This document shows, one piece after another, positions 1 through 43,589 of a DNA stretch of 43,589 nt (positions within the stretch are counted from its first letter, which is position 1; every line of letters starts with the position of its first letter). The notes under the pieces were generated by a model. That model searched no databases. It had not been told where the DNA came from and worked only from the letters and a program-made list of their open reading frames with translations. Origin of the DNA: Elusimicrobiaceae bacterium (GTDB lineage: Bacteria; Elusimicrobiota; Elusimicrobia; Elusimicrobiales; Elusimicrobiaceae); the NCBI GenBank assembly GCA_017534965.1, contig JAFXVA010000018.1, positions 1-43,589 on the forward strand. The letters run 5' to 3'. The position numbers and the translations under genes were made by a program.

Positions 1-2
1 AA

Positions 3-884
3 AATATGAGTGTGGACTTTGCTTTGGATGCAAAAGAATATGGCCGTTTCAGATTTAACGTTTTTAGACAAATGGGTAAAATTTGTATGGCTATTAGGCA
101 CATTCCTTTGGCAATCCCATCTTATGAACAATTAAATTTACCTGTAGAAGTTTTAAAAAATTTAGCCAATACTCGCCGTGGTATTATTTTAGTCACCGGT
201 ATGACAGGTTCCGGTAAATCTTCCACCTTAGCAGCAATGATAGATCAAATAAACAAAAGCCGCCATGCCCATATTTTGACAATTGAAGATCCTATTGAAT
301 TCGTGCACCAGGATAAAAAATCTGTTATCAGCCAACTTGCTTTGGGAACTGATACAGCTTCTTATACCTCTGCTTTAAAATATGCAATGCGTCAAGATCC
401 GGATGTTATTTTAATCGGCGAGTTAAGAGATGCAGAAGTTATCCGTGCTGCTATTACAGCGGCAGAAACCGGTCAACTTGTGTTTTCTACCATGCACACA
501 ATTAACGCCGTTCAAACTTTAACCAGAATTATTGAAACTTTCCCTGCAGAACAACAAGGTCAAATACGCTTTCAGTTAGCAGATTTGATTAGGGGTGTTG
601 TTTCCCAACGTTTGATTCCGAAAAAAGACGGCAAAGGCCTTGTCCCTGCAATTGAAATTATGTTGCCTACAGCTCAAATTAAAAAACATATTTTGGATAA
701 CAATATTAATGATATTCAACAAGCTATCCAAAAAGGCGATTACTATGGCATGATTGATTTTGATACCTCTTTAATCAATCTCTATGAAAAAGGCATTTGC
801 AGCATGGAAGATATTTTGAACTTCTCTACTAATCCGGATGCCGTGCAACTTGCTTTAAAGAACTTTAAGATGAAAAATGACTAA
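3..884 (+). CDS. pilT: Type IV pilus retraction ATPase PilT (5' partial)
   Basis: This is the hexameric motor ATPase that depolymerises type IV pili at the inner face of the cytoplasmic membrane. The frame is open to the window edge and, counting from the first ATG at 6, lacks about 70-80 residues of the usual 345-370, so the true start lies upstream. Visible motifs, numbered from that ATG, are Walker A GMTGSGKSS (65-73), the Asp box EDPIEF (94-99), Walker B DPDVILIGELRD (131-142) and the His box STMHTINA (161-168). The C-terminal part ends in the PilT-like stretch with FDTSLINLYEKG. Its stop overlaps the start of cmk by 8 bases, which suggests co-transcription. PilU is the main alternative. 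The pilins at 9480 and 36497 are plausible substrates. Confidence 0.93.
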   Translation, partial: NMSVDFALDAKEYGRFRFNVFRQMGKICMAIRHIPLAIPSYEQLNLPVEVLKNLANTRRGIILVTGMTGSGKSSTLAAMIDQINKSRHAHILTIEDPIEFVHQDKKSVISQLALGTDTASYTSALKYAMRQDPDVILIGELRDAEVIRAAITAAETGQLVFSTMHTINAVQTLTRIIETFPAEQQGQIRFQLADLIRGVVSQRLIPKKDGKGLVPAIEIMLPTAQIKKHILDNNINDIQQAIQKGDYYGMIDFDTSLINLYEKGICSMEDILNFSTNPDAVQLALKNFKMKND

Positions 885-1545
885 GTTAATTGCTATTGAC
901 GGCCCGGCCGGTGTCGGTAAATCTTCTGTTGGTAAAGCTATTGCTAAAAAGTTTGATATAAACTTTTTTAGCACGGGGGAGATGTATCGTTGTCTTGCGT
1001 GGAAAGTGCTTTCTCAAAATATTGACCCGCAAGATGAGTCCGCCGTTATCAAAATAGCAAAGCAAGTTAAATGGGAATATAAAGCCCAGGATAATGTTTT
1101 AAGGGTTTATATAGATGGCGTTTGTCCTTTAGATAAAATACATAATGAAGAAGTCGGCAGAGCAGCAAGCAAAGTTTCCGCTATACCTGATGCCAGAACT
1201 ATTATTATGGACGAGCAAAAGAAATTGGCTGTGGCTGGTAATATTGTTTTGGAAGGTAGAGATATCGGCACGCAAATTGCCCCTTTTGCAAAAGTAAAAA
1301 TTTATCTGATTGCAAGCGCCAAAGCCCGTGCAGCTAGACGGGTAAAACAATTAAAAGAAGCAGGCCAAAACCCTGTTTACGAAGATATTTTAGCCTCAAT
1401 AATTTCTAGAGATGAAAGAGATTCTAACAGAAAAATTGCCCCTTTAAAACCGGCAGAAGATGCTTGTATTATTGATACTTCCGATTTGAATTTAGAGGAA
1501 GTAATAAATAAAGTTTTGGAGGTTGCAAGTAAAAATGAGTGGTAA
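877..1545 (+). CDS. cmk: Cytidylate kinase
   Basis: Cytidylate kinase phosphorylates CMP and dCMP with ATP in the cytoplasm, feeding CTP and phospholipid precursor synthesis. The protein has 222 residues, normal for the family. It has the P-loop GPAGVGKSS at 9-17, the FFSTGEMYR substrate segment, an LEGRDIGT motif near the middle, and a lid/arginine region SRDERDSNRKIAPLKPAEDA near the C-terminus. It starts inside the end of pilT and overlaps the following plsC by 11 bases. The order cmk-plsC-rpsA is also known from Firmicutes, which supports the assignments of all three genes. Confidence 0.95.
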   Translation: MTKLIAIDGPAGVGKSSVGKAIAKKFDINFFSTGEMYRCLAWKVLSQNIDPQDESAVIKIAKQVKWEYKAQDNVLRVYIDGVCPLDKIHNEEVGRAASKVSAIPDARTIIMDEQKKLAVAGNIVLEGRDIGTQIAPFAKVKIYLIASAKARAARRVKQLKEAGQNPVYEDILASIISRDERDSNRKIAPLKPAEDACIIDTSDLNLEEVINKVLEVASKNEW

Positions 1546-2134
1546 ACCTACTCCTAATTTGCTAGAATTTATATTCAGGGTGTTTTCCCGTTGTTTTGGC
1601 ACCAAAGTTATAGGGCTGGAAAATATCCCAACAAGTGGGCCTGTTATTTTGGCTTGCAACCATGTTTCCAATTTTGACCCTGTTATTATGGGGGGCTTTG
1701 CCGGCAAAAGAAGACACTCTATTTATATGGCAAAAAAGGAAGTTCTCTCTTGGCCACTTTTTGGAAGGTTGCTAAAATATTATGGCTTTATCTTTGTTGA
1801 TAGAAAAAGAAAAGGTGGCGATTTACACGCCTTAAAAGAGGCCTTAAAAGTTTTAAAAGAGGGCGAAAGTTTTGCCCTATTTCCAGAAGGAACCCGCTCT
1901 AAAACAGGTAAGATGGGCAAAGCAAAAGCCGGGGTCGGTTTTTTGATTTACCATAGTGGCGCGCCTGTCGTGCCGATAAGAGTGGTTGACACGGAAAAAT
2001 TGCCTTTTAAATGGGGTCCCAAAGTAATTTTTGGCAAACCTTTTAAAATAGAAGTTGATGAAACAAGGCCTGTAAAAGAGCAGTTTCAAGAATTTGCAGA
2101 TAAAGTAATGAATGAAATTAAAAAATTAAAATAA
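1535..2134 (+). CDS. plsC: 1-acyl-sn-glycerol-3-phosphate acyltransferase
   Basis: PlsC acylates lysophosphatidic acid to phosphatidic acid at the cytoplasmic membrane. The HX4D catalytic motif is intact as NHVSNFD (H43, D48), and the substrate motif FPEGTRS lies at about 116-122. The length of 199 residues is short but normal for small PlsC proteins. I chose the ATG at 1535 rather than an in-frame TTG at 1523, because the GGAGG at 1518-1522 abuts the TTG but lies 12 bases before the ATG. The gene overlaps cmk by 11 bases. It is a useful contrast to the acyltransferase domain at 27780-31211, whose catalytic His is replaced. Confidence 0.92.
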   Translation: MSGKPTPNLLEFIFRVFSRCFGTKVIGLENIPTSGPVILACNHVSNFDPVIMGGFAGKRRHSIYMAKKEVLSWPLFGRLLKYYGFIFVDRKRKGGDLHALKEALKVLKEGESFALFPEGTRSKTGKMGKAKAGVGFLIYHSGAPVVPIRVVDTEKLPFKWGPKVIFGKPFKIEVDETRPVKEQFQEFADKVMNEIKKLK

Positions 2135-2164
2135 ACGGAGGATACGCGTTTTGTTTCTGCAAAA

Positions 2165-3391
2165 ATGAAGCAAAATGCAACTAGCAATATGACTAACTCA
2201 CAAGAAGAAAAAATACAAGAGCAAACACAGGAACAAGAAAATTTAACCATGGACCAGTTGTTTGCTCAGCAAGAGCAAATGCAGGAAAAATTAAATAAGA
2301 GGGAAATCGTAAATGTTAGCGTTGTTCAAATTTCACAAGATTATGTGATGGTGGACACCGGTGATAAAAAAGAGGGGTTAATACCACTTTCAGATTTTGA
2401 AGGTAAAAACGTTCCCGCAATTGGCTCACAAGTTTCAGCAGTTTTAGTTCGTAAAGGCAGTGATGAAAGACATTCCATTTTATCCCATAAAAAAGCAGTA
2501 GAATCTATCGGTTGGGATTTATGTAAAGCTTCTTATGAGGCAAAAGAAAGAGTCCGCGGTATTATTACCGATTGCGTAAAAGGCGGTTATAAGGTTGATG
2601 TTCACGGAGTTACAGGTTTTATGCCTTTATCCTTATCGGAACTTCACCCGGCTTATAAACATTATTTACCCAAAGGGGCAAAAATTAAAGCTGTTATTGC
2701 AGAATTTTCTAAAGAGAAAGAAAATTTAATCGTTTCCAGAAAACAAGTTCTTGAAGAAGATGAAAGCGTAAGAAGAGAACAAGTTTTAAGCGAAATTAAA
2801 GAAGGTGATGTTTTAAGAGTTGTTGTTTCTAAAGTAGGTAAAGATTGCCTCTATTTAAGATATCATGGTATTGAAGGTATTGTAACCTTAGATAATATCG
2901 CTTGGAAAGATCCCGAAACAATTTTGGCAAATTACAGACGCGGTCAACGCATCAAAGCCAAACTTTTAGAAATCAATAAAGAAAAAGGCAATATCATCTT
3001 TGGCATTAAACAACTTTTCTTAAATCCTGCTGATTTACTTAAAAAACGCTATCCGTATATGAGTATGCAAAAAGCTACCATTACAAAAGTTACCCCCGAA
3101 GGCGTTGAAGTTGAACTCGGCAAGAATAAAACCAAAGGTTATATTTCCGAATTTGAACTCGGCAGAGATTTTGCCGGTAAAGAAGGCGACACTGTGCAAG
3201 CAGTTGTTATCGGTGTTGACGGCGCAAACTATGTTGTAAATCTTTCTATTAAACGCTTTGATCAAGTGCAAAATAGAAAAGTGGTTGCCCAATATTTAAA
3301 ACAAGCACCTCGCCCGACTTTAGGTCAACTTTTACAAGGTTCTTTTGAAGAAGAGTCTGTGGAAGAAGAAACTAAAGAAGAAAACAAATAA
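2165..3391 (+). CDS. rpsA: 30S ribosomal protein S1 (four S1 domains)
   Basis: S1 binds mRNA on the 30S subunit and helps start translation. The protein has 408 residues with four S1/OB-fold domains at roughly 44-111, 127-195, 211-284 and 299-366. This is fewer than the six of Escherichia coli S1 and like the four-domain forms of many other bacteria. A Gln/Glu-rich N-terminal tail precedes the first domain and an acidic tail ends the protein. The only GGAGG (2137-2141) is 23 bases before the ATG, too far for normal use. There is no closer start in frame, so initiation may be Shine-Dalgarno independent, as is known for S1 genes elsewhere. A terminator follows within 15 bases. Confidence 0.93.
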   Translation: MKQNATSNMTNSQEEKIQEQTQEQENLTMDQLFAQQEQMQEKLNKREIVNVSVVQISQDYVMVDTGDKKEGLIPLSDFEGKNVPAIGSQVSAVLVRKGSDERHSILSHKKAVESIGWDLCKASYEAKERVRGIITDCVKGGYKVDVHGVTGFMPLSLSELHPAYKHYLPKGAKIKAVIAEFSKEKENLIVSRKQVLEEDESVRREQVLSEIKEGDVLRVVVSKVGKDCLYLRYHGIEGIVTLDNIAWKDPETILANYRRGQRIKAKLLEINKEKGNIIFGIKQLFLNPADLLKKRYPYMSMQKATITKVTPEGVEVELGKNKTKGYISEFELGRDFAGKEGDTVQAVVIGVDGANYVVNLSIKRFDQVQNRKVVAQYLKQAPRPTLGQLLQGSFEEESVEEETKEENK

Positions 3392-3402
3392 ATCTGTAAA
3401 AT

Positions 3403-3437
3403 AAAAAGCCCGCATTTTTAAGAGTGCGGGCTTTTTT
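3403..3437 (+). terminator. Intrinsic terminator after rpsA
   Basis: A perfect stem AGCCCGCA (3407-3414) / TGCGGGCT (3425-3432) has flanking A and T runs and six T residues at 3432-3437. It closes the pilT-cmk-plsC-rpsA unit. Confidence 0.93.
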
Positions 3438-3529
3438 ATGTGGTGGCTTCGGTTATAAAGAGTATTTTGTTTTTACTGTTGCAAAGCAAAAGATAGCACA
3501 TATTTTCTAAAAGATTGTGTAGTAAAAAA

Positions 3530-3751
3530 ATGTATATAAAAGTTAAAGTCCACGCGGACGAAAAAAAAGACCAAATCATAAAGAAAACCCCGGATACTTT
3601 TGAGGTCTGGGTTAAAGCTCCTGCAAGTCAAGGCAGGGCAAATAGCGCTGTTATTAAATTGCTTGCTAAAACACTTGGCGTGGAAGCAAAACTTTTTAAA
3701 CTTATCAAAGGGGCAACAAGCCCTTCTAAAATCTTTGAAATCCGAGAGTAA
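3530..3751 (+). CDS. DUF167 (YggU-like) protein
   Basis: This is a small cytoplasmic protein of 73 residues. It matches the DUF167/YggU family by its length and by the pattern KVKVHADEKKD, then EVWVKAPASQGRAN, then LAKTLGV and a final IKGATSPSKIFEI. The Pro-Ala...Gly-(Arg)-Ala-Asn segment is the family hallmark. The biochemical role of the family is not established. The first possible codon of the frame is a TTG at 3515, but the ATG at 3530 begins exactly where the family alignment begins. No clear ribosome binding site is visible. The gene stands alone between the rpsA terminator and the coiled-coil genes. Confidence 0.8.
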   Translation: MYIKVKVHADEKKDQIIKKTPDTFEVWVKAPASQGRANSAVIKLLAKTLGVEAKLFKLIKGATSPSKIFEIRE

Positions 3752-3828
3752 ATAGAGTTTTATAGGGGTGTTTTTTTAGCTTAAAAATAACTTCCTATTA
3801 TGTATCAAAATATGCTATCATTAAGTAT

Positions 3829-4245
3829 ATGCCAACAACATTAATTTTATCTTCAGTCGGTTTTGTTATTTGCTTATTTTTGCTTGTTTATTTTATAGCA
3901 AAATACCGACAGGCTTTGCCAAGTTCATCTCTTGATGAATTTGATATTATTGACGAAGTTTCCAATGCAGCAACAACTGCCGCAAAAGATGCAAAGCGTA
4001 TTTTTTCTACTTCAGGGGCTACTCCGGAAGTAAGGGATATCCTTTCTCTTCAGGAAAAAATAAAAGATATGTATTATCAAATTGAAGAAATACGCCTTTT
4101 GCAAGAAAAGCAAATTACCGATACAAAAAATGCTATCGCTAATTTGGAAAAGAGGGTAACTTCTTTTGAAAATGAGTATATAAACAATTTACAGCCCACT
4201 TTACAAGGGTTAATTAAAGAATTAGAACTAATTGATAAAGAATAA
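3829..4245 (+). CDS. Membrane-anchored coiled-coil protein, unknown function
   Basis: I do not recognise this 138-residue protein. It begins with one hydrophobic helix (about residues 5-24, ending in KYRQ), so it is probably anchored with its C-terminal part in the cytoplasm. A charged linker follows, then a predicted coiled coil from about 70 to 135 (LQEKIKDMYYQIEEIRLLQEK and onward). It lies six bases before the large coiled-coil gene at 4252 and probably forms a unit with it, perhaps as a membrane tether or partner. No Shine-Dalgarno sequence precedes the ATG. TATGCT or TATCAT motifs (3811-3821) lie so close upstream that the message may be leaderless. Confidence 0.6.
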   Translation: MPTTLILSSVGFVICLFLLVYFIAKYRQALPSSSLDEFDIIDEVSNAATTAAKDAKRIFSTSGATPEVRDILSLQEKIKDMYYQIEEIRLLQEKQITDTKNAIANLEKRVTSFENEYINNLQPTLQGLIKELELIDKE

Positions 4246-4251
4246 AGTTTT

Positions 4252-5262
4252 ATGGAACAGGAAAATAATAATTATCAACCGGATGCCCAGGCTTTTTTAG
4301 AGGCTATGGCTAAAGAAGATACTTCAATTTCACCAAGACCTCAACAGCAAATTTTGGAGGAGGCCTTCCCTTTTACCGACGAGTTTGATATTGACGCTTT
4401 TATTGCCGCCAATGATAGCCCTTTGGAAAAAACTTTAACAGCCATAAAGGCCAATCCTGTCCCCCAAACAAAAGATACAAAAGATTTTAATATAGATTTA
4501 CAAAAAGATAAAGATGACAATATAAAAGAACTTGAAACAAAAATTGCCGATATCCAAAGCCAAATTGAAGATACTTCAAAAGAGCAGAATTTTTCTTCTT
4601 TACCTTCTGAACTTTTTGAGGAGCAACCGGCCCCTACAAGTTATGTTTCTTCTATCAAAGCAAATGATGAGTTCTTTTCAAACATTTCAAATACTATTGA
4701 TACTTTAAAAGGCAGTTTAGATAATATCGTCAAAGCCCGCTTGCAATACGAAGAAGGCCTTGTTCGCCAAGACCAAAATTTAATTGCAAGACTTAGAGAG
4801 AAAACTTCCCGCTTGAAAGCTATTAATCTTGCCTTAAATAGTGAAGTTAAACGTGCTAAAAACGAAAAGCTTGAATCTTTAAGAAAATCTGCAGAGCAAA
4901 CAAAAGAACTTTTAGCTTTGCGCATGCAGTTAAATCAATTTCAAGAGCAGTCTAATCACGGCGATTTTAAATTTACTCGTTTAGAGCAACAGCTTAATAT
5001 AGCCCAAGAAGAAAAAAAGGTTTTAGAAGAAGAAATTGCTAAAATAAGACATGAGAAATTAGAATCTTTCAAGGCCTCTGCCGAGCAGACCCGTCAAATA
5101 ATGGCTCTTCGTTTTGATCTTGCTAAAACCGAAGATAAATTTAAACAACAAGAAGCTCAAACCCTTGCTTTGCAAAGCCAACTTGAAGATTTTAGACAAA
5201 AGGCAATGGTGGGGGATAAAGCTTTATACCAAGGGCAAATATCCTCTTTACAAATCAACTAG
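4252..5262 (+). CDS. N-terminal part of a frameshifted giant coiled-coil protein
   Basis: I do not recognise this family. The 336-residue product has an acidic N-terminal third of low complexity, then heptad-rich coiled coil from about residue 165. Two copies of a motif with core KSAEQTKE or ASAEQTRQ lie near 4864-4930 and 5050-5121. The frame ends at TAG 5260-5262. The -1 frame, however, is open across this point and continues as coiled coil (NQLEKALLSSKN) into the next entry. One extra A in the AAA at 5252-5254 would join both into about 1,212 residues. It is most likely one gene broken by a deletion or a sequence error. Confidence 0.65.
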   Translation: MEQENNNYQPDAQAFLEAMAKEDTSISPRPQQQILEEAFPFTDEFDIDAFIAANDSPLEKTLTAIKANPVPQTKDTKDFNIDLQKDKDDNIKELETKIADIQSQIEDTSKEQNFSSLPSELFEEQPAPTSYVSSIKANDEFFSNISNTIDTLKGSLDNIVKARLQYEEGLVRQDQNLIARLREKTSRLKAINLALNSEVKRAKNEKLESLRKSAEQTKELLALRMQLNQFQEQSNHGDFKFTRLEQQLNIAQEEKKVLEEEIAKIRHEKLESFKASAEQTRQIMALRFDLAKTEDKFKQQEAQTLALQSQLEDFRQKAMVGDKALYQGQISSLQIN

Positions 5263-5270
5263 AAAAGGCC

Positions 5271-7889
5271 TTGCTTTCTTCTAAAAATGAAGCCGGGCTT
5301 GCCGGTTCTTTAAGGGAAAATATTTTATTTTTGGAAACTGCCCTTGCTAAAAGCCAAGGGGCTAAAACGGCTCTTCTTGCAAAAGCAGGCCAGCATCTTG
5401 AAACTTTATTTAATTTAAAAAGCAGATACGAACAAGAAATCAATTTAATTAAAGAGGAACAACTTAAACTTCTTGAAAATGATTATAATCAAGAAGATCA
5501 AAAAACTGCTGAAATTGCTACTCAGGCAAAACGCACTTTGGCAGTTTGTCGCCAACAAGAAAGTTTTATTAAAAATTTACAAGCTCAAATAGACTCTTTT
5601 AAACAGGCAATTAAAGAGCTTGAGGATAATCCGCCCCAAGAAAATACCGCTTCTGAAATAGCTTTACTTAAAGAGGCAAATTTAAGAGAAATTTCTGCCT
5701 TGCAAAAAACTTTACAGGAAGAACAAGATAAATATAGAAATAAAAATTTGGAATATCAAAATTTATCTTCCCGTTTGGCTGAAGCAGAAAAACAAAAACA
5801 ACTTTTGGAAGAACAGGTTTCTTCTTTGCTTACTTCTAAAGAAGATGCCCAAAAGGAAAATAATCAATATATAAAACAAATTGAAGAGCTTAAAAAAGAC
5901 TATGAATCTTTACAAACAAAATATAGTGCTTTAAATTCCAACGGCTCTGATAAACAGATGTTTGATCTTCAGAAAAATGCCCTTGAAGATGAATTAAAAA
6001 CTATTTTAACTCAAAAGATTGCTTTACTTGCCCAAGTGGAAGAAAGAAATAAAGCGCTTGCTTCTTTTAAAGCAAAATCAGAAGAACAAACAAGAGAGTT
6101 AAAAGAAGAAGCTGCCCAGCAAGTTTCCGTTTTGGAAAATAAACTTTTAAGTGCCCAGGAAAGACTTAAAAACGAAGAAGAAAGCGTCCAAAATCTTAAA
6201 GGTCAAATTGCCCGTATGCAGGCGGCCTTTACTGCAAAAGAAACAGCAAATAAGAGTATGCTTTCTCAACAACTTTCTGCTTTAAAAGAACAACTTTTAA
6301 AAGCCCAGGAAAAAGCAACCCAAGGCAATGTTTTATTTACTCAATTACAGGAAGAATCTTCTTCTAAAAAAGAAGAATTTAACGCTCTTGAAAAGAAATA
6401 TAATGATTTAATTGCCCAAAAAGAATCTTTGCAAAATAAAATTGAAGAACAGGCAAACCAAATTGAAACTTTAAAAACTTCTCTTGATAACTTGCAAAAA
6501 GAATTATCACAAGAAAAAGCTGCCAGAGCAGAACTTGAAGAGAAAGTTTCCAAACTTAAAGCGGTTAATGTTGCTTTGTCTGCTCAAATTAAACAGGTTC
6601 AACAACAGAAAATTGAAGCTCTTAAAAAATCTGCCGAGCAAGCAAAAGAAATTGTTTCTCTTAAAGAAGAACTTGCTAAAGCAGAGAACTTTAAAACTAT
6701 TGAATTTGAAAATGGTATTGTTAAAATTCGCAAAGAGTATGAAACAAAAGTTTCTGCTTTGGAAAAGCAACTTCAAGATCTTTCCGAGAATTTTGCAAAA
6801 CAAGTGCAGGAAATTGAATCGCTTAAAACCGATAATGCAAAATTAAAGAAAGCCCAGGAAGAAAAATTCGCTCTTGAAGAAGAATATAATACTTTAACTA
6901 CCCACGCGAAAGATTTGGAAGAACAAATTTCTTCTTATAAGAAAAACGCAACCAAAACAGCTTTGGTAAGAGCAAAAGCGGCTGCTTTAACAATGCAACT
7001 TACCAGAATAAAAGAAGAGAAACAAACTCTTGCTGAACAACTTGATAAGACCCGTGCCGAGATAAAGAATTTGACTGACGACGGAAAAGAAGCCCATGCA
7101 GCTTTAGATACGCTTAGAACGCAAATCAGTCAAAATGACAATTTAATTATAAAATTGAAACAAGATATTACTGCCTTAAAAGAGGAAAAAGCAAAAGAAG
7201 AAGCAGAGAAGAAAAACAAGGTTGCTAAGGAACCTATTAAAAATTCTAAGCCCCTTCCGCCGCCACCGCCTCCTGCACCGGTTGTAAAGAAGGAAGAACC
7301 TAAGACTGATACTTTCTCTCAAACTTACACTGAGCCACCGACAAATTCCGAAGTATCACAAACCCATACTTTACCTTCTGAAATAAAGGAAGAAAAAGAC
7401 CAATCTTCTTATGAAACTAAACCGGAAGAAAAAGCAATAAAAGAAGAAGCTAAACCAGCAGAACAATCAACTTTTAGTGCGGCAAGTCCTGTTATGGTTA
7501 CTAATACCGAAAAAGATGCTTTATTTGAGGAAATTTTACCGGATATTGAGGATGGAGAATCAGGAACTTTTGCAGAGGCCTCTCAACTTGATAATGGGGC
7601 AAAAACCTCAAATCAACCCGGTTTAGATTTAAGTATGATTTTTGGTGCCAAAGAATCTATTGAAATTCAAGATTACAACCAAACACAGACCCAAGATACA
7701 ACAGACCATGTTAAACTTTCGCCTGTTAAAAAAGAATCTGAAAAAGAAGAAGATACTTTGGTTACGGATCACTCCGTAAAAACCCATATCCACAGAAAAG
7801 TTGCTATGAGAGATGACGAATATTCCGATTTTCTCGGCAAAACAAAAAGCGTGTTTTATAGAATAAAATGGTCGCTTTTTAAAGAATAA
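5271..7889 (+). CDS. C-terminal part of the frameshifted giant coiled-coil protein
   Basis: This is a long cytoplasmic-looking coiled coil of about 650 residues. A Lys/Pro-rich linker with six consecutive prolines follows (near 7255-7275), then an acidic, disordered tail and a short basic C-terminus (KTKSVFYRIKWSLFKE). The frame has no ATG for over 220 codons. TTG at 5271 is the only early start codon, and it has no ribosome binding site. The frame is open upstream to at least 5253, so I read it as the continuation of the 4252 gene. A block of about 42 residues around 6549-6672 closely resembles the block at 4810-4930 of the first part. This repeat on both sides of the break supports a single original protein. 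A structural or scaffold role is only a guess. Confidence 0.65.
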   Translation: MLSSKNEAGLAGSLRENILFLETALAKSQGAKTALLAKAGQHLETLFNLKSRYEQEINLIKEEQLKLLENDYNQEDQKTAEIATQAKRTLAVCRQQESFIKNLQAQIDSFKQAIKELEDNPPQENTASEIALLKEANLREISALQKTLQEEQDKYRNKNLEYQNLSSRLAEAEKQKQLLEEQVSSLLTSKEDAQKENNQYIKQIEELKKDYESLQTKYSALNSNGSDKQMFDLQKNALEDELKTILTQKIALLAQVEERNKALASFKAKSEEQTRELKEEAAQQVSVLENKLLSAQERLKNEEESVQNLKGQIARMQAAFTAKETANKSMLSQQLSALKEQLLKAQEKATQGNVLFTQLQEESSSKKEEFNALEKKYNDLIAQKESLQNKIEEQANQIETLKTSLDNLQKELSQEKAARAELEEKVSKLKAVNVALSAQIKQVQQQKIEALKKSAEQAKEIVSLKEELAKAENFKTIEFENGIVKIRKEYETKVSALEKQLQDLSENFAKQVQEIESLKTDNAKLKKAQEEKFALEEEYNTLTTHAKDLEEQISSYKKNATKTALVRAKAAALTMQLTRIKEEKQTLAEQLDKTRAEIKNLTDDGKEAHAALDTLRTQISQNDNLIIKLKQDITALKEEKAKEEAEKKNKVAKEPIKNSKPLPPPPPPAPVVKKEEPKTDTFSQTYTEPPTNSEVSQTHTLPSEIKEEKDQSSYETKPEEKAIKEEAKPAEQSTFSAASPVMVTNTEKDALFEEILPDIEDGESGTFAEASQLDNGAKTSNQPGLDLSMIFGAKESIEIQDYNQTQTQDTTDHVKLSPVKKESEKEEDTLVTDHSVKTHIHRKVAMRDDEYSDFLGKTKSVFYRIKWSLFKE

Positions 7890-7915
7890 TTTCTATATCA
7901 GGGGAAGATTTTACC

Positions 7916-8983
7916 ATGGCTAAAATGAAAGTTGCTGTTATTTACGGCGGTAAATCAACAGAACACGAAGTTTCCGTTCACTCCGCTAAAGATGTTTGTG
8001 ATATCCTTGCTAAGAAGTATGACGTCTTAAAAATTTTTATTGATAAACAAGGTTTATGGTATTTACAAAAAGATTGCTCCGTTAAAGTAGGAGCGGAAGA
8101 TAGACCTGTTTCTCCGATAGTTTCAAAAGATGCTCACCTTTATACTAAAGAGGGACAGCAGATAAAAGTTGATGTGTTTTTTCCTGTCTTACATGGCGCT
8201 ATGGGCGAAGACGGCACTATACAGGGCCTTTTTGAAATTTTAGATGTTGCCTATGTCGGTTGTGGTGTTTTAACAAGTGCTATGGGAATAAATAAAGAAA
8301 TTTCAAAATTAATGGCTTCTTTTTATGGGGTGCCTATTGTTCCCTATATTAAACTGAAAAAGACTGATAAATACGAACTTACGCTTTTAAAAGAAGCTGT
8401 AAAACAACTTGGATACCCTTTGTTTGTAAAACCGGTCAGTCTTGGTTCATCCATAGGTGTTACCAGAGTGGAAGACCCTAAAGAACTTGAAGAGGCCATA
8501 AAAGAAGCTTTTAAATATGATGATACTTTGCTTATAGAAAAAGGTATAGATAAAGCAAGAGAAGTCTTTTGCGCTGTAGTGGGGGATTATCAGGGGGAAA
8601 TACATACCTCTCTTTGTGGCGAACTTAAAAGCGCAAATAATGCCTTTTTTGATTATGAAGCAAAATATAATATTGCTGGCGGTTGTGATATGTATATTCC
8701 TGCTCCGCTTGATGCAACTTTGCAGGATCAAATGCGTAAAGCAAGTTATGAAGTTTTTAAAGCTTTACAAGGTAGTGGCCTAGCAAGAGTAGATTTTCTT
8801 ATCTCTAAAGAAGGTAAATTTTATTTTTCAGAAATAAATACTTTACCCGGTATGTCTCTTACAAGTTTATTTCCTCAACTAATGGAAGCAAGTGCAAAAA
8901 AATATCCTGATGTTTTGGATATTTTAATAAACAGCGCCCTTGCCAGAAAAGAAAAACAAAAACAATTGAGTATAAGTAAATGA
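7916..8983 (+). CDS. ddl: D-alanine--D-alanine ligase
   Basis: Ddl joins two D-alanines with ATP to make the dipeptide end of the peptidoglycan stem. The protein has 355 residues and the ATP-grasp fold. The N-terminal GGKSTEHEVSVHSA is the family signature. LFVKPVSLGSSIGV is the ATP-binding segment, and FSEINTLPGM near the C-terminus carries the metal-binding Glu and Asn. The ATG at 7916 has AGGGGAAG eight bases upstream. The gene overlaps the next small membrane protein by four bases (ATGA). It follows the coiled-coil gene by 26 bases, so the two may share a transcript. Confidence 0.95.
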   Translation: MAKMKVAVIYGGKSTEHEVSVHSAKDVCDILAKKYDVLKIFIDKQGLWYLQKDCSVKVGAEDRPVSPIVSKDAHLYTKEGQQIKVDVFFPVLHGAMGEDGTIQGLFEILDVAYVGCGVLTSAMGINKEISKLMASFYGVPIVPYIKLKKTDKYELTLLKEAVKQLGYPLFVKPVSLGSSIGVTRVEDPKELEEAIKEAFKYDDTLLIEKGIDKAREVFCAVVGDYQGEIHTSLCGELKSANNAFFDYEAKYNIAGGCDMYIPAPLDATLQDQMRKASYEVFKALQGSGLARVDFLISKEGKFYFSEINTLPGMSLTSLFPQLMEASAKKYPDVLDILINSALARKEKQKQLSISK

Positions 8984-9435
8984 AAGAAAATATTTTTACA
9001 TATTTAGCTAAAATAAGTAATTGGTTATATTTGATTCTTATTTTTTGTTTATTCGGCTGCATCAAAAATATTTTAATGCTTAAATATGTCGGTTTAAATT
9101 ACACTTATTTTATAACTAAACTTTGTGTTGCCATGGCGGTAATTTATTTCGTGCAAAGTGTGCTTATTTTACTTAGACAAAGAATTGTTTGGCTTGCTTC
9201 TTTAATTCAATGTGCGTTTTGTATCTTTGTTTATAGAGATTTCACTTTTTTGCCTATCGCAAAAGTTTTTAATATGATTAGAGATATTTTATTTCCTAAT
9301 CTTACTTATGGGGAAGAATATTTTATCAGTTTTGCTATAATATCTTTTTTATTTTGCTTGGAAATTATAAAAACTTATTTGCTTTATACTTTGACAGACC
9401 AAGTTAATTTTGGTAAAAAAGATATTAAAAGATAA
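8980..9435 (+). CDS. Small integral membrane protein, unknown function
   Basis: I do not recognise this 151-residue protein. It has about four hydrophobic helices (near 13-32, 46-66, 70-88 and 110-135) with short basic loops, and no motif that fixes a function. Its ATG overlaps the ddl stop (ATGA), so it is translationally coupled to ddl. That makes a role at the cytoplasmic membrane, possibly linked to envelope synthesis, a reasonable but unproven inference. A pilin gene with its own ribosome binding site follows after 44 bases. Confidence 0.6.
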   Translation: MKENIFTYLAKISNWLYLILIFCLFGCIKNILMLKYVGLNYTYFITKLCVAMAVIYFVQSVLILLRQRIVWLASLIQCAFCIFVYRDFTFLPIAKVFNMIRDILFPNLTYGEEYFISFAIISFLFCLEIIKTYLLYTLTDQVNFGKKDIKR

Positions 9436-9479
9436 TAAATAAAATCTATAAATTAAAAATTTAATACGGAGAAAATAAA

Positions 9480-9965
9480 ATGAAAACAAATAAAGGTTTT
9501 ACTTTAGTGGAAATTCTTGTAGTAGTTTTAATAATCGGCATTTTATCAGCTATTGCTGTGCCTCAATATAACCGCTCTGTAAAAAAGAGTCGCGCTATGC
9601 AACAGGTTATTTTACTTAAAAGTGCCCGAGAATCTTTAGACGCCTTTTATTTGGTTCATAGAGAAGATGCTACTCCAACCAGAGAAGATCTTGAAATAGA
9701 ACTTCCTCCTAATACAGATGATTTGGATATTCAAGTAATAAAAAATAGTGACGGCGTTAGAGTTGCTGCTAGAGAAAAGAAAAATGGCGGAGATGATTTT
9801 GTTATAAGATATTTTAGGACTTCTCCAAGATTTCCGGAATATACAGGCAGAATTGTTTGCACCGGACAAAATTCCACAGGGGATAAAATTTGCCAGGATA
9901 TAGGCGGAACAGACGGCCATAAATATAAGTTTATTCCTAGTCAAAATGCGTGGTATCTAAACTAA
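9480..9965 (+). CDS. Type IV pilin-like protein
   Basis: This prepilin of 161 residues has a six-residue leader (MKTNKG), cleavage expected between Gly6 and Phe7, and Glu at mature position 5 (FTLVE). The usual hydrophobic helix LVVVLIIGILSAIAVPQY follows. It would be processed by the prepilin peptidase and packed into a pilus or pseudopilus. The C-terminal half holds two cysteines (IVC and KIC) that could close a small disulfide loop. A good ribosome binding site (ACGGAG) lies ten bases before the ATG. The same leader is found before the lipoprotein at 23154. A terminator follows directly. Whether it is a major or minor pilin cannot be told. Confidence 0.88.
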   Translation: MKTNKGFTLVEILVVVLIIGILSAIAVPQYNRSVKKSRAMQQVILLKSARESLDAFYLVHREDATPTREDLEIELPPNTDDLDIQVIKNSDGVRVAAREKKNGGDDFVIRYFRTSPRFPEYTGRIVCTGQNSTGDKICQDIGGTDGHKYKFIPSQNAWYLN

Positions 9966-9983
9966 AGTATATATTTGTAATAT

Positions 9984-10022
9984 AAAAAACCCGCTATTCC
10001 AAAAAGGAACAGCGGGTTTTTT
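9984..10022. terminator. Bidirectional terminator between pilin and LOG gene
   Basis: The stem ACCCGCT-A-TTCC / GGAA-C-AGCGGGT (9989-10000 with 10006-10017) has one A-C mismatch and a loop of five A. It is flanked by an A run on the left and a T run on the right, so it can serve the convergent genes on both sides. Confidence 0.9.
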
Positions 10023-10033
10023 GTAGGTAAACT

Positions 10034-10834
10034 CTATTTTACGTGATAGAATTTTTTAAGAACAGCAACGGCTTCTTCTGCTGTGTCAACTAAAGCAAAA
10101 GTATCATTGTGGGAAATAACGCCGTAATCAAATAATTTTTGAGTGTTAAAAATGCCGTTCCAAAATTCTCTGCCGACGAGAACTACGGGGATTTTTTTCT
10201 TTTTGCCTGTTTGAACTAAAGTTAAAATTTCAAACATTTCATCAAAAGTGCCATAACCTCCGGGGAAAACAACAACAGCTTTAGATCTCATAACAAGGTG
10301 CATTTTTCTGATGGCGAAATAATGAAATAAAAAAGCAAAACCTTTAGAAATATATTTGTTTGGTCTTTGTTCCATAGGCAAAGTAATATTAAAACCAATA
10401 CTTGTGCCACCGGCTTCATAAGCACCGCGGTTGGCTGCTTCCATAATACCAGGTCCTCCGCCGGTAACAATACTAAAGCGTTTATTTGTTTTGCTAACGC
10501 AAATATGAGCAAATTTTCTTGCTTCGTCATAATATTTTGATAAAGAGGCAAGGCCTTTTGCTTCTTTTAAAGCAATTTGAAGTTTTTTATTTTTAGGGTC
10601 TTTTTTTAGTTTAGCTTCTAAATCTTTTACTCTCTTGGCAGATTCTTTTTTATCTCTTATTCTTGCACTGCCAAAGCAAACAATACATTCATCAATATTG
10701 GCTTTTTTCAAAGCAAGTTCTGGCTTTAAAAGTTCAAGCTGAAGTCTAATTGAACGGGCTTCGTCACTTTTTAAAAAGTCAAGATCCTCGTATGCTTTTG
10801 TGTAAGATGTTGATATAGGATTTTTTAATAACAT
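10034..10834 (-). CDS. LOG-family Rossmann protein (putative nucleotide phosphoribohydrolase)
   Basis: The LOG (Lonely Guy, TIGR00730) family hydrolyses nucleoside 5'-monophosphates to base and ribose phosphate. Some members activate cytokinins, and bacterial roles vary. The two family signatures are clear: GGGPGIMEAANRGA at 125-138 and PGGYGTFDEMFE at 191-202. At 266 residues it is one of the longer forms, with an extra Lys-rich helical insert (about 60-105) between the first strand and the GGG motif. The start at 10834 has GAGGAG seven bases upstream. It directly follows dxs with no gap, so it is probably the last gene of the prenyl synthase-dxs-LOG unit. Confidence 0.85.
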   Translation of the reverse strand: MLLKNPISTSYTKAYEDLDFLKSDEARSIRLQLELLKPELALKKANIDECIVCFGSARIRDKKESAKRVKDLEAKLKKDPKNKKLQIALKEAKGLASLSKYYDEARKFAHICVSKTNKRFSIVTGGGPGIMEAANRGAYEAGGTSIGFNITLPMEQRPNKYISKGFAFLFHYFAIRKMHLVMRSKAVVVFPGGYGTFDEMFEILTLVQTGKKKKIPVVLVGREFWNGIFNTQKLFDYGVISHNDTFALVDTAEEAVAVLKKFYHVK

Positions 10835-12697
10835 TTATTTTCTCCTCTTATTTAAGAATTTTGAAATTGAAGCGGCAATTTGTTTTGGCTCAAGGCCAAG
10901 TTCCTCATGCAGCTGGGCCTGTTTTGCGTGTTCAACAAAAGTGTCGCCGATACCAAGTCTAAGTAAACTGGCTTGGCAATTATTATCACAAATAAATTCG
11001 CTGACTGCAGAACCAAAACCGCCAGCAAGGACATTATCTTCAATAGTTATAATATTCTCGCTTAAATCAAGAGCTTCTTTTATGGCTTTTGTATCAAGCG
11101 GTTTTATAAAGCGCATATTTAAAACACCGCAATCAATATTCTTTTTGGCAAGAAGTTCGGCTGCTTCTAAAGCAGGATGCACCATATTGCCAACAGCAAG
11201 AATATTTACATCTTTGCCTTTACTTAGCCATTTTGCTTTGCCAAGGGTAAGTTTTTTAAGTTCTGCGTCCATTTTTACACCGACGGCACTACCGCGCGGA
11301 TATCTTAAAATAAACGGCGCTTTTGCCTCAAAAGCAGTTTTAAGCATGTGTTGCAGTTCATTTTCATCAGCTGGGGCGGCGATATAAAGATTTGGAATAT
11401 TTCTAAATAAACTTAAATCAAAAACGCCGTGGTGGGTTGGCCCGTCTTCGCCTACACCGCCAGCTCTGTCAAAAGCAAACACTACCGGCAGATTTTGAAG
11501 GCAAATATCTTGCTGTATCTGGTCATAGCATCTTTGTGAAAAAGAGGAATATAAAGCAACTAGCGGCTTTAAACCTTGCGTGGCAAGCCCGCCTGCAAAA
11601 GTAGCGGCATGTTCTTCTGCAATACCGACATCATAAAAGCGCTCTGGGTAAGTTTCTCTAAACGGAGCTAGCCCCGTTCCTTCGGGCATAGCGGCGGTAA
11701 TTGCGGTAATAGTTTTATCTTCTTTTGCAAGTTTCATTAAAGCATCGGAAAAGGCTTTTGTGTAAGTTATTCTATCGCTTTTGCCGATAACTTCGCCGGT
11801 ATCGGCATCAAAAATGCCAAGGCCGTGGTATTTGGTCGGTTTTGCTTCGGCAGGGGGATAACCTTTGCCTTTTTTGGTAACAATATGCAAGAAAACAGGT
11901 CCCTTAATATCTTTAATTTGCTCAAGGGTGTCAACTAAAGCAAGAACATCATTTCCGTCAACAGGACCAAAATATTTAAAGCCCATTTCCGCAAATAATA
12001 CGCCTGAAAACAAAATTGATTTTGCCCTTTTGGCAAGTTTAACAACGTTTTTGCCGATATCGCTATCACCTATTTTATTTTCAATAGTATCTTCTAAAGC
12101 TTGGGTATATTTTGCGCTTAAAAGTTTTGTTAAAAAAGAGCCAAGCGCACCCACGCGTTTAGAAATAAACATCTGATTATCGTTTAATACAACAAGTAAA
12201 TTTGTTTTTAAAAGCCCTGCGTTTTGTAAAGCTTCATAGGCCATACCGCCTGTCATGGAGCCGTCTGCAACAATGGCAACAACTTTATTTTTTTCTTTCT
12301 TTTGGTCGCGCGCACAAGCCATACCTAGTGCAGCCGAAAGTGCCGTTGAAGCATGCCCCGCACCAAAAGTGTCATATTCTGATTCATAAATTTTTAAAAA
12401 GCCGCTTAATCCTTTTTGTTTACGGATAGTTTTAAAAGCTTCTTTTCTGCCTGTCAAAATTTTATGGGCATATGCTTGGTGGCCCGTGTCGAAAACAAGT
12501 TTATCTTCCGGTGTGTTAAAAACATAATGCAAGGCAACAATAAAATCAACCGCGCCTAAACTTGAAGCCAAGTGACCGCCGGTGTGGCTGATAGTTTCAA
12601 TGATATAATTTCTGATTTCCTGGCAAAGTTCGGGCAGTTGTTCTTTTTTTAATTTTCTTAAATCTTTGGGGGAATTAATTGTTTCTAAAAGTTCCAT
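10835..12697 (-). CDS. dxs: 1-deoxy-D-xylulose-5-phosphate synthase
   Basis: Dxs condenses pyruvate with glyceraldehyde 3-phosphate using thiamine diphosphate, the first step of the MEP isoprenoid route. The protein has 620 residues, the normal length. It shows H42, TGHQAYAHK at 71-79, the thiamine-diphosphate motif DGSMTGG...NDN (145-174), the catalytic region AEEHAATFAGGLA and GEDGPTHHG. The start overlaps the stop of the prenyl synthase gene by one base (TAATG), with GAGAGGA as ribosome binding site. With ispD and ispF at 22 kb it places MEP-pathway isoprenoid synthesis in this organism. The other pathway genes are not in the window. Confidence 0.96.
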   Translation of the reverse strand: MELLETINSPKDLRKLKKEQLPELCQEIRNYIIETISHTGGHLASSLGAVDFIVALHYVFNTPEDKLVFDTGHQAYAHKILTGRKEAFKTIRKQKGLSGFLKIYESEYDTFGAGHASTALSAALGMACARDQKKEKNKVVAIVADGSMTGGMAYEALQNAGLLKTNLLVVLNDNQMFISKRVGALGSFLTKLLSAKYTQALEDTIENKIGDSDIGKNVVKLAKRAKSILFSGVLFAEMGFKYFGPVDGNDVLALVDTLEQIKDIKGPVFLHIVTKKGKGYPPAEAKPTKYHGLGIFDADTGEVIGKSDRITYTKAFSDALMKLAKEDKTITAITAAMPEGTGLAPFRETYPERFYDVGIAEEHAATFAGGLATQGLKPLVALYSSFSQRCYDQIQQDICLQNLPVVFAFDRAGGVGEDGPTHHGVFDLSLFRNIPNLYIAAPADENELQHMLKTAFEAKAPFILRYPRGSAVGVKMDAELKKLTLGKAKWLSKGKDVNILAVGNMVHPALEAAELLAKKNIDCGVLNMRFIKPLDTKAIKEALDLSENIITIEDNVLAGGFGSAVSEFICDNNCQASLLRLGIGDTFVEHAKQAQLHEELGLEPKQIAASISKFLNKRRK

Positions 12698-13689
12698 TAA
12701 TAAGTCCTCTCAATAATAAAATAAGCCATATCATATAAGGGTTTAAGTTTGTTTGATTTGATTTTATCTAAAGCGGAAATTGCCTGTTTTGTTGCTTTTT
12801 GGGCGGCAAGTTTTGCTTCTTCCAGTCCGTATAAGGTAACAAAGGTTAATTTTTTATTTGTTAAATCGCTATTACTTTTGCCAAGTTGTTTTTTCGTTTT
12901 TGTAGCATCTAAAATATCATCTGCCACTTGGAAGGCAAAACCGATTGCTTCGGCATAAGTTTGGATATTTTTTAAATCTTTATCTTTGGCACCGGCAAGT
13001 ATTGCTCCCATTTCAACAGCGGTTTTAATTAAAGCACCTGTTTTATTTGTGTGAATATATTTGAGCAGTGCAGAAGCGGAAACTTCTTTTGCGTTTTTAG
13101 GCAAAAGATAATAACCGGCTAAATGCCCTTTAAAATATTTTGTTTTGGCAAGAACGCTTGCCCTTTTGCTTTTGCCTTCCAAAATACCTTCGGCAAAAAC
13201 ATCGGCAACTTGCCCGCCAATCATACCGCTGACCCCACCGTAATGGGCAAGACTGCTAAGGGCTTTTAAAGTTCTTTCAAAACCCACTTTTTTAACTTGT
13301 GCGTTTCTGGCAAGTGTTTCAAAGGCGTAAGTTAAAAGAGCGTCGCCTGCAAGTAAAGCAGTATCTTCGCCAAAGATTATATGGTTTGTGGGTTTGCCGC
13401 GGCGCAAAGAATCATTATCCATAGAAGGTAAATCGTCGTGAATTAAAGAATAAGTGTGCAACATTTCAACAGCGCAGGCGGCTGCTTCAACATCTTTTGG
13501 GGCAAGACCAAATGCCTCAGCCGTCCAAGTGAGCAAGACAGGGCGAACTCTCTTTCCGCCGGCCATTAAGGAATAACTCATTGCGTCAACGATAATTTGG
13601 GGGGTATTTTTAATTAAAGAAATTTGTTTTTTTAGGGCTTTATCAATATTTTTAGCTGTTTTTAAAAGTGTTTTTTCAAAGTTTTTCAT
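12697..13689 (-). CDS. ispA: Polyprenyl (farnesyl/geranylgeranyl) diphosphate synthase
   Basis: This enzyme condenses isopentenyl diphosphate with allylic diphosphates to C15 or C20 chains. It has the first Asp-rich motif DDLPSMD (85-91) with the RRGKPTNH segment, KTGALI (217-222) and the second motif DDILD (257-261). The ATG at 13689 has GAGAGG seven bases upstream. The in-frame GTG at 13695 is worse placed. The length of 330 residues exceeds the usual 290-300 because about 35 extra Lys-rich residues (about 167-203) separate MIGGQVADV from YIHTNKTGALI. Product chain length cannot be fixed by eye. It forms a unit with dxs and the LOG gene. Confidence 0.9.
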   Translation of the reverse strand: MKNFEKTLLKTAKNIDKALKKQISLIKNTPQIIVDAMSYSLMAGGKRVRPVLLTWTAEAFGLAPKDVEAAACAVEMLHTYSLIHDDLPSMDNDSLRRGKPTNHIIFGEDTALLAGDALLTYAFETLARNAQVKKVGFERTLKALSSLAHYGGVSGMIGGQVADVFAEGILEGKSKRASVLAKTKYFKGHLAGYYLLPKNAKEVSASALLKYIHTNKTGALIKTAVEMGAILAGAKDKDLKNIQTYAEAIGFAFQVADDILDATKTKKQLGKSNSDLTNKKLTFVTLYGLEEAKLAAQKATKQAISALDKIKSNKLKPLYDMAYFIIERTY

Positions 13690-13713
13690 AAACACACCTC
13701 TCTTTGTATATTA

Positions 13714-13719
13714 TATAAT
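13714..13719 (+). promoter_or_regulatory. -10 element of rimO, possible leaderless message
   Basis: A perfect TATAAT ends six bases before the rimO ATG at 13726. Transcription would start on or next to the start codon, and no Shine-Dalgarno sequence is present. The -35 match (13691-13696) is poor. The whole divergent spacer between rimO and the prenyl synthase gene is only 36 bases. Confidence 0.55.
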
Positions 13720-13725
13720 ATATAT

Positions 13726-15009
13726 ATGAATTTCTACTTGATAAGTTTGGGTTGCCCCAAAAATTTAACCGATAGCGAAAATTTTTCCGCCCGTCTTATA
13801 GCAAAAGGCCATAAGATGGTTTTTGACGAGAACGAAGCCGATGTTATTATCATTAATACTTGCGGTTTTCTTTCTTCTGCGATAAAAGAAGCAAAAGAAA
13901 ATATAAAATACGCCCTTAAATTAAAGAAGAAAGGCATTATTAAAAAAGTTGCCGTGACCGGTTGCGCGGTGGATAGATTAAAACAAGATTTAGTTGAAGA
14001 ATTTAAAGAGGCAGATTTGTTTTTTTCCATTTCAAAACAAGATGCTATTGAAAAAATCATAAATAAAACAGGTTTTCTTTATAGCCCGATACAGAAAGAA
14101 CTTTTTATGCCTGAATATAAACTTTCTTTGACGGCTGGGCATAGTGCTTATTTAAAAGTGGCAGATGGTTGCAATAACCGCTGTGCTTATTGCGCAATAC
14201 CCTTTATCCGCGGTAATTACCGCTCTAAAACGCTTGAAGAAGTTGTAGCCGAAGCAAAACTTTTAGCTAAAAACGGCGCAAAGGAAATTTCCCTTATTGC
14301 GCAAGATACAACTTCCTACGGGCAAGATTTATACGGTAAACCCGAACTTGTTAAATTGCTTAAAAAACTTGTCAAACTAAAAGATGTTTGCCGTCTTAGA
14401 ATAATGTATGCTTACCCGCACCGCGTTTCAAAAGAACTTGCGGGTTTAATGGCAAGTGAAGAAAAAATATTTTCTTATCTTGATATACCTTTGCAGCATA
14501 TTTCCGCTGATATCCTTAAAAGAATGAACCGCCATTGCGGGCCTGAAAAAATAAAAGAAACGCTAAATATGCTAAAAGAGCGCGTGCCAAATATTGCGAT
14601 AAGAACAAACTTTATTGTCGGTTTCCCCGGCGAAACGGAAGCCGATTTTAAAGAACTTTTAAAATTTGTTAAAGAATATGAATTTGATAATGTCGGCGTG
14701 TTTGAGTTTTTTAGAGAGCCAGGCACCGCTGCCTATGATATGAAAAAGCAGATACCCGCCAAAATCAAAAAAGAACGCGCACTTGAGTTAAATAAAGTGC
14801 AAAGCCGCGTGGTTGATAAGATAAATAAAAAACTTGTCGGCTCTGTTGTGGAAGTGATTAGTGATACTTCTGACACAGGACGCACCTACCGCGACGCCCC
14901 TGATATAGACGGCCAAGTCTTTTTTGATAAACCTGTTAAAGCAGGCCAAATTTTCAAAGCAAAGATAATTAAAGCTAAAGGTTATCAAAGAGTAGCTTCC
15001 GTAAAATAA
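13726..15009 (+). CDS. rimO: Ribosomal protein S12 methylthiotransferase
   Basis: RimO is a radical-SAM enzyme with two [4Fe-4S] clusters that methylthiolates an aspartate of ribosomal protein S12. The N-terminal GCPKNLTDSE separates RimO from its tRNA-modifying relative MiaB. Cluster ligands are C10, C46 and C80 in the UPF0004 domain and C149, C153 and C156 (CNNRCAYC) in the radical-SAM domain. A C-terminal TRAM domain follows from about residue 365. The length of 427 residues is normal. The start is fixed by the family N-terminus and by the very short upstream spacer. It is transcribed divergently from the ispA-dxs-LOG unit. Confidence 0.95.
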   Translation: MNFYLISLGCPKNLTDSENFSARLIAKGHKMVFDENEADVIIINTCGFLSSAIKEAKENIKYALKLKKKGIIKKVAVTGCAVDRLKQDLVEEFKEADLFFSISKQDAIEKIINKTGFLYSPIQKELFMPEYKLSLTAGHSAYLKVADGCNNRCAYCAIPFIRGNYRSKTLEEVVAEAKLLAKNGAKEISLIAQDTTSYGQDLYGKPELVKLLKKLVKLKDVCRLRIMYAYPHRVSKELAGLMASEEKIFSYLDIPLQHISADILKRMNRHCGPEKIKETLNMLKERVPNIAIRTNFIVGFPGETEADFKELLKFVKEYEFDNVGVFEFFREPGTAAYDMKKQIPAKIKKERALELNKVQSRVVDKINKKLVGSVVEVISDTSDTGRTYRDAPDIDGQVFFDKPVKAGQIFKAKIIKAKGYQRVASVK

Positions 15010-15026
15010 CTTATTTTAAAAAACTC

Positions 15027-15056
15027 TTGACAAATATTGTATTTTTTGTTTATACT
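15027..15056 (+). promoter_or_regulatory. Sigma70-type promoter for the OsmC-like gene
   Basis: TTGACA (15027-15032) is separated by 18 bases from TATACT (15051-15056). It lies 17 bases after the rimO stop and about 175 bases before the OsmC-like start, so the transcript would carry a long leader. Confidence 0.75.
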
Positions 15057-15062
15057 ATAAAA

Positions 15063-15190
15063 TAATTAGTTTTACTAATTATAAAGTATTATAAATAAAA
15101 TACTTTTGTGTGCAGGTAAAATCCTGCCGGAAAACTTCATTTGAGAGGGCAAAACCGAAAACTGCAAAAAGGGGATGCCCTCTCCTCCGG
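15063..15190 (+). promoter_or_regulatory. Structured 5' leader, candidate riboswitch or small RNA
   Basis: The leader of the OsmC-like gene holds four successive helices. They are AATTAGT/ACTAATT (15063-15079), AAAGTATT/AATACTTT (15083-15106), GCAGG-TAAAAT-CCTGC (15112-15127), and GAGAGGGCA/TGCCCTCTC (15143-15184), whose loop is rich in A and G. A CCGG at 15127-15130 can pair with a CCGG at 15187-15190 and enclose the last helix. The loop CTGC could also pair with GCAG of the third helix. I cannot match this layout to a known riboswitch class. No T run follows, so any control would act at translation. Confidence 0.5.
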
Positions 15191-15232
15191 TAAAAAAATA
15201 TTTTGATAAAATAAAAGAAAAGGGAGGTATTT

Positions 15233-15619
15233 ATGTTAGAAGCAAATTATACAGGAAAGAAAAAAGTAGAAGTAAGGGTAAACAATTATAAAGTTTATAC
15301 CGATATGCCCATTGATTTTGGCGGGGAAAGCAGCGCACCCAATCCTTTTGAAATGTTTATGGCTTCTTTTATTGCCTGTCAGGCAGTTTTTGCGATGTCT
15401 TTTGTAGAAAAAAATAATATGAAAAAGGAAGATTTTTCCTTTAGAGCAGAACCTGTTTTTGATGATAAAGGTTTAATTACAAAAATGACAACTATTGTCA
15501 AAATTCCTTCTGATTTCCCAACGGAAAAAGAGGCAACTTTCATAAATGTTTTAAAAACTTGCAAAGTGGGCAAACACTTAACTTTTGAAAAAGAAATTTT
15601 ATTAGAACGAGCATTGTAG
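15233..15619 (+). CDS. OsmC-like protein
   Basis: The 128-residue product fits the OsmC/Ohr superfamily, thiol peroxidases that reduce organic hydroperoxides, and related proteins of unknown role. The family segment APNPFEMFMASFIACQAVFAMSF carries Cys49, and a second cysteine lies at 110 (LKTCKVGKHL), the positions expected of the redox pair. It is slightly shorter than typical OsmC or Ohr (about 140). A GGGAGG lies six to seven bases before the ATG. It is monocistronic, with its own promoter, structured leader and terminator. The next gene downstream, a TSUP transporter, may also concern sulfur compounds, but this is only context. Confidence 0.82.
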   Translation: MLEANYTGKKKVEVRVNNYKVYTDMPIDFGGESSAPNPFEMFMASFIACQAVFAMSFVEKNNMKKEDFSFRAEPVFDDKGLITKMTTIVKIPSDFPTEKEATFINVLKTCKVGKHLTFEKEILLERAL

Positions 15620-15647
15620 GGCTTCGGCTTTTGGGCTATTTTTAATT

Positions 15648-15719
15648 TTTTAGAAATTTCGGATACGCGGGGTTACCACCCGCTCGGGGTATACCTCATT
15701 TCTAAAATCGTTTTTTTTT
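15648..15719 (+). terminator. Elaborate terminator-like structure after the OsmC-like gene
   Basis: An outer stem TTTTAGAAAT/ATTTCTAAAA (15648-15657 with 15698-15707) encloses an inner hairpin GCGGG-GTTACCA-CCCGC (15667-15683) and a GGATAC/GTATACC pairing. Nine T residues follow at 15711-15719. The length and layering exceed an ordinary terminator hairpin, so the 3' end of a small RNA is an alternative. Confidence 0.65.
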
Positions 15720-15859
15720 ACAAAAAAACTAATTAAAACTATCTTCAAAATCCTGTGCCTTAGATAAGAGAAAGCGGCTTAGTTTTTTCCTAAAAAATAC
15801 TTTGCCGTATGGGTAATTTTAACATATCAAAATTCTTATAAAAAAGTTTTTTTTCGTGT

Positions 15860-15900
15860 AAAACCTCTCTATATATTCTAAAATATAAGAGAGGTTTTTT
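15860..15900 (+). terminator. Terminator-like hairpin just before the TSUP gene
   Basis: The stem AAAACCTCTC/GAGAGGTTTT (15860-15869 with 15889-15898), extended by ATAT/ATAT, ends in six T residues at 15895-15900. The next start codon lies only 14 bases later. A weak promoter (TTGCCG 15802-15807, 17-base spacer, TATCAA 15825-15830) lies before it, so it may act as an attenuator for the transporter. Confidence 0.65.
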
Positions 15901-15914
15901 AGAAAAAAGAGAAA

Positions 15915-16847
15915 ATGAATATTGCTTGGTATCTTTATTTTATTTTGCCTTTAATTGGTTTTGTGGGTATGTTTGCCGGCGGTTATTGGGGCGTTGGGTG
16001 CGGTTGGCTTATTGTGCCGGTTATGCTTATTTTTGGGTTTTCTCCGGCGGAAGCTGTGGGGGTAAGTCTTTTACAAATGGTGCCTTCCACTTTGCCGGTA
16101 GCGATAAAAGATTTTCCTAAAATAAACTGGGGCAGGCGTTCCTTTGGCAAAAGAATGATTTTACCTTTAGGCATAGGTTGTTTTATAACGGCTTTTACAG
16201 GAAGATTTATAAATGCCTATCTTTACGGGCTTTTTGGCTCAACTGCTTTAATGGTTATTTTTTGTTTGGTTAATCTTTTTATAGGTTATCAAACTTTATT
16301 TTCAAAACCTATTCAAAACGAAAAGGCTTTGCCTGTTTTTACGCGCAAGCAAAGTTGGATTGCGTTTTTAGGTGGACTTGGAACAGGCATTTTTAGTTCG
16401 CTACTTGGTATTGGCGGGGCAATGATAATTAGACCGATTTTGGTTAATATTTTTAAAGTGCCCGAACAATGGACTGCGCGCGCGGTTCGTATTTTGCTTT
16501 TACTAACAACTTCTACAGGGGGGCTTTTTTATGTTATCAGTAGCGGTAAACAAACGGGGTTTGAAATTTTTGTTTTAACTCTTATTATTTCTGCCGGCGG
16601 GATGATGGGCTTTCCGCTTGGCGTAAAGTGCAATAATATTGTTTGCGAAAACGGCCGCGCAAGAACTCTGCAAAGAAGTTTTGTTGTTATTCCGTGCATA
16701 GTTTTAAGTAATACAATTTTAAAACTGCTTGGGCTTGCCGAAATCAGCCGTATCTTATCTTTAACTTTTGCCGTTTTACTTTTTATTTATATTGTCAGTT
16801 TTACTTTTTACTCACAAAAACACGCTGTTTCCCAAAAAGAAAAATAA
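15915..16847 (+). CDS. TSUP family (TauE/SafE-like) membrane transporter
   Basis: TSUP proteins move sulfur-containing or organic anions across the cytoplasmic membrane. The 310-residue product has about eight to nine hydrophobic helices arranged as two related halves. Each half begins with a Gly-rich segment, GYWGVGCGWLIVPVMLI near 24-40 and GIFSSLLGIGGAMIIRPIL near 160-180, which is the family signature. Length is at the upper end for the family. The substrate cannot be read from sequence. The ribosome binding site is weak (AAGAGA), and a terminator-like hairpin ends 14 bases before the ATG, so expression is probably conditional. Confidence 0.85.
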   Translation: MNIAWYLYFILPLIGFVGMFAGGYWGVGCGWLIVPVMLIFGFSPAEAVGVSLLQMVPSTLPVAIKDFPKINWGRRSFGKRMILPLGIGCFITAFTGRFINAYLYGLFGSTALMVIFCLVNLFIGYQTLFSKPIQNEKALPVFTRKQSWIAFLGGLGTGIFSSLLGIGGAMIIRPILVNIFKVPEQWTARAVRILLLLTTSTGGLFYVISSGKQTGFEIFVLTLIISAGGMMGFPLGVKCNNIVCENGRARTLQRSFVVIPCIVLSNTILKLLGLAEISRILSLTFAVLLFIYIVSFTFYSQKHAVSQKEK

Positions 16848-16856
16848 TTTTCTGCC

Positions 16857-16885
16857 TTGAAAATTCATTAAATATCAGTTATATT
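16857..16885 (+). promoter_or_regulatory. Promoter of the secreted HEXXGH protein gene
   Basis: TTGAAA (16857-16862), a 17-base spacer and TATATT (16880-16885) precede the ATG at 16909, with AGGAG at about 16898-16902 as ribosome binding site. Confidence 0.65.
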
Positions 16886-16908
16886 ATAAATTAGATAGGA
16901 GATTTTTT

Positions 16909-17649
16909 ATGAAAAAACTATTTTTTATTTTTGGCCTTTTTTTATTTACTCAAGTTTCCTTTGCCGTTGAAAACCAAGAGTTAAAAGATATTCTTGCAAG
17001 AGATGTAAAAAACAGCAATTTTAAACCTTATATTGAGCAAAGCTCTAACGGACTTGTGCGTTTATTTATTTTTAATCCGTCAAGTGCAAGTTTTTCCGCG
17101 GAAGCAGATTTAATTAATAAAGCCATAAAATATGCCTCTGAGGTTGCTGGACCAGGCGGGCAAAACTTTATGGATATCAAAAAAAATTCTTATCCCAAAG
17201 TAAAAAATTTTGCCGTTTATGTTTTGCGTAAAAGCCAAACAGAGCCAGATGTTTTAAATATGATTGGGGCAAATTCAAGCGAAGTTAGGGCCATAGCTTC
17301 TTACCCGGAAAGTGCAGATAGTTTTAGAGTTTTTGTTTTTATTGATGACTCGCCTTATAATCCGAATTCTTACAAAAAAATTTCTAAAGATGAGTTTTTA
17401 CTTGAAACAATTATCAATTTTATTCACGAAGTTTACGGCCACGCTTTTGAAGTTATTGATGATCCTAATCTTGCTAAACAAAGTTTTGGCGAGCAGGAAG
17501 TTAGGGCCTACACCGTGCAACTTGAAGGCCTTAAAAAATTAAAGCAAAAACACGCTAATTTATTTGACTCTTCCACGCAAAAACTGCTTGATATTTATAT
17601 TAAAGATACTCAGGCAAAAATAGATTATTTTAAAAACAATTCTTACTAG
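16909..17649 (+). CDS. Secreted putative zinc metallopeptidase (HEXXGH motif)
   Basis: The 246-residue protein begins with a signal peptide, probably cut after Ala19 (QVSFA). No whole-length family is recognised. Its notable feature is HEVYGH at 173-178 within IINFIHEVYGHAFE, followed by EQEVRAY at 195-201. The HEXXGH motif with a later (E)E-x-R-A motif is known from M49 dipeptidyl peptidase III, where the two His and the second Glu bind zinc. That enzyme is much larger, so relation by descent is doubtful. Peptidase activity is an inference from these residues only. It has its own promoter, and its stop overlaps the convergent flippase gene by four bases. Confidence 0.55.
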   Translation: MKKLFFIFGLFLFTQVSFAVENQELKDILARDVKNSNFKPYIEQSSNGLVRLFIFNPSSASFSAEADLINKAIKYASEVAGPGGQNFMDIKKNSYPKVKNFAVYVLRKSQTEPDVLNMIGANSSEVRAIASYPESADSFRVFVFIDDSPYNPNSYKKISKDEFLLETIINFIHEVYGHAFEVIDDPNLAKQSFGEQEVRAYTVQLEGLKKLKQKHANLFDSSTQKLLDIYIKDTQAKIDYFKNNSY

Positions 17650-19085
17650 TGTTTTCTTCTTTTTAAAATAAGTTGCTTTATTTTTAGGAAATTATTTTTA
17701 TCTAAAACTAAACTAATGATTAGCGGGTAAATTATAAGTAAAATAATTTGCCAAGTTAAATTATTATTTAAAAGATTGTTTAAGAAGAGAAAAGTAATTA
17801 CAACCGCTGCTATAAAACCAAGTTTTTTATATTCATAAATTATCGGATAATTTTTTTGTAAGAAAATAAATAAACTAGTTGCCATAACAATATAACTTAC
17901 AAAAATTGCCCACCCAGCGCCGATAATACCGACTATTGGAACAAGCGTAAAATTAGTTATAATACTGCTTATTGCGCCAAGCAAAGTAATCCACATTAAA
18001 ACACGCGTTTTTTTAGTTAAGACAGGCGCTATCATAAAGTTAATATAAAAGCCGTAGAAAAGATATCCGCCCAAAACAAGCGGTATTATTTTAATACCTT
18101 CCCAGTAGGCAGGCGCAATTAAATAATGGTTAAAGATAGGCGTTTTTATGATGACAGGCATTAAGAAAGTTAAGCCCAAAAATATCCAAGTTGTTATTGC
18201 TGTAAAATAAGTTAAGATTTGTGCAAAAAGTTCTTTTGCATCTTTTTCCGAAGAATATTGAATAAAGAAAGGTCGCCACGCTTGGTCAAACATAGAAACA
18301 ACAAGCATCATAAAAACACCGATTTTAAAATTGGCCTGATAAATACCCACATCTTTTAAACCGACAAGGTGTATTAGGATAGGTTTATCAATAACATTTA
18401 CCAAAATGCTTGCCATACCCGCCGGTATAAAGGGCCAGGAAAATAAAAACATTTCTTTAAAAAGTTTTTTATCAAAACGGCAAACAAAGTTTTTAATTGT
18501 CATAGGGGCCAAAAGTATAAGCGAAGTAAGCGAAGCAAAAATGCCCGCAATAAAAATGCCTTTAACACCGCATCTAAAATAAGAAAGGGCCAAAATATTG
18601 CCTATAACATTTACTACGATTGAGGCCGTTCTTATCAGCATAAAATGCCAGGCCTTGTGGTCAAAGCGCAGTTTAGCAAAAGGCACAATATTTAAAGCAT
18701 CTAAAGCCATAACAAAGCAGGCAAGTTTGATTAGATAACTATGTTTTGCACCGATACCTAAAAAATCCGCAATGCTTGCGCTTGAAAGCCATAAAATAAA
18801 AGAAATTAAAATACCGCTGGCAAAAACTGCTATTAAAGGAGTAGCAAAAAGTTCTTTTGTTTTATTTTCTTTTGCAAAGCGCAAATAGGCCTGGTCCATG
18901 CCATATTGGTAAATGATATTTGTAAGAGCCATAAAAGCAAAAACCGCCGCAACTATACCATAATCTTGCGGGGCAAGAAAATAGGTATAAAGCGGAACTA
19001 GAAAGAAATTTAACAGACGTGCAACAATAGTGGATGTGCCGTAAATTAAAGTTTCTTTTCCAAGGGTTTTTACTTTATCTTTCAT
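17646..19085 (-). CDS. Polysaccharide/lipid-linked oligosaccharide flippase (Wzx-like, MOP superfamily)
   Basis: The product has 479 residues with about 12-14 hydrophobic helices. Its N-terminal segment (GKETLIYGTSTIVARLLNFFLVPLYTYFLAP) is typical of the polysaccharide biosynthesis/Wzx branch of the MOP exporters, which flip undecaprenyl-linked sugars across the cytoplasmic membrane. A Phe-Ser-Trp-Pro-Phe segment opens the second half. MurJ, the lipid II flippase, is a relative, but the N-terminus fits Wzx-type proteins better. It lies three bases after the purine nucleoside phosphorylase and is probably co-transcribed, though no other glycan genes adjoin it, so its sugar substrate is unknown. 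Confidence 0.8.
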   Translation of the reverse strand: MKDKVKTLGKETLIYGTSTIVARLLNFFLVPLYTYFLAPQDYGIVAAVFAFMALTNIIYQYGMDQAYLRFAKENKTKELFATPLIAVFASGILISFILWLSSASIADFLGIGAKHSYLIKLACFVMALDALNIVPFAKLRFDHKAWHFMLIRTASIVVNVIGNILALSYFRCGVKGIFIAGIFASLTSLILLAPMTIKNFVCRFDKKLFKEMFLFSWPFIPAGMASILVNVIDKPILIHLVGLKDVGIYQANFKIGVFMMLVVSMFDQAWRPFFIQYSSEKDAKELFAQILTYFTAITTWIFLGLTFLMPVIIKTPIFNHYLIAPAYWEGIKIIPLVLGGYLFYGFYINFMIAPVLTKKTRVLMWITLLGAISSIITNFTLVPIVGIIGAGWAIFVSYIVMATSLFIFLQKNYPIIYEYKKLGFIAAVVITFLFLNNLLNNNLTWQIILLIIYPLIISLVLDKNNFLKIKQLILKRRKH

Positions 19086-19088
19086 TTT

Positions 19089-19916
19089 TTATTTTTTGAG
19101 TGAGACAATAAAATCTCTTAAAAGTTTGCCAAATTTTGCTTCGGATTTTTTCATTACATCCAAAGTTTCTTTGTGCGAAAGGGCCACGCCCGACATTCCG
19201 CTTGCAAGATTGCTAACAAGGGCAACACCGGCAACTTTTAAATCAAGTTGTCTAGCCACGATAGTTTCCGGAACGACGGACATCCCCACCACATCAGCGC
19301 CAAGCGTTCTATATGCTCTAATTTCTGCCGGGGTTTCAAAACAAGGACCGCTGACGGCAAAATAAACACCTTTTTTATGTTTGATTTTGTGTTTTTTTGC
19401 AATTTTAACTAAAATATTTTGTAATTTTTCGTCGTAAGCTTGGGTCATATCTTTAAACATCGGCCCAAAAGCCGGGTCCCAGTTGCCAATTAAAGGGTTT
19501 GTGCCCATAAAATTGATGTGGTCTTTTAAGATAACCATACTGCCGGGGGGGAGTTTTCTATCCAAAGAACCAACGGCGGCAGATAAAAGCAAAATTTCTG
19601 CTCCTAAAAATTTTAAAGTGCGTATTGCAATAGAAATATCTTTTATAGAGTGGCCTTCGTAATAATGAAAGCGCCCTTGCATAATAACAACTTTTACATT
19701 TTTATAAATACCAAAAACTAAATTGCCTGTGTGTCCGGCAACGGTGCTGTGTAAAAAACCGGGAATATCAACATAAGGAATTTTAATTTCTTTTTCTAAA
19801 GGTGGTATGGCATTTGCCAGCCCGCTGCCTGTGATAATTGCCAAATCCGGCTTAAAATTTTTTGTTTTTTTGTTTATATAATTTACGGCTTTTTGTATAG
19901 TTTGTAATTGGCTCAT
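19089..19916 (-). CDS. punA: Purine-nucleoside phosphorylase (PNP-I, trimeric type)
   Basis: The enzyme cleaves inosine, guanosine and their deoxy forms with phosphate. The protein has 275 residues. It shows ITGSGLA (phosphate loop, 28-34), GRFHYYEGH near 80, GPCFETPAEIRAYRTLGADVVGMSVVPE with the purine-binding Glu and Met, and SNLASG with the base-binding Asn. This Asn and the length fit the trimeric PunA type. 5'-methylthioadenosine phosphorylase is a related alternative but usually carries Asp here. AGGAGG overlaps the preceding yraN stop. With adenosine deaminase (25097) and the pyrimidine phosphorylase (26348) it makes a nucleoside salvage set. Confidence 0.9.
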   Translation of the reverse strand: MSQLQTIQKAVNYINKKTKNFKPDLAIITGSGLANAIPPLEKEIKIPYVDIPGFLHSTVAGHTGNLVFGIYKNVKVVIMQGRFHYYEGHSIKDISIAIRTLKFLGAEILLLSAAVGSLDRKLPPGSMVILKDHINFMGTNPLIGNWDPAFGPMFKDMTQAYDEKLQNILVKIAKKHKIKHKKGVYFAVSGPCFETPAEIRAYRTLGADVVGMSVVPETIVARQLDLKVAGVALVSNLASGMSGVALSHKETLDVMKKSEAKFGKLLRDFIVSLKK

Positions 19917-19927
19917 ATTATACCCTC

Positions 19928-20296
19928 CTAAATAAAGAACTTATCCGAACTAAAAGCATTTTGGATATGTTCTATCTTGTCTCCCGATATTGCTATTATA
20001 TCAAACATTAAGCCGTCATAGTTTGGCTTTTTTGTTTTTATATAACTTAAAGCGGCGTTTATAACCCTTTTTTGTTTGGCTTTTGTTACCGCACCGATAG
20101 GACCGCCGAAAGCATCGGCATTCGTGCGGTATTTAACTTCCACAAAAACAAGGGTTTTATTTTTTTGTGCGATAATATCAACTTCTCCGCAAGGCAAATT
20201 ATAATTGCGTTCAATTATTTTATAACCTTGTTCTTTTAAATATTTTGTGGCTTTATCTTCGCCTTTATTACCTATCAATCTTTTTAGACTAAACAT
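19928..20296 (-). CDS. yraN: YraN family (UPF0102) nuclease-fold protein
   Basis: This 122-residue protein has a PD-(D/E)XK-like fold. The family pattern is complete: GNKGEDKATKYLKEQGYKI at 9-27, CGEVDIIA (conserved Glu and Asp) and LVFVEVKYR (the ExK of the nuclease core). The physiological role of the family is not settled. It starts two bases after the rnhB stop, a pairing that is frequent in bacteria and supports both calls. The purine phosphorylase follows after 11 bases. Confidence 0.88.
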   Translation of the reverse strand: MFSLKRLIGNKGEDKATKYLKEQGYKIIERNYNLPCGEVDIIAQKNKTLVFVEVKYRTNADAFGGPIGAVTKAKQKRVINAALSYIKTKKPNYDGLMFDIIAISGDKIEHIQNAFSSDKFFI

Positions 20297-20298
20297 TT

Positions 20299-20943
20299 TT
20301 AAAAATCTTTACCGAAAAGCCCTCCGTAAAGTGAGGCAATCGGTTCAAAAGTTTTTCTGTGTTCTTTACAAGGGCCATATTTTTTTATGGCTTCAATATG
20401 GCTTTGTGTGCCATAACCTTTATGCTCGGCAAAATTGTAATTAGGGTATTGTTTTGAAACAATATCCATAAATCTATCTCTGCTGACTTTGGCTATAATA
20501 CTTGCAGCTGCAATACAAAGCGAAGTCCCGTCCCCTTTTATTATTGCTTCTTGCGGGTTTTTTAAGTTAGAAATCAAGCGGTTGCCGTCAACCATAACAT
20601 AAATATTTTGTCCGTTAAATTTTGTTAAAGCGTGGCGCATAGCAAAAAAAGTTGCCTGTAAAATATTAAGTTTATCTATTTGCTCGCTTGAAGCAAAACC
20701 GGTGCAGTAAATTATGGGTAGTTTTATAAGTTCATTAAAAATAGCTTCCCTCTTTTTAGGAGTTAATTTTTTGCTGTCGTTAATTTGCTGCATTAGAGGG
20801 TGAGAATATAAATCAGGTTCAATATAACAAGCCGCCGCACAAACAGGCCCGGCTAGGGGACCGCGTCCTGCTTCATCTACACCTACTAGTTTTGCAGTTG
20901 GATGTTTTTGCTGAAATTTTAAATCAAAGTCAATTAAGGCCAT
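20299..20943 (-). CDS. rnhB: Ribonuclease HII
   Basis: RNase HII cuts the RNA strand of RNA-DNA hybrids and removes single ribonucleotides left in DNA. The 214-residue protein has VDEAGRGPLAGPV (D23, E24, the first two metal ligands), NDSKKLTPKKR, VMVDGN with the third acidic ligand, IIKGDGTSLCIAAASIIAKVSRD, and YGTQSHIEAIKKYGPCKEHRKTF. All family motifs are present. The ATG at 20943 has only a weak ribosome binding site. It heads the minus-strand unit rnhB-yraN-punA-flippase, divergent from the YacL-like gene. Confidence 0.95.
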   Translation of the reverse strand: MALIDFDLKFQQKHPTAKLVGVDEAGRGPLAGPVCAAACYIEPDLYSHPLMQQINDSKKLTPKKREAIFNELIKLPIIYCTGFASSEQIDKLNILQATFFAMRHALTKFNGQNIYVMVDGNRLISNLKNPQEAIIKGDGTSLCIAAASIIAKVSRDRFMDIVSKQYPNYNFAEHKGYGTQSHIEAIKKYGPCKEHRKTFEPIASLYGGLFGKDF

Positions 20944-21050
20944 AACTTATTTTAGCAATTTAGCACAAGAAATAGTAAAATATAAGTGTACCTTATAGAA
21001 GATTACCGAAAAGCTTTTACAAGGGATTTTAATTTCGGAGGAATTTTTTT

Positions 21051-22010
21051 ATGCCTTTATGGATATTCAGAGCATCGGCATTACTGGGGATACCTTTCTT
21101 AGTATATGTCTTTTTGGCAAAAGATTTATATAGTGTCTTGCTTGCCTTTTTATGTGGTGTTGTGATTGTTTGCGCGGAAACTTTTTTAAGAAGCTTCCGT
21201 TTTAGCGCCGTTATGATTGCCATTTTTGGTGGTCTTTGCGGTTATTTGATTTATCTAGCTTGTGATTATGTGGTGTTAAAACTTAATGTGCCGGATATTT
21301 TAGAAGGATGGGCTTCTTATAAAACAATATTTGCAGGTGTATTTGTTTTGATAGGCAGTTTCTTATCTATTATCAAATCTTCGGAACTTGAGGGCATTTC
21401 TAAGAAAGGCCGCCATTTAAAAGTTACGGATATTTCCGCTTTGATTGACGGACGTATTATTGATGTCTGCGAAACGGGCTTTTTATCAGGAACAATAGTT
21501 ATTCCGCAATTTGTTATAGCAAAGTTGAGTGAACTTGCTTCTTCTAAAGATTTGCTTGAAAAAGCAAGAGGTAGAAGAGGGCTTGATATTGTTTCCCGTT
21601 TAAAAGAATTAAAGAATATTCCCGTTAAGATAACTTCAAAGAGTTTTAAATCTACTTCTTTACAGGAAAATGTTGTTTTGCTCGCTAAAAGTTTATCTGC
21701 GGAAATCGTTACTATTGATTTTAATATCAATAAAATCGCAATACTCAAAAATGTCAATGTTTTAAATATCAGCGATTTAACTACTGCTTTAAAACCTGTC
21801 GTTTTGCCCGGGGAAACAATGGCCTTGTTTGTTATGAAGGAAGGTAAAGAAAAAGAACAAGGTATTGCTTATCTTGATGATGGGACAATGGTTGTTGTGG
21901 AAGATGGTAAAAGATTTATCGGTAAAAGAGCGGAAGTTTCCGTTTATTCTATCTTACAAAATTCAACCGGTCGTATGATATTTGCCAGAATAAAACAACA
22001 GGAAGATTAA
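21051..22010 (+). CDS. yacL: PIN/TRAM domain membrane protein, YacL-like
   Basis: The 319-residue product has four hydrophobic helices (within 5-115), then a PIN-type nuclease-fold domain beginning VTDISALIDGRIIDV (about 126-140), with further acidic residues in VTIDFNINKIA. It ends in a TRAM domain starting near VVLPGETMALFV. This matches the YacL family of Firmicutes and relatives, whose substrate is not settled. The order yacL-ispD-ispF-(x)-cysS is the same as in Bacillus, which strengthens the call. GGAGGA lies seven to nine bases before the ATG. The stop overlaps the ispD start (TAATG). Confidence 0.85.
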   Translation: MPLWIFRASALLGIPFLVYVFLAKDLYSVLLAFLCGVVIVCAETFLRSFRFSAVMIAIFGGLCGYLIYLACDYVVLKLNVPDILEGWASYKTIFAGVFVLIGSFLSIIKSSELEGISKKGRHLKVTDISALIDGRIIDVCETGFLSGTIVIPQFVIAKLSELASSKDLLEKARGRRGLDIVSRLKELKNIPVKITSKSFKSTSLQENVVLLAKSLSAEIVTIDFNINKIAILKNVNVLNISDLTTALKPVVLPGETMALFVMKEGKEKEQGIAYLDDGTMVVVEDGKRFIGKRAEVSVYSILQNSTGRMIFARIKQQED

Positions 22011-22672
22011 TGAAAGATACTTGTGCTATAATTTTAGCCGGCGGGCAAGGCACCCGTATGGGCAAACCAAAACAAATGCTTTTAATTAAGGGCAAAAGTG
22101 TTGTTGAAAGAAGTATAGATGCCTTTAAAAGTGTTTCGCGCGTGGCTAAAATTATAGTTGTAAGTAAGCAGGAAAATATTGATATTTTAAGCAAAAAATA
22201 TAGAAATATTACTTTTGCTTTGGCAGGAGAAACAAGGATTGCTTCTTTAAAAAACGGCCTTGCCGCTTTGGGTAAAAATAAATATAAACTTATAGCAGTG
22301 CATGATGGTGCACGGCCCCTTGTTTTAAAAGAAGATATTGAAAATTGTCTAAAAAGCGCAAGCAAAAATAAAGCTGCTGTTTTAGGCGTTATGAGTAAAG
22401 ATACCATTAAACAAATTAAAGATGGTTTTGTTTGTAAAACTTTAAAAAGAAGTGAACTTTTTTGTGCGCAAACTCCACAATGTTATCAAACACAAATTTT
22501 ACAAAAAGCAATTTTAAAATATGGTGCTTTGGATGCAACGGATGAATCCCAACTTGTGGAAAAAATCGGCGTAAAAGTTAAAGCTGTTTTAGGCAGTTAT
22601 TCTAATATCAAAATTACCACGCCGGAAGATTTAATTATAGCAGAGGCCTTATGCAAAAAAACGAAGAAATAA
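22010..22672 (+). CDS. ispD: 2-C-methyl-D-erythritol 4-phosphate cytidylyltransferase
   Basis: IspD transfers CMP from CTP to methylerythritol phosphate in the MEP pathway. The protein has 220 residues with the nucleotide-binding start IILAGGQGTRMGKPKQML, the conserved HDGARPL segment, AQTPQCYQ, and a final VLGSYSNIKITTPEDLIIAE. The start overlaps the upstream gene by one base. Its 3' end overlaps ispF by 22 bases. Together with ispF and dxs it shows the non-mevalonate route. Confidence 0.95.
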   Translation: MKDTCAIILAGGQGTRMGKPKQMLLIKGKSVVERSIDAFKSVSRVAKIIVVSKQENIDILSKKYRNITFALAGETRIASLKNGLAALGKNKYKLIAVHDGARPLVLKEDIENCLKSASKNKAAVLGVMSKDTIKQIKDGFVCKTLKRSELFCAQTPQCYQTQILQKAILKYGALDATDESQLVEKIGVKVKAVLGSYSNIKITTPEDLIIAEALCKKTKK

Positions 22673-23157
22673 GAACAGGTTTTGGCTTTGATATCCACCG
22701 CTTGAAAAAAGGGGGGAAAATGATTCTTGGCGGCCTGGAAATACCTTGTGAAAAGGGCCTTGTCGGCCATAGCGACGGAGATTTGGTTTTACATGCAATT
22801 TGCGACGCTGCCCTTGGGGCTGTTTGCGCTGGGGAAATAGGGGAATATTTTCCGCCGACAAAAGAAACTAAAAAAGGTATTTCAAGTGTTTTTATAACAA
22901 AAAAGATTTTAGAAATTATAAAAAAGAAAGGGGCACGTATTGTTCATATAGATGCAACTATTGTAACTCAGATACCAAAAATGAAACCCCATTATTTAGA
23001 GATTAGAAAATCTTTAAATAAAATTTTTAAAATCGGGCTTGAAAATATAAGTTTTAAGTCAAAAAGCCACGAAAAACTTGGCGATATCGGCAAAGGCAAT
23101 GCAATGCAGGTGTTTGCAGTAGTAAATGTTAAAATAAATACGGAGAAAATAAAATGA
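22651..23157 (+). CDS. ispF: 2-C-methyl-D-erythritol 2,4-cyclodiphosphate synthase
   Basis: IspF cyclises CDP-methylerythritol 2-phosphate with loss of CMP. The protein has 168 residues. Zinc ligands appear in GFGFDIHRL (Asp and His) and the partner His in GHSDGDLVLHAICDALLGA-like sequence. The later family stretch is divergent (SHEKLGDIGKGNAMQ instead of the common TEKLGFTGRGEGIA), but the Lys-Leu-Gly and Gly-x-Gly frame is kept. It begins inside the end of ispD with an AGAGG ribosome binding site, and ends with a four-base overlap (ATGA) on the lipoprotein gene. Confidence 0.93.
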   Translation: MQKNEEIRTGFGFDIHRLKKGGKMILGGLEIPCEKGLVGHSDGDLVLHAICDAALGAVCAGEIGEYFPPTKETKKGISSVFITKKILEIIKKKGARIVHIDATIVTQIPKMKPHYLEIRKSLNKIFKIGLENISFKSKSHEKLGDIGKGNAMQVFAVVNVKINTEKIK

Positions 23158-23705
23158 ATAAAATAATTTTTAGTCTTACAATATTATGTGTTGTGTTTGG
23201 GGCTTGTAATACTTATAACCCTAAAGGTTATAAAAGATATTCCGGTATAAAATATGAAGATTACGTCCAGGAAGCAAAGAAACAAGAATTGTTAAGAGAA
23301 GAGTTAAATGAAGTTAAACAAGAAGATATTTCAAGTCCGGTTTTTGAACAAGTAGAAGCCCTTGAAGATGATTCTATAGTTGAAAGTGCAAATAGTGCTT
23401 ATGGCGAAGCCGTTGTTGTTATGGCAACAAAGAAAGTTTCCCTTGGTAAAGAAGCAACCACCAAAGATATGCAACTTTTACAAAAAGCCCTTGAAGGTTC
23501 TTATAGCGCAACCTTAAGAAATTACAGAGTTCCCGGGTTTACTTATTCTTTAACTCCTGCCGGAGATATTAACCCATTAGCCGTATTTGAAGTAAAATGT
23601 GTTTTAAGTGAAAATTACGCCAATGCTACAGGTAAGAGAGCTTGCGACTTTTTCTTTAATCAAATAAACCAAGAATATACAAAAATCCAGGAAAGTAGGA
23701 AATAA
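23154..23705 (+). CDS. Lipoprotein, unknown function
   Basis: I do not recognise this family. The 183-residue protein has a lipoprotein signal: a short basic start, a hydrophobic core (IIFSLTILCVVF) and the lipobox-like FGAC with Cys18 as lipidation site. The mature part is charged and probably helical up to about residue 75, then contains a small domain with two more cysteines (VKC and RAC) that could form a disulfide. It overlaps ispF by four bases and ends three bases before cysS, so it is translated as part of the isoprenoid/cysS unit without an obvious functional link. Confidence 0.7.
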   Translation: MNKIIFSLTILCVVFGACNTYNPKGYKRYSGIKYEDYVQEAKKQELLREELNEVKQEDISSPVFEQVEALEDDSIVESANSAYGEAVVVMATKKVSLGKEATTKDMQLLQKALEGSYSATLRNYRVPGFTYSLTPAGDINPLAVFEVKCVLSENYANATGKRACDFFFNQINQEYTKIQESRK

Positions 23706-23708
23706 TAT

Positions 23709-25097
23709 ATGATAAAACTTTATAATACCCTTACTCGCAGAAAAGATAAATTTGAACCTTTAAAAGAGGGTCTTGTAAGTATGTATTGCTGCGGGCCGAC
23801 CGTTTATAATTATGCCCATATCGGCAACCTTAGAACTTATATTTTTGAAGATATTTTAAAAAGAACCTTAGAACAAGCTTATCAAGTGCGCCATGTTATG
23901 AATATAACTGATGTGGGGCACCTTGTTTCTGATAATGATGACGGGCAGGATAAAATGGAAGTCGGTGCGGCGCGCGAAGGCAAAAGTGCTTGGGATATTG
24001 CAAAATTTTACGAAGAAAGTTTTTTTAAAGATTTTGATTCTTTAAATTGCAAAAGACCGACAATTACCGCTAGAGCAACCCAGCATATTAAAGAAATGAT
24101 TAATCTTGTTAAAACCCTTGAAGAAAAAGGTTATACTTATAAAACTTCAGACGGAATTTATTTTGATACTTCAAAATTTAAAAATTATCATAATTTAGTC
24201 GGTAAAAGCCATATTGAAGGTTTGAAAAGTGGCGCCAGGGTTGAATTTAATAGCGAAAAACGCAACCCGAGTGATTTTGCCCTTTGGAAGTTTTCACCGA
24301 CAAATGAAAAACGCCAGATGGAGTGGCCTAGCCCGTGGGGAGTGGGCTTTCCCGGTTGGCATATTGAATGTTCTAGTATGGCAATGAAATATCTTGGCCA
24401 AACTCTTGATATCCATTGTGGCGGTATAGACCATATTGCTGTTCACCATACAAATGAAATTGCCCAATCTGAAGCGGCCACCGGCAAACAATATGTTCGC
24501 AATTGGATACATGGCGAATTTTTGGTTTTGCCTGCCGGTAAAATGTCCAAAAGTTCAGGCGGATTTTTGACAATAAGCACACTTAAAGAGAAGGGTTATG
24601 ATCCTTTAGATTACAGATATTTGTGCCTTGGCGCACATTACAGAACGCAACTTGAATTTTCTTGGGAAGCGCTTGATTTTGCAAGAGCAAGTTTAAAGAG
24701 TTTAAAACAAAAAATTGCTGACTTAAAAAATCAAGAGCAACTTTCTGTTGAAGAAAATGCTTTAAAAGAAGCAAAAAATATTTTCTTTGAAAATATGGCA
24801 GATGATTTAAACACTTCTAAAGCCCTTGCTTTTGTTTGGGAATTTTTGAAAACAAAAAATACTCCTGCAACAAAACTTGAACTTGTTAAATATGCTGATA
24901 CTATGCTTGGGCTTAATTTACTTAAAACAGAAGAAGCAAAAGAACTTCCGCCGGAAGCAAAAGCTTTAATAGAAGAAAGACAGCTTGCCCGCAAAAATAA
25001 AGATTTTAAAAAATCTGACGAGATAAGGGCTAAACTTGAACAAATGGGCATACTTATTAAAGATACTCCGCAAGGCCCGAAATGGAGTTTTAAATAA
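23709..25097 (+). CDS. cysS: Cysteinyl-tRNA synthetase
   Basis: CysS charges tRNA-Cys. The protein has 462 residues, the normal length. It has the class I HIGH motif as HIGN (37-40) within CCGPTVYNYAHIGN, the zinc ligand Cys28 with further Cys/His in GWHIECSSM and GGIDHIAVHHTNE, and KMSKS in AGKMSKSSGGF. The C-terminal DALR-type helical domain ends in a short KDTPQGPKW segment usual for CysS. The position downstream of ispD-ispF matches Bacillus. The stop overlaps the adenosine deaminase start by one base (TAATG). Confidence 0.97.
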   Translation: MIKLYNTLTRRKDKFEPLKEGLVSMYCCGPTVYNYAHIGNLRTYIFEDILKRTLEQAYQVRHVMNITDVGHLVSDNDDGQDKMEVGAAREGKSAWDIAKFYEESFFKDFDSLNCKRPTITARATQHIKEMINLVKTLEEKGYTYKTSDGIYFDTSKFKNYHNLVGKSHIEGLKSGARVEFNSEKRNPSDFALWKFSPTNEKRQMEWPSPWGVGFPGWHIECSSMAMKYLGQTLDIHCGGIDHIAVHHTNEIAQSEAATGKQYVRNWIHGEFLVLPAGKMSKSSGGFLTISTLKEKGYDPLDYRYLCLGAHYRTQLEFSWEALDFARASLKSLKQKIADLKNQEQLSVEENALKEAKNIFFENMADDLNTSKALAFVWEFLKTKNTPATKLELVKYADTMLGLNLLKTEEAKELPPEAKALIEERQLARKNKDFKKSDEIRAKLEQMGILIKDTPQGPKWSFK

Positions 25098-26305
25098 TGA
25101 CCACCTTTTCAAAAGATTTCTTACTTAAAATACCAAAGGCAGATTTGCATTTGCATCTTGACGGCTCTTTGAGGATAAACACCCTTATTGAACTTGCTAA
25201 AAAAGATAAGGTTGCCCTGCCTGCTTACAGCGAAGAAGAGTTAAGAAAAAATGTCTTTAAAAAGAATTATAGGAATTTACCTGAATATCTAAAAGGTTTT
25301 GCTTACACTACTGCGGTTATGCAAAAAAAAGAAAATATTGAACGCATTGCTTATGAACTTGCACAAGATAATATAAAAGAAGGCGTGCGTTATATTGAAG
25401 TGCGCTTTGCGCCGCAGCAGCATGTTTCAAAAAATATGACACCTGCCGATAGTGTAAGAGCAGCTTTTAAAGGCCTTAAAAAAGCCCAGGAAGAACATAA
25501 TAAAAGTGAGCCCGTAAAAAACGGAAGTGATGTTGAATTTAACTTTGGGCTTATTTTATGTGCGATGCGCAGTTTTAATAAAAATACTTCCCTTTATTAT
25601 AATCATCTTATTGATAGTTTACATTATGCAAAGGAAGAAGAAATTGCCTCTATTGCTTCCTTGGAATTAGCAAGAATAGCGGTTGCTTTAAAAGAAGAAG
25701 GTTTGCCTATTGTCGGTTTTGATTTGGCCGGTAAAGAAGAGGGACACCCGGCAGAAGATCACTGGCAGGCCTATCAATATGTGCACGAGGCCTTTATTAG
25801 AAAGACTCTTCACGCAGGGGAAGCTTTTGGGCCGGAATCAATTTTCCAAGCTATTACCGAGTGCCATGCAAATAGAATCGGGCACGGCACTTTTTTGTTT
25901 GATACCGATTTAATTAAAGATAGAAAAGTAAAAAATAAAAAACGCTATATTGAAGAACTTGCTAATTATTTAGCAAGTGAAAGAGTTGGTATTGAAGTTT
26001 GTTTAACAAGTAATTTACAAACTTTACCGAAAATAAAAAGTGTTCAAGAGCATCCCATAAAAAAGATGATTGCTATGGGACTTTCTTTAAGTATCTGCAC
26101 GGATAACCGCCTAGTTTCCCATACTACTTTAACGGATGAATATTTGCTTTTAACAAATAATATAAATTTAACCAGAAAACAACTTAGAAATATCGTTATT
26201 GCAGGGTTTAAGGGGAGTTTCTTTACACCTTATTCAAGCAAGCACGCCTTTGTAAAAAAAGTTATTGAAAGATATAATCAGGTAGAAGCAGAATATTATA
26301 GATAA
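25097..26305 (+). CDS. add: Adenosine deaminase
   Basis: The enzyme hydrolyses adenosine and deoxyadenosine to inosine and ammonia. Metal and active-site residues are in place: HLHLDGS (H18, H20), KTLHAGE (His and catalytic Glu), RIGHG, and SICTDNRL near the C-terminus, where the metal Asp is kept and the next residue is Asn, as in a group of bacterial enzymes with TDNRL. At 402 residues it is longer than the usual 330-350. An insert around HNKSEPVKNGSDVEFN and another between FDTDLIKDRKVKNKKRYIEE explain part of this. It is the last gene of the yacL-to-add unit and is followed directly by a terminator. Confidence 0.9.
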   Translation: MTTFSKDFLLKIPKADLHLHLDGSLRINTLIELAKKDKVALPAYSEEELRKNVFKKNYRNLPEYLKGFAYTTAVMQKKENIERIAYELAQDNIKEGVRYIEVRFAPQQHVSKNMTPADSVRAAFKGLKKAQEEHNKSEPVKNGSDVEFNFGLILCAMRSFNKNTSLYYNHLIDSLHYAKEEEIASIASLELARIAVALKEEGLPIVGFDLAGKEEGHPAEDHWQAYQYVHEAFIRKTLHAGEAFGPESIFQAITECHANRIGHGTFLFDTDLIKDRKVKNKKRYIEELANYLASERVGIEVCLTSNLQTLPKIKSVQEHPIKKMIAMGLSLSICTDNRLVSHTTLTDEYLLLTNNINLTRKQLRNIVIAGFKGSFFTPYSSKHAFVKKVIERYNQVEAEYYR

Positions 26306-26309
26306 ATAA

Positions 26310-26339
26310 AAAAGGCCTGCTGTTTAGCAGGTCTTTTTT
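26310..26339. terminator. Bidirectional terminator between add and the pyrimidine phosphorylase
   Basis: AAAAGGCCTGCT (26310-26321), loop GTTT and AGCAGGTCTTTTTT (26326-26339) form a stem with a single G-T pair. A and T runs on either side serve the convergent genes. Confidence 0.92.
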
Positions 26340-26347
26340 ATTTGATG

Positions 26348-27661
26348 TTATTTTATAATTTCTCTTATTAGTTTGTTCGGGGCAGGTTTTTTGGCAGAAA
26401 TTTTAACTGCTTGGCTAAAAAGTTTATAACCTTCTTCAAGTTTCTTTTTATCGTTGGCATATAAGCGGGCAATAATTTGGCCTTTAGCAACTTTATCGCC
26501 TGATTTTTTATCAAGCCAAATACCGGCGCCATAGTCAATTTTATCTTCCATAGTATTTCTGCCGGCCCCAAGCAAAACTGCTGCCATACCGCAAGTTTTT
26601 GCATCAATATTATTTATATAGCCATTAGTTTTTGCAACAAAATCTTTTTGGTATTTTGCATTTTTTAAATACTTTTGCGGTTCGTCGGCAATTTTTGAAT
26701 CGGCCCCTTGCCATTTTAAAATTTCTTTTAATTTTTTTAAGGCAGAGCCATCTTTAATCAGTTTTTCAAGATAAACTTTTGCCTTTTTTATATCTTTTTG
26801 CTTTTTGCTTATAATAAGCATTTGGGCGGCACTTTCCAGCAAAACTTCATAGAAATCTGGTGCAAAATCTTTTTGCCCTTTTAAAATCAAAATACTTTGC
26901 AACATTTCATTTGCATTACCGATAGCGCGGCCTAAAGGTTCATTCATATCCGTCAACAAAGCTCTGCAATTAAGCCCCATAAGTTTTGCCGTTGATACAA
27001 GCATTTTAGCAAGTTTTTTGCTGTCTTCATATTTTTGCATAAACGCGCCCGAACCAAATTTAACATCAATAAAAAGATTATCAATGCCTTCAGCATATTT
27101 TTTGGATAAAATGCTTGCCGTAATTAAAGGGCGGCTTTCAACAGAGCCGCTTGCATCGCGCAAAGCATAAAGTTTTTTATCTGCCGGGGCAAGGTCTTTT
27201 GTCTGCCCGAACATACAAACACCGATTGCTTTTATTTGTTTATAAATTTGTTTTGGCGGGGTAGCAATATTAAAACCTTTCATGCTTTCAAGTTTATCTA
27301 AGGTGCCACCGGTATGGCCAAGCCCTCTGCCGGACATCATTGGCACTGCAAGGCCTGCACAGGCAACTAAAGGGGCAAGCGCAAGTGAAATTCCATCGCC
27401 AACACCCCCCGTTGAGTGTTTATCTGCCACAGGTATTTTGGAATCTTTAAAAGATAATCTTTGCCCGCTAAAAGCCATTGCCTTTGTCCAAAGGGCTGTT
27501 TCTTTTTGGGATAAAGGGTTTAAAAAACAAGCCATTAAAAAAGAAGATAACTGATAATCGGGCAAAGTGCCTTTTGCGGCTCCGTTTGCCACGAAAGTAA
27601 ATTCCTCAAAGGTTAAAGGTTTGTTTTCTCTTTTCTTAATAATAATGTCTAACATTCTCAT
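26348..27661 (-). CDS. Pyrimidine-nucleoside / thymidine phosphorylase
   Basis: The enzyme splits thymidine and/or uridine with phosphate to base and (deoxy)ribose 1-phosphate. The family signature DKHSTGGVGDGISL lies at about 80-93, with the Ser-Gly-Arg-Gly-Leu-Gly-His-Thr-Gly-Gly-Thr-Leu-Asp-Lys segment next. A glycine-rich FGSGAFM segment and a C-terminal beta domain (DYGAGIWLDKKSGDKV) complete the fold. It has 437 residues, normal for DeoA/Pdp. Which of the two activities it has cannot be told by eye. The ATG at 27661 has GGAGGG nine bases upstream. It stands alone, convergent with add, and completes a salvage set with add and punA. Confidence 0.92.
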   Translation of the reverse strand: MRMLDIIIKKRENKPLTFEEFTFVANGAAKGTLPDYQLSSFLMACFLNPLSQKETALWTKAMAFSGQRLSFKDSKIPVADKHSTGGVGDGISLALAPLVACAGLAVPMMSGRGLGHTGGTLDKLESMKGFNIATPPKQIYKQIKAIGVCMFGQTKDLAPADKKLYALRDASGSVESRPLITASILSKKYAEGIDNLFIDVKFGSGAFMQKYEDSKKLAKMLVSTAKLMGLNCRALLTDMNEPLGRAIGNANEMLQSILILKGQKDFAPDFYEVLLESAAQMLIISKKQKDIKKAKVYLEKLIKDGSALKKLKEILKWQGADSKIADEPQKYLKNAKYQKDFVAKTNGYINNIDAKTCGMAAVLLGAGRNTMEDKIDYGAGIWLDKKSGDKVAKGQIIARLYANDKKKLEEGYKLFSQAVKISAKKPAPNKLIREIIK

Positions 27662-27779
27662 AATGTTTTACCCTCCTGAAACAATTAGTTTAGCATTTAT
27701 TTATAAAAAATGGTAGTCATTAAATGTTTTTACTTTGTAAGGTCCTAATATTTTTATAAAATATAAAAAGGAGGGGTTT

Positions 27780-30700
27780 ATGAAAAAATTTTTAAGCGTT
27801 TTTTTAAAAAAAGATTTTGCCTGTTTGTTTTGGACTCAATTTTTTGGTGCCTTTAACGATAATTTATTTAGAACTGCTCTTGCGGTTTTTATTTCAATTT
27901 TTCTTTCGCGTATTACGTCTGTTAATACAGGTATTTATGCCACCTTGCTTGCTTTGGCGGTTTATTTATTTTCCACTTTAGTTTTTTCTATGCCTGGGGG
28001 CGAAGTCGCCGATAAATATAATAAAACCCAGGTTATTAAAACCCTTGTTTTTACCCAAATTATTACGGCTCTGTTAATTTGTCTTGGTATATATTTGAAA
28101 AGTTCTGTTATTTTGTATTTTGTCTTAATTGTTTTAGGGGCGCAAAATGCTTTCTTTATGCCGCTTAAATATGGTTTACTTCCGCAGATTTTACAGAAAA
28201 ATCAACTTATCAGTGCAAACGGAATACTTGAAACAGGCAGATATAGTGCTATTTTGATAAGTGCAATTTTATGCGGAGTTTTTTCTATTCAAAATCGTTC
28301 AGATTTAACAACTATAAGTATTGTTATTATTGAAGTTTCTTTAATGACTTATGTTATAACCTGGTTTTTTACCCCTTATGAGCCGACTTCCTCTACAGCA
28401 AAAGTTAACTTAAATATTTTTAAGAGCAGTATAAAAAATATAAAACTTGCCTATAAATCGCAAAGGATATTTTTATGCATTTTGGCTATTTGTTGGTTTT
28501 GGGTTGTGGGGGCGGTAATTTTTGCCCAGATGCCGACAATCGCAGAAATAAAACTTAATGTTGAAGGAAATATTTTAAATTATTTACTTACTCTTTTTGC
28601 TTTTGGTATTGCCATTGGTGCTATGCTTTGCCGTCAATTCGTTAAAGGGGAAATTAGTATAAAATATGTTCCTTTAAGTGCGGTTGGTATGGGGATATCT
28701 TTGCTTTTCCTTGCTATGTTTTGCATTATTACCTCAAGACCTCTTGAAACTTTAACTTTTAAACAATTTGTTTTAAGTTGGCAAGGAATAAGACTTTCAT
28801 TTTATGTTTTACTTCTTGCTATATCTTCGGGGCTTTACATCGTGCCTTTAAATGCTTTGCTTCAATCTCTGGTGTCAGATAGAATAAGAGGCAGAATACT
28901 TGGGGTATGTAATATTTTTACAACGCTTAGCATGATACTTGCCGGTTTTGTTGCTTTTTGTTTGCTTTATATCGGTTTTGGCACAGGGGCCATTATCGGA
29001 GTTTTAGCGATAGCAAACTTTTTTGTTGCTCTTTATATTTGCACTTTATTGCCTGATTATGTTGTTCGTTCAATGTTATATTTTCTTTTAAATTTCTTTT
29101 ATAATATTCAAATTAAAGGCCTTGAAAATTATGAAAAAGCAACCGGTAAAACTTTAATTGTCGCAAATAACAATTCCTTTTTAGATCCTCTTATTTTAGG
29201 GGCATTTTTACCGGATGATATAATTTTTGTTGTTGATGGTATTATTGCAAAACGTTTTTGGGTTAAACAATTTTTGCGCTTTACCAAACATATAGCCGTT
29301 GATACCTCAAATCCAATGGCTGTTAAAACAATTATTGACAATATTAAAAAAGGTCAAAAGATTATTATTTTCCCTGAAGGCAGAATAACAACCACCGGTG
29401 GTATTATGAAGATTTATCCGGGGCCTGCCATGATTGCAGAGCGTTCCGGCGCAACAATTTTACCTATTTGTATGCAAGGCACGCAATATTCCAGATTTGC
29501 TTATTTCGGTCGTAAAATGCGACACTTACCTAAAAAAGTGCAGTTTACCATTAACATTATGCCGCCTGTAGATTTTAAATTGAAAGATAATTTAAAAGGC
29601 AAAGCAAGAAGACTTAGCGTTGAAGATAAAATGTATGACCTTATGGCAGAGATGAAATATAAGAGCAATAATATTGATATAACTTTGTTTAAGGCCTTTA
29701 TTGAATCTACGGATTCTGCCGGACGTGGGGCCCGCGCCCTTGAAGATATGACAAGAAAACCAATGAGTTATGGCAAATTGCTTATTGCTTCTTTCTTGCT
29801 TGGTAAAAAACTTTCCGATAAAAGCGATAAAGATGAATATGTGGGTGTTATGTTGCCTAATATTAATATTTGTGCCGCTGTTTTATTTGCTTTGATTTCC
29901 CGCGTAAGAGTGCCTGCTATGATAAACTTTAGTTCCGGTATAAAAAATATTTTAGATTCCTGTAAAGCAGCAAGAATAAAAAGTGTGGTAACTTCCCGTG
30001 CCTTTGTTGTCAAAGCGCAACTTGAAAAAATTATTGAAGCCCTTGAAGATAAAAATATTCGCATAATTTATCTGGAAGATTTAAAAATTTCCGCTCTTGA
30101 TAAAATTATTGCTGTGGTGCAAAGTTTCTTTCCTTACAGGGCTTACAAGGCAATTGACCCGGTGCAAGATCCAAATAAACCGGCGATTGTTTTGTTTACA
30201 AGCGGATCGGAAGGTTCTCCAAAAGGGGTGGTGTTATCCCACAGAAATATCAATGCAAACAGGTATCAGCTTTCAACTCTTTTAAACTTTGATATGCAAG
30301 ATAAATTCTTTAATGCTTTGCCACTTTTTCACTCGTTTGGTATGGTATGTGGATTTTTCTTGCCTATACTTGGCAGTTTATCTATATTTCTTTATCCTTC
30401 ACCTTTGCATTTTAAAATTATTCCAGAACTTGTTTATGATAGAAATGCAACGGTGTTTTTTGCCACAGATACCTTTTTGGCAGCTTATGCCAAAATGGCC
30501 CACAGATATGACTTCCACAATATTAAATATATCGGTATTGGTGGGGAAAAACTTAAAGATGAAACTTTTAAAATTTGGTCCGAAAAGTTTGGTATCCGCG
30601 TAATTGAGGCCTATGGCACAACGGAGGCCTCCCCGGTTGTAACAATGAACAGCCCGATGTATTATAAACGCGGAACAGTAGGCAGACCAGTGCCCGGCCT

Positions 30701-31211
30701 TGAATATAAACTTGAAAAAGTGGAAGGTATTGAAGACGGCGGAAAACTTTTAATTAAAGGGGATAATGTTATGCTTGGTTATCTTAGAGCAACGGCACCG
30801 GGCAAAATTGAAGCCCCTAAAGGCGGTTGGTATGATACCGGTGATATTCTTGCCTTTGATGAAGAAAACTTTGCCACTATTAAAGGCAGAGCAAAACGCT
30901 TTGCTAAAATTGCCGGAGAAATGGTTTCTATGACGGCTGTAGAAGTTGCTTTAAAGAAACTCTGGCCTGATAATTTAACAGCTCTTGTTCGTTTGCCAGA
31001 TGAAAAACATGGCGAGCAGTTAATTGCTTATACAGATAAGCAAGATGCCACTTTAAAGCAAATTCAGGAATATTTTAAGAAGCAAGGGTTTAGTGAGCTT
31101 TGGGTTCCTAAAAAAGTTGAAATTTTGGAAAAAATGCTTTTGATGGGAACAGGTAAAATTGATTATCCTGCTTTAGAAAAACTCGCAAAAGAAAAAGAGG
31201 AGAAAAAATAA
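27780..31211 (+). CDS. LplT-type transporter / acyltransferase / acyl-ACP synthetase fusion (Aas-like)
   Basis: The product of 1,143 residues has three parts. An MFS-type lysophospholipid transporter (LplT-like, about 1-420) starts FWTQFFGAFNDNLFRTAL. A PlsC-type acyltransferase (about 435-620) has FPEGR at 531-535. An AMP-forming acyl-ACP synthetase (about 660-1140) has TSGSEGSPKG near 804-813 and YGTTEASPV. In Escherichia coli, LplT and Aas are separate adjacent proteins that flip lysophosphatidylethanolamine inward and re-acylate it. The HX4D catalytic His is replaced by Asn464 (NNNSFLD 463-469, codon AAC at 29169-29171), so the acyltransferase may be inactive or altered. Its stop abuts the next start. 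Confidence 0.87.
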   Translation: MKKFLSVFLKKDFACLFWTQFFGAFNDNLFRTALAVFISIFLSRITSVNTGIYATLLALAVYLFSTLVFSMPGGEVADKYNKTQVIKTLVFTQIITALLICLGIYLKSSVILYFVLIVLGAQNAFFMPLKYGLLPQILQKNQLISANGILETGRYSAILISAILCGVFSIQNRSDLTTISIVIIEVSLMTYVITWFFTPYEPTSSTAKVNLNIFKSSIKNIKLAYKSQRIFLCILAICWFWVVGAVIFAQMPTIAEIKLNVEGNILNYLLTLFAFGIAIGAMLCRQFVKGEISIKYVPLSAVGMGISLLFLAMFCIITSRPLETLTFKQFVLSWQGIRLSFYVLLLAISSGLYIVPLNALLQSLVSDRIRGRILGVCNIFTTLSMILAGFVAFCLLYIGFGTGAIIGVLAIANFFVALYICTLLPDYVVRSMLYFLLNFFYNIQIKGLENYEKATGKTLIVANNNSFLDPLILGAFLPDDIIFVVDGIIAKRFWVKQFLRFTKHIAVDTSNPMAVKTIIDNIKKGQKIIIFPEGRITTTGGIMKIYPGPAMIAERSGATILPICMQGTQYSRFAYFGRKMRHLPKKVQFTINIMPPVDFKLKDNLKGKARRLSVEDKMYDLMAEMKYKSNNIDITLFKAFIESTDSAGRGARALEDMTRKPMSYGKLLIASFLLGKKLSDKSDKDEYVGVMLPNINICAAVLFALISRVRVPAMINFSSGIKNILDSCKAARIKSVVTSRAFVVKAQLEKIIEALEDKNIRIIYLEDLKISALDKIIAVVQSFFPYRAYKAIDPVQDPNKPAIVLFTSGSEGSPKGVVLSHRNINANRYQLSTLLNFDMQDKFFNALPLFHSFGMVCGFFLPILGSLSIFLYPSPLHFKIIPELVYDRNATVFFATDTFLAAYAKMAHRYDFHNIKYIGIGGEKLKDETFKIWSEKFGIRVIEAYGTTEASPVVTMNSPMYYKRGTVGRPVPGLEYKLEKVEGIEDGGKLLIKGDNVMLGYLRATAPGKIEAPKGGWYDTGDILAFDEENFATIKGRAKRFAKIAGEMVSMTAVEVALKKLWPDNLTALVRLPDEKHGEQLIAYTDKQDATLKQIQEYFKKQGFSELWVPKKVEILEKMLLMGTGKIDYPALEKLAKEKEEKK

Positions 31212-33161
31212 ATGAAAAAAATAACTTGTCCTAATAAATTTAAGGCTTATTTTATTTTTGTAGGTGTTGCTTTTTTACTAATGGCCTTAATGCGTATTAT
31301 ATTTTATTTTGTTAATAATCTTGGCTATCAGGAAGGCGTAATTACAGCAATTTTGACAGGTCTTAGATTTGATATAAGAATTGCTTTTTTATTTTCTTTG
31401 CCTTTTGGAATTTTTTTGTTATTGCCGGCAAGGAAAATATTTAAACAAATTATTTGTGCTTTTTATGCTTTGGCCTTTAGTGCTTTGATTTTAATTTATT
31501 TTGTAGATTTTGGTTATTATGCTTATTTGACCCAAAGATTAAATGCTTATGTTTTTGAACTCGCCCAAAATACTGTAACCTCTATTGAAATGGTATGGCA
31601 AACTTACCCCGTAATAAAAGGAGGGATAGCTTTAATTGTTTTAGCGTTTATCAGTTATTTAATAACACGTAAAATTGCTAATTATGCGTATGATAAACAA
31701 GGGGGAAAAAAAGGGTGGGTGTTTGTTATAATTGCTCTTTTGATTACGGTAGCATTTGTGCATGGTAGATTTTCACAATATCCTTTAAGATGGAGCAATG
31801 CTTATTTTACTACGGATAATTTTTTAACTTCTCTTGCCATAAATCCTTTGCATAATTTGTATGATACTTATAAGTTTGCCTCTCAAGGTAGTGGTTTTGA
31901 TACAGAAAAAACAAAAAAATATTATGAGGTCACAGCAGATTTTTTGGGTGTAAAAAATAAAGATAAAGAAAAGCTTAATTTTAAGCGTGAAATTGAGGCC
32001 AAAAATCCTAAAAAATATAATGTGATTATTTTACTTGTGGAATCTTTTTCTTGGGATAAAACCTCTTTTAACGCACCTGAAATTGATGCAACGCCAAAGG
32101 CCGCTTTTCTTGCAAAAGAGGGAACTTTATTTACAAGATTTTTTACTCCTACTACCGGCACGGCAAGAGGGGTGTTTAATTCTATAACAGGGGTTGCGGA
32201 TACTTCTGCAGTAAAAACCTCTTCAAGAAATCCTATGATTGTTACCCAACATTCCCTTATTAATGATTTGCCGGATTATCAAAAATTTTATTTCATAGGG
32301 GGCAGCACAAATTGGGGTAATATCAGAGGTCTTTTGCAATATAATATTGAAAACCTTAAAATTTTTGAAGAAGGAACTTATGAAGATCAAAACAGAACGG
32401 ATGTTTGGGGCTTATCTGATTTGGATATGTTTAGATATGCAGCCAAAGAACTTGCCAAAACTAAAAATCCTTTTTTTGCTTTTATTCAAACTTCCGGCTA
32501 TCACAGGCCTTATACAATTCCTGATGACCATGGCACTTTTGAGTTAAAAAATTTAGATGAAAATATGCTTAAAGAATATGGCTTTAAGGGAAATGAAGAG
32601 TATAACTCTATGCGTTTTCAAGATTATGCAATCGGAGAGTTTTTTGATTTAATTAAAAAAGAACCTTTTTATAAAGATACTATTTTTCTTATTTACGGCG
32701 ATCACGGGCTTACAAGTTGGCAATCAAAAGATTTACCGCAGAGTTTTATTGATTTAGAATTAACGGCAAATAATGTTCCTTTAATTGTGCTTGGCCCGGG
32801 TATTAAAAAAGAAGTAAATAACCGCGTTGCAAGCCAAGTTGATGTGACAGCAACAATGGCAGGTTTGCTTGGTATAAAACACACTCAAACCGGCCTTGGC
32901 AGAAATATTTTTGATAAGACTTTAGAAGAAGGTGCCTTGATTATTAATAATCCTGCTACTCCACTTAAAATAGGTTTTGTGCAAGGGGATTATTATTATC
33001 TTGCCTGGCCTGGCAAAGAAGGACTTTTTAAATATAATGAAGATTCTTCCAAAGATTATTGTGCTAGCGAAAAACAAAAATGCGAAAAGATGAAAGACCT
33101 TACCCAAGGCCTTTATGAAACGGCAAGGTATATTACCTTTCATCATAAATTGGAGAAATAA
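31212..33161 (+). CDS. LtaS-like phosphoglycerol transferase / sulfatase-family membrane enzyme
   Basis: The protein has 649 residues with five N-terminal membrane helices (within about 1-190) and a large extracytoplasmic domain of the alkaline phosphatase/sulfatase superfamily. Metal and nucleophile motifs are LVESFSWD (about 274-281), TTGTARG (314-320, Thr317 the likely nucleophile) and YGDHG (about 495-499). Relatives include lipoteichoic acid synthase, OpgB-type phosphoglycerol transferases and lipid A phosphoethanolamine transferases. The LVES and TxTARG pattern favours the LtaS/OpgB group. The substrate is not certain. It begins at the base after the stop of the LplT/Aas fusion, so a joint role in phospholipid head-group turnover is plausible. 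Confidence 0.83.
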   Translation: MKKITCPNKFKAYFIFVGVAFLLMALMRIIFYFVNNLGYQEGVITAILTGLRFDIRIAFLFSLPFGIFLLLPARKIFKQIICAFYALAFSALILIYFVDFGYYAYLTQRLNAYVFELAQNTVTSIEMVWQTYPVIKGGIALIVLAFISYLITRKIANYAYDKQGGKKGWVFVIIALLITVAFVHGRFSQYPLRWSNAYFTTDNFLTSLAINPLHNLYDTYKFASQGSGFDTEKTKKYYEVTADFLGVKNKDKEKLNFKREIEAKNPKKYNVIILLVESFSWDKTSFNAPEIDATPKAAFLAKEGTLFTRFFTPTTGTARGVFNSITGVADTSAVKTSSRNPMIVTQHSLINDLPDYQKFYFIGGSTNWGNIRGLLQYNIENLKIFEEGTYEDQNRTDVWGLSDLDMFRYAAKELAKTKNPFFAFIQTSGYHRPYTIPDDHGTFELKNLDENMLKEYGFKGNEEYNSMRFQDYAIGEFFDLIKKEPFYKDTIFLIYGDHGLTSWQSKDLPQSFIDLELTANNVPLIVLGPGIKKEVNNRVASQVDVTATMAGLLGIKHTQTGLGRNIFDKTLEEGALIINNPATPLKIGFVQGDYYYLAWPGKEGLFKYNEDSSKDYCASEKQKCEKMKDLTQGLYETARYITFHHKLEK

Positions 33162-34660
33162 TGCTTTTAGCAACACCTGAATATATTATTTTACTTGGTG
33201 CAGTTTTGCTTTTTATAAGTATAGTTTCCGGCAAGACGGGGTATCGTTTTGGGGTGCCTTCTCTTTTGCTGTTTTTACTTGTCGGTATTTTATTTGGAAG
33301 CGAAGGTTTTGGCATACAATTTAATAGTTTTAAACAAGCTCAATTTATTGGTATGCTCGCTTTAAGTATTATTTTATTTTCAGGCGGTATGGATACAAAA
33401 ATAAAGGATATTAAGCCGATTTTCGTGCAGGGCCTTTTATTATCTACTTTAGGGGTTGTTTTAACGGCGCTTTTTACCGGCTTATTTGCTTTTGCGATAA
33501 CAAAATATTATCCAGGTTATTTACATTTATCTTTGATGGGTTGTTTTCTTCTAGCTTCGGTAATGTCTTCAACAGATTCGGCTTCTGTCTTTTCAATTTT
33601 AAGAACAAAGAATTTGAATCTTACTCAAAATGTTCGCCCTATGCTTGAACTCGAAAGCGGTAGTAATGACCCTATGGCATATATGCTGACTATAATGTTT
33701 ATACAACTTATAACTAGCAGTGCTTTAGGGGTTAATTTAATTGTTTTTAATTTCTTTTTTCAACTTTTTTTGGGGGCTTTATTTGGGGCCTTAATAGGTT
33801 ACGCTGCCGTATTTATAATGAATAAAATTAATCTTGATTATTCTGCTTTATATGCTGTTTTATTATTATCTTTGGTTTTATTTGTTTTTTCTTTTACGAC
33901 ACTGATAAAAGGTAATGGCTATTTGGCCGTTTATGTGGCAGGGCTTGTTGTCGGTAATGAAAAAATGGCTTATAAAAAAAGTGTTGTTACTTTTTTTGAT
34001 AGTTTAACGTGGCTCTTTCAAATTGTAATGTTCTTGACCCTTGGTTTGCTTGTAAATCCTTCTGAACTTTTAAGTATAATGTGGGTTTCTTTAGCGATAG
34101 TTTTGTTTATGATAATTTTTGCAAGACCTTTAAGTGTGTTTTTGTGTCTTGCTCCGTTTAAAAAAGTTTCAAGAGAAGCAAAAATTTTTGTTTCCTGGGT
34201 GGGACTTCGCGGAGCTGTGCCGATAATCTTTGCTACTTATCCTTTTGTTGCAGGGGTTCCGCATGCAAAAGAAATTTTTAATATTGTGTTTTTTATTACG
34301 ATTATTTCTTTAGTTGTGCAGGGAACAAGTGTGCCTTATGTTGCAAAACTTTTAGGGCTTACTTCTGTGGAAGAAGATAAAAAAACTTTTGCTTTAGATT
34401 TGCCGGAAGATATTGGTATTACGGCAGAATTTAAAGTGGGGGAAGATTTTATTAAAAAATATCCAAAAGCAAAAAATCTTGTTTTTAAAGAAGCTATCAG
34501 CGTAGTAATGATAAAACGCGGAAATAGTTTTATTGTTCCTTTACCATCAACAGATTTTGAACTTGGAGATAAGGTTTTGCTGCTTTCTTCAAAAGAAACT
34601 TATTTGCAGGAAGCTTTTAATACTCTTGGTATTGAAAAATACCGCATAAATAAAGATTGA
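33161..34660 (+). CDS. CPA1-type K+(Na+)/H+ antiporter with RCK_C domain (NhaP2/CvrA-like)
   Basis: The 499-residue product has about 12-13 membrane helices in the CPA1 family. Diagnostic stretches are SSTDSASVFSIL near 139-150, LESGSNDPMAYML near 166-178 with the transport Asn-Asp pair, and WVGLRGAVPI near 346-355. A cytoplasmic RCK_C (TrkA_C) domain follows at about 410-490, as in NhaP2/CvrA, where it senses ligand. It probably exports K+ or Na+ for protons. Its start overlaps the stop of the LtaS-like gene by one base. Confidence 0.87.
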   Translation: MLLATPEYIILLGAVLLFISIVSGKTGYRFGVPSLLLFLLVGILFGSEGFGIQFNSFKQAQFIGMLALSIILFSGGMDTKIKDIKPIFVQGLLLSTLGVVLTALFTGLFAFAITKYYPGYLHLSLMGCFLLASVMSSTDSASVFSILRTKNLNLTQNVRPMLELESGSNDPMAYMLTIMFIQLITSSALGVNLIVFNFFFQLFLGALFGALIGYAAVFIMNKINLDYSALYAVLLLSLVLFVFSFTTLIKGNGYLAVYVAGLVVGNEKMAYKKSVVTFFDSLTWLFQIVMFLTLGLLVNPSELLSIMWVSLAIVLFMIIFARPLSVFLCLAPFKKVSREAKIFVSWVGLRGAVPIIFATYPFVAGVPHAKEIFNIVFFITIISLVVQGTSVPYVAKLLGLTSVEEDKKTFALDLPEDIGITAEFKVGEDFIKKYPKAKNLVFKEAISVVMIKRGNSFIVPLPSTDFELGDKVLLLSSKETYLQEAFNTLGIEKYRINKD

Positions 34661-34724
34661 TATTTTTTCATTTTTTTTGTTTAATATTTCTATAAAATAA
34701 ATTAGTAGTAAAGGAGAAAGTGCA

Positions 34725-35291
34725 ATGATGTTAACAGTTGTCTTAGTAGCATTAATAGTAATAGCCGTGCTTTATTTGATTTTTGCATATAATGGCCTTG
34801 TTTCTTTAAGAAACCGCGTAAAAGAAGCTTGGAGTGATGTAGAAGTCCAAATGAAACGCAGATATGACCTTATTCCTAATTTGGTTGAAACAGTTAAAGG
34901 TTATGCTGGGCATGAAAGTAGCACCCTTGAAAAAGTTATTCAAGCAAGAAATATTGCTATGGCAAACCATGGAACACCTACAGAACAAGCAAAAAGCGAA
35001 AATATTTTATCCGGCACACTTAAAAGTTTGTTTGCCTTGAGCGAGAATTATCCTGATTTAAAAGCAAACCAAAACTTCCTTAAATTACAAGATGAATTAA
35101 CTGATACCGAAAATAAAATTAAAGCATCCCGCAGATATTATAACGGCAATGTCCTTGCTTTAAATAATAAAGTTGAAATGTTCCCGACAAACGTTATTGC
35201 TTCAATGTTTAGCTTTAAAAAAGCAGACTTCTTTGAACTTGAAGATAGCGAAAAAGAAGCTGCCAAAAAACCGGTTCAAGTTAAGTTTTAA
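34725..35291 (+). CDS. lemA: LemA family protein
   Basis: LemA proteins have one N-terminal membrane helix and a helical bundle. Their function is poorly defined. The 188-residue product shows the helix (about 3-22), YNGLVSLRNRVKEAWSDVEVQMKRRYDLIPNLVETVKGYA, the central LxxLFALSENYPDLKANQNFL stretch, and the terminal RRYYNGNVLALNNKVEMFP, all classic for the family. GGAG lies eight bases before the ATG. htpX follows after two bases, the usual pairing of lemA with this protease. Confidence 0.95.
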   Translation: MMLTVVLVALIVIAVLYLIFAYNGLVSLRNRVKEAWSDVEVQMKRRYDLIPNLVETVKGYAGHESSTLEKVIQARNIAMANHGTPTEQAKSENILSGTLKSLFALSENYPDLKANQNFLKLQDELTDTENKIKASRRYYNGNVLALNNKVEMFPTNVIASMFSFKKADFFELEDSEKEAAKKPVQVKF

Positions 35292-35293
35292 TT

Positions 35294-36208
35294 ATGTTAA
35301 TTTACGACCATGTAGCTAAAAATAAAACCAAAATCTTTTTGATTACGGCGTTATTTCCTATAGTATTATCGGTCTTAATTTATTTGACTATATACTTAGT
35401 CCATCTATTTGAAGGTAATTATGTAGATGGACTAAGTGCTTTTCAACGCACTAATTCTTTAGCAGCAACGGTGATACCGATTATTTTTGTTATAGCATTT
35501 GTTTGGATGATATTTTCTTATTTAAACGAAGGCAGAATGCTTGTAAATATGACAGGTGCTAAAAAAATAACAAAGGAATCGCACTTTGCCATTTATTCTA
35601 TTGTAGAAGATGTTGCCATGACAGCTGGTTTGCCTATGCCGGAAGTTTACTTAATACCGGAAGAAAGTTGCAACGCTTTTGCTGCCGGGGTAAAGCCGGA
35701 AACCGCCGTTGTAGCAATGACGGAAGGTATTATTAAAAAATTAACAAAACCGCAACTTGAAGGTGTTATAGCGCACGAAATGGCCCATATTGGCAACCGC
35801 GATGTCGCTTTGATGATTATGATTGTCAGCGGTATAGGTGTTTTAACTTTAATCGGTAATATTTTAATTAGGGTGCGTGGCCGTGGTAAAGGCAAAGTGG
35901 CGGCTATTATTCCTTTGCTTGGTCTTGTATTTTTGCTTTATGGGCTTTTAATTGCACCGATAATAAGAATGATGCTTTCCCGCCGTCAGGAATATCAGGC
36001 AGATGCAACAGCCGCTTTAATTACCCGCGATCCAGAATCTCTTGCTGAAGCTCTTGAGGTAATTTCCGGCAGAAGCGAAATACGTGCTTTTAAAGGGCAA
36101 AATTTGGCTTCAAGTATGTGTTTTATGCCGGCATCTTTATCAGGGTTATTTGACACTCATCCACCGATAGAAAAAAGAATTGCCGCCCTTCGCGGTATGC
36201 TTAGATAG
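35294..36208 (+). CDS. htpX: M48 family membrane zinc metalloprotease HtpX
   Basis: HtpX is a membrane protease that degrades misfolded membrane proteins. The 304-residue protein has two N-terminal membrane helices, the zinc motif HEMAH in VIAHEMAHIGNRD (about 160-172), two more hydrophobic helices, and the third ligand region RRQEYQADATAAL. The C-terminal FDTHPPIEKRIAALR is the standard family ending. It forms a pair with lemA. A terminator follows 20 bases after the stop. Confidence 0.94.
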   Translation: MLIYDHVAKNKTKIFLITALFPIVLSVLIYLTIYLVHLFEGNYVDGLSAFQRTNSLAATVIPIIFVIAFVWMIFSYLNEGRMLVNMTGAKKITKESHFAIYSIVEDVAMTAGLPMPEVYLIPEESCNAFAAGVKPETAVVAMTEGIIKKLTKPQLEGVIAHEMAHIGNRDVALMIMIVSGIGVLTLIGNILIRVRGRGKGKVAAIIPLLGLVFLLYGLLIAPIIRMMLSRRQEYQADATAALITRDPESLAEALEVISGRSEIRAFKGQNLASSMCFMPASLSGLFDTHPPIEKRIAALRGMLR

Positions 36209-36228
36209 TTTTTTCTTAGCAAATTTAA

Positions 36229-36268
36229 AAACTTCCTGTTTAAATTATAAAAACAGGGAGTTTTTTTT
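36229..36268 (+). terminator. Terminator after htpX
   Basis: AAACTTCCTGTTT (36229-36241) pairs with AAACAGGGAGTTT (36251-36263) with one mismatch, followed by T residues to 36268. Confidence 0.9.
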
Positions 36269-36302
36269 ATTTAATTATATTTATTTAATATAAGGAAACC
36301 CC

Positions 36303-36331
36303 TTGACGAAAACGAAAATATGGACTATACT
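36303..36331 (+). promoter_or_regulatory. Promoter of the giant Cys-repeat pilin gene
   Basis: TTGACG (36303-36308), a 17-base spacer and TATACT (36326-36331) form a near-consensus promoter. The predicted start near 36338 leaves a leader of about 160 bases before the ATG at 36497. Confidence 0.78.
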
Positions 36332-36437
36332 TTAAGTAAGTTAAATAAAGTGTTTTTATTATAAAGTTTCTAAAATTTTTATAAATGGCGTATTGCGTCG
36401 GTATTATTGCATGTGTATTACTAATTTAACAAAAAAT

Positions 36438-36478
36438 AGACCTTATTTTTATTTTTCAGGGTGAGATAAACAAGGTCT
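36438..36478 (+). promoter_or_regulatory. Leader hairpin next to the ribosome binding site of the giant pilin
   Basis: AGACCTT (36438-36444) and AAGGTCT (36472-36478) can pair around a 27-base AT-rich loop. The AAGGAG ribosome binding site starts about four bases after the stem. It could tune translation. No T run follows. Confidence 0.4.
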
Positions 36479-36496
36479 TTATAAGGAGAATAGATT

Positions 36497-39178
36497 ATGG
36501 CTAATATTAAGAAAAAAACCAAAAAGGGTTTTACCCTTGTAGAAATGCTGATAGTCGTAATGATGATTGGTATTCTTGCAGCAGTTGCAGTGCCGACTTA
36601 TATGAAAACAGTGGAAAAATCTCGTGCGACACAAGCGATTTCAACACTTAATGAAATAGCTAGAGCACAAAATGTTTATAATGTCAAAACAGGACATTTT
36701 TCTGGTGTTTTTATGCCTTTACCTTTGGAAATAAAAGATAAAGATGGTAATGATGCGATAGAAAGAAAATTTGAGGATAAATATTTTTCTTATATGTTGA
36801 ATGTTCCTACAACATATAGTGCTAGAGCTATGCGTGAGTATAAAGATGAACCTTACTATCTTTACATCGATTATGTCACGGGGAATATTTCTTGTGAACC
36901 CCAAAGACATCAAATGTGCAAAACTCTTGAATTACAATCTTGGAAAAAACTGAATTGCTTTTTAGGGCCTTCATCAAACGGCAACATATTAGAATATGAT
37001 AGTAATTGTTTTTCCAATTATAATTATGTTGGATTTCATTGCGAAGGGAATTTGTGTGGTGAATTTAGTGACGGAAAATTAATTGGTAAGTGGGATTTTG
37101 ATACAAAAACTTGTCAAATATATTCTGCGCATTCTATTGCAGGTGCTTCAGATACCGTTATGCAAGGTAATCAGTGGTTGTGTGTTAAAGGAAAAATGTG
37201 TGTGATGGATAAACAACATCCAGGGCAATGCCTGCCTGAAACAGAACCGCAAGATCCCGAATCTGAAACAACTATTGAATGTAAAATTATAAAAGACAAG
37301 GTTCAATGCTCAATTATAAAAGATGGTAAAGAACTTGGTGTTTGTGATGCTGCTGAACCACAATGTTTTGAAAAATTAGGAGCAAGCGGTCTTGTATGTT
37401 CCCCAAAAGAGGGTAAATGTTATACTTACCAAAATGGTAAAGTGGTAGATAGTTGTAAGGCAAATAAAGAGGGCACTGCTTGTGTTGAAATGAGTGTTAA
37501 ATGCGAGGCGGGTAAATGTTCCATTTTAGAAGATGGCAAAGAAGTTGGACAATGTTCTGTAGAGGAACCACAATGCTTTGAGAAATTAGGGGCAAGCGGT
37601 CTTGTTTGTGACTCTAAAAAAGGTGTTTGCTATAACTATCAAAACGGCAAATTACTTGGTGAATGCAAAGCAAATAAAGAAGGCACCGCCTGTGATGAAA
37701 CACCCCAGGAAGCTGTTATAACTTATAAATGTAATAAGAATATGTGCACCATTTATAAAGACGGAGAAGCAGTTGCAGAGTGTGGAACATGGGATAGTAG
37801 CTGTCTTGGCGGATATAAAATTAACGGGCTTATTTGTGATACAAAAGACAATATCTGCTATACCTTTAAAGATGGTCAAATTGTAGGCGTTTGTGATAAA
37901 GCAGTCCCCGGTTGCCAAGAGGGAACTCTTAATAGAGAACATCCTTCAGATGGTATAGCTTGCTATGAAGATGATGAATATTGTTATAATTACGAAAAAG
38001 GCCAATTACTTAATTGGTGTCGCAAAAACTTATTAGGTAATGCTTGCTTAGGGGCAAATGAAGAGCTTGTTTGCTATAAAGATAAAGGTGTTTGTGTAGA
38101 TTATGACGGCGGTAAAATTGTTGGCGAGTGTAGAATAAATAATACCGGCACAGGTTGTGCAAAAGCAGATGATGGTATGAAAGATGGCGTTTTGTGTGAA
38201 AAAGGCACTTGCTATGTTTATAAAAATGGTGAAGTTGTTGACCAATGTAAAGCTAATCTTGAAGGTAATGATTGCGCAAAACCTCATGGTAAGAGAACTA
38301 TGGAGTGTGTTGGTACAACCTGCACAATTTTTGAAGACGGCAAGAAAATCGGTTCTTGCAATTATTATCAAAGTAATTGTCTTGCCGATTATGAAGTAAA
38401 CGGACAAGTGTGTGATGTTAAATCTACAATGTGCTATACCTATGAAAATGGCAAAATAAAACTTAATTGTCAAAAAATAAGTGGAATTTGCCAAAATGTA
38501 GAAACGGGCCTCTTCTGCTATAGTAATGCCAGCTATAGTCAATGTGCTGATGGAGAAGCAGAAATGAAGGAAATATATTCTGTCAAGTGTAACGCAGATG
38601 GCGAATGTAAATACTATGAAGGTATAGATGGAACTGTTGTAGCTTCGTGTAAAATAGGGGATCAAGAGTGCTATGAAAAATATAATGTAAGCATGTTCTA
38701 TTGTGATAAAGAACTATGTTATACCTATAAAGACGGAAAACTGATGGATAAATGTAAAGTCAATGCTGCCGGTAATGGGTGTGATGTTGAGCCAACATGT
38801 AAACCTGATGATTGGGATTGCATCTGTAAAGGGGCTAAACCGCAGTGTTTTGAAGATAACGGTGCAAGTGGCTTCTTCTGTTTCCCTGAGGAAGGTGCTT
38901 GTTATACCTTTGAAAAAGGCAAAAGGGTTAGCGATTGTAAAATTAATGATACTGGCACCGGTTGTTTAGAAGAAAAACCCAAAGACGGTTGGGTTTGCGA
39001 TGGTGGGTGGACTTGCGCAGAATACGAAAAAGATAAACCTACTGGCAAAACTTGCTATTACAATGGTAAAGATGGCTGTATAACAGGCAAAGGTAAAGAG
39101 CGAGTTTGTATAGAAATTGATTATAAACAACAATGCCGAACTTATGTTGATGGGTCTTATACAAGCGGGAAAATTTGA
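36497..39178 (+). CDS. Giant type IV pilin-like protein with tandem four-cysteine repeats
   Basis: The 893-residue product begins as a prepilin: an 11-residue basic leader ending in Gly11, then FTLVEMLIVVMMIGILAAVAVPTY with Glu at mature position 5, and a normal pilin helix and head to about residue 135. The rest is a Cys-rich array; I count about 78 cysteines. From about residue 260 it consists of some 15 complete units of 30-38 residues, each with four Cys. The core is C-x-x-(Y/F/L)-x-x-G-(K/E/Q) with a fixed 11-residue gap between the second and third Cys in nearly all units. Usual pilins have 130-200 residues. It would be an exported, disulfide-stabilised stalk on a pilin anchor. Function is unknown; adhesion is a guess. 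Confidence 0.85.
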   Translation: MANIKKKTKKGFTLVEMLIVVMMIGILAAVAVPTYMKTVEKSRATQAISTLNEIARAQNVYNVKTGHFSGVFMPLPLEIKDKDGNDAIERKFEDKYFSYMLNVPTTYSARAMREYKDEPYYLYIDYVTGNISCEPQRHQMCKTLELQSWKKLNCFLGPSSNGNILEYDSNCFSNYNYVGFHCEGNLCGEFSDGKLIGKWDFDTKTCQIYSAHSIAGASDTVMQGNQWLCVKGKMCVMDKQHPGQCLPETEPQDPESETTIECKIIKDKVQCSIIKDGKELGVCDAAEPQCFEKLGASGLVCSPKEGKCYTYQNGKVVDSCKANKEGTACVEMSVKCEAGKCSILEDGKEVGQCSVEEPQCFEKLGASGLVCDSKKGVCYNYQNGKLLGECKANKEGTACDETPQEAVITYKCNKNMCTIYKDGEAVAECGTWDSSCLGGYKINGLICDTKDNICYTFKDGQIVGVCDKAVPGCQEGTLNREHPSDGIACYEDDEYCYNYEKGQLLNWCRKNLLGNACLGANEELVCYKDKGVCVDYDGGKIVGECRINNTGTGCAKADDGMKDGVLCEKGTCYVYKNGEVVDQCKANLEGNDCAKPHGKRTMECVGTTCTIFEDGKKIGSCNYYQSNCLADYEVNGQVCDVKSTMCYTYENGKIKLNCQKISGICQNVETGLFCYSNASYSQCADGEAEMKEIYSVKCNADGECKYYEGIDGTVVASCKIGDQECYEKYNVSMFYCDKELCYTYKDGKLMDKCKVNAAGNGCDVEPTCKPDDWDCICKGAKPQCFEDNGASGFFCFPEEGACYTFEKGKRVSDCKINDTGTGCLEEKPKDGWVCDGGWTCAEYEKDKPTGKTCYYNGKDGCITGKGKERVCIEIDYKQQCRTYVDGSYTSGKI
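37274..39175 (+). repeat. In-gene tandem repeat array encoding alternating A and B Cys units
   Basis: Two unit types alternate. Type A has Cys3-x6-Cys4 (CDAAEPQC, CSVEEPQC). Type B has Cys3-x8-Cys4 (CKANKEGTAC, CRINNTGTGC, CKINDTGTGC). One A-B pair spans about 70 residues. The first two pairs are nearly the same at DNA level with an exact 210-base offset (GAACCA at 37355 and 37565). A third similar copy begins near 38837. This shows growth by recent duplication. Confidence 0.85.
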
Positions 39179-39198
39179 TTATATCCCTTTATTAAACC

Positions 39199-39231
39199 AA
39201 CAGCCCTGAAGAAAAATCAGGGCTGTTTTTT
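39199..39231 (+). terminator. Terminator after the giant pilin gene
   Basis: AACAGCCCTGA (39199-39209), loop AGAAAAA and TCAGGGCTGTT (39217-39227) form a perfect stem, followed by T residues to 39231. Confidence 0.93.
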
Positions 39232-39262
39232 GTGCTATTTTTAATAAAAAGAAAATGAAAAA

Positions 39263-39628
39263 TTATTTTTTCTTTAAATGTTTTTTGATTGCCTCAAAAC
39301 TTTCTTCGGAAATTATATGTTCTATTTTGCAGGCGTCTTCTAAAGCGACTTGTTGGCTTACCCCTATAGAAACAAGCCAGGCGGAAAGTATTTCGTGTTT
39401 TTCATAAACACCCAAGGCAAAAGCGCGCCCTTTAGGCGTTAAGGTGATAGAGGAATCTTCCCCGACATTGATATATTTTGCCGCTTTTAAATTTTTTAAA
39501 GCCACACTTACACTTGCACGGGAAAAGTTTAAATTTTTGGCAATATCTATAGCTTTTACCTTATCGGATTTTTGGCTTAAGATATAAATAATTTCCAAAT
39601 AATTTTCTTTTGATTCTGAAATACTCAT
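39263..39628 (-). CDS. DtxR/MntR-family metal-dependent regulator (short form)
   Basis: The 121-residue protein has the N-terminal winged helix of the family (SKENYLEIIYILSQKS, then AIDIAKNLNFSRASVSVALKNL) and the metal-binding/dimer domain with HEILSAWLVSIGV and CKIEHIISEESF, where Glu and His are placed as metal ligands. It lacks the C-terminal SH3-like domain of DtxR and is shorter than MntR (about 140), so it is a minimal form. It would bind operators when loaded with Mn or Fe. TATAAT on the minus strand ends six bases before the ATG, so the message may be leaderless. It is divergent from the secreted protein at 39835, a possible target. Confidence 0.82.
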   Translation of the reverse strand: MSISESKENYLEIIYILSQKSDKVKAIDIAKNLNFSRASVSVALKNLKAAKYINVGEDSSITLTPKGRAFALGVYEKHEILSAWLVSIGVSQQVALEDACKIEHIISEESFEAIKKHLKKK

Positions 39629-39634
39629 AATTTC

Positions 39635-39665
39635 ATTATAGCAAAGTAATCATAAAATTAGACAA
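39635..39665 (-). promoter_or_regulatory. Promoter of the DtxR-like gene, possibly leaderless
   Basis: On the minus strand TTGTCT (39660-39665), a 19-base spacer and TATAAT (39635-39640) precede the start codon (39628) by six bases. No Shine-Dalgarno sequence fits between them. Confidence 0.55.
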
Positions 39666-39754
39666 AGAAATTTAAAGAATATATAATTTATGGCTCTATT
39701 AGTTAGTTAGATTTAACATATTTGAAAGTGATATAAAAATATATTCTAATATTT

Positions 39755-39815
39755 ACCTTGTCAAAAAATATTGACAAGGTTTTTTATTTTTATTATAATG
39801 TTAGTATAAACTAAC
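39755..39815 (+). promoter_or_regulatory. Consensus promoter embedded in two inverted repeats
   Basis: TTGACA (39771-39776), a 17-base spacer and TATAAT (39794-39799) are a perfect sigma70 consensus. The -35 box is the right arm of a perfect dyad, ACCTTGTCAA (39755-39764) / TTGACAAGGT (39771-39780). A second dyad, GTTAGT-ATAA-ACTAAC (39800-39815), covers the predicted start site. Both look like repressor operators. The neighbouring DtxR-like regulator is a candidate. Confidence 0.75.
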
Positions 39816-39834
39816 AAAAAAGGAGAAAATTAAA

Positions 39835-40386
39835 ATGATAAAGAAAAGTTTAATAATAATTGCTTTACTACTATGCTTTGCACAGGTATATGCAAAAAAT
39901 AATAATTTTAAAGAGTTTGATAAAACTAACTTTAAAACCCGGTTAAATCAAGCAAAACAGACGGTAGAAAGAGAATATCTTAATAATACCAAAAGTATTG
40001 ATGCTAAAATTATTGCGCTCTTAAATTCTTTTGATGCAAAACTTTATAAAAGTATTAAAAGTGATATTGAAGTTACGCCGATAACTCAGACGAAATATTC
40101 CGCTGTGCGCAGCGCCCGTAAAAAACATGAATATATTAAGCATTATACCAGCCAAATGCGCGCTGATGGTAATGTTGCAGCAAAACAGATTTATTTTCGC
40201 AAAACTGCCGCTATTTTAAATTATTTGAAAGGGTATGATAGAAGTATTTCCTATCAAACAAAAATCGCTCTTTTAAGCCGCACAAATCAAGTGGTGCAAA
40301 AAGCCAAAGCCAATGATTTTAAAGGGGCCTATAAATTAGCAGAAGGCCTTTCTAAAGATTATTACAGATATGTTAAATTGTCTTAG
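39835..40386 (+). CDS. Secreted helical protein, unknown function
   Basis: I do not recognise this 183-residue protein. It has a signal peptide with likely cleavage after Ala20 (QVYA). The mature part is basic, Lys/Arg/Tyr-rich and probably all helical, without cysteine, so it is likely periplasmic or released. A GGAG ribosome binding site lies nine to ten bases before the ATG, behind the strongest promoter seen in the window, so high expression is expected when not repressed. The divergent DtxR-like gene suggests a metal-linked role, without proof. Confidence 0.7.
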   Translation: MIKKSLIIIALLLCFAQVYAKNNNFKEFDKTNFKTRLNQAKQTVEREYLNNTKSIDAKIIALLNSFDAKLYKSIKSDIEVTPITQTKYSAVRSARKKHEYIKHYTSQMRADGNVAAKQIYFRKTAAILNYLKGYDRSISYQTKIALLSRTNQVVQKAKANDFKGAYKLAEGLSKDYYRYVKLS

Positions 40387-40415
40387 ATAAGATTTTATCG
40401 CGTAATTGTTTCTAG

Positions 40416-40448
40416 CTCTCCTTCGGTTTTTCCGGGGGAGAGTTTTTT
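40416..40448 (+). terminator. Terminator after the secreted protein gene
   Basis: CTCTCCTTCGG (40416-40426) pairs with CCGGGGGAGAG (40432-40442), with two G-U pairs in RNA, followed by six T residues (40443-40448). Confidence 0.9.
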
Positions 40449-40602
40449 ATAGAAGTAGGGGGAAAAATAATAAGAGAAAATATGGTTTGTATTGTTTTTA
40501 GTAGGGGGAAATTTCACTTAAAATTTTCTGCTTTAGATATATTTTTAAAGGGGGGGAAACCTTTAAAATAACGGAGATATTCTGCAAAGAAAGGGGAAAA
40601 TG

Positions 40603-40624
40603 GGGGAAGTTCTTCCCCTTTTTT
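40603..40624 (+). terminator. Orphan terminator-like hairpin
   Basis: GGGGAA (40603-40608), loop GTTC and TTCCCC (40613-40618) with six T residues following (40619-40624). No gene precedes it directly, so it may end an unrecognised small transcript. Confidence 0.55.
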
Positions 40625-40886
40625 ATTGGTGTTTTTCCCCTATTTTTTTGAAATAAATTTCCCCTAAAAAATATTTTTTTCTTTTTTTATATCACAAAAA
40701 TTATTAACCTTTTTAGATTATTATTTTTTTTATTAACTTTTTTAATAAATTTGTGATGGCTTTTTTGTTATTGTTTTATCTTTTATTTTTTTTAACCCAT
40801 CTTATTATTTTTTTGCTTAAAGCAATTATTAATGATTTTTCCTGATACATTTTGTTTCTAATTTTAAACAACAGGTTTGGTTTTTG

Positions 40887-41005
40887 CTTGTTTTAAGAAT
40901 TGGGTATATCTTAGGACCCCAAAACAGCCAAAAAGGCCATTTGAGTAAATTTGCGATTTATAAAAAGGGGATACTAAGATACCCCCAAAACGCTTAAAAC
41001 GCAAG
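40887..41005. repeat. Large imperfect inverted repeat
   Basis: The left arm 40887-40920 (CTTG-TTTTAAG, then GGGTATATCTTAGGACCCC) pairs with the right arm 40967-41005 (GGGGATACTAAGATACCCCC, then CTTAAAACGCAAG) around a loop of about 46 bases that itself holds GCC-AAAAA-GGC. The 12-mer GGTTTTTGCTTG occurs at 40879-40890 and again at 41019-41030. A TGCCAAA/TTTGGCA hairpin follows at 41036-41058. Confidence 0.6.
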
Positions 41006-41141
41006 TTTTAAAAAATCCGGTTTTTGCTTGGGGTATGCCAAAGGCCAAACTTTTGGCAAAGTTTTTAGGTTTTTTATAAAAGTAAAATCTTATATTTCTA
41101 TTTGTTGTAGCATAAAATATATTCCAATAATAAGTATAATA

Positions 41142-41192
41142 TTGATATTTTAGAAATAAAAATAAAGCATTATTTTTGCTTTTAAATATCAA
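41142..41192. repeat. AT-rich nested hairpin
   Basis: TTGATATTT (41142-41150) pairs with AAATATCAA (41184-41192). Inside it AAAAATAA (41158-41165), loop AGCA and TTATTTTT (41170-41177) form a second perfect stem. No role is evident. Confidence 0.45.
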
Positions 41193-41801
41193 AATAAATA
41201 AGCATTTTTTCAAATAGTGCTGCTGCTATTTAAAATTACCTATAAACATTATTAACTTTTATTTAAAAATATTGGAAAAAACAATATATTTATGATTTTA
41301 TTAATTTTAATTATAGCATTTTTAAACTTAGCGTTTACCCTCAAATAAGTTAACATAATAAAAATTATCACAAGTTATTAAAATCAAAAATGCGATGTCT
41401 TAAAAAATATGGGGGCAAGATTCTTTTATTATTTTTTATGTGGATAATTCTTTTTGTTAATAATTGTGCTTTTCTATATTGTTATGGTATAAAAAATATG
41501 CTATAACTTTTAATATTTATCTGTTTTTTAAAAAAATAAAAGTTTAAAAAATGATAATTTTTGGCAGATTTTTTAAATAATTTTTTGGGCTTTTGTTGAT
41601 TTTGGATATGTATTTTATTGATTTTTGGAGCTTTTAGGATTTTTTAAATAAACTTTTATCCCCCTTTTTTAAATTCGCTTAGGAAACCTTTTTTAGCTGA
41701 CTAAAAGAAACTTTAAAGCTAGCAAAATTAATAAAACAAGCCTTGCAAAGGGATTTAGCCAGATAGTAAATATTAAATTGTAAAACTTATTATTAGGCAA
41801 T

Positions 41802-41834
41802 AAAAACCCCCTCTCTTGAAAAAGAAAGGGGTTT
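41802..41834 (-). terminator. Terminator of the OmpA-type lipoprotein gene
   Basis: On the minus strand AAAACCCC (from 41834) pairs with GGGGGTTTTT (to 41802), extended by AAGAAA/CTCTCTT pairing with a bulge, and ends in a T run. It starts about 20 bases after the stop of the lipoprotein gene. Confidence 0.85.
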
Positions 41835-41854
41835 TAAATTAAACTTAAAACAGA

Positions 41855-42502
41855 TTAACCTCTGTTTTGTTCAACTAATTTTTTGTTTGCTACGATTTTT
41901 AATTCAACGCGTCTATTTTTAGCTCTGCCTTCTGCGGTGCCGTTATCTGCGATAGGCATATCCGGACCATAGCCGACATAGGAAAGACCGCTTGTCTTTA
42001 AGCCGTTTGCTAAGATAAAATCATAGACGGCTTTTGCTCTTGCGACGGAAAGTTGTTGATTGTAAGAGGCTGAACCGGTAGAATCGGTGTGGCCTTGAAC
42101 TTCAATAATATTTTCCGGGTATTTTTTAAGAACGCGGTTTAAGTCAATTAAAGTTTTTTGTGCTGCAGCAGATAAATCAGATTTACCTGTTTCAAACAAA
42201 ATTTCGTTCTTAAGAGTTACGACGATGCCGTTTTCAGTCTTTTTGACATCGGCAATAGCAGCAAGTTCTTTTGCTTGTTTATCGTAGTAGTTACCAATTA
42301 AACCGCCGGTTGTGCCACCTGCTAAAGCACCGACTAAAGCACCGGTTTCGGCCTTACCGCCGGTATTATGGGCAATAACTGCACCAAGAATTGCGCCGCC
42401 AGCTGCACCGGCACCTGCACCGATGGCTGTTCTTTTGCCCGGTGTTGTGCAAGCAGATAAAACAACTGCTGCTGATACTGCAAGTAATAATGTTTTTTTC
42501 AT
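41855..42502 (-). CDS. OmpA-family outer-membrane lipoprotein with glycine zipper (YiaD-like)
   Basis: The 215-residue protein has a lipoprotein signal with lipobox LSAC (Cys18), then a glycine-zipper segment rich in GAGAGAAGGAILGA and GALAGGTTGGLIG (about 27-70), and a C-terminal OmpA peptidoglycan-binding domain (about 95-205). The OmpA domain keeps GHTDSTGSASYNQQLSVARAKAV and GRAKNRRVEL, including the Asp and Arg that hold diaminopimelate. It would tie the outer membrane to the cell wall, as YiaD or Pal do. No Tol genes adjoin it, so Pal is less likely. GAGG lies about nine bases before the ATG. Confidence 0.9.
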   Translation of the reverse strand: MKKTLLLAVSAAVVLSACTTPGKRTAIGAGAGAAGGAILGAVIAHNTGGKAETGALVGALAGGTTGGLIGNYYDKQAKELAAIADVKKTENGIVVTLKNEILFETGKSDLSAAAQKTLIDLNRVLKKYPENIIEVQGHTDSTGSASYNQQLSVARAKAVYDFILANGLKTSGLSYVGYGPDMPIADNGTAEGRAKNRRVELKIVANKKLVEQNRG

Positions 42503-42563
42503 TATTGATACCTCGTGTAATGTATTTTAATACTCTTATATTCTATAAAATTTTTTTAGATTT

Positions 42564-43169
42564 TTATTGAAAATCTTGCAAAAGTTTTTCTGCCCAAGTA
42601 TAGGCTTTAGCCTGCCCAATAGCATTTAGACGATAGTGGCGGTTTCTCTTGCTACCTTCATAGGATAAATGTCCTTCTTTTATTTCCCCCTCTAATAAGC
42701 GGTCAAGGCGTTGGCCTTCTTTTAAATAGCCGGAAAGTTTTAGAGATTTTGCAAGTTCTAGTGCGCTTAAAGTATCTTGCGCGTTGAGGGTTTTGTTTGC
42801 TCCAAGAATAATTAAAGCTGCTATTTGCGGTTTTATAAGCTTGCTTTTACGGCGGATAATGATGCTTTCTCCATCGGAGTAGGCAATTTTATCCCAAACC
42901 TCGCTTGAAGGCGTAGGGATAGAATTTTTTGTTGTTAAATTAATATTTCTAAGATAAGGCGGGCGAGTGGTAAGAAGTTTTGCTGTTTGCGGGGTTGTTT
43001 GCTCTGGTTTAGAGTTGTAAAAATTGCCGGTTAAGGTTTTGGGGCCTTTGAGTAAATTTAAAAAGGCCTCTTTTTGTGTGGAAATAAAATCCAAATCTCC
43101 TTGGGCTTCAAATTCTTCGCCGGTTTTTAATTTGAAACGCAATTTTAAAATTTCATTTTCTTGTGGCAT
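42564..43169 (-). CDS. Unknown protein, probable winged-helix C-terminus, possible autoregulator
   Basis: I do not recognise this family. I place the start at the ATG 43167-43169, with GGAG about nine to ten bases upstream, giving 201 residues. The frame extends 34 codons further, but this part carries the promoter. The N-terminal half (LKLRFKLKTGEEFEAQGDLD) looks like a small beta domain. The C-terminal 85 residues (LSALELAKSLKLSGYL, then RLDRLLEGEIKEGHLSYEG, then HYRLNAIGQAKAY) resemble a winged-helix domain. The promoter is covered by repeats of TTGACATA, as expected of a self-regulated DNA-binding protein. Function is unknown. Confidence 0.55.
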   Translation of the reverse strand: MPQENEILKLRFKLKTGEEFEAQGDLDFISTQKEAFLNLLKGPKTLTGNFYNSKPEQTTPQTAKLLTTRPPYLRNINLTTKNSIPTPSSEVWDKIAYSDGESIIIRRKSKLIKPQIAALIILGANKTLNAQDTLSALELAKSLKLSGYLKEGQRLDRLLEGEIKEGHLSYEGSKRNRHYRLNAIGQAKAYTWAEKLLQDFQ

Positions 43170-43230
43170 TAGTAAAACTCCTTTAAAACAAATTTTTAAA
43201 AAATTTTGTGGCTTATGCACCCGTTTTGAC

Positions 43231-43280
43231 ATATAATAGCAATAATTTTTTCTTATGTCAATATATGTCAAATATATGTC
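43231..43280 (-). promoter_or_regulatory. Promoter with repeated TTGACATA operator-like sites
   Basis: On the minus strand TTGACA (43256-43261), a 17-base spacer and TATTAT (43233-43238) give a good promoter for the gene starting at 43169. GACATA is repeated three times in direct order across and upstream of the -35 (plus-strand TATGTC ending near 43259, 43269 and 43280). One inverted copy abuts the -10 (GACATATAA at 43228-43236). The 10-base spacing equals one helix turn. Confidence 0.7.
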
Positions 43281-43589
43281 TTTTTATGGCAAGGTGTGTG
43301 GATATATGGCTTTTTCAGACGATAAAATCTTTTAAAAAGCACTTGTAAAAACATTAAATATTTAAAAAATATTAAAAATTAATACTTTTTTTGCGTAAAA
43401 TAAAAGTAAAATTTAAAGCTGATTTTTCAACAATGTTAAAAGCAATTTTTTTACTAAAAATTCCCCCCTTTTTGTTTTTTTGCATTTTAAAATATTGTGG
43501 TTTAAAAAATATTCCAAAATGTTTTTAAAAATTTTAAACATTAAAAAATATAAAAAAATAGAAAAAATGAAAAAATTCAAAATTTATCC
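43281..43589. other. AT-rich non-coding end of the window
   Basis: No gene is visible in the last 309 bases. The stretch is mostly A/T runs (ATATTTAAAAAATATTAAAA and similar), one CCCCCC tract near 43463-43470, and a near-match to a DnaA box (TGTGGATAT at about 43298). It may be the upstream region of a gene beyond the window. Confidence 0.5.

Follow-up and report, generated by a model that had tools for sequence, protein, structure and literature searches.

A predicted modular type IV pilin with a long tandem array of four-cysteine units in an Elusimicrobiaceae bacterium

What a bacterium might do with a type IV prepilin that runs on into a long cysteine-rich repeat array is the question raised by an open reading frame at 36497-39178 (+) in the window, i.e., the whole stretch of 43,589 nucleotides that was analysed (contig JAFXVA010000018.1 of assembly GCA_017534965.1, from an Elusimicrobiaceae bacterium). 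The single open frame encodes 893 amino acids, starts with an ATG at 36497 a few bases 3' of a Shine-Dalgarno sequence (AAGGAG, approximately 36483..36488, +) and is followed by a strong intrinsic terminator of its own (39199..39227, +; an 11 bp stem and a T run). It contains exactly 78 cysteines, close to the hand count of the original prediction (about 78), which amounts to 8.7% of residues compared with 1.00% in the 36 other counted ORFs of the window.

The N-terminus (MANIKKKTKKG, 36497..36529, +, followed by FTLVEMLIVV...) is a canonical class III prepilin leader ending in Gly, with a hydrophobic stretch behind it and Glu at +5, and cleavage is predicted after Gly11. Matches above cut-off to N_methyl (PF07963, E=1.5e-6) and to TIGR02532 bear out the prepilin start that had been read there. 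Residues 12-150 (36530..36946, +) form a complete pilin module that can be aligned with 31 other pilins of the genus (32 heads), some of them ordinary paralogs of about 150 amino acids which stop at about residue 150, where in the alignment the array of the giant pilin starts. Within these 32 heads Cys133 is invariant and its partner in the C133/C141 pair nearly so. The AlphaFold model of the head has a long alpha1 helix (residues 14-65) followed by a beta-sheet, and Foldseek matches it to the gonococcal pilin 1ay2 with a probability of 1.00 (TMt 0.48; 41st in rank by E-value); model and search together give the long alpha1 helix and antiparallel beta-sheet head of a type IV pilin. Because the head aligns with ordinary pilins, is modelled with the full pilin fold and matches 1ay2, the array is grafted after a complete pilin module. 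The array folds separately in the models, so the protein has the complete pilin module and subsequent extra module of a modular pilin in the sense of Pelicic.

The head is followed by a divergent linker (residues 151-258; 36947..37270, +) that includes one degenerate unit, then by the array itself (residues 259-868; 37271..39100, +), and the protein closes with the C-terminal end of the array (QCRTYVDGSY) and the stop codon (39101..39178, +). A unit HMM was built from 38 aligned units of three species, in which the unit pattern is roughly phi-phi-C-x(4-8)-C-[YT]-x-[YF]-x-[DN]-G-K-x-[VIL]-x-x-C-x(6-8)-C. On the giant pilin it marks 17 stretches, namely 15 clear units (about 15 complete units had been predicted), one degenerate unit early on (residues 179-208) and one half unit, giving about 16 four-Cys units in all. 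The second and third cysteines (C2 and C3) are separated by 11 residues in 27 of the 38 units and by 12 in a further eight, and most units carry an aromatic-x-x-G-K core. TRF found no tandem repeat in the gene at the DNA level, so most of the units are old; two adjoining two-unit blocks (residues 262-333 and 336-405) are visibly similar. Alignment with MAFFT used non-overlapping segments of four units.

For the array, Pfam, NCBIfam, PHROGs and PDB sequences gave no significant match, nor did Foldseek against PDB and BFVD give a significant fold match or a fold relative of known binding function, and identity with a known domain is rejected accordingly. No Pfam profile of a known Cys-rich repeat family matches the unit, the best hits being chance ones below cut-off, and a tblastn search of plasmids and phages together with a search of viral contigs revealed no relative of the array. 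The 38 aligned units define a domain that is missing from the family libraries searched (Pfam, NCBIfam, PHROGs).

When four units were modelled alone, AlphaFold gave the repeated fold that the original prediction had proposed to look for, with good confidence (mean pLDDT 88, pTM 0.66), each unit being a beta-meander of three strands and every other unit being followed by a short helix. We derived the cysteine pairing from the DSSP strand registers of the models, in which C1 and C2 are exactly cross-strand in all five modelled hairpins and C3 is not opposite C2; the C1-C2 spacing ranges from 4 to 8 residues among units and the modelled turn length shifts accordingly. Since C1 lies directly opposite C2 in the models, the most likely disulfides would be C1-C2, bridging the first hairpin, and C3-C4, bridging the loop or helix that comes next. 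Of 56 closed mature pilins, 50 have an even number of cysteines, compared with an even:odd ratio of 16:17 in the other window ORFs, and the ratio is 19:4 among mature pilins with at least 8 Cys, although the pilins counted are related (clustering merges nearly all of them via the conserved helix) and any P value is therefore overstated.

The fusion of head and array is also found elsewhere. The ortholog nearest to the giant pilin has 640 amino acids and 50 Cys and comes from a goat-abomasum Elusimicrobiaceae MAG (L039). It occupies the same position as in the window, downstream of LemA and M48 peptidase genes and upstream of a DtxR-type gene and a gene for a 183-aa exported protein; the ortholog in a third species (G006; 963 aa, 86 Cys) again adjoins both the DtxR-type gene and that for the 183-aa protein. 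The fusion that had been proposed, as opposed to an assembly join, is upheld by this occurrence of the same fusion at a conserved locus in two sister species. Between the giant pilin and the 640-aa ortholog, which share 62% identity, none of the 50 aligned Cys columns varies and the gap in length consists mostly of whole units. Array length changes by whole units, because the syntenic orthologs carry 12 and 20 HMM stretches compared with 17 in the giant pilin, and it is thus tunable in evolution through whole-unit gain and loss. The giant pilin is under purifying selection (dN/dS about 0.26 overall and 0.21 in the array against the 640-aa ortholog), its fastest-evolving part being the linker (about residues 151-258), with a dN/dS of 0.49. 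Among 341 Elusimicrobiota genomes, the array profile matches three, all of one genus. Outside the Elusimicrobiota the search was a pattern scan for close relatives; the one relative that it gave is the goat-abomasum MAG, itself of the Elusimicrobiaceae, and more distant relatives may exist elsewhere.

The genome encodes the core type IV pilus machinery and one prepilin peptidase, in keeping with the functional pilus that had been predicted. A cluster on contig C13 holds one ORF each in the PilM/N position, where Pfam gave no match, and in the PilP position, together with a weak PilO, the secretin (PilQ), PilB, PilC and several small prepilin-like genes resembling minor pilins. The genome has two more, shorter PilT-type ATPases of the T2SSE family, one of which is the PilT recognized at the start of the window (6-884), and the second pilin that had been placed at 9480 is an ordinary one of 161 amino acids. 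A search for PilY1 gave no match, nor did any control genome give one. A second secretin/ATPase system lies on contig C45, and near it is a 1468-aa protein (L114:8824-13230 (-)) with FlgD_ig and, at its C-terminus, a weak match of the CHU_C type. The giant pilin gene lies outside the pil cluster. It is adjoined in all three species by the gene for a DtxR-family, iron-dependent-repressor-like regulator (39263..39628, -; Pfam), beyond which lies that for the 183-aa exported protein (39835..40386, +), with a signal peptide and a mature part that contains no Cys. Family matches of the 183-aa protein are weak or chance ones only.

The reading that we favour, by a cautious preference, is that of a giant modular type IV pilin whose array, most likely locked by disulfides, is displayed, probably either from the tip of the pilus or as a sparse side arm, and would serve surface attachment. 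Prepilin peptidase would cleave the protein, which could then enter the filament through helix alpha1, leaving about 16 small three-stranded beta units pointing outward beyond the pilin sheet. With each unit locked by two putative disulfides (C1-C2 and C3-C4), the array would resist proteases and act as an extendable arm or multivalent adhesin, through which this gut bacterium may attach to surfaces of the host, of feed particles or of microbes. Cleavage and assembly are putative, as are the disulfides, the position at the tip and the adhesive role. The undetected DsbB and VKOR, the tendency of obligate anaerobes to avoid Cys in exported proteins (PMC12453122), the lack of a fold relative of known binding function and the separation from the pil cluster count against such an adhesive arm.

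Rather unlikely, in our view, is a modular pilin in which the array is only a stalk or spacer and contact is made by its C-terminal end or by a partner such as the 183-aa protein. CofB, an adapter for the secreted CofJ, would be the precedent (PMC8179133), and close homologs of the 183-aa protein occur in the same three genomes only, next door to the pilin gene in each. However, these genomes may be one subclade, so that co-occurrence may reflect shared descent, and the DtxR gene intervenes before the 183-aa gene, with variable orientation. It is improbable that the product is a prepilin-like, membrane-anchored surface or periplasmic protein that stays outside filaments and uses its head for export and anchoring only. 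The locus apart from the pil cluster, the very bulky cargo and the 28 prepilin-like genes of the genome would suit such a protein, but Glu+5, the full alpha1 helix and the pilin sheet have all been retained under purifying selection. Very improbable is that the Cys units form no disulfides and instead bind metal or store thiol or redox equivalents, as the conserved DtxR-family neighbour and the failure to find DsbB or VKOR might suggest, since the units contain no CxxC or His-rich ligand pattern, Cys counts are even and C1-C2 is exactly cross-strand in the models. An assembly join or a chance ORF is scarcely credible, even in a MAG-like genome of 47 contigs, and is ruled out by the syntenic head-array fusion in two sister species, the dN/dS of 0.26 and the gene's own terminator.

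The disulfide-locked arm that we favour raises the question of how a presumably anaerobic gut bacterium in which neither DsbB nor VKOR was detected (96.5%-complete genome) could oxidise a single exported protein with as many as 39 disulfides. Cys tends to be avoided in the exported proteins of obligate anaerobes, although some have DsbA-like enzymes without a partner, and SdbA of S. gordonii can function with one Cys (PMC12453122). The only DsbA-like match in the genome (L134:1417-2361 (-)), which falls below cut-off, is an exported protein of 314 amino acids with one active-site Cys (CPYG), and is possibly an unusual oxidase.

Cys-rich prepilins are not confined to this locus. The genome has 28 prepilin-like matches, and a second, larger prepilin that it encodes (L104:1970-7174 (-), contig C13) has 1734 amino acids and 150 Cys in a different, CxCPxG-type Cys-rich region, with phage-like terminase and portal genes nearby (L074). 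Other species of the genus have Cys-rich giant prepilins of 803, 872, 489 and 490 amino acids (L085, L086, L087 and L088) with 64, 72, 42 and 42 Cys, respectively, and prepilins are expanded in five genomes (G004, G008, G012, G014 and G015), some species of the genus reaching 77-111 matches to the pilin head per genome. The unit HMM has no match in the other pilins tested, among them the giants of 1734, 803, 489 and 490 amino acids, so that their modules differ from the array; the array profile likewise has no match in the genomes of the four giants from other species. It is conceivable, and we hold it as a tentative idea, that the pilins of the genus have become a general display scaffold, many paralogs carrying different Cys-rich modules that evolve fast (the largest with 1734 aa and 150 Cys) and are folded by an unusual oxidative route with DsbB and VKOR undetected. 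If so, oxidation itself would be unusual, e.g., by a single-Cys DsbA-like enzyme or outside the cell. The surface structures of Elusimicrobiota have hardly been studied.

The resemblance to CofB (ETEC) and TcpB (Vibrio cholerae) is limited to layout, as those are type IVb minor pilins with no Cys array. They share a C-terminal beta-repeat extension on which a secreted partner may dock (PMC8179133). The small beta-meander units and their D/N-G-K turn also recall MORN and beta-propeller-blade-like repeats, which gave weak Foldseek hits, but no match is significant (E>0.001), TM is about 0.2 and the Cys pattern is missing, so that by the tests run they are unrelated. The original prediction knew of no described pilin family with this layout, which does not hold in that form, since modular pilins with large C-terminal modules have already been described (PMC8179133); our literature search found none with cysteine-rich repeats. 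The published survey required that the extra module be recognized in signature databases, while its discussion also counts unrecognized ones such as CofB (PMC8179133), and the array is not recognized in Pfam, NCBIfam, PHROGs or PDB. A modular pilin of Falkowbacteria, 860 residues long, contains IPR013211 in 12 copies and is likewise a giant pilin with tandem repeats (PMC8179133), although its repeat is apparently different, given that the array has no Pfam match, and it is set apart here by description rather than sequence. In PilB and PilC of Streptococcus sanguinis, an N-terminal pilin module that undergoes prepilin processing is followed by a bulky module that is displayed, most likely at the tip, and binds host ligands, the two being proposed tip adhesins (PMC8179133, PMC9934059). 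By analogy with them, the array may be displayed as an arm that is adhesive or acts as a stalk. Theirs is one known globular adhesion domain (vWA or lectin), whereas the giant pilin, roughly twice their length, carries about 16 tandem four-Cys units, and it is by analogy that an adhesive role is suggested for it. The modular-pilin concept is thus already known and the new part is the module of this array, which extends modular pilins by a repeat module that is specific to this lineage, tunable in length and probably rich in disulfides.
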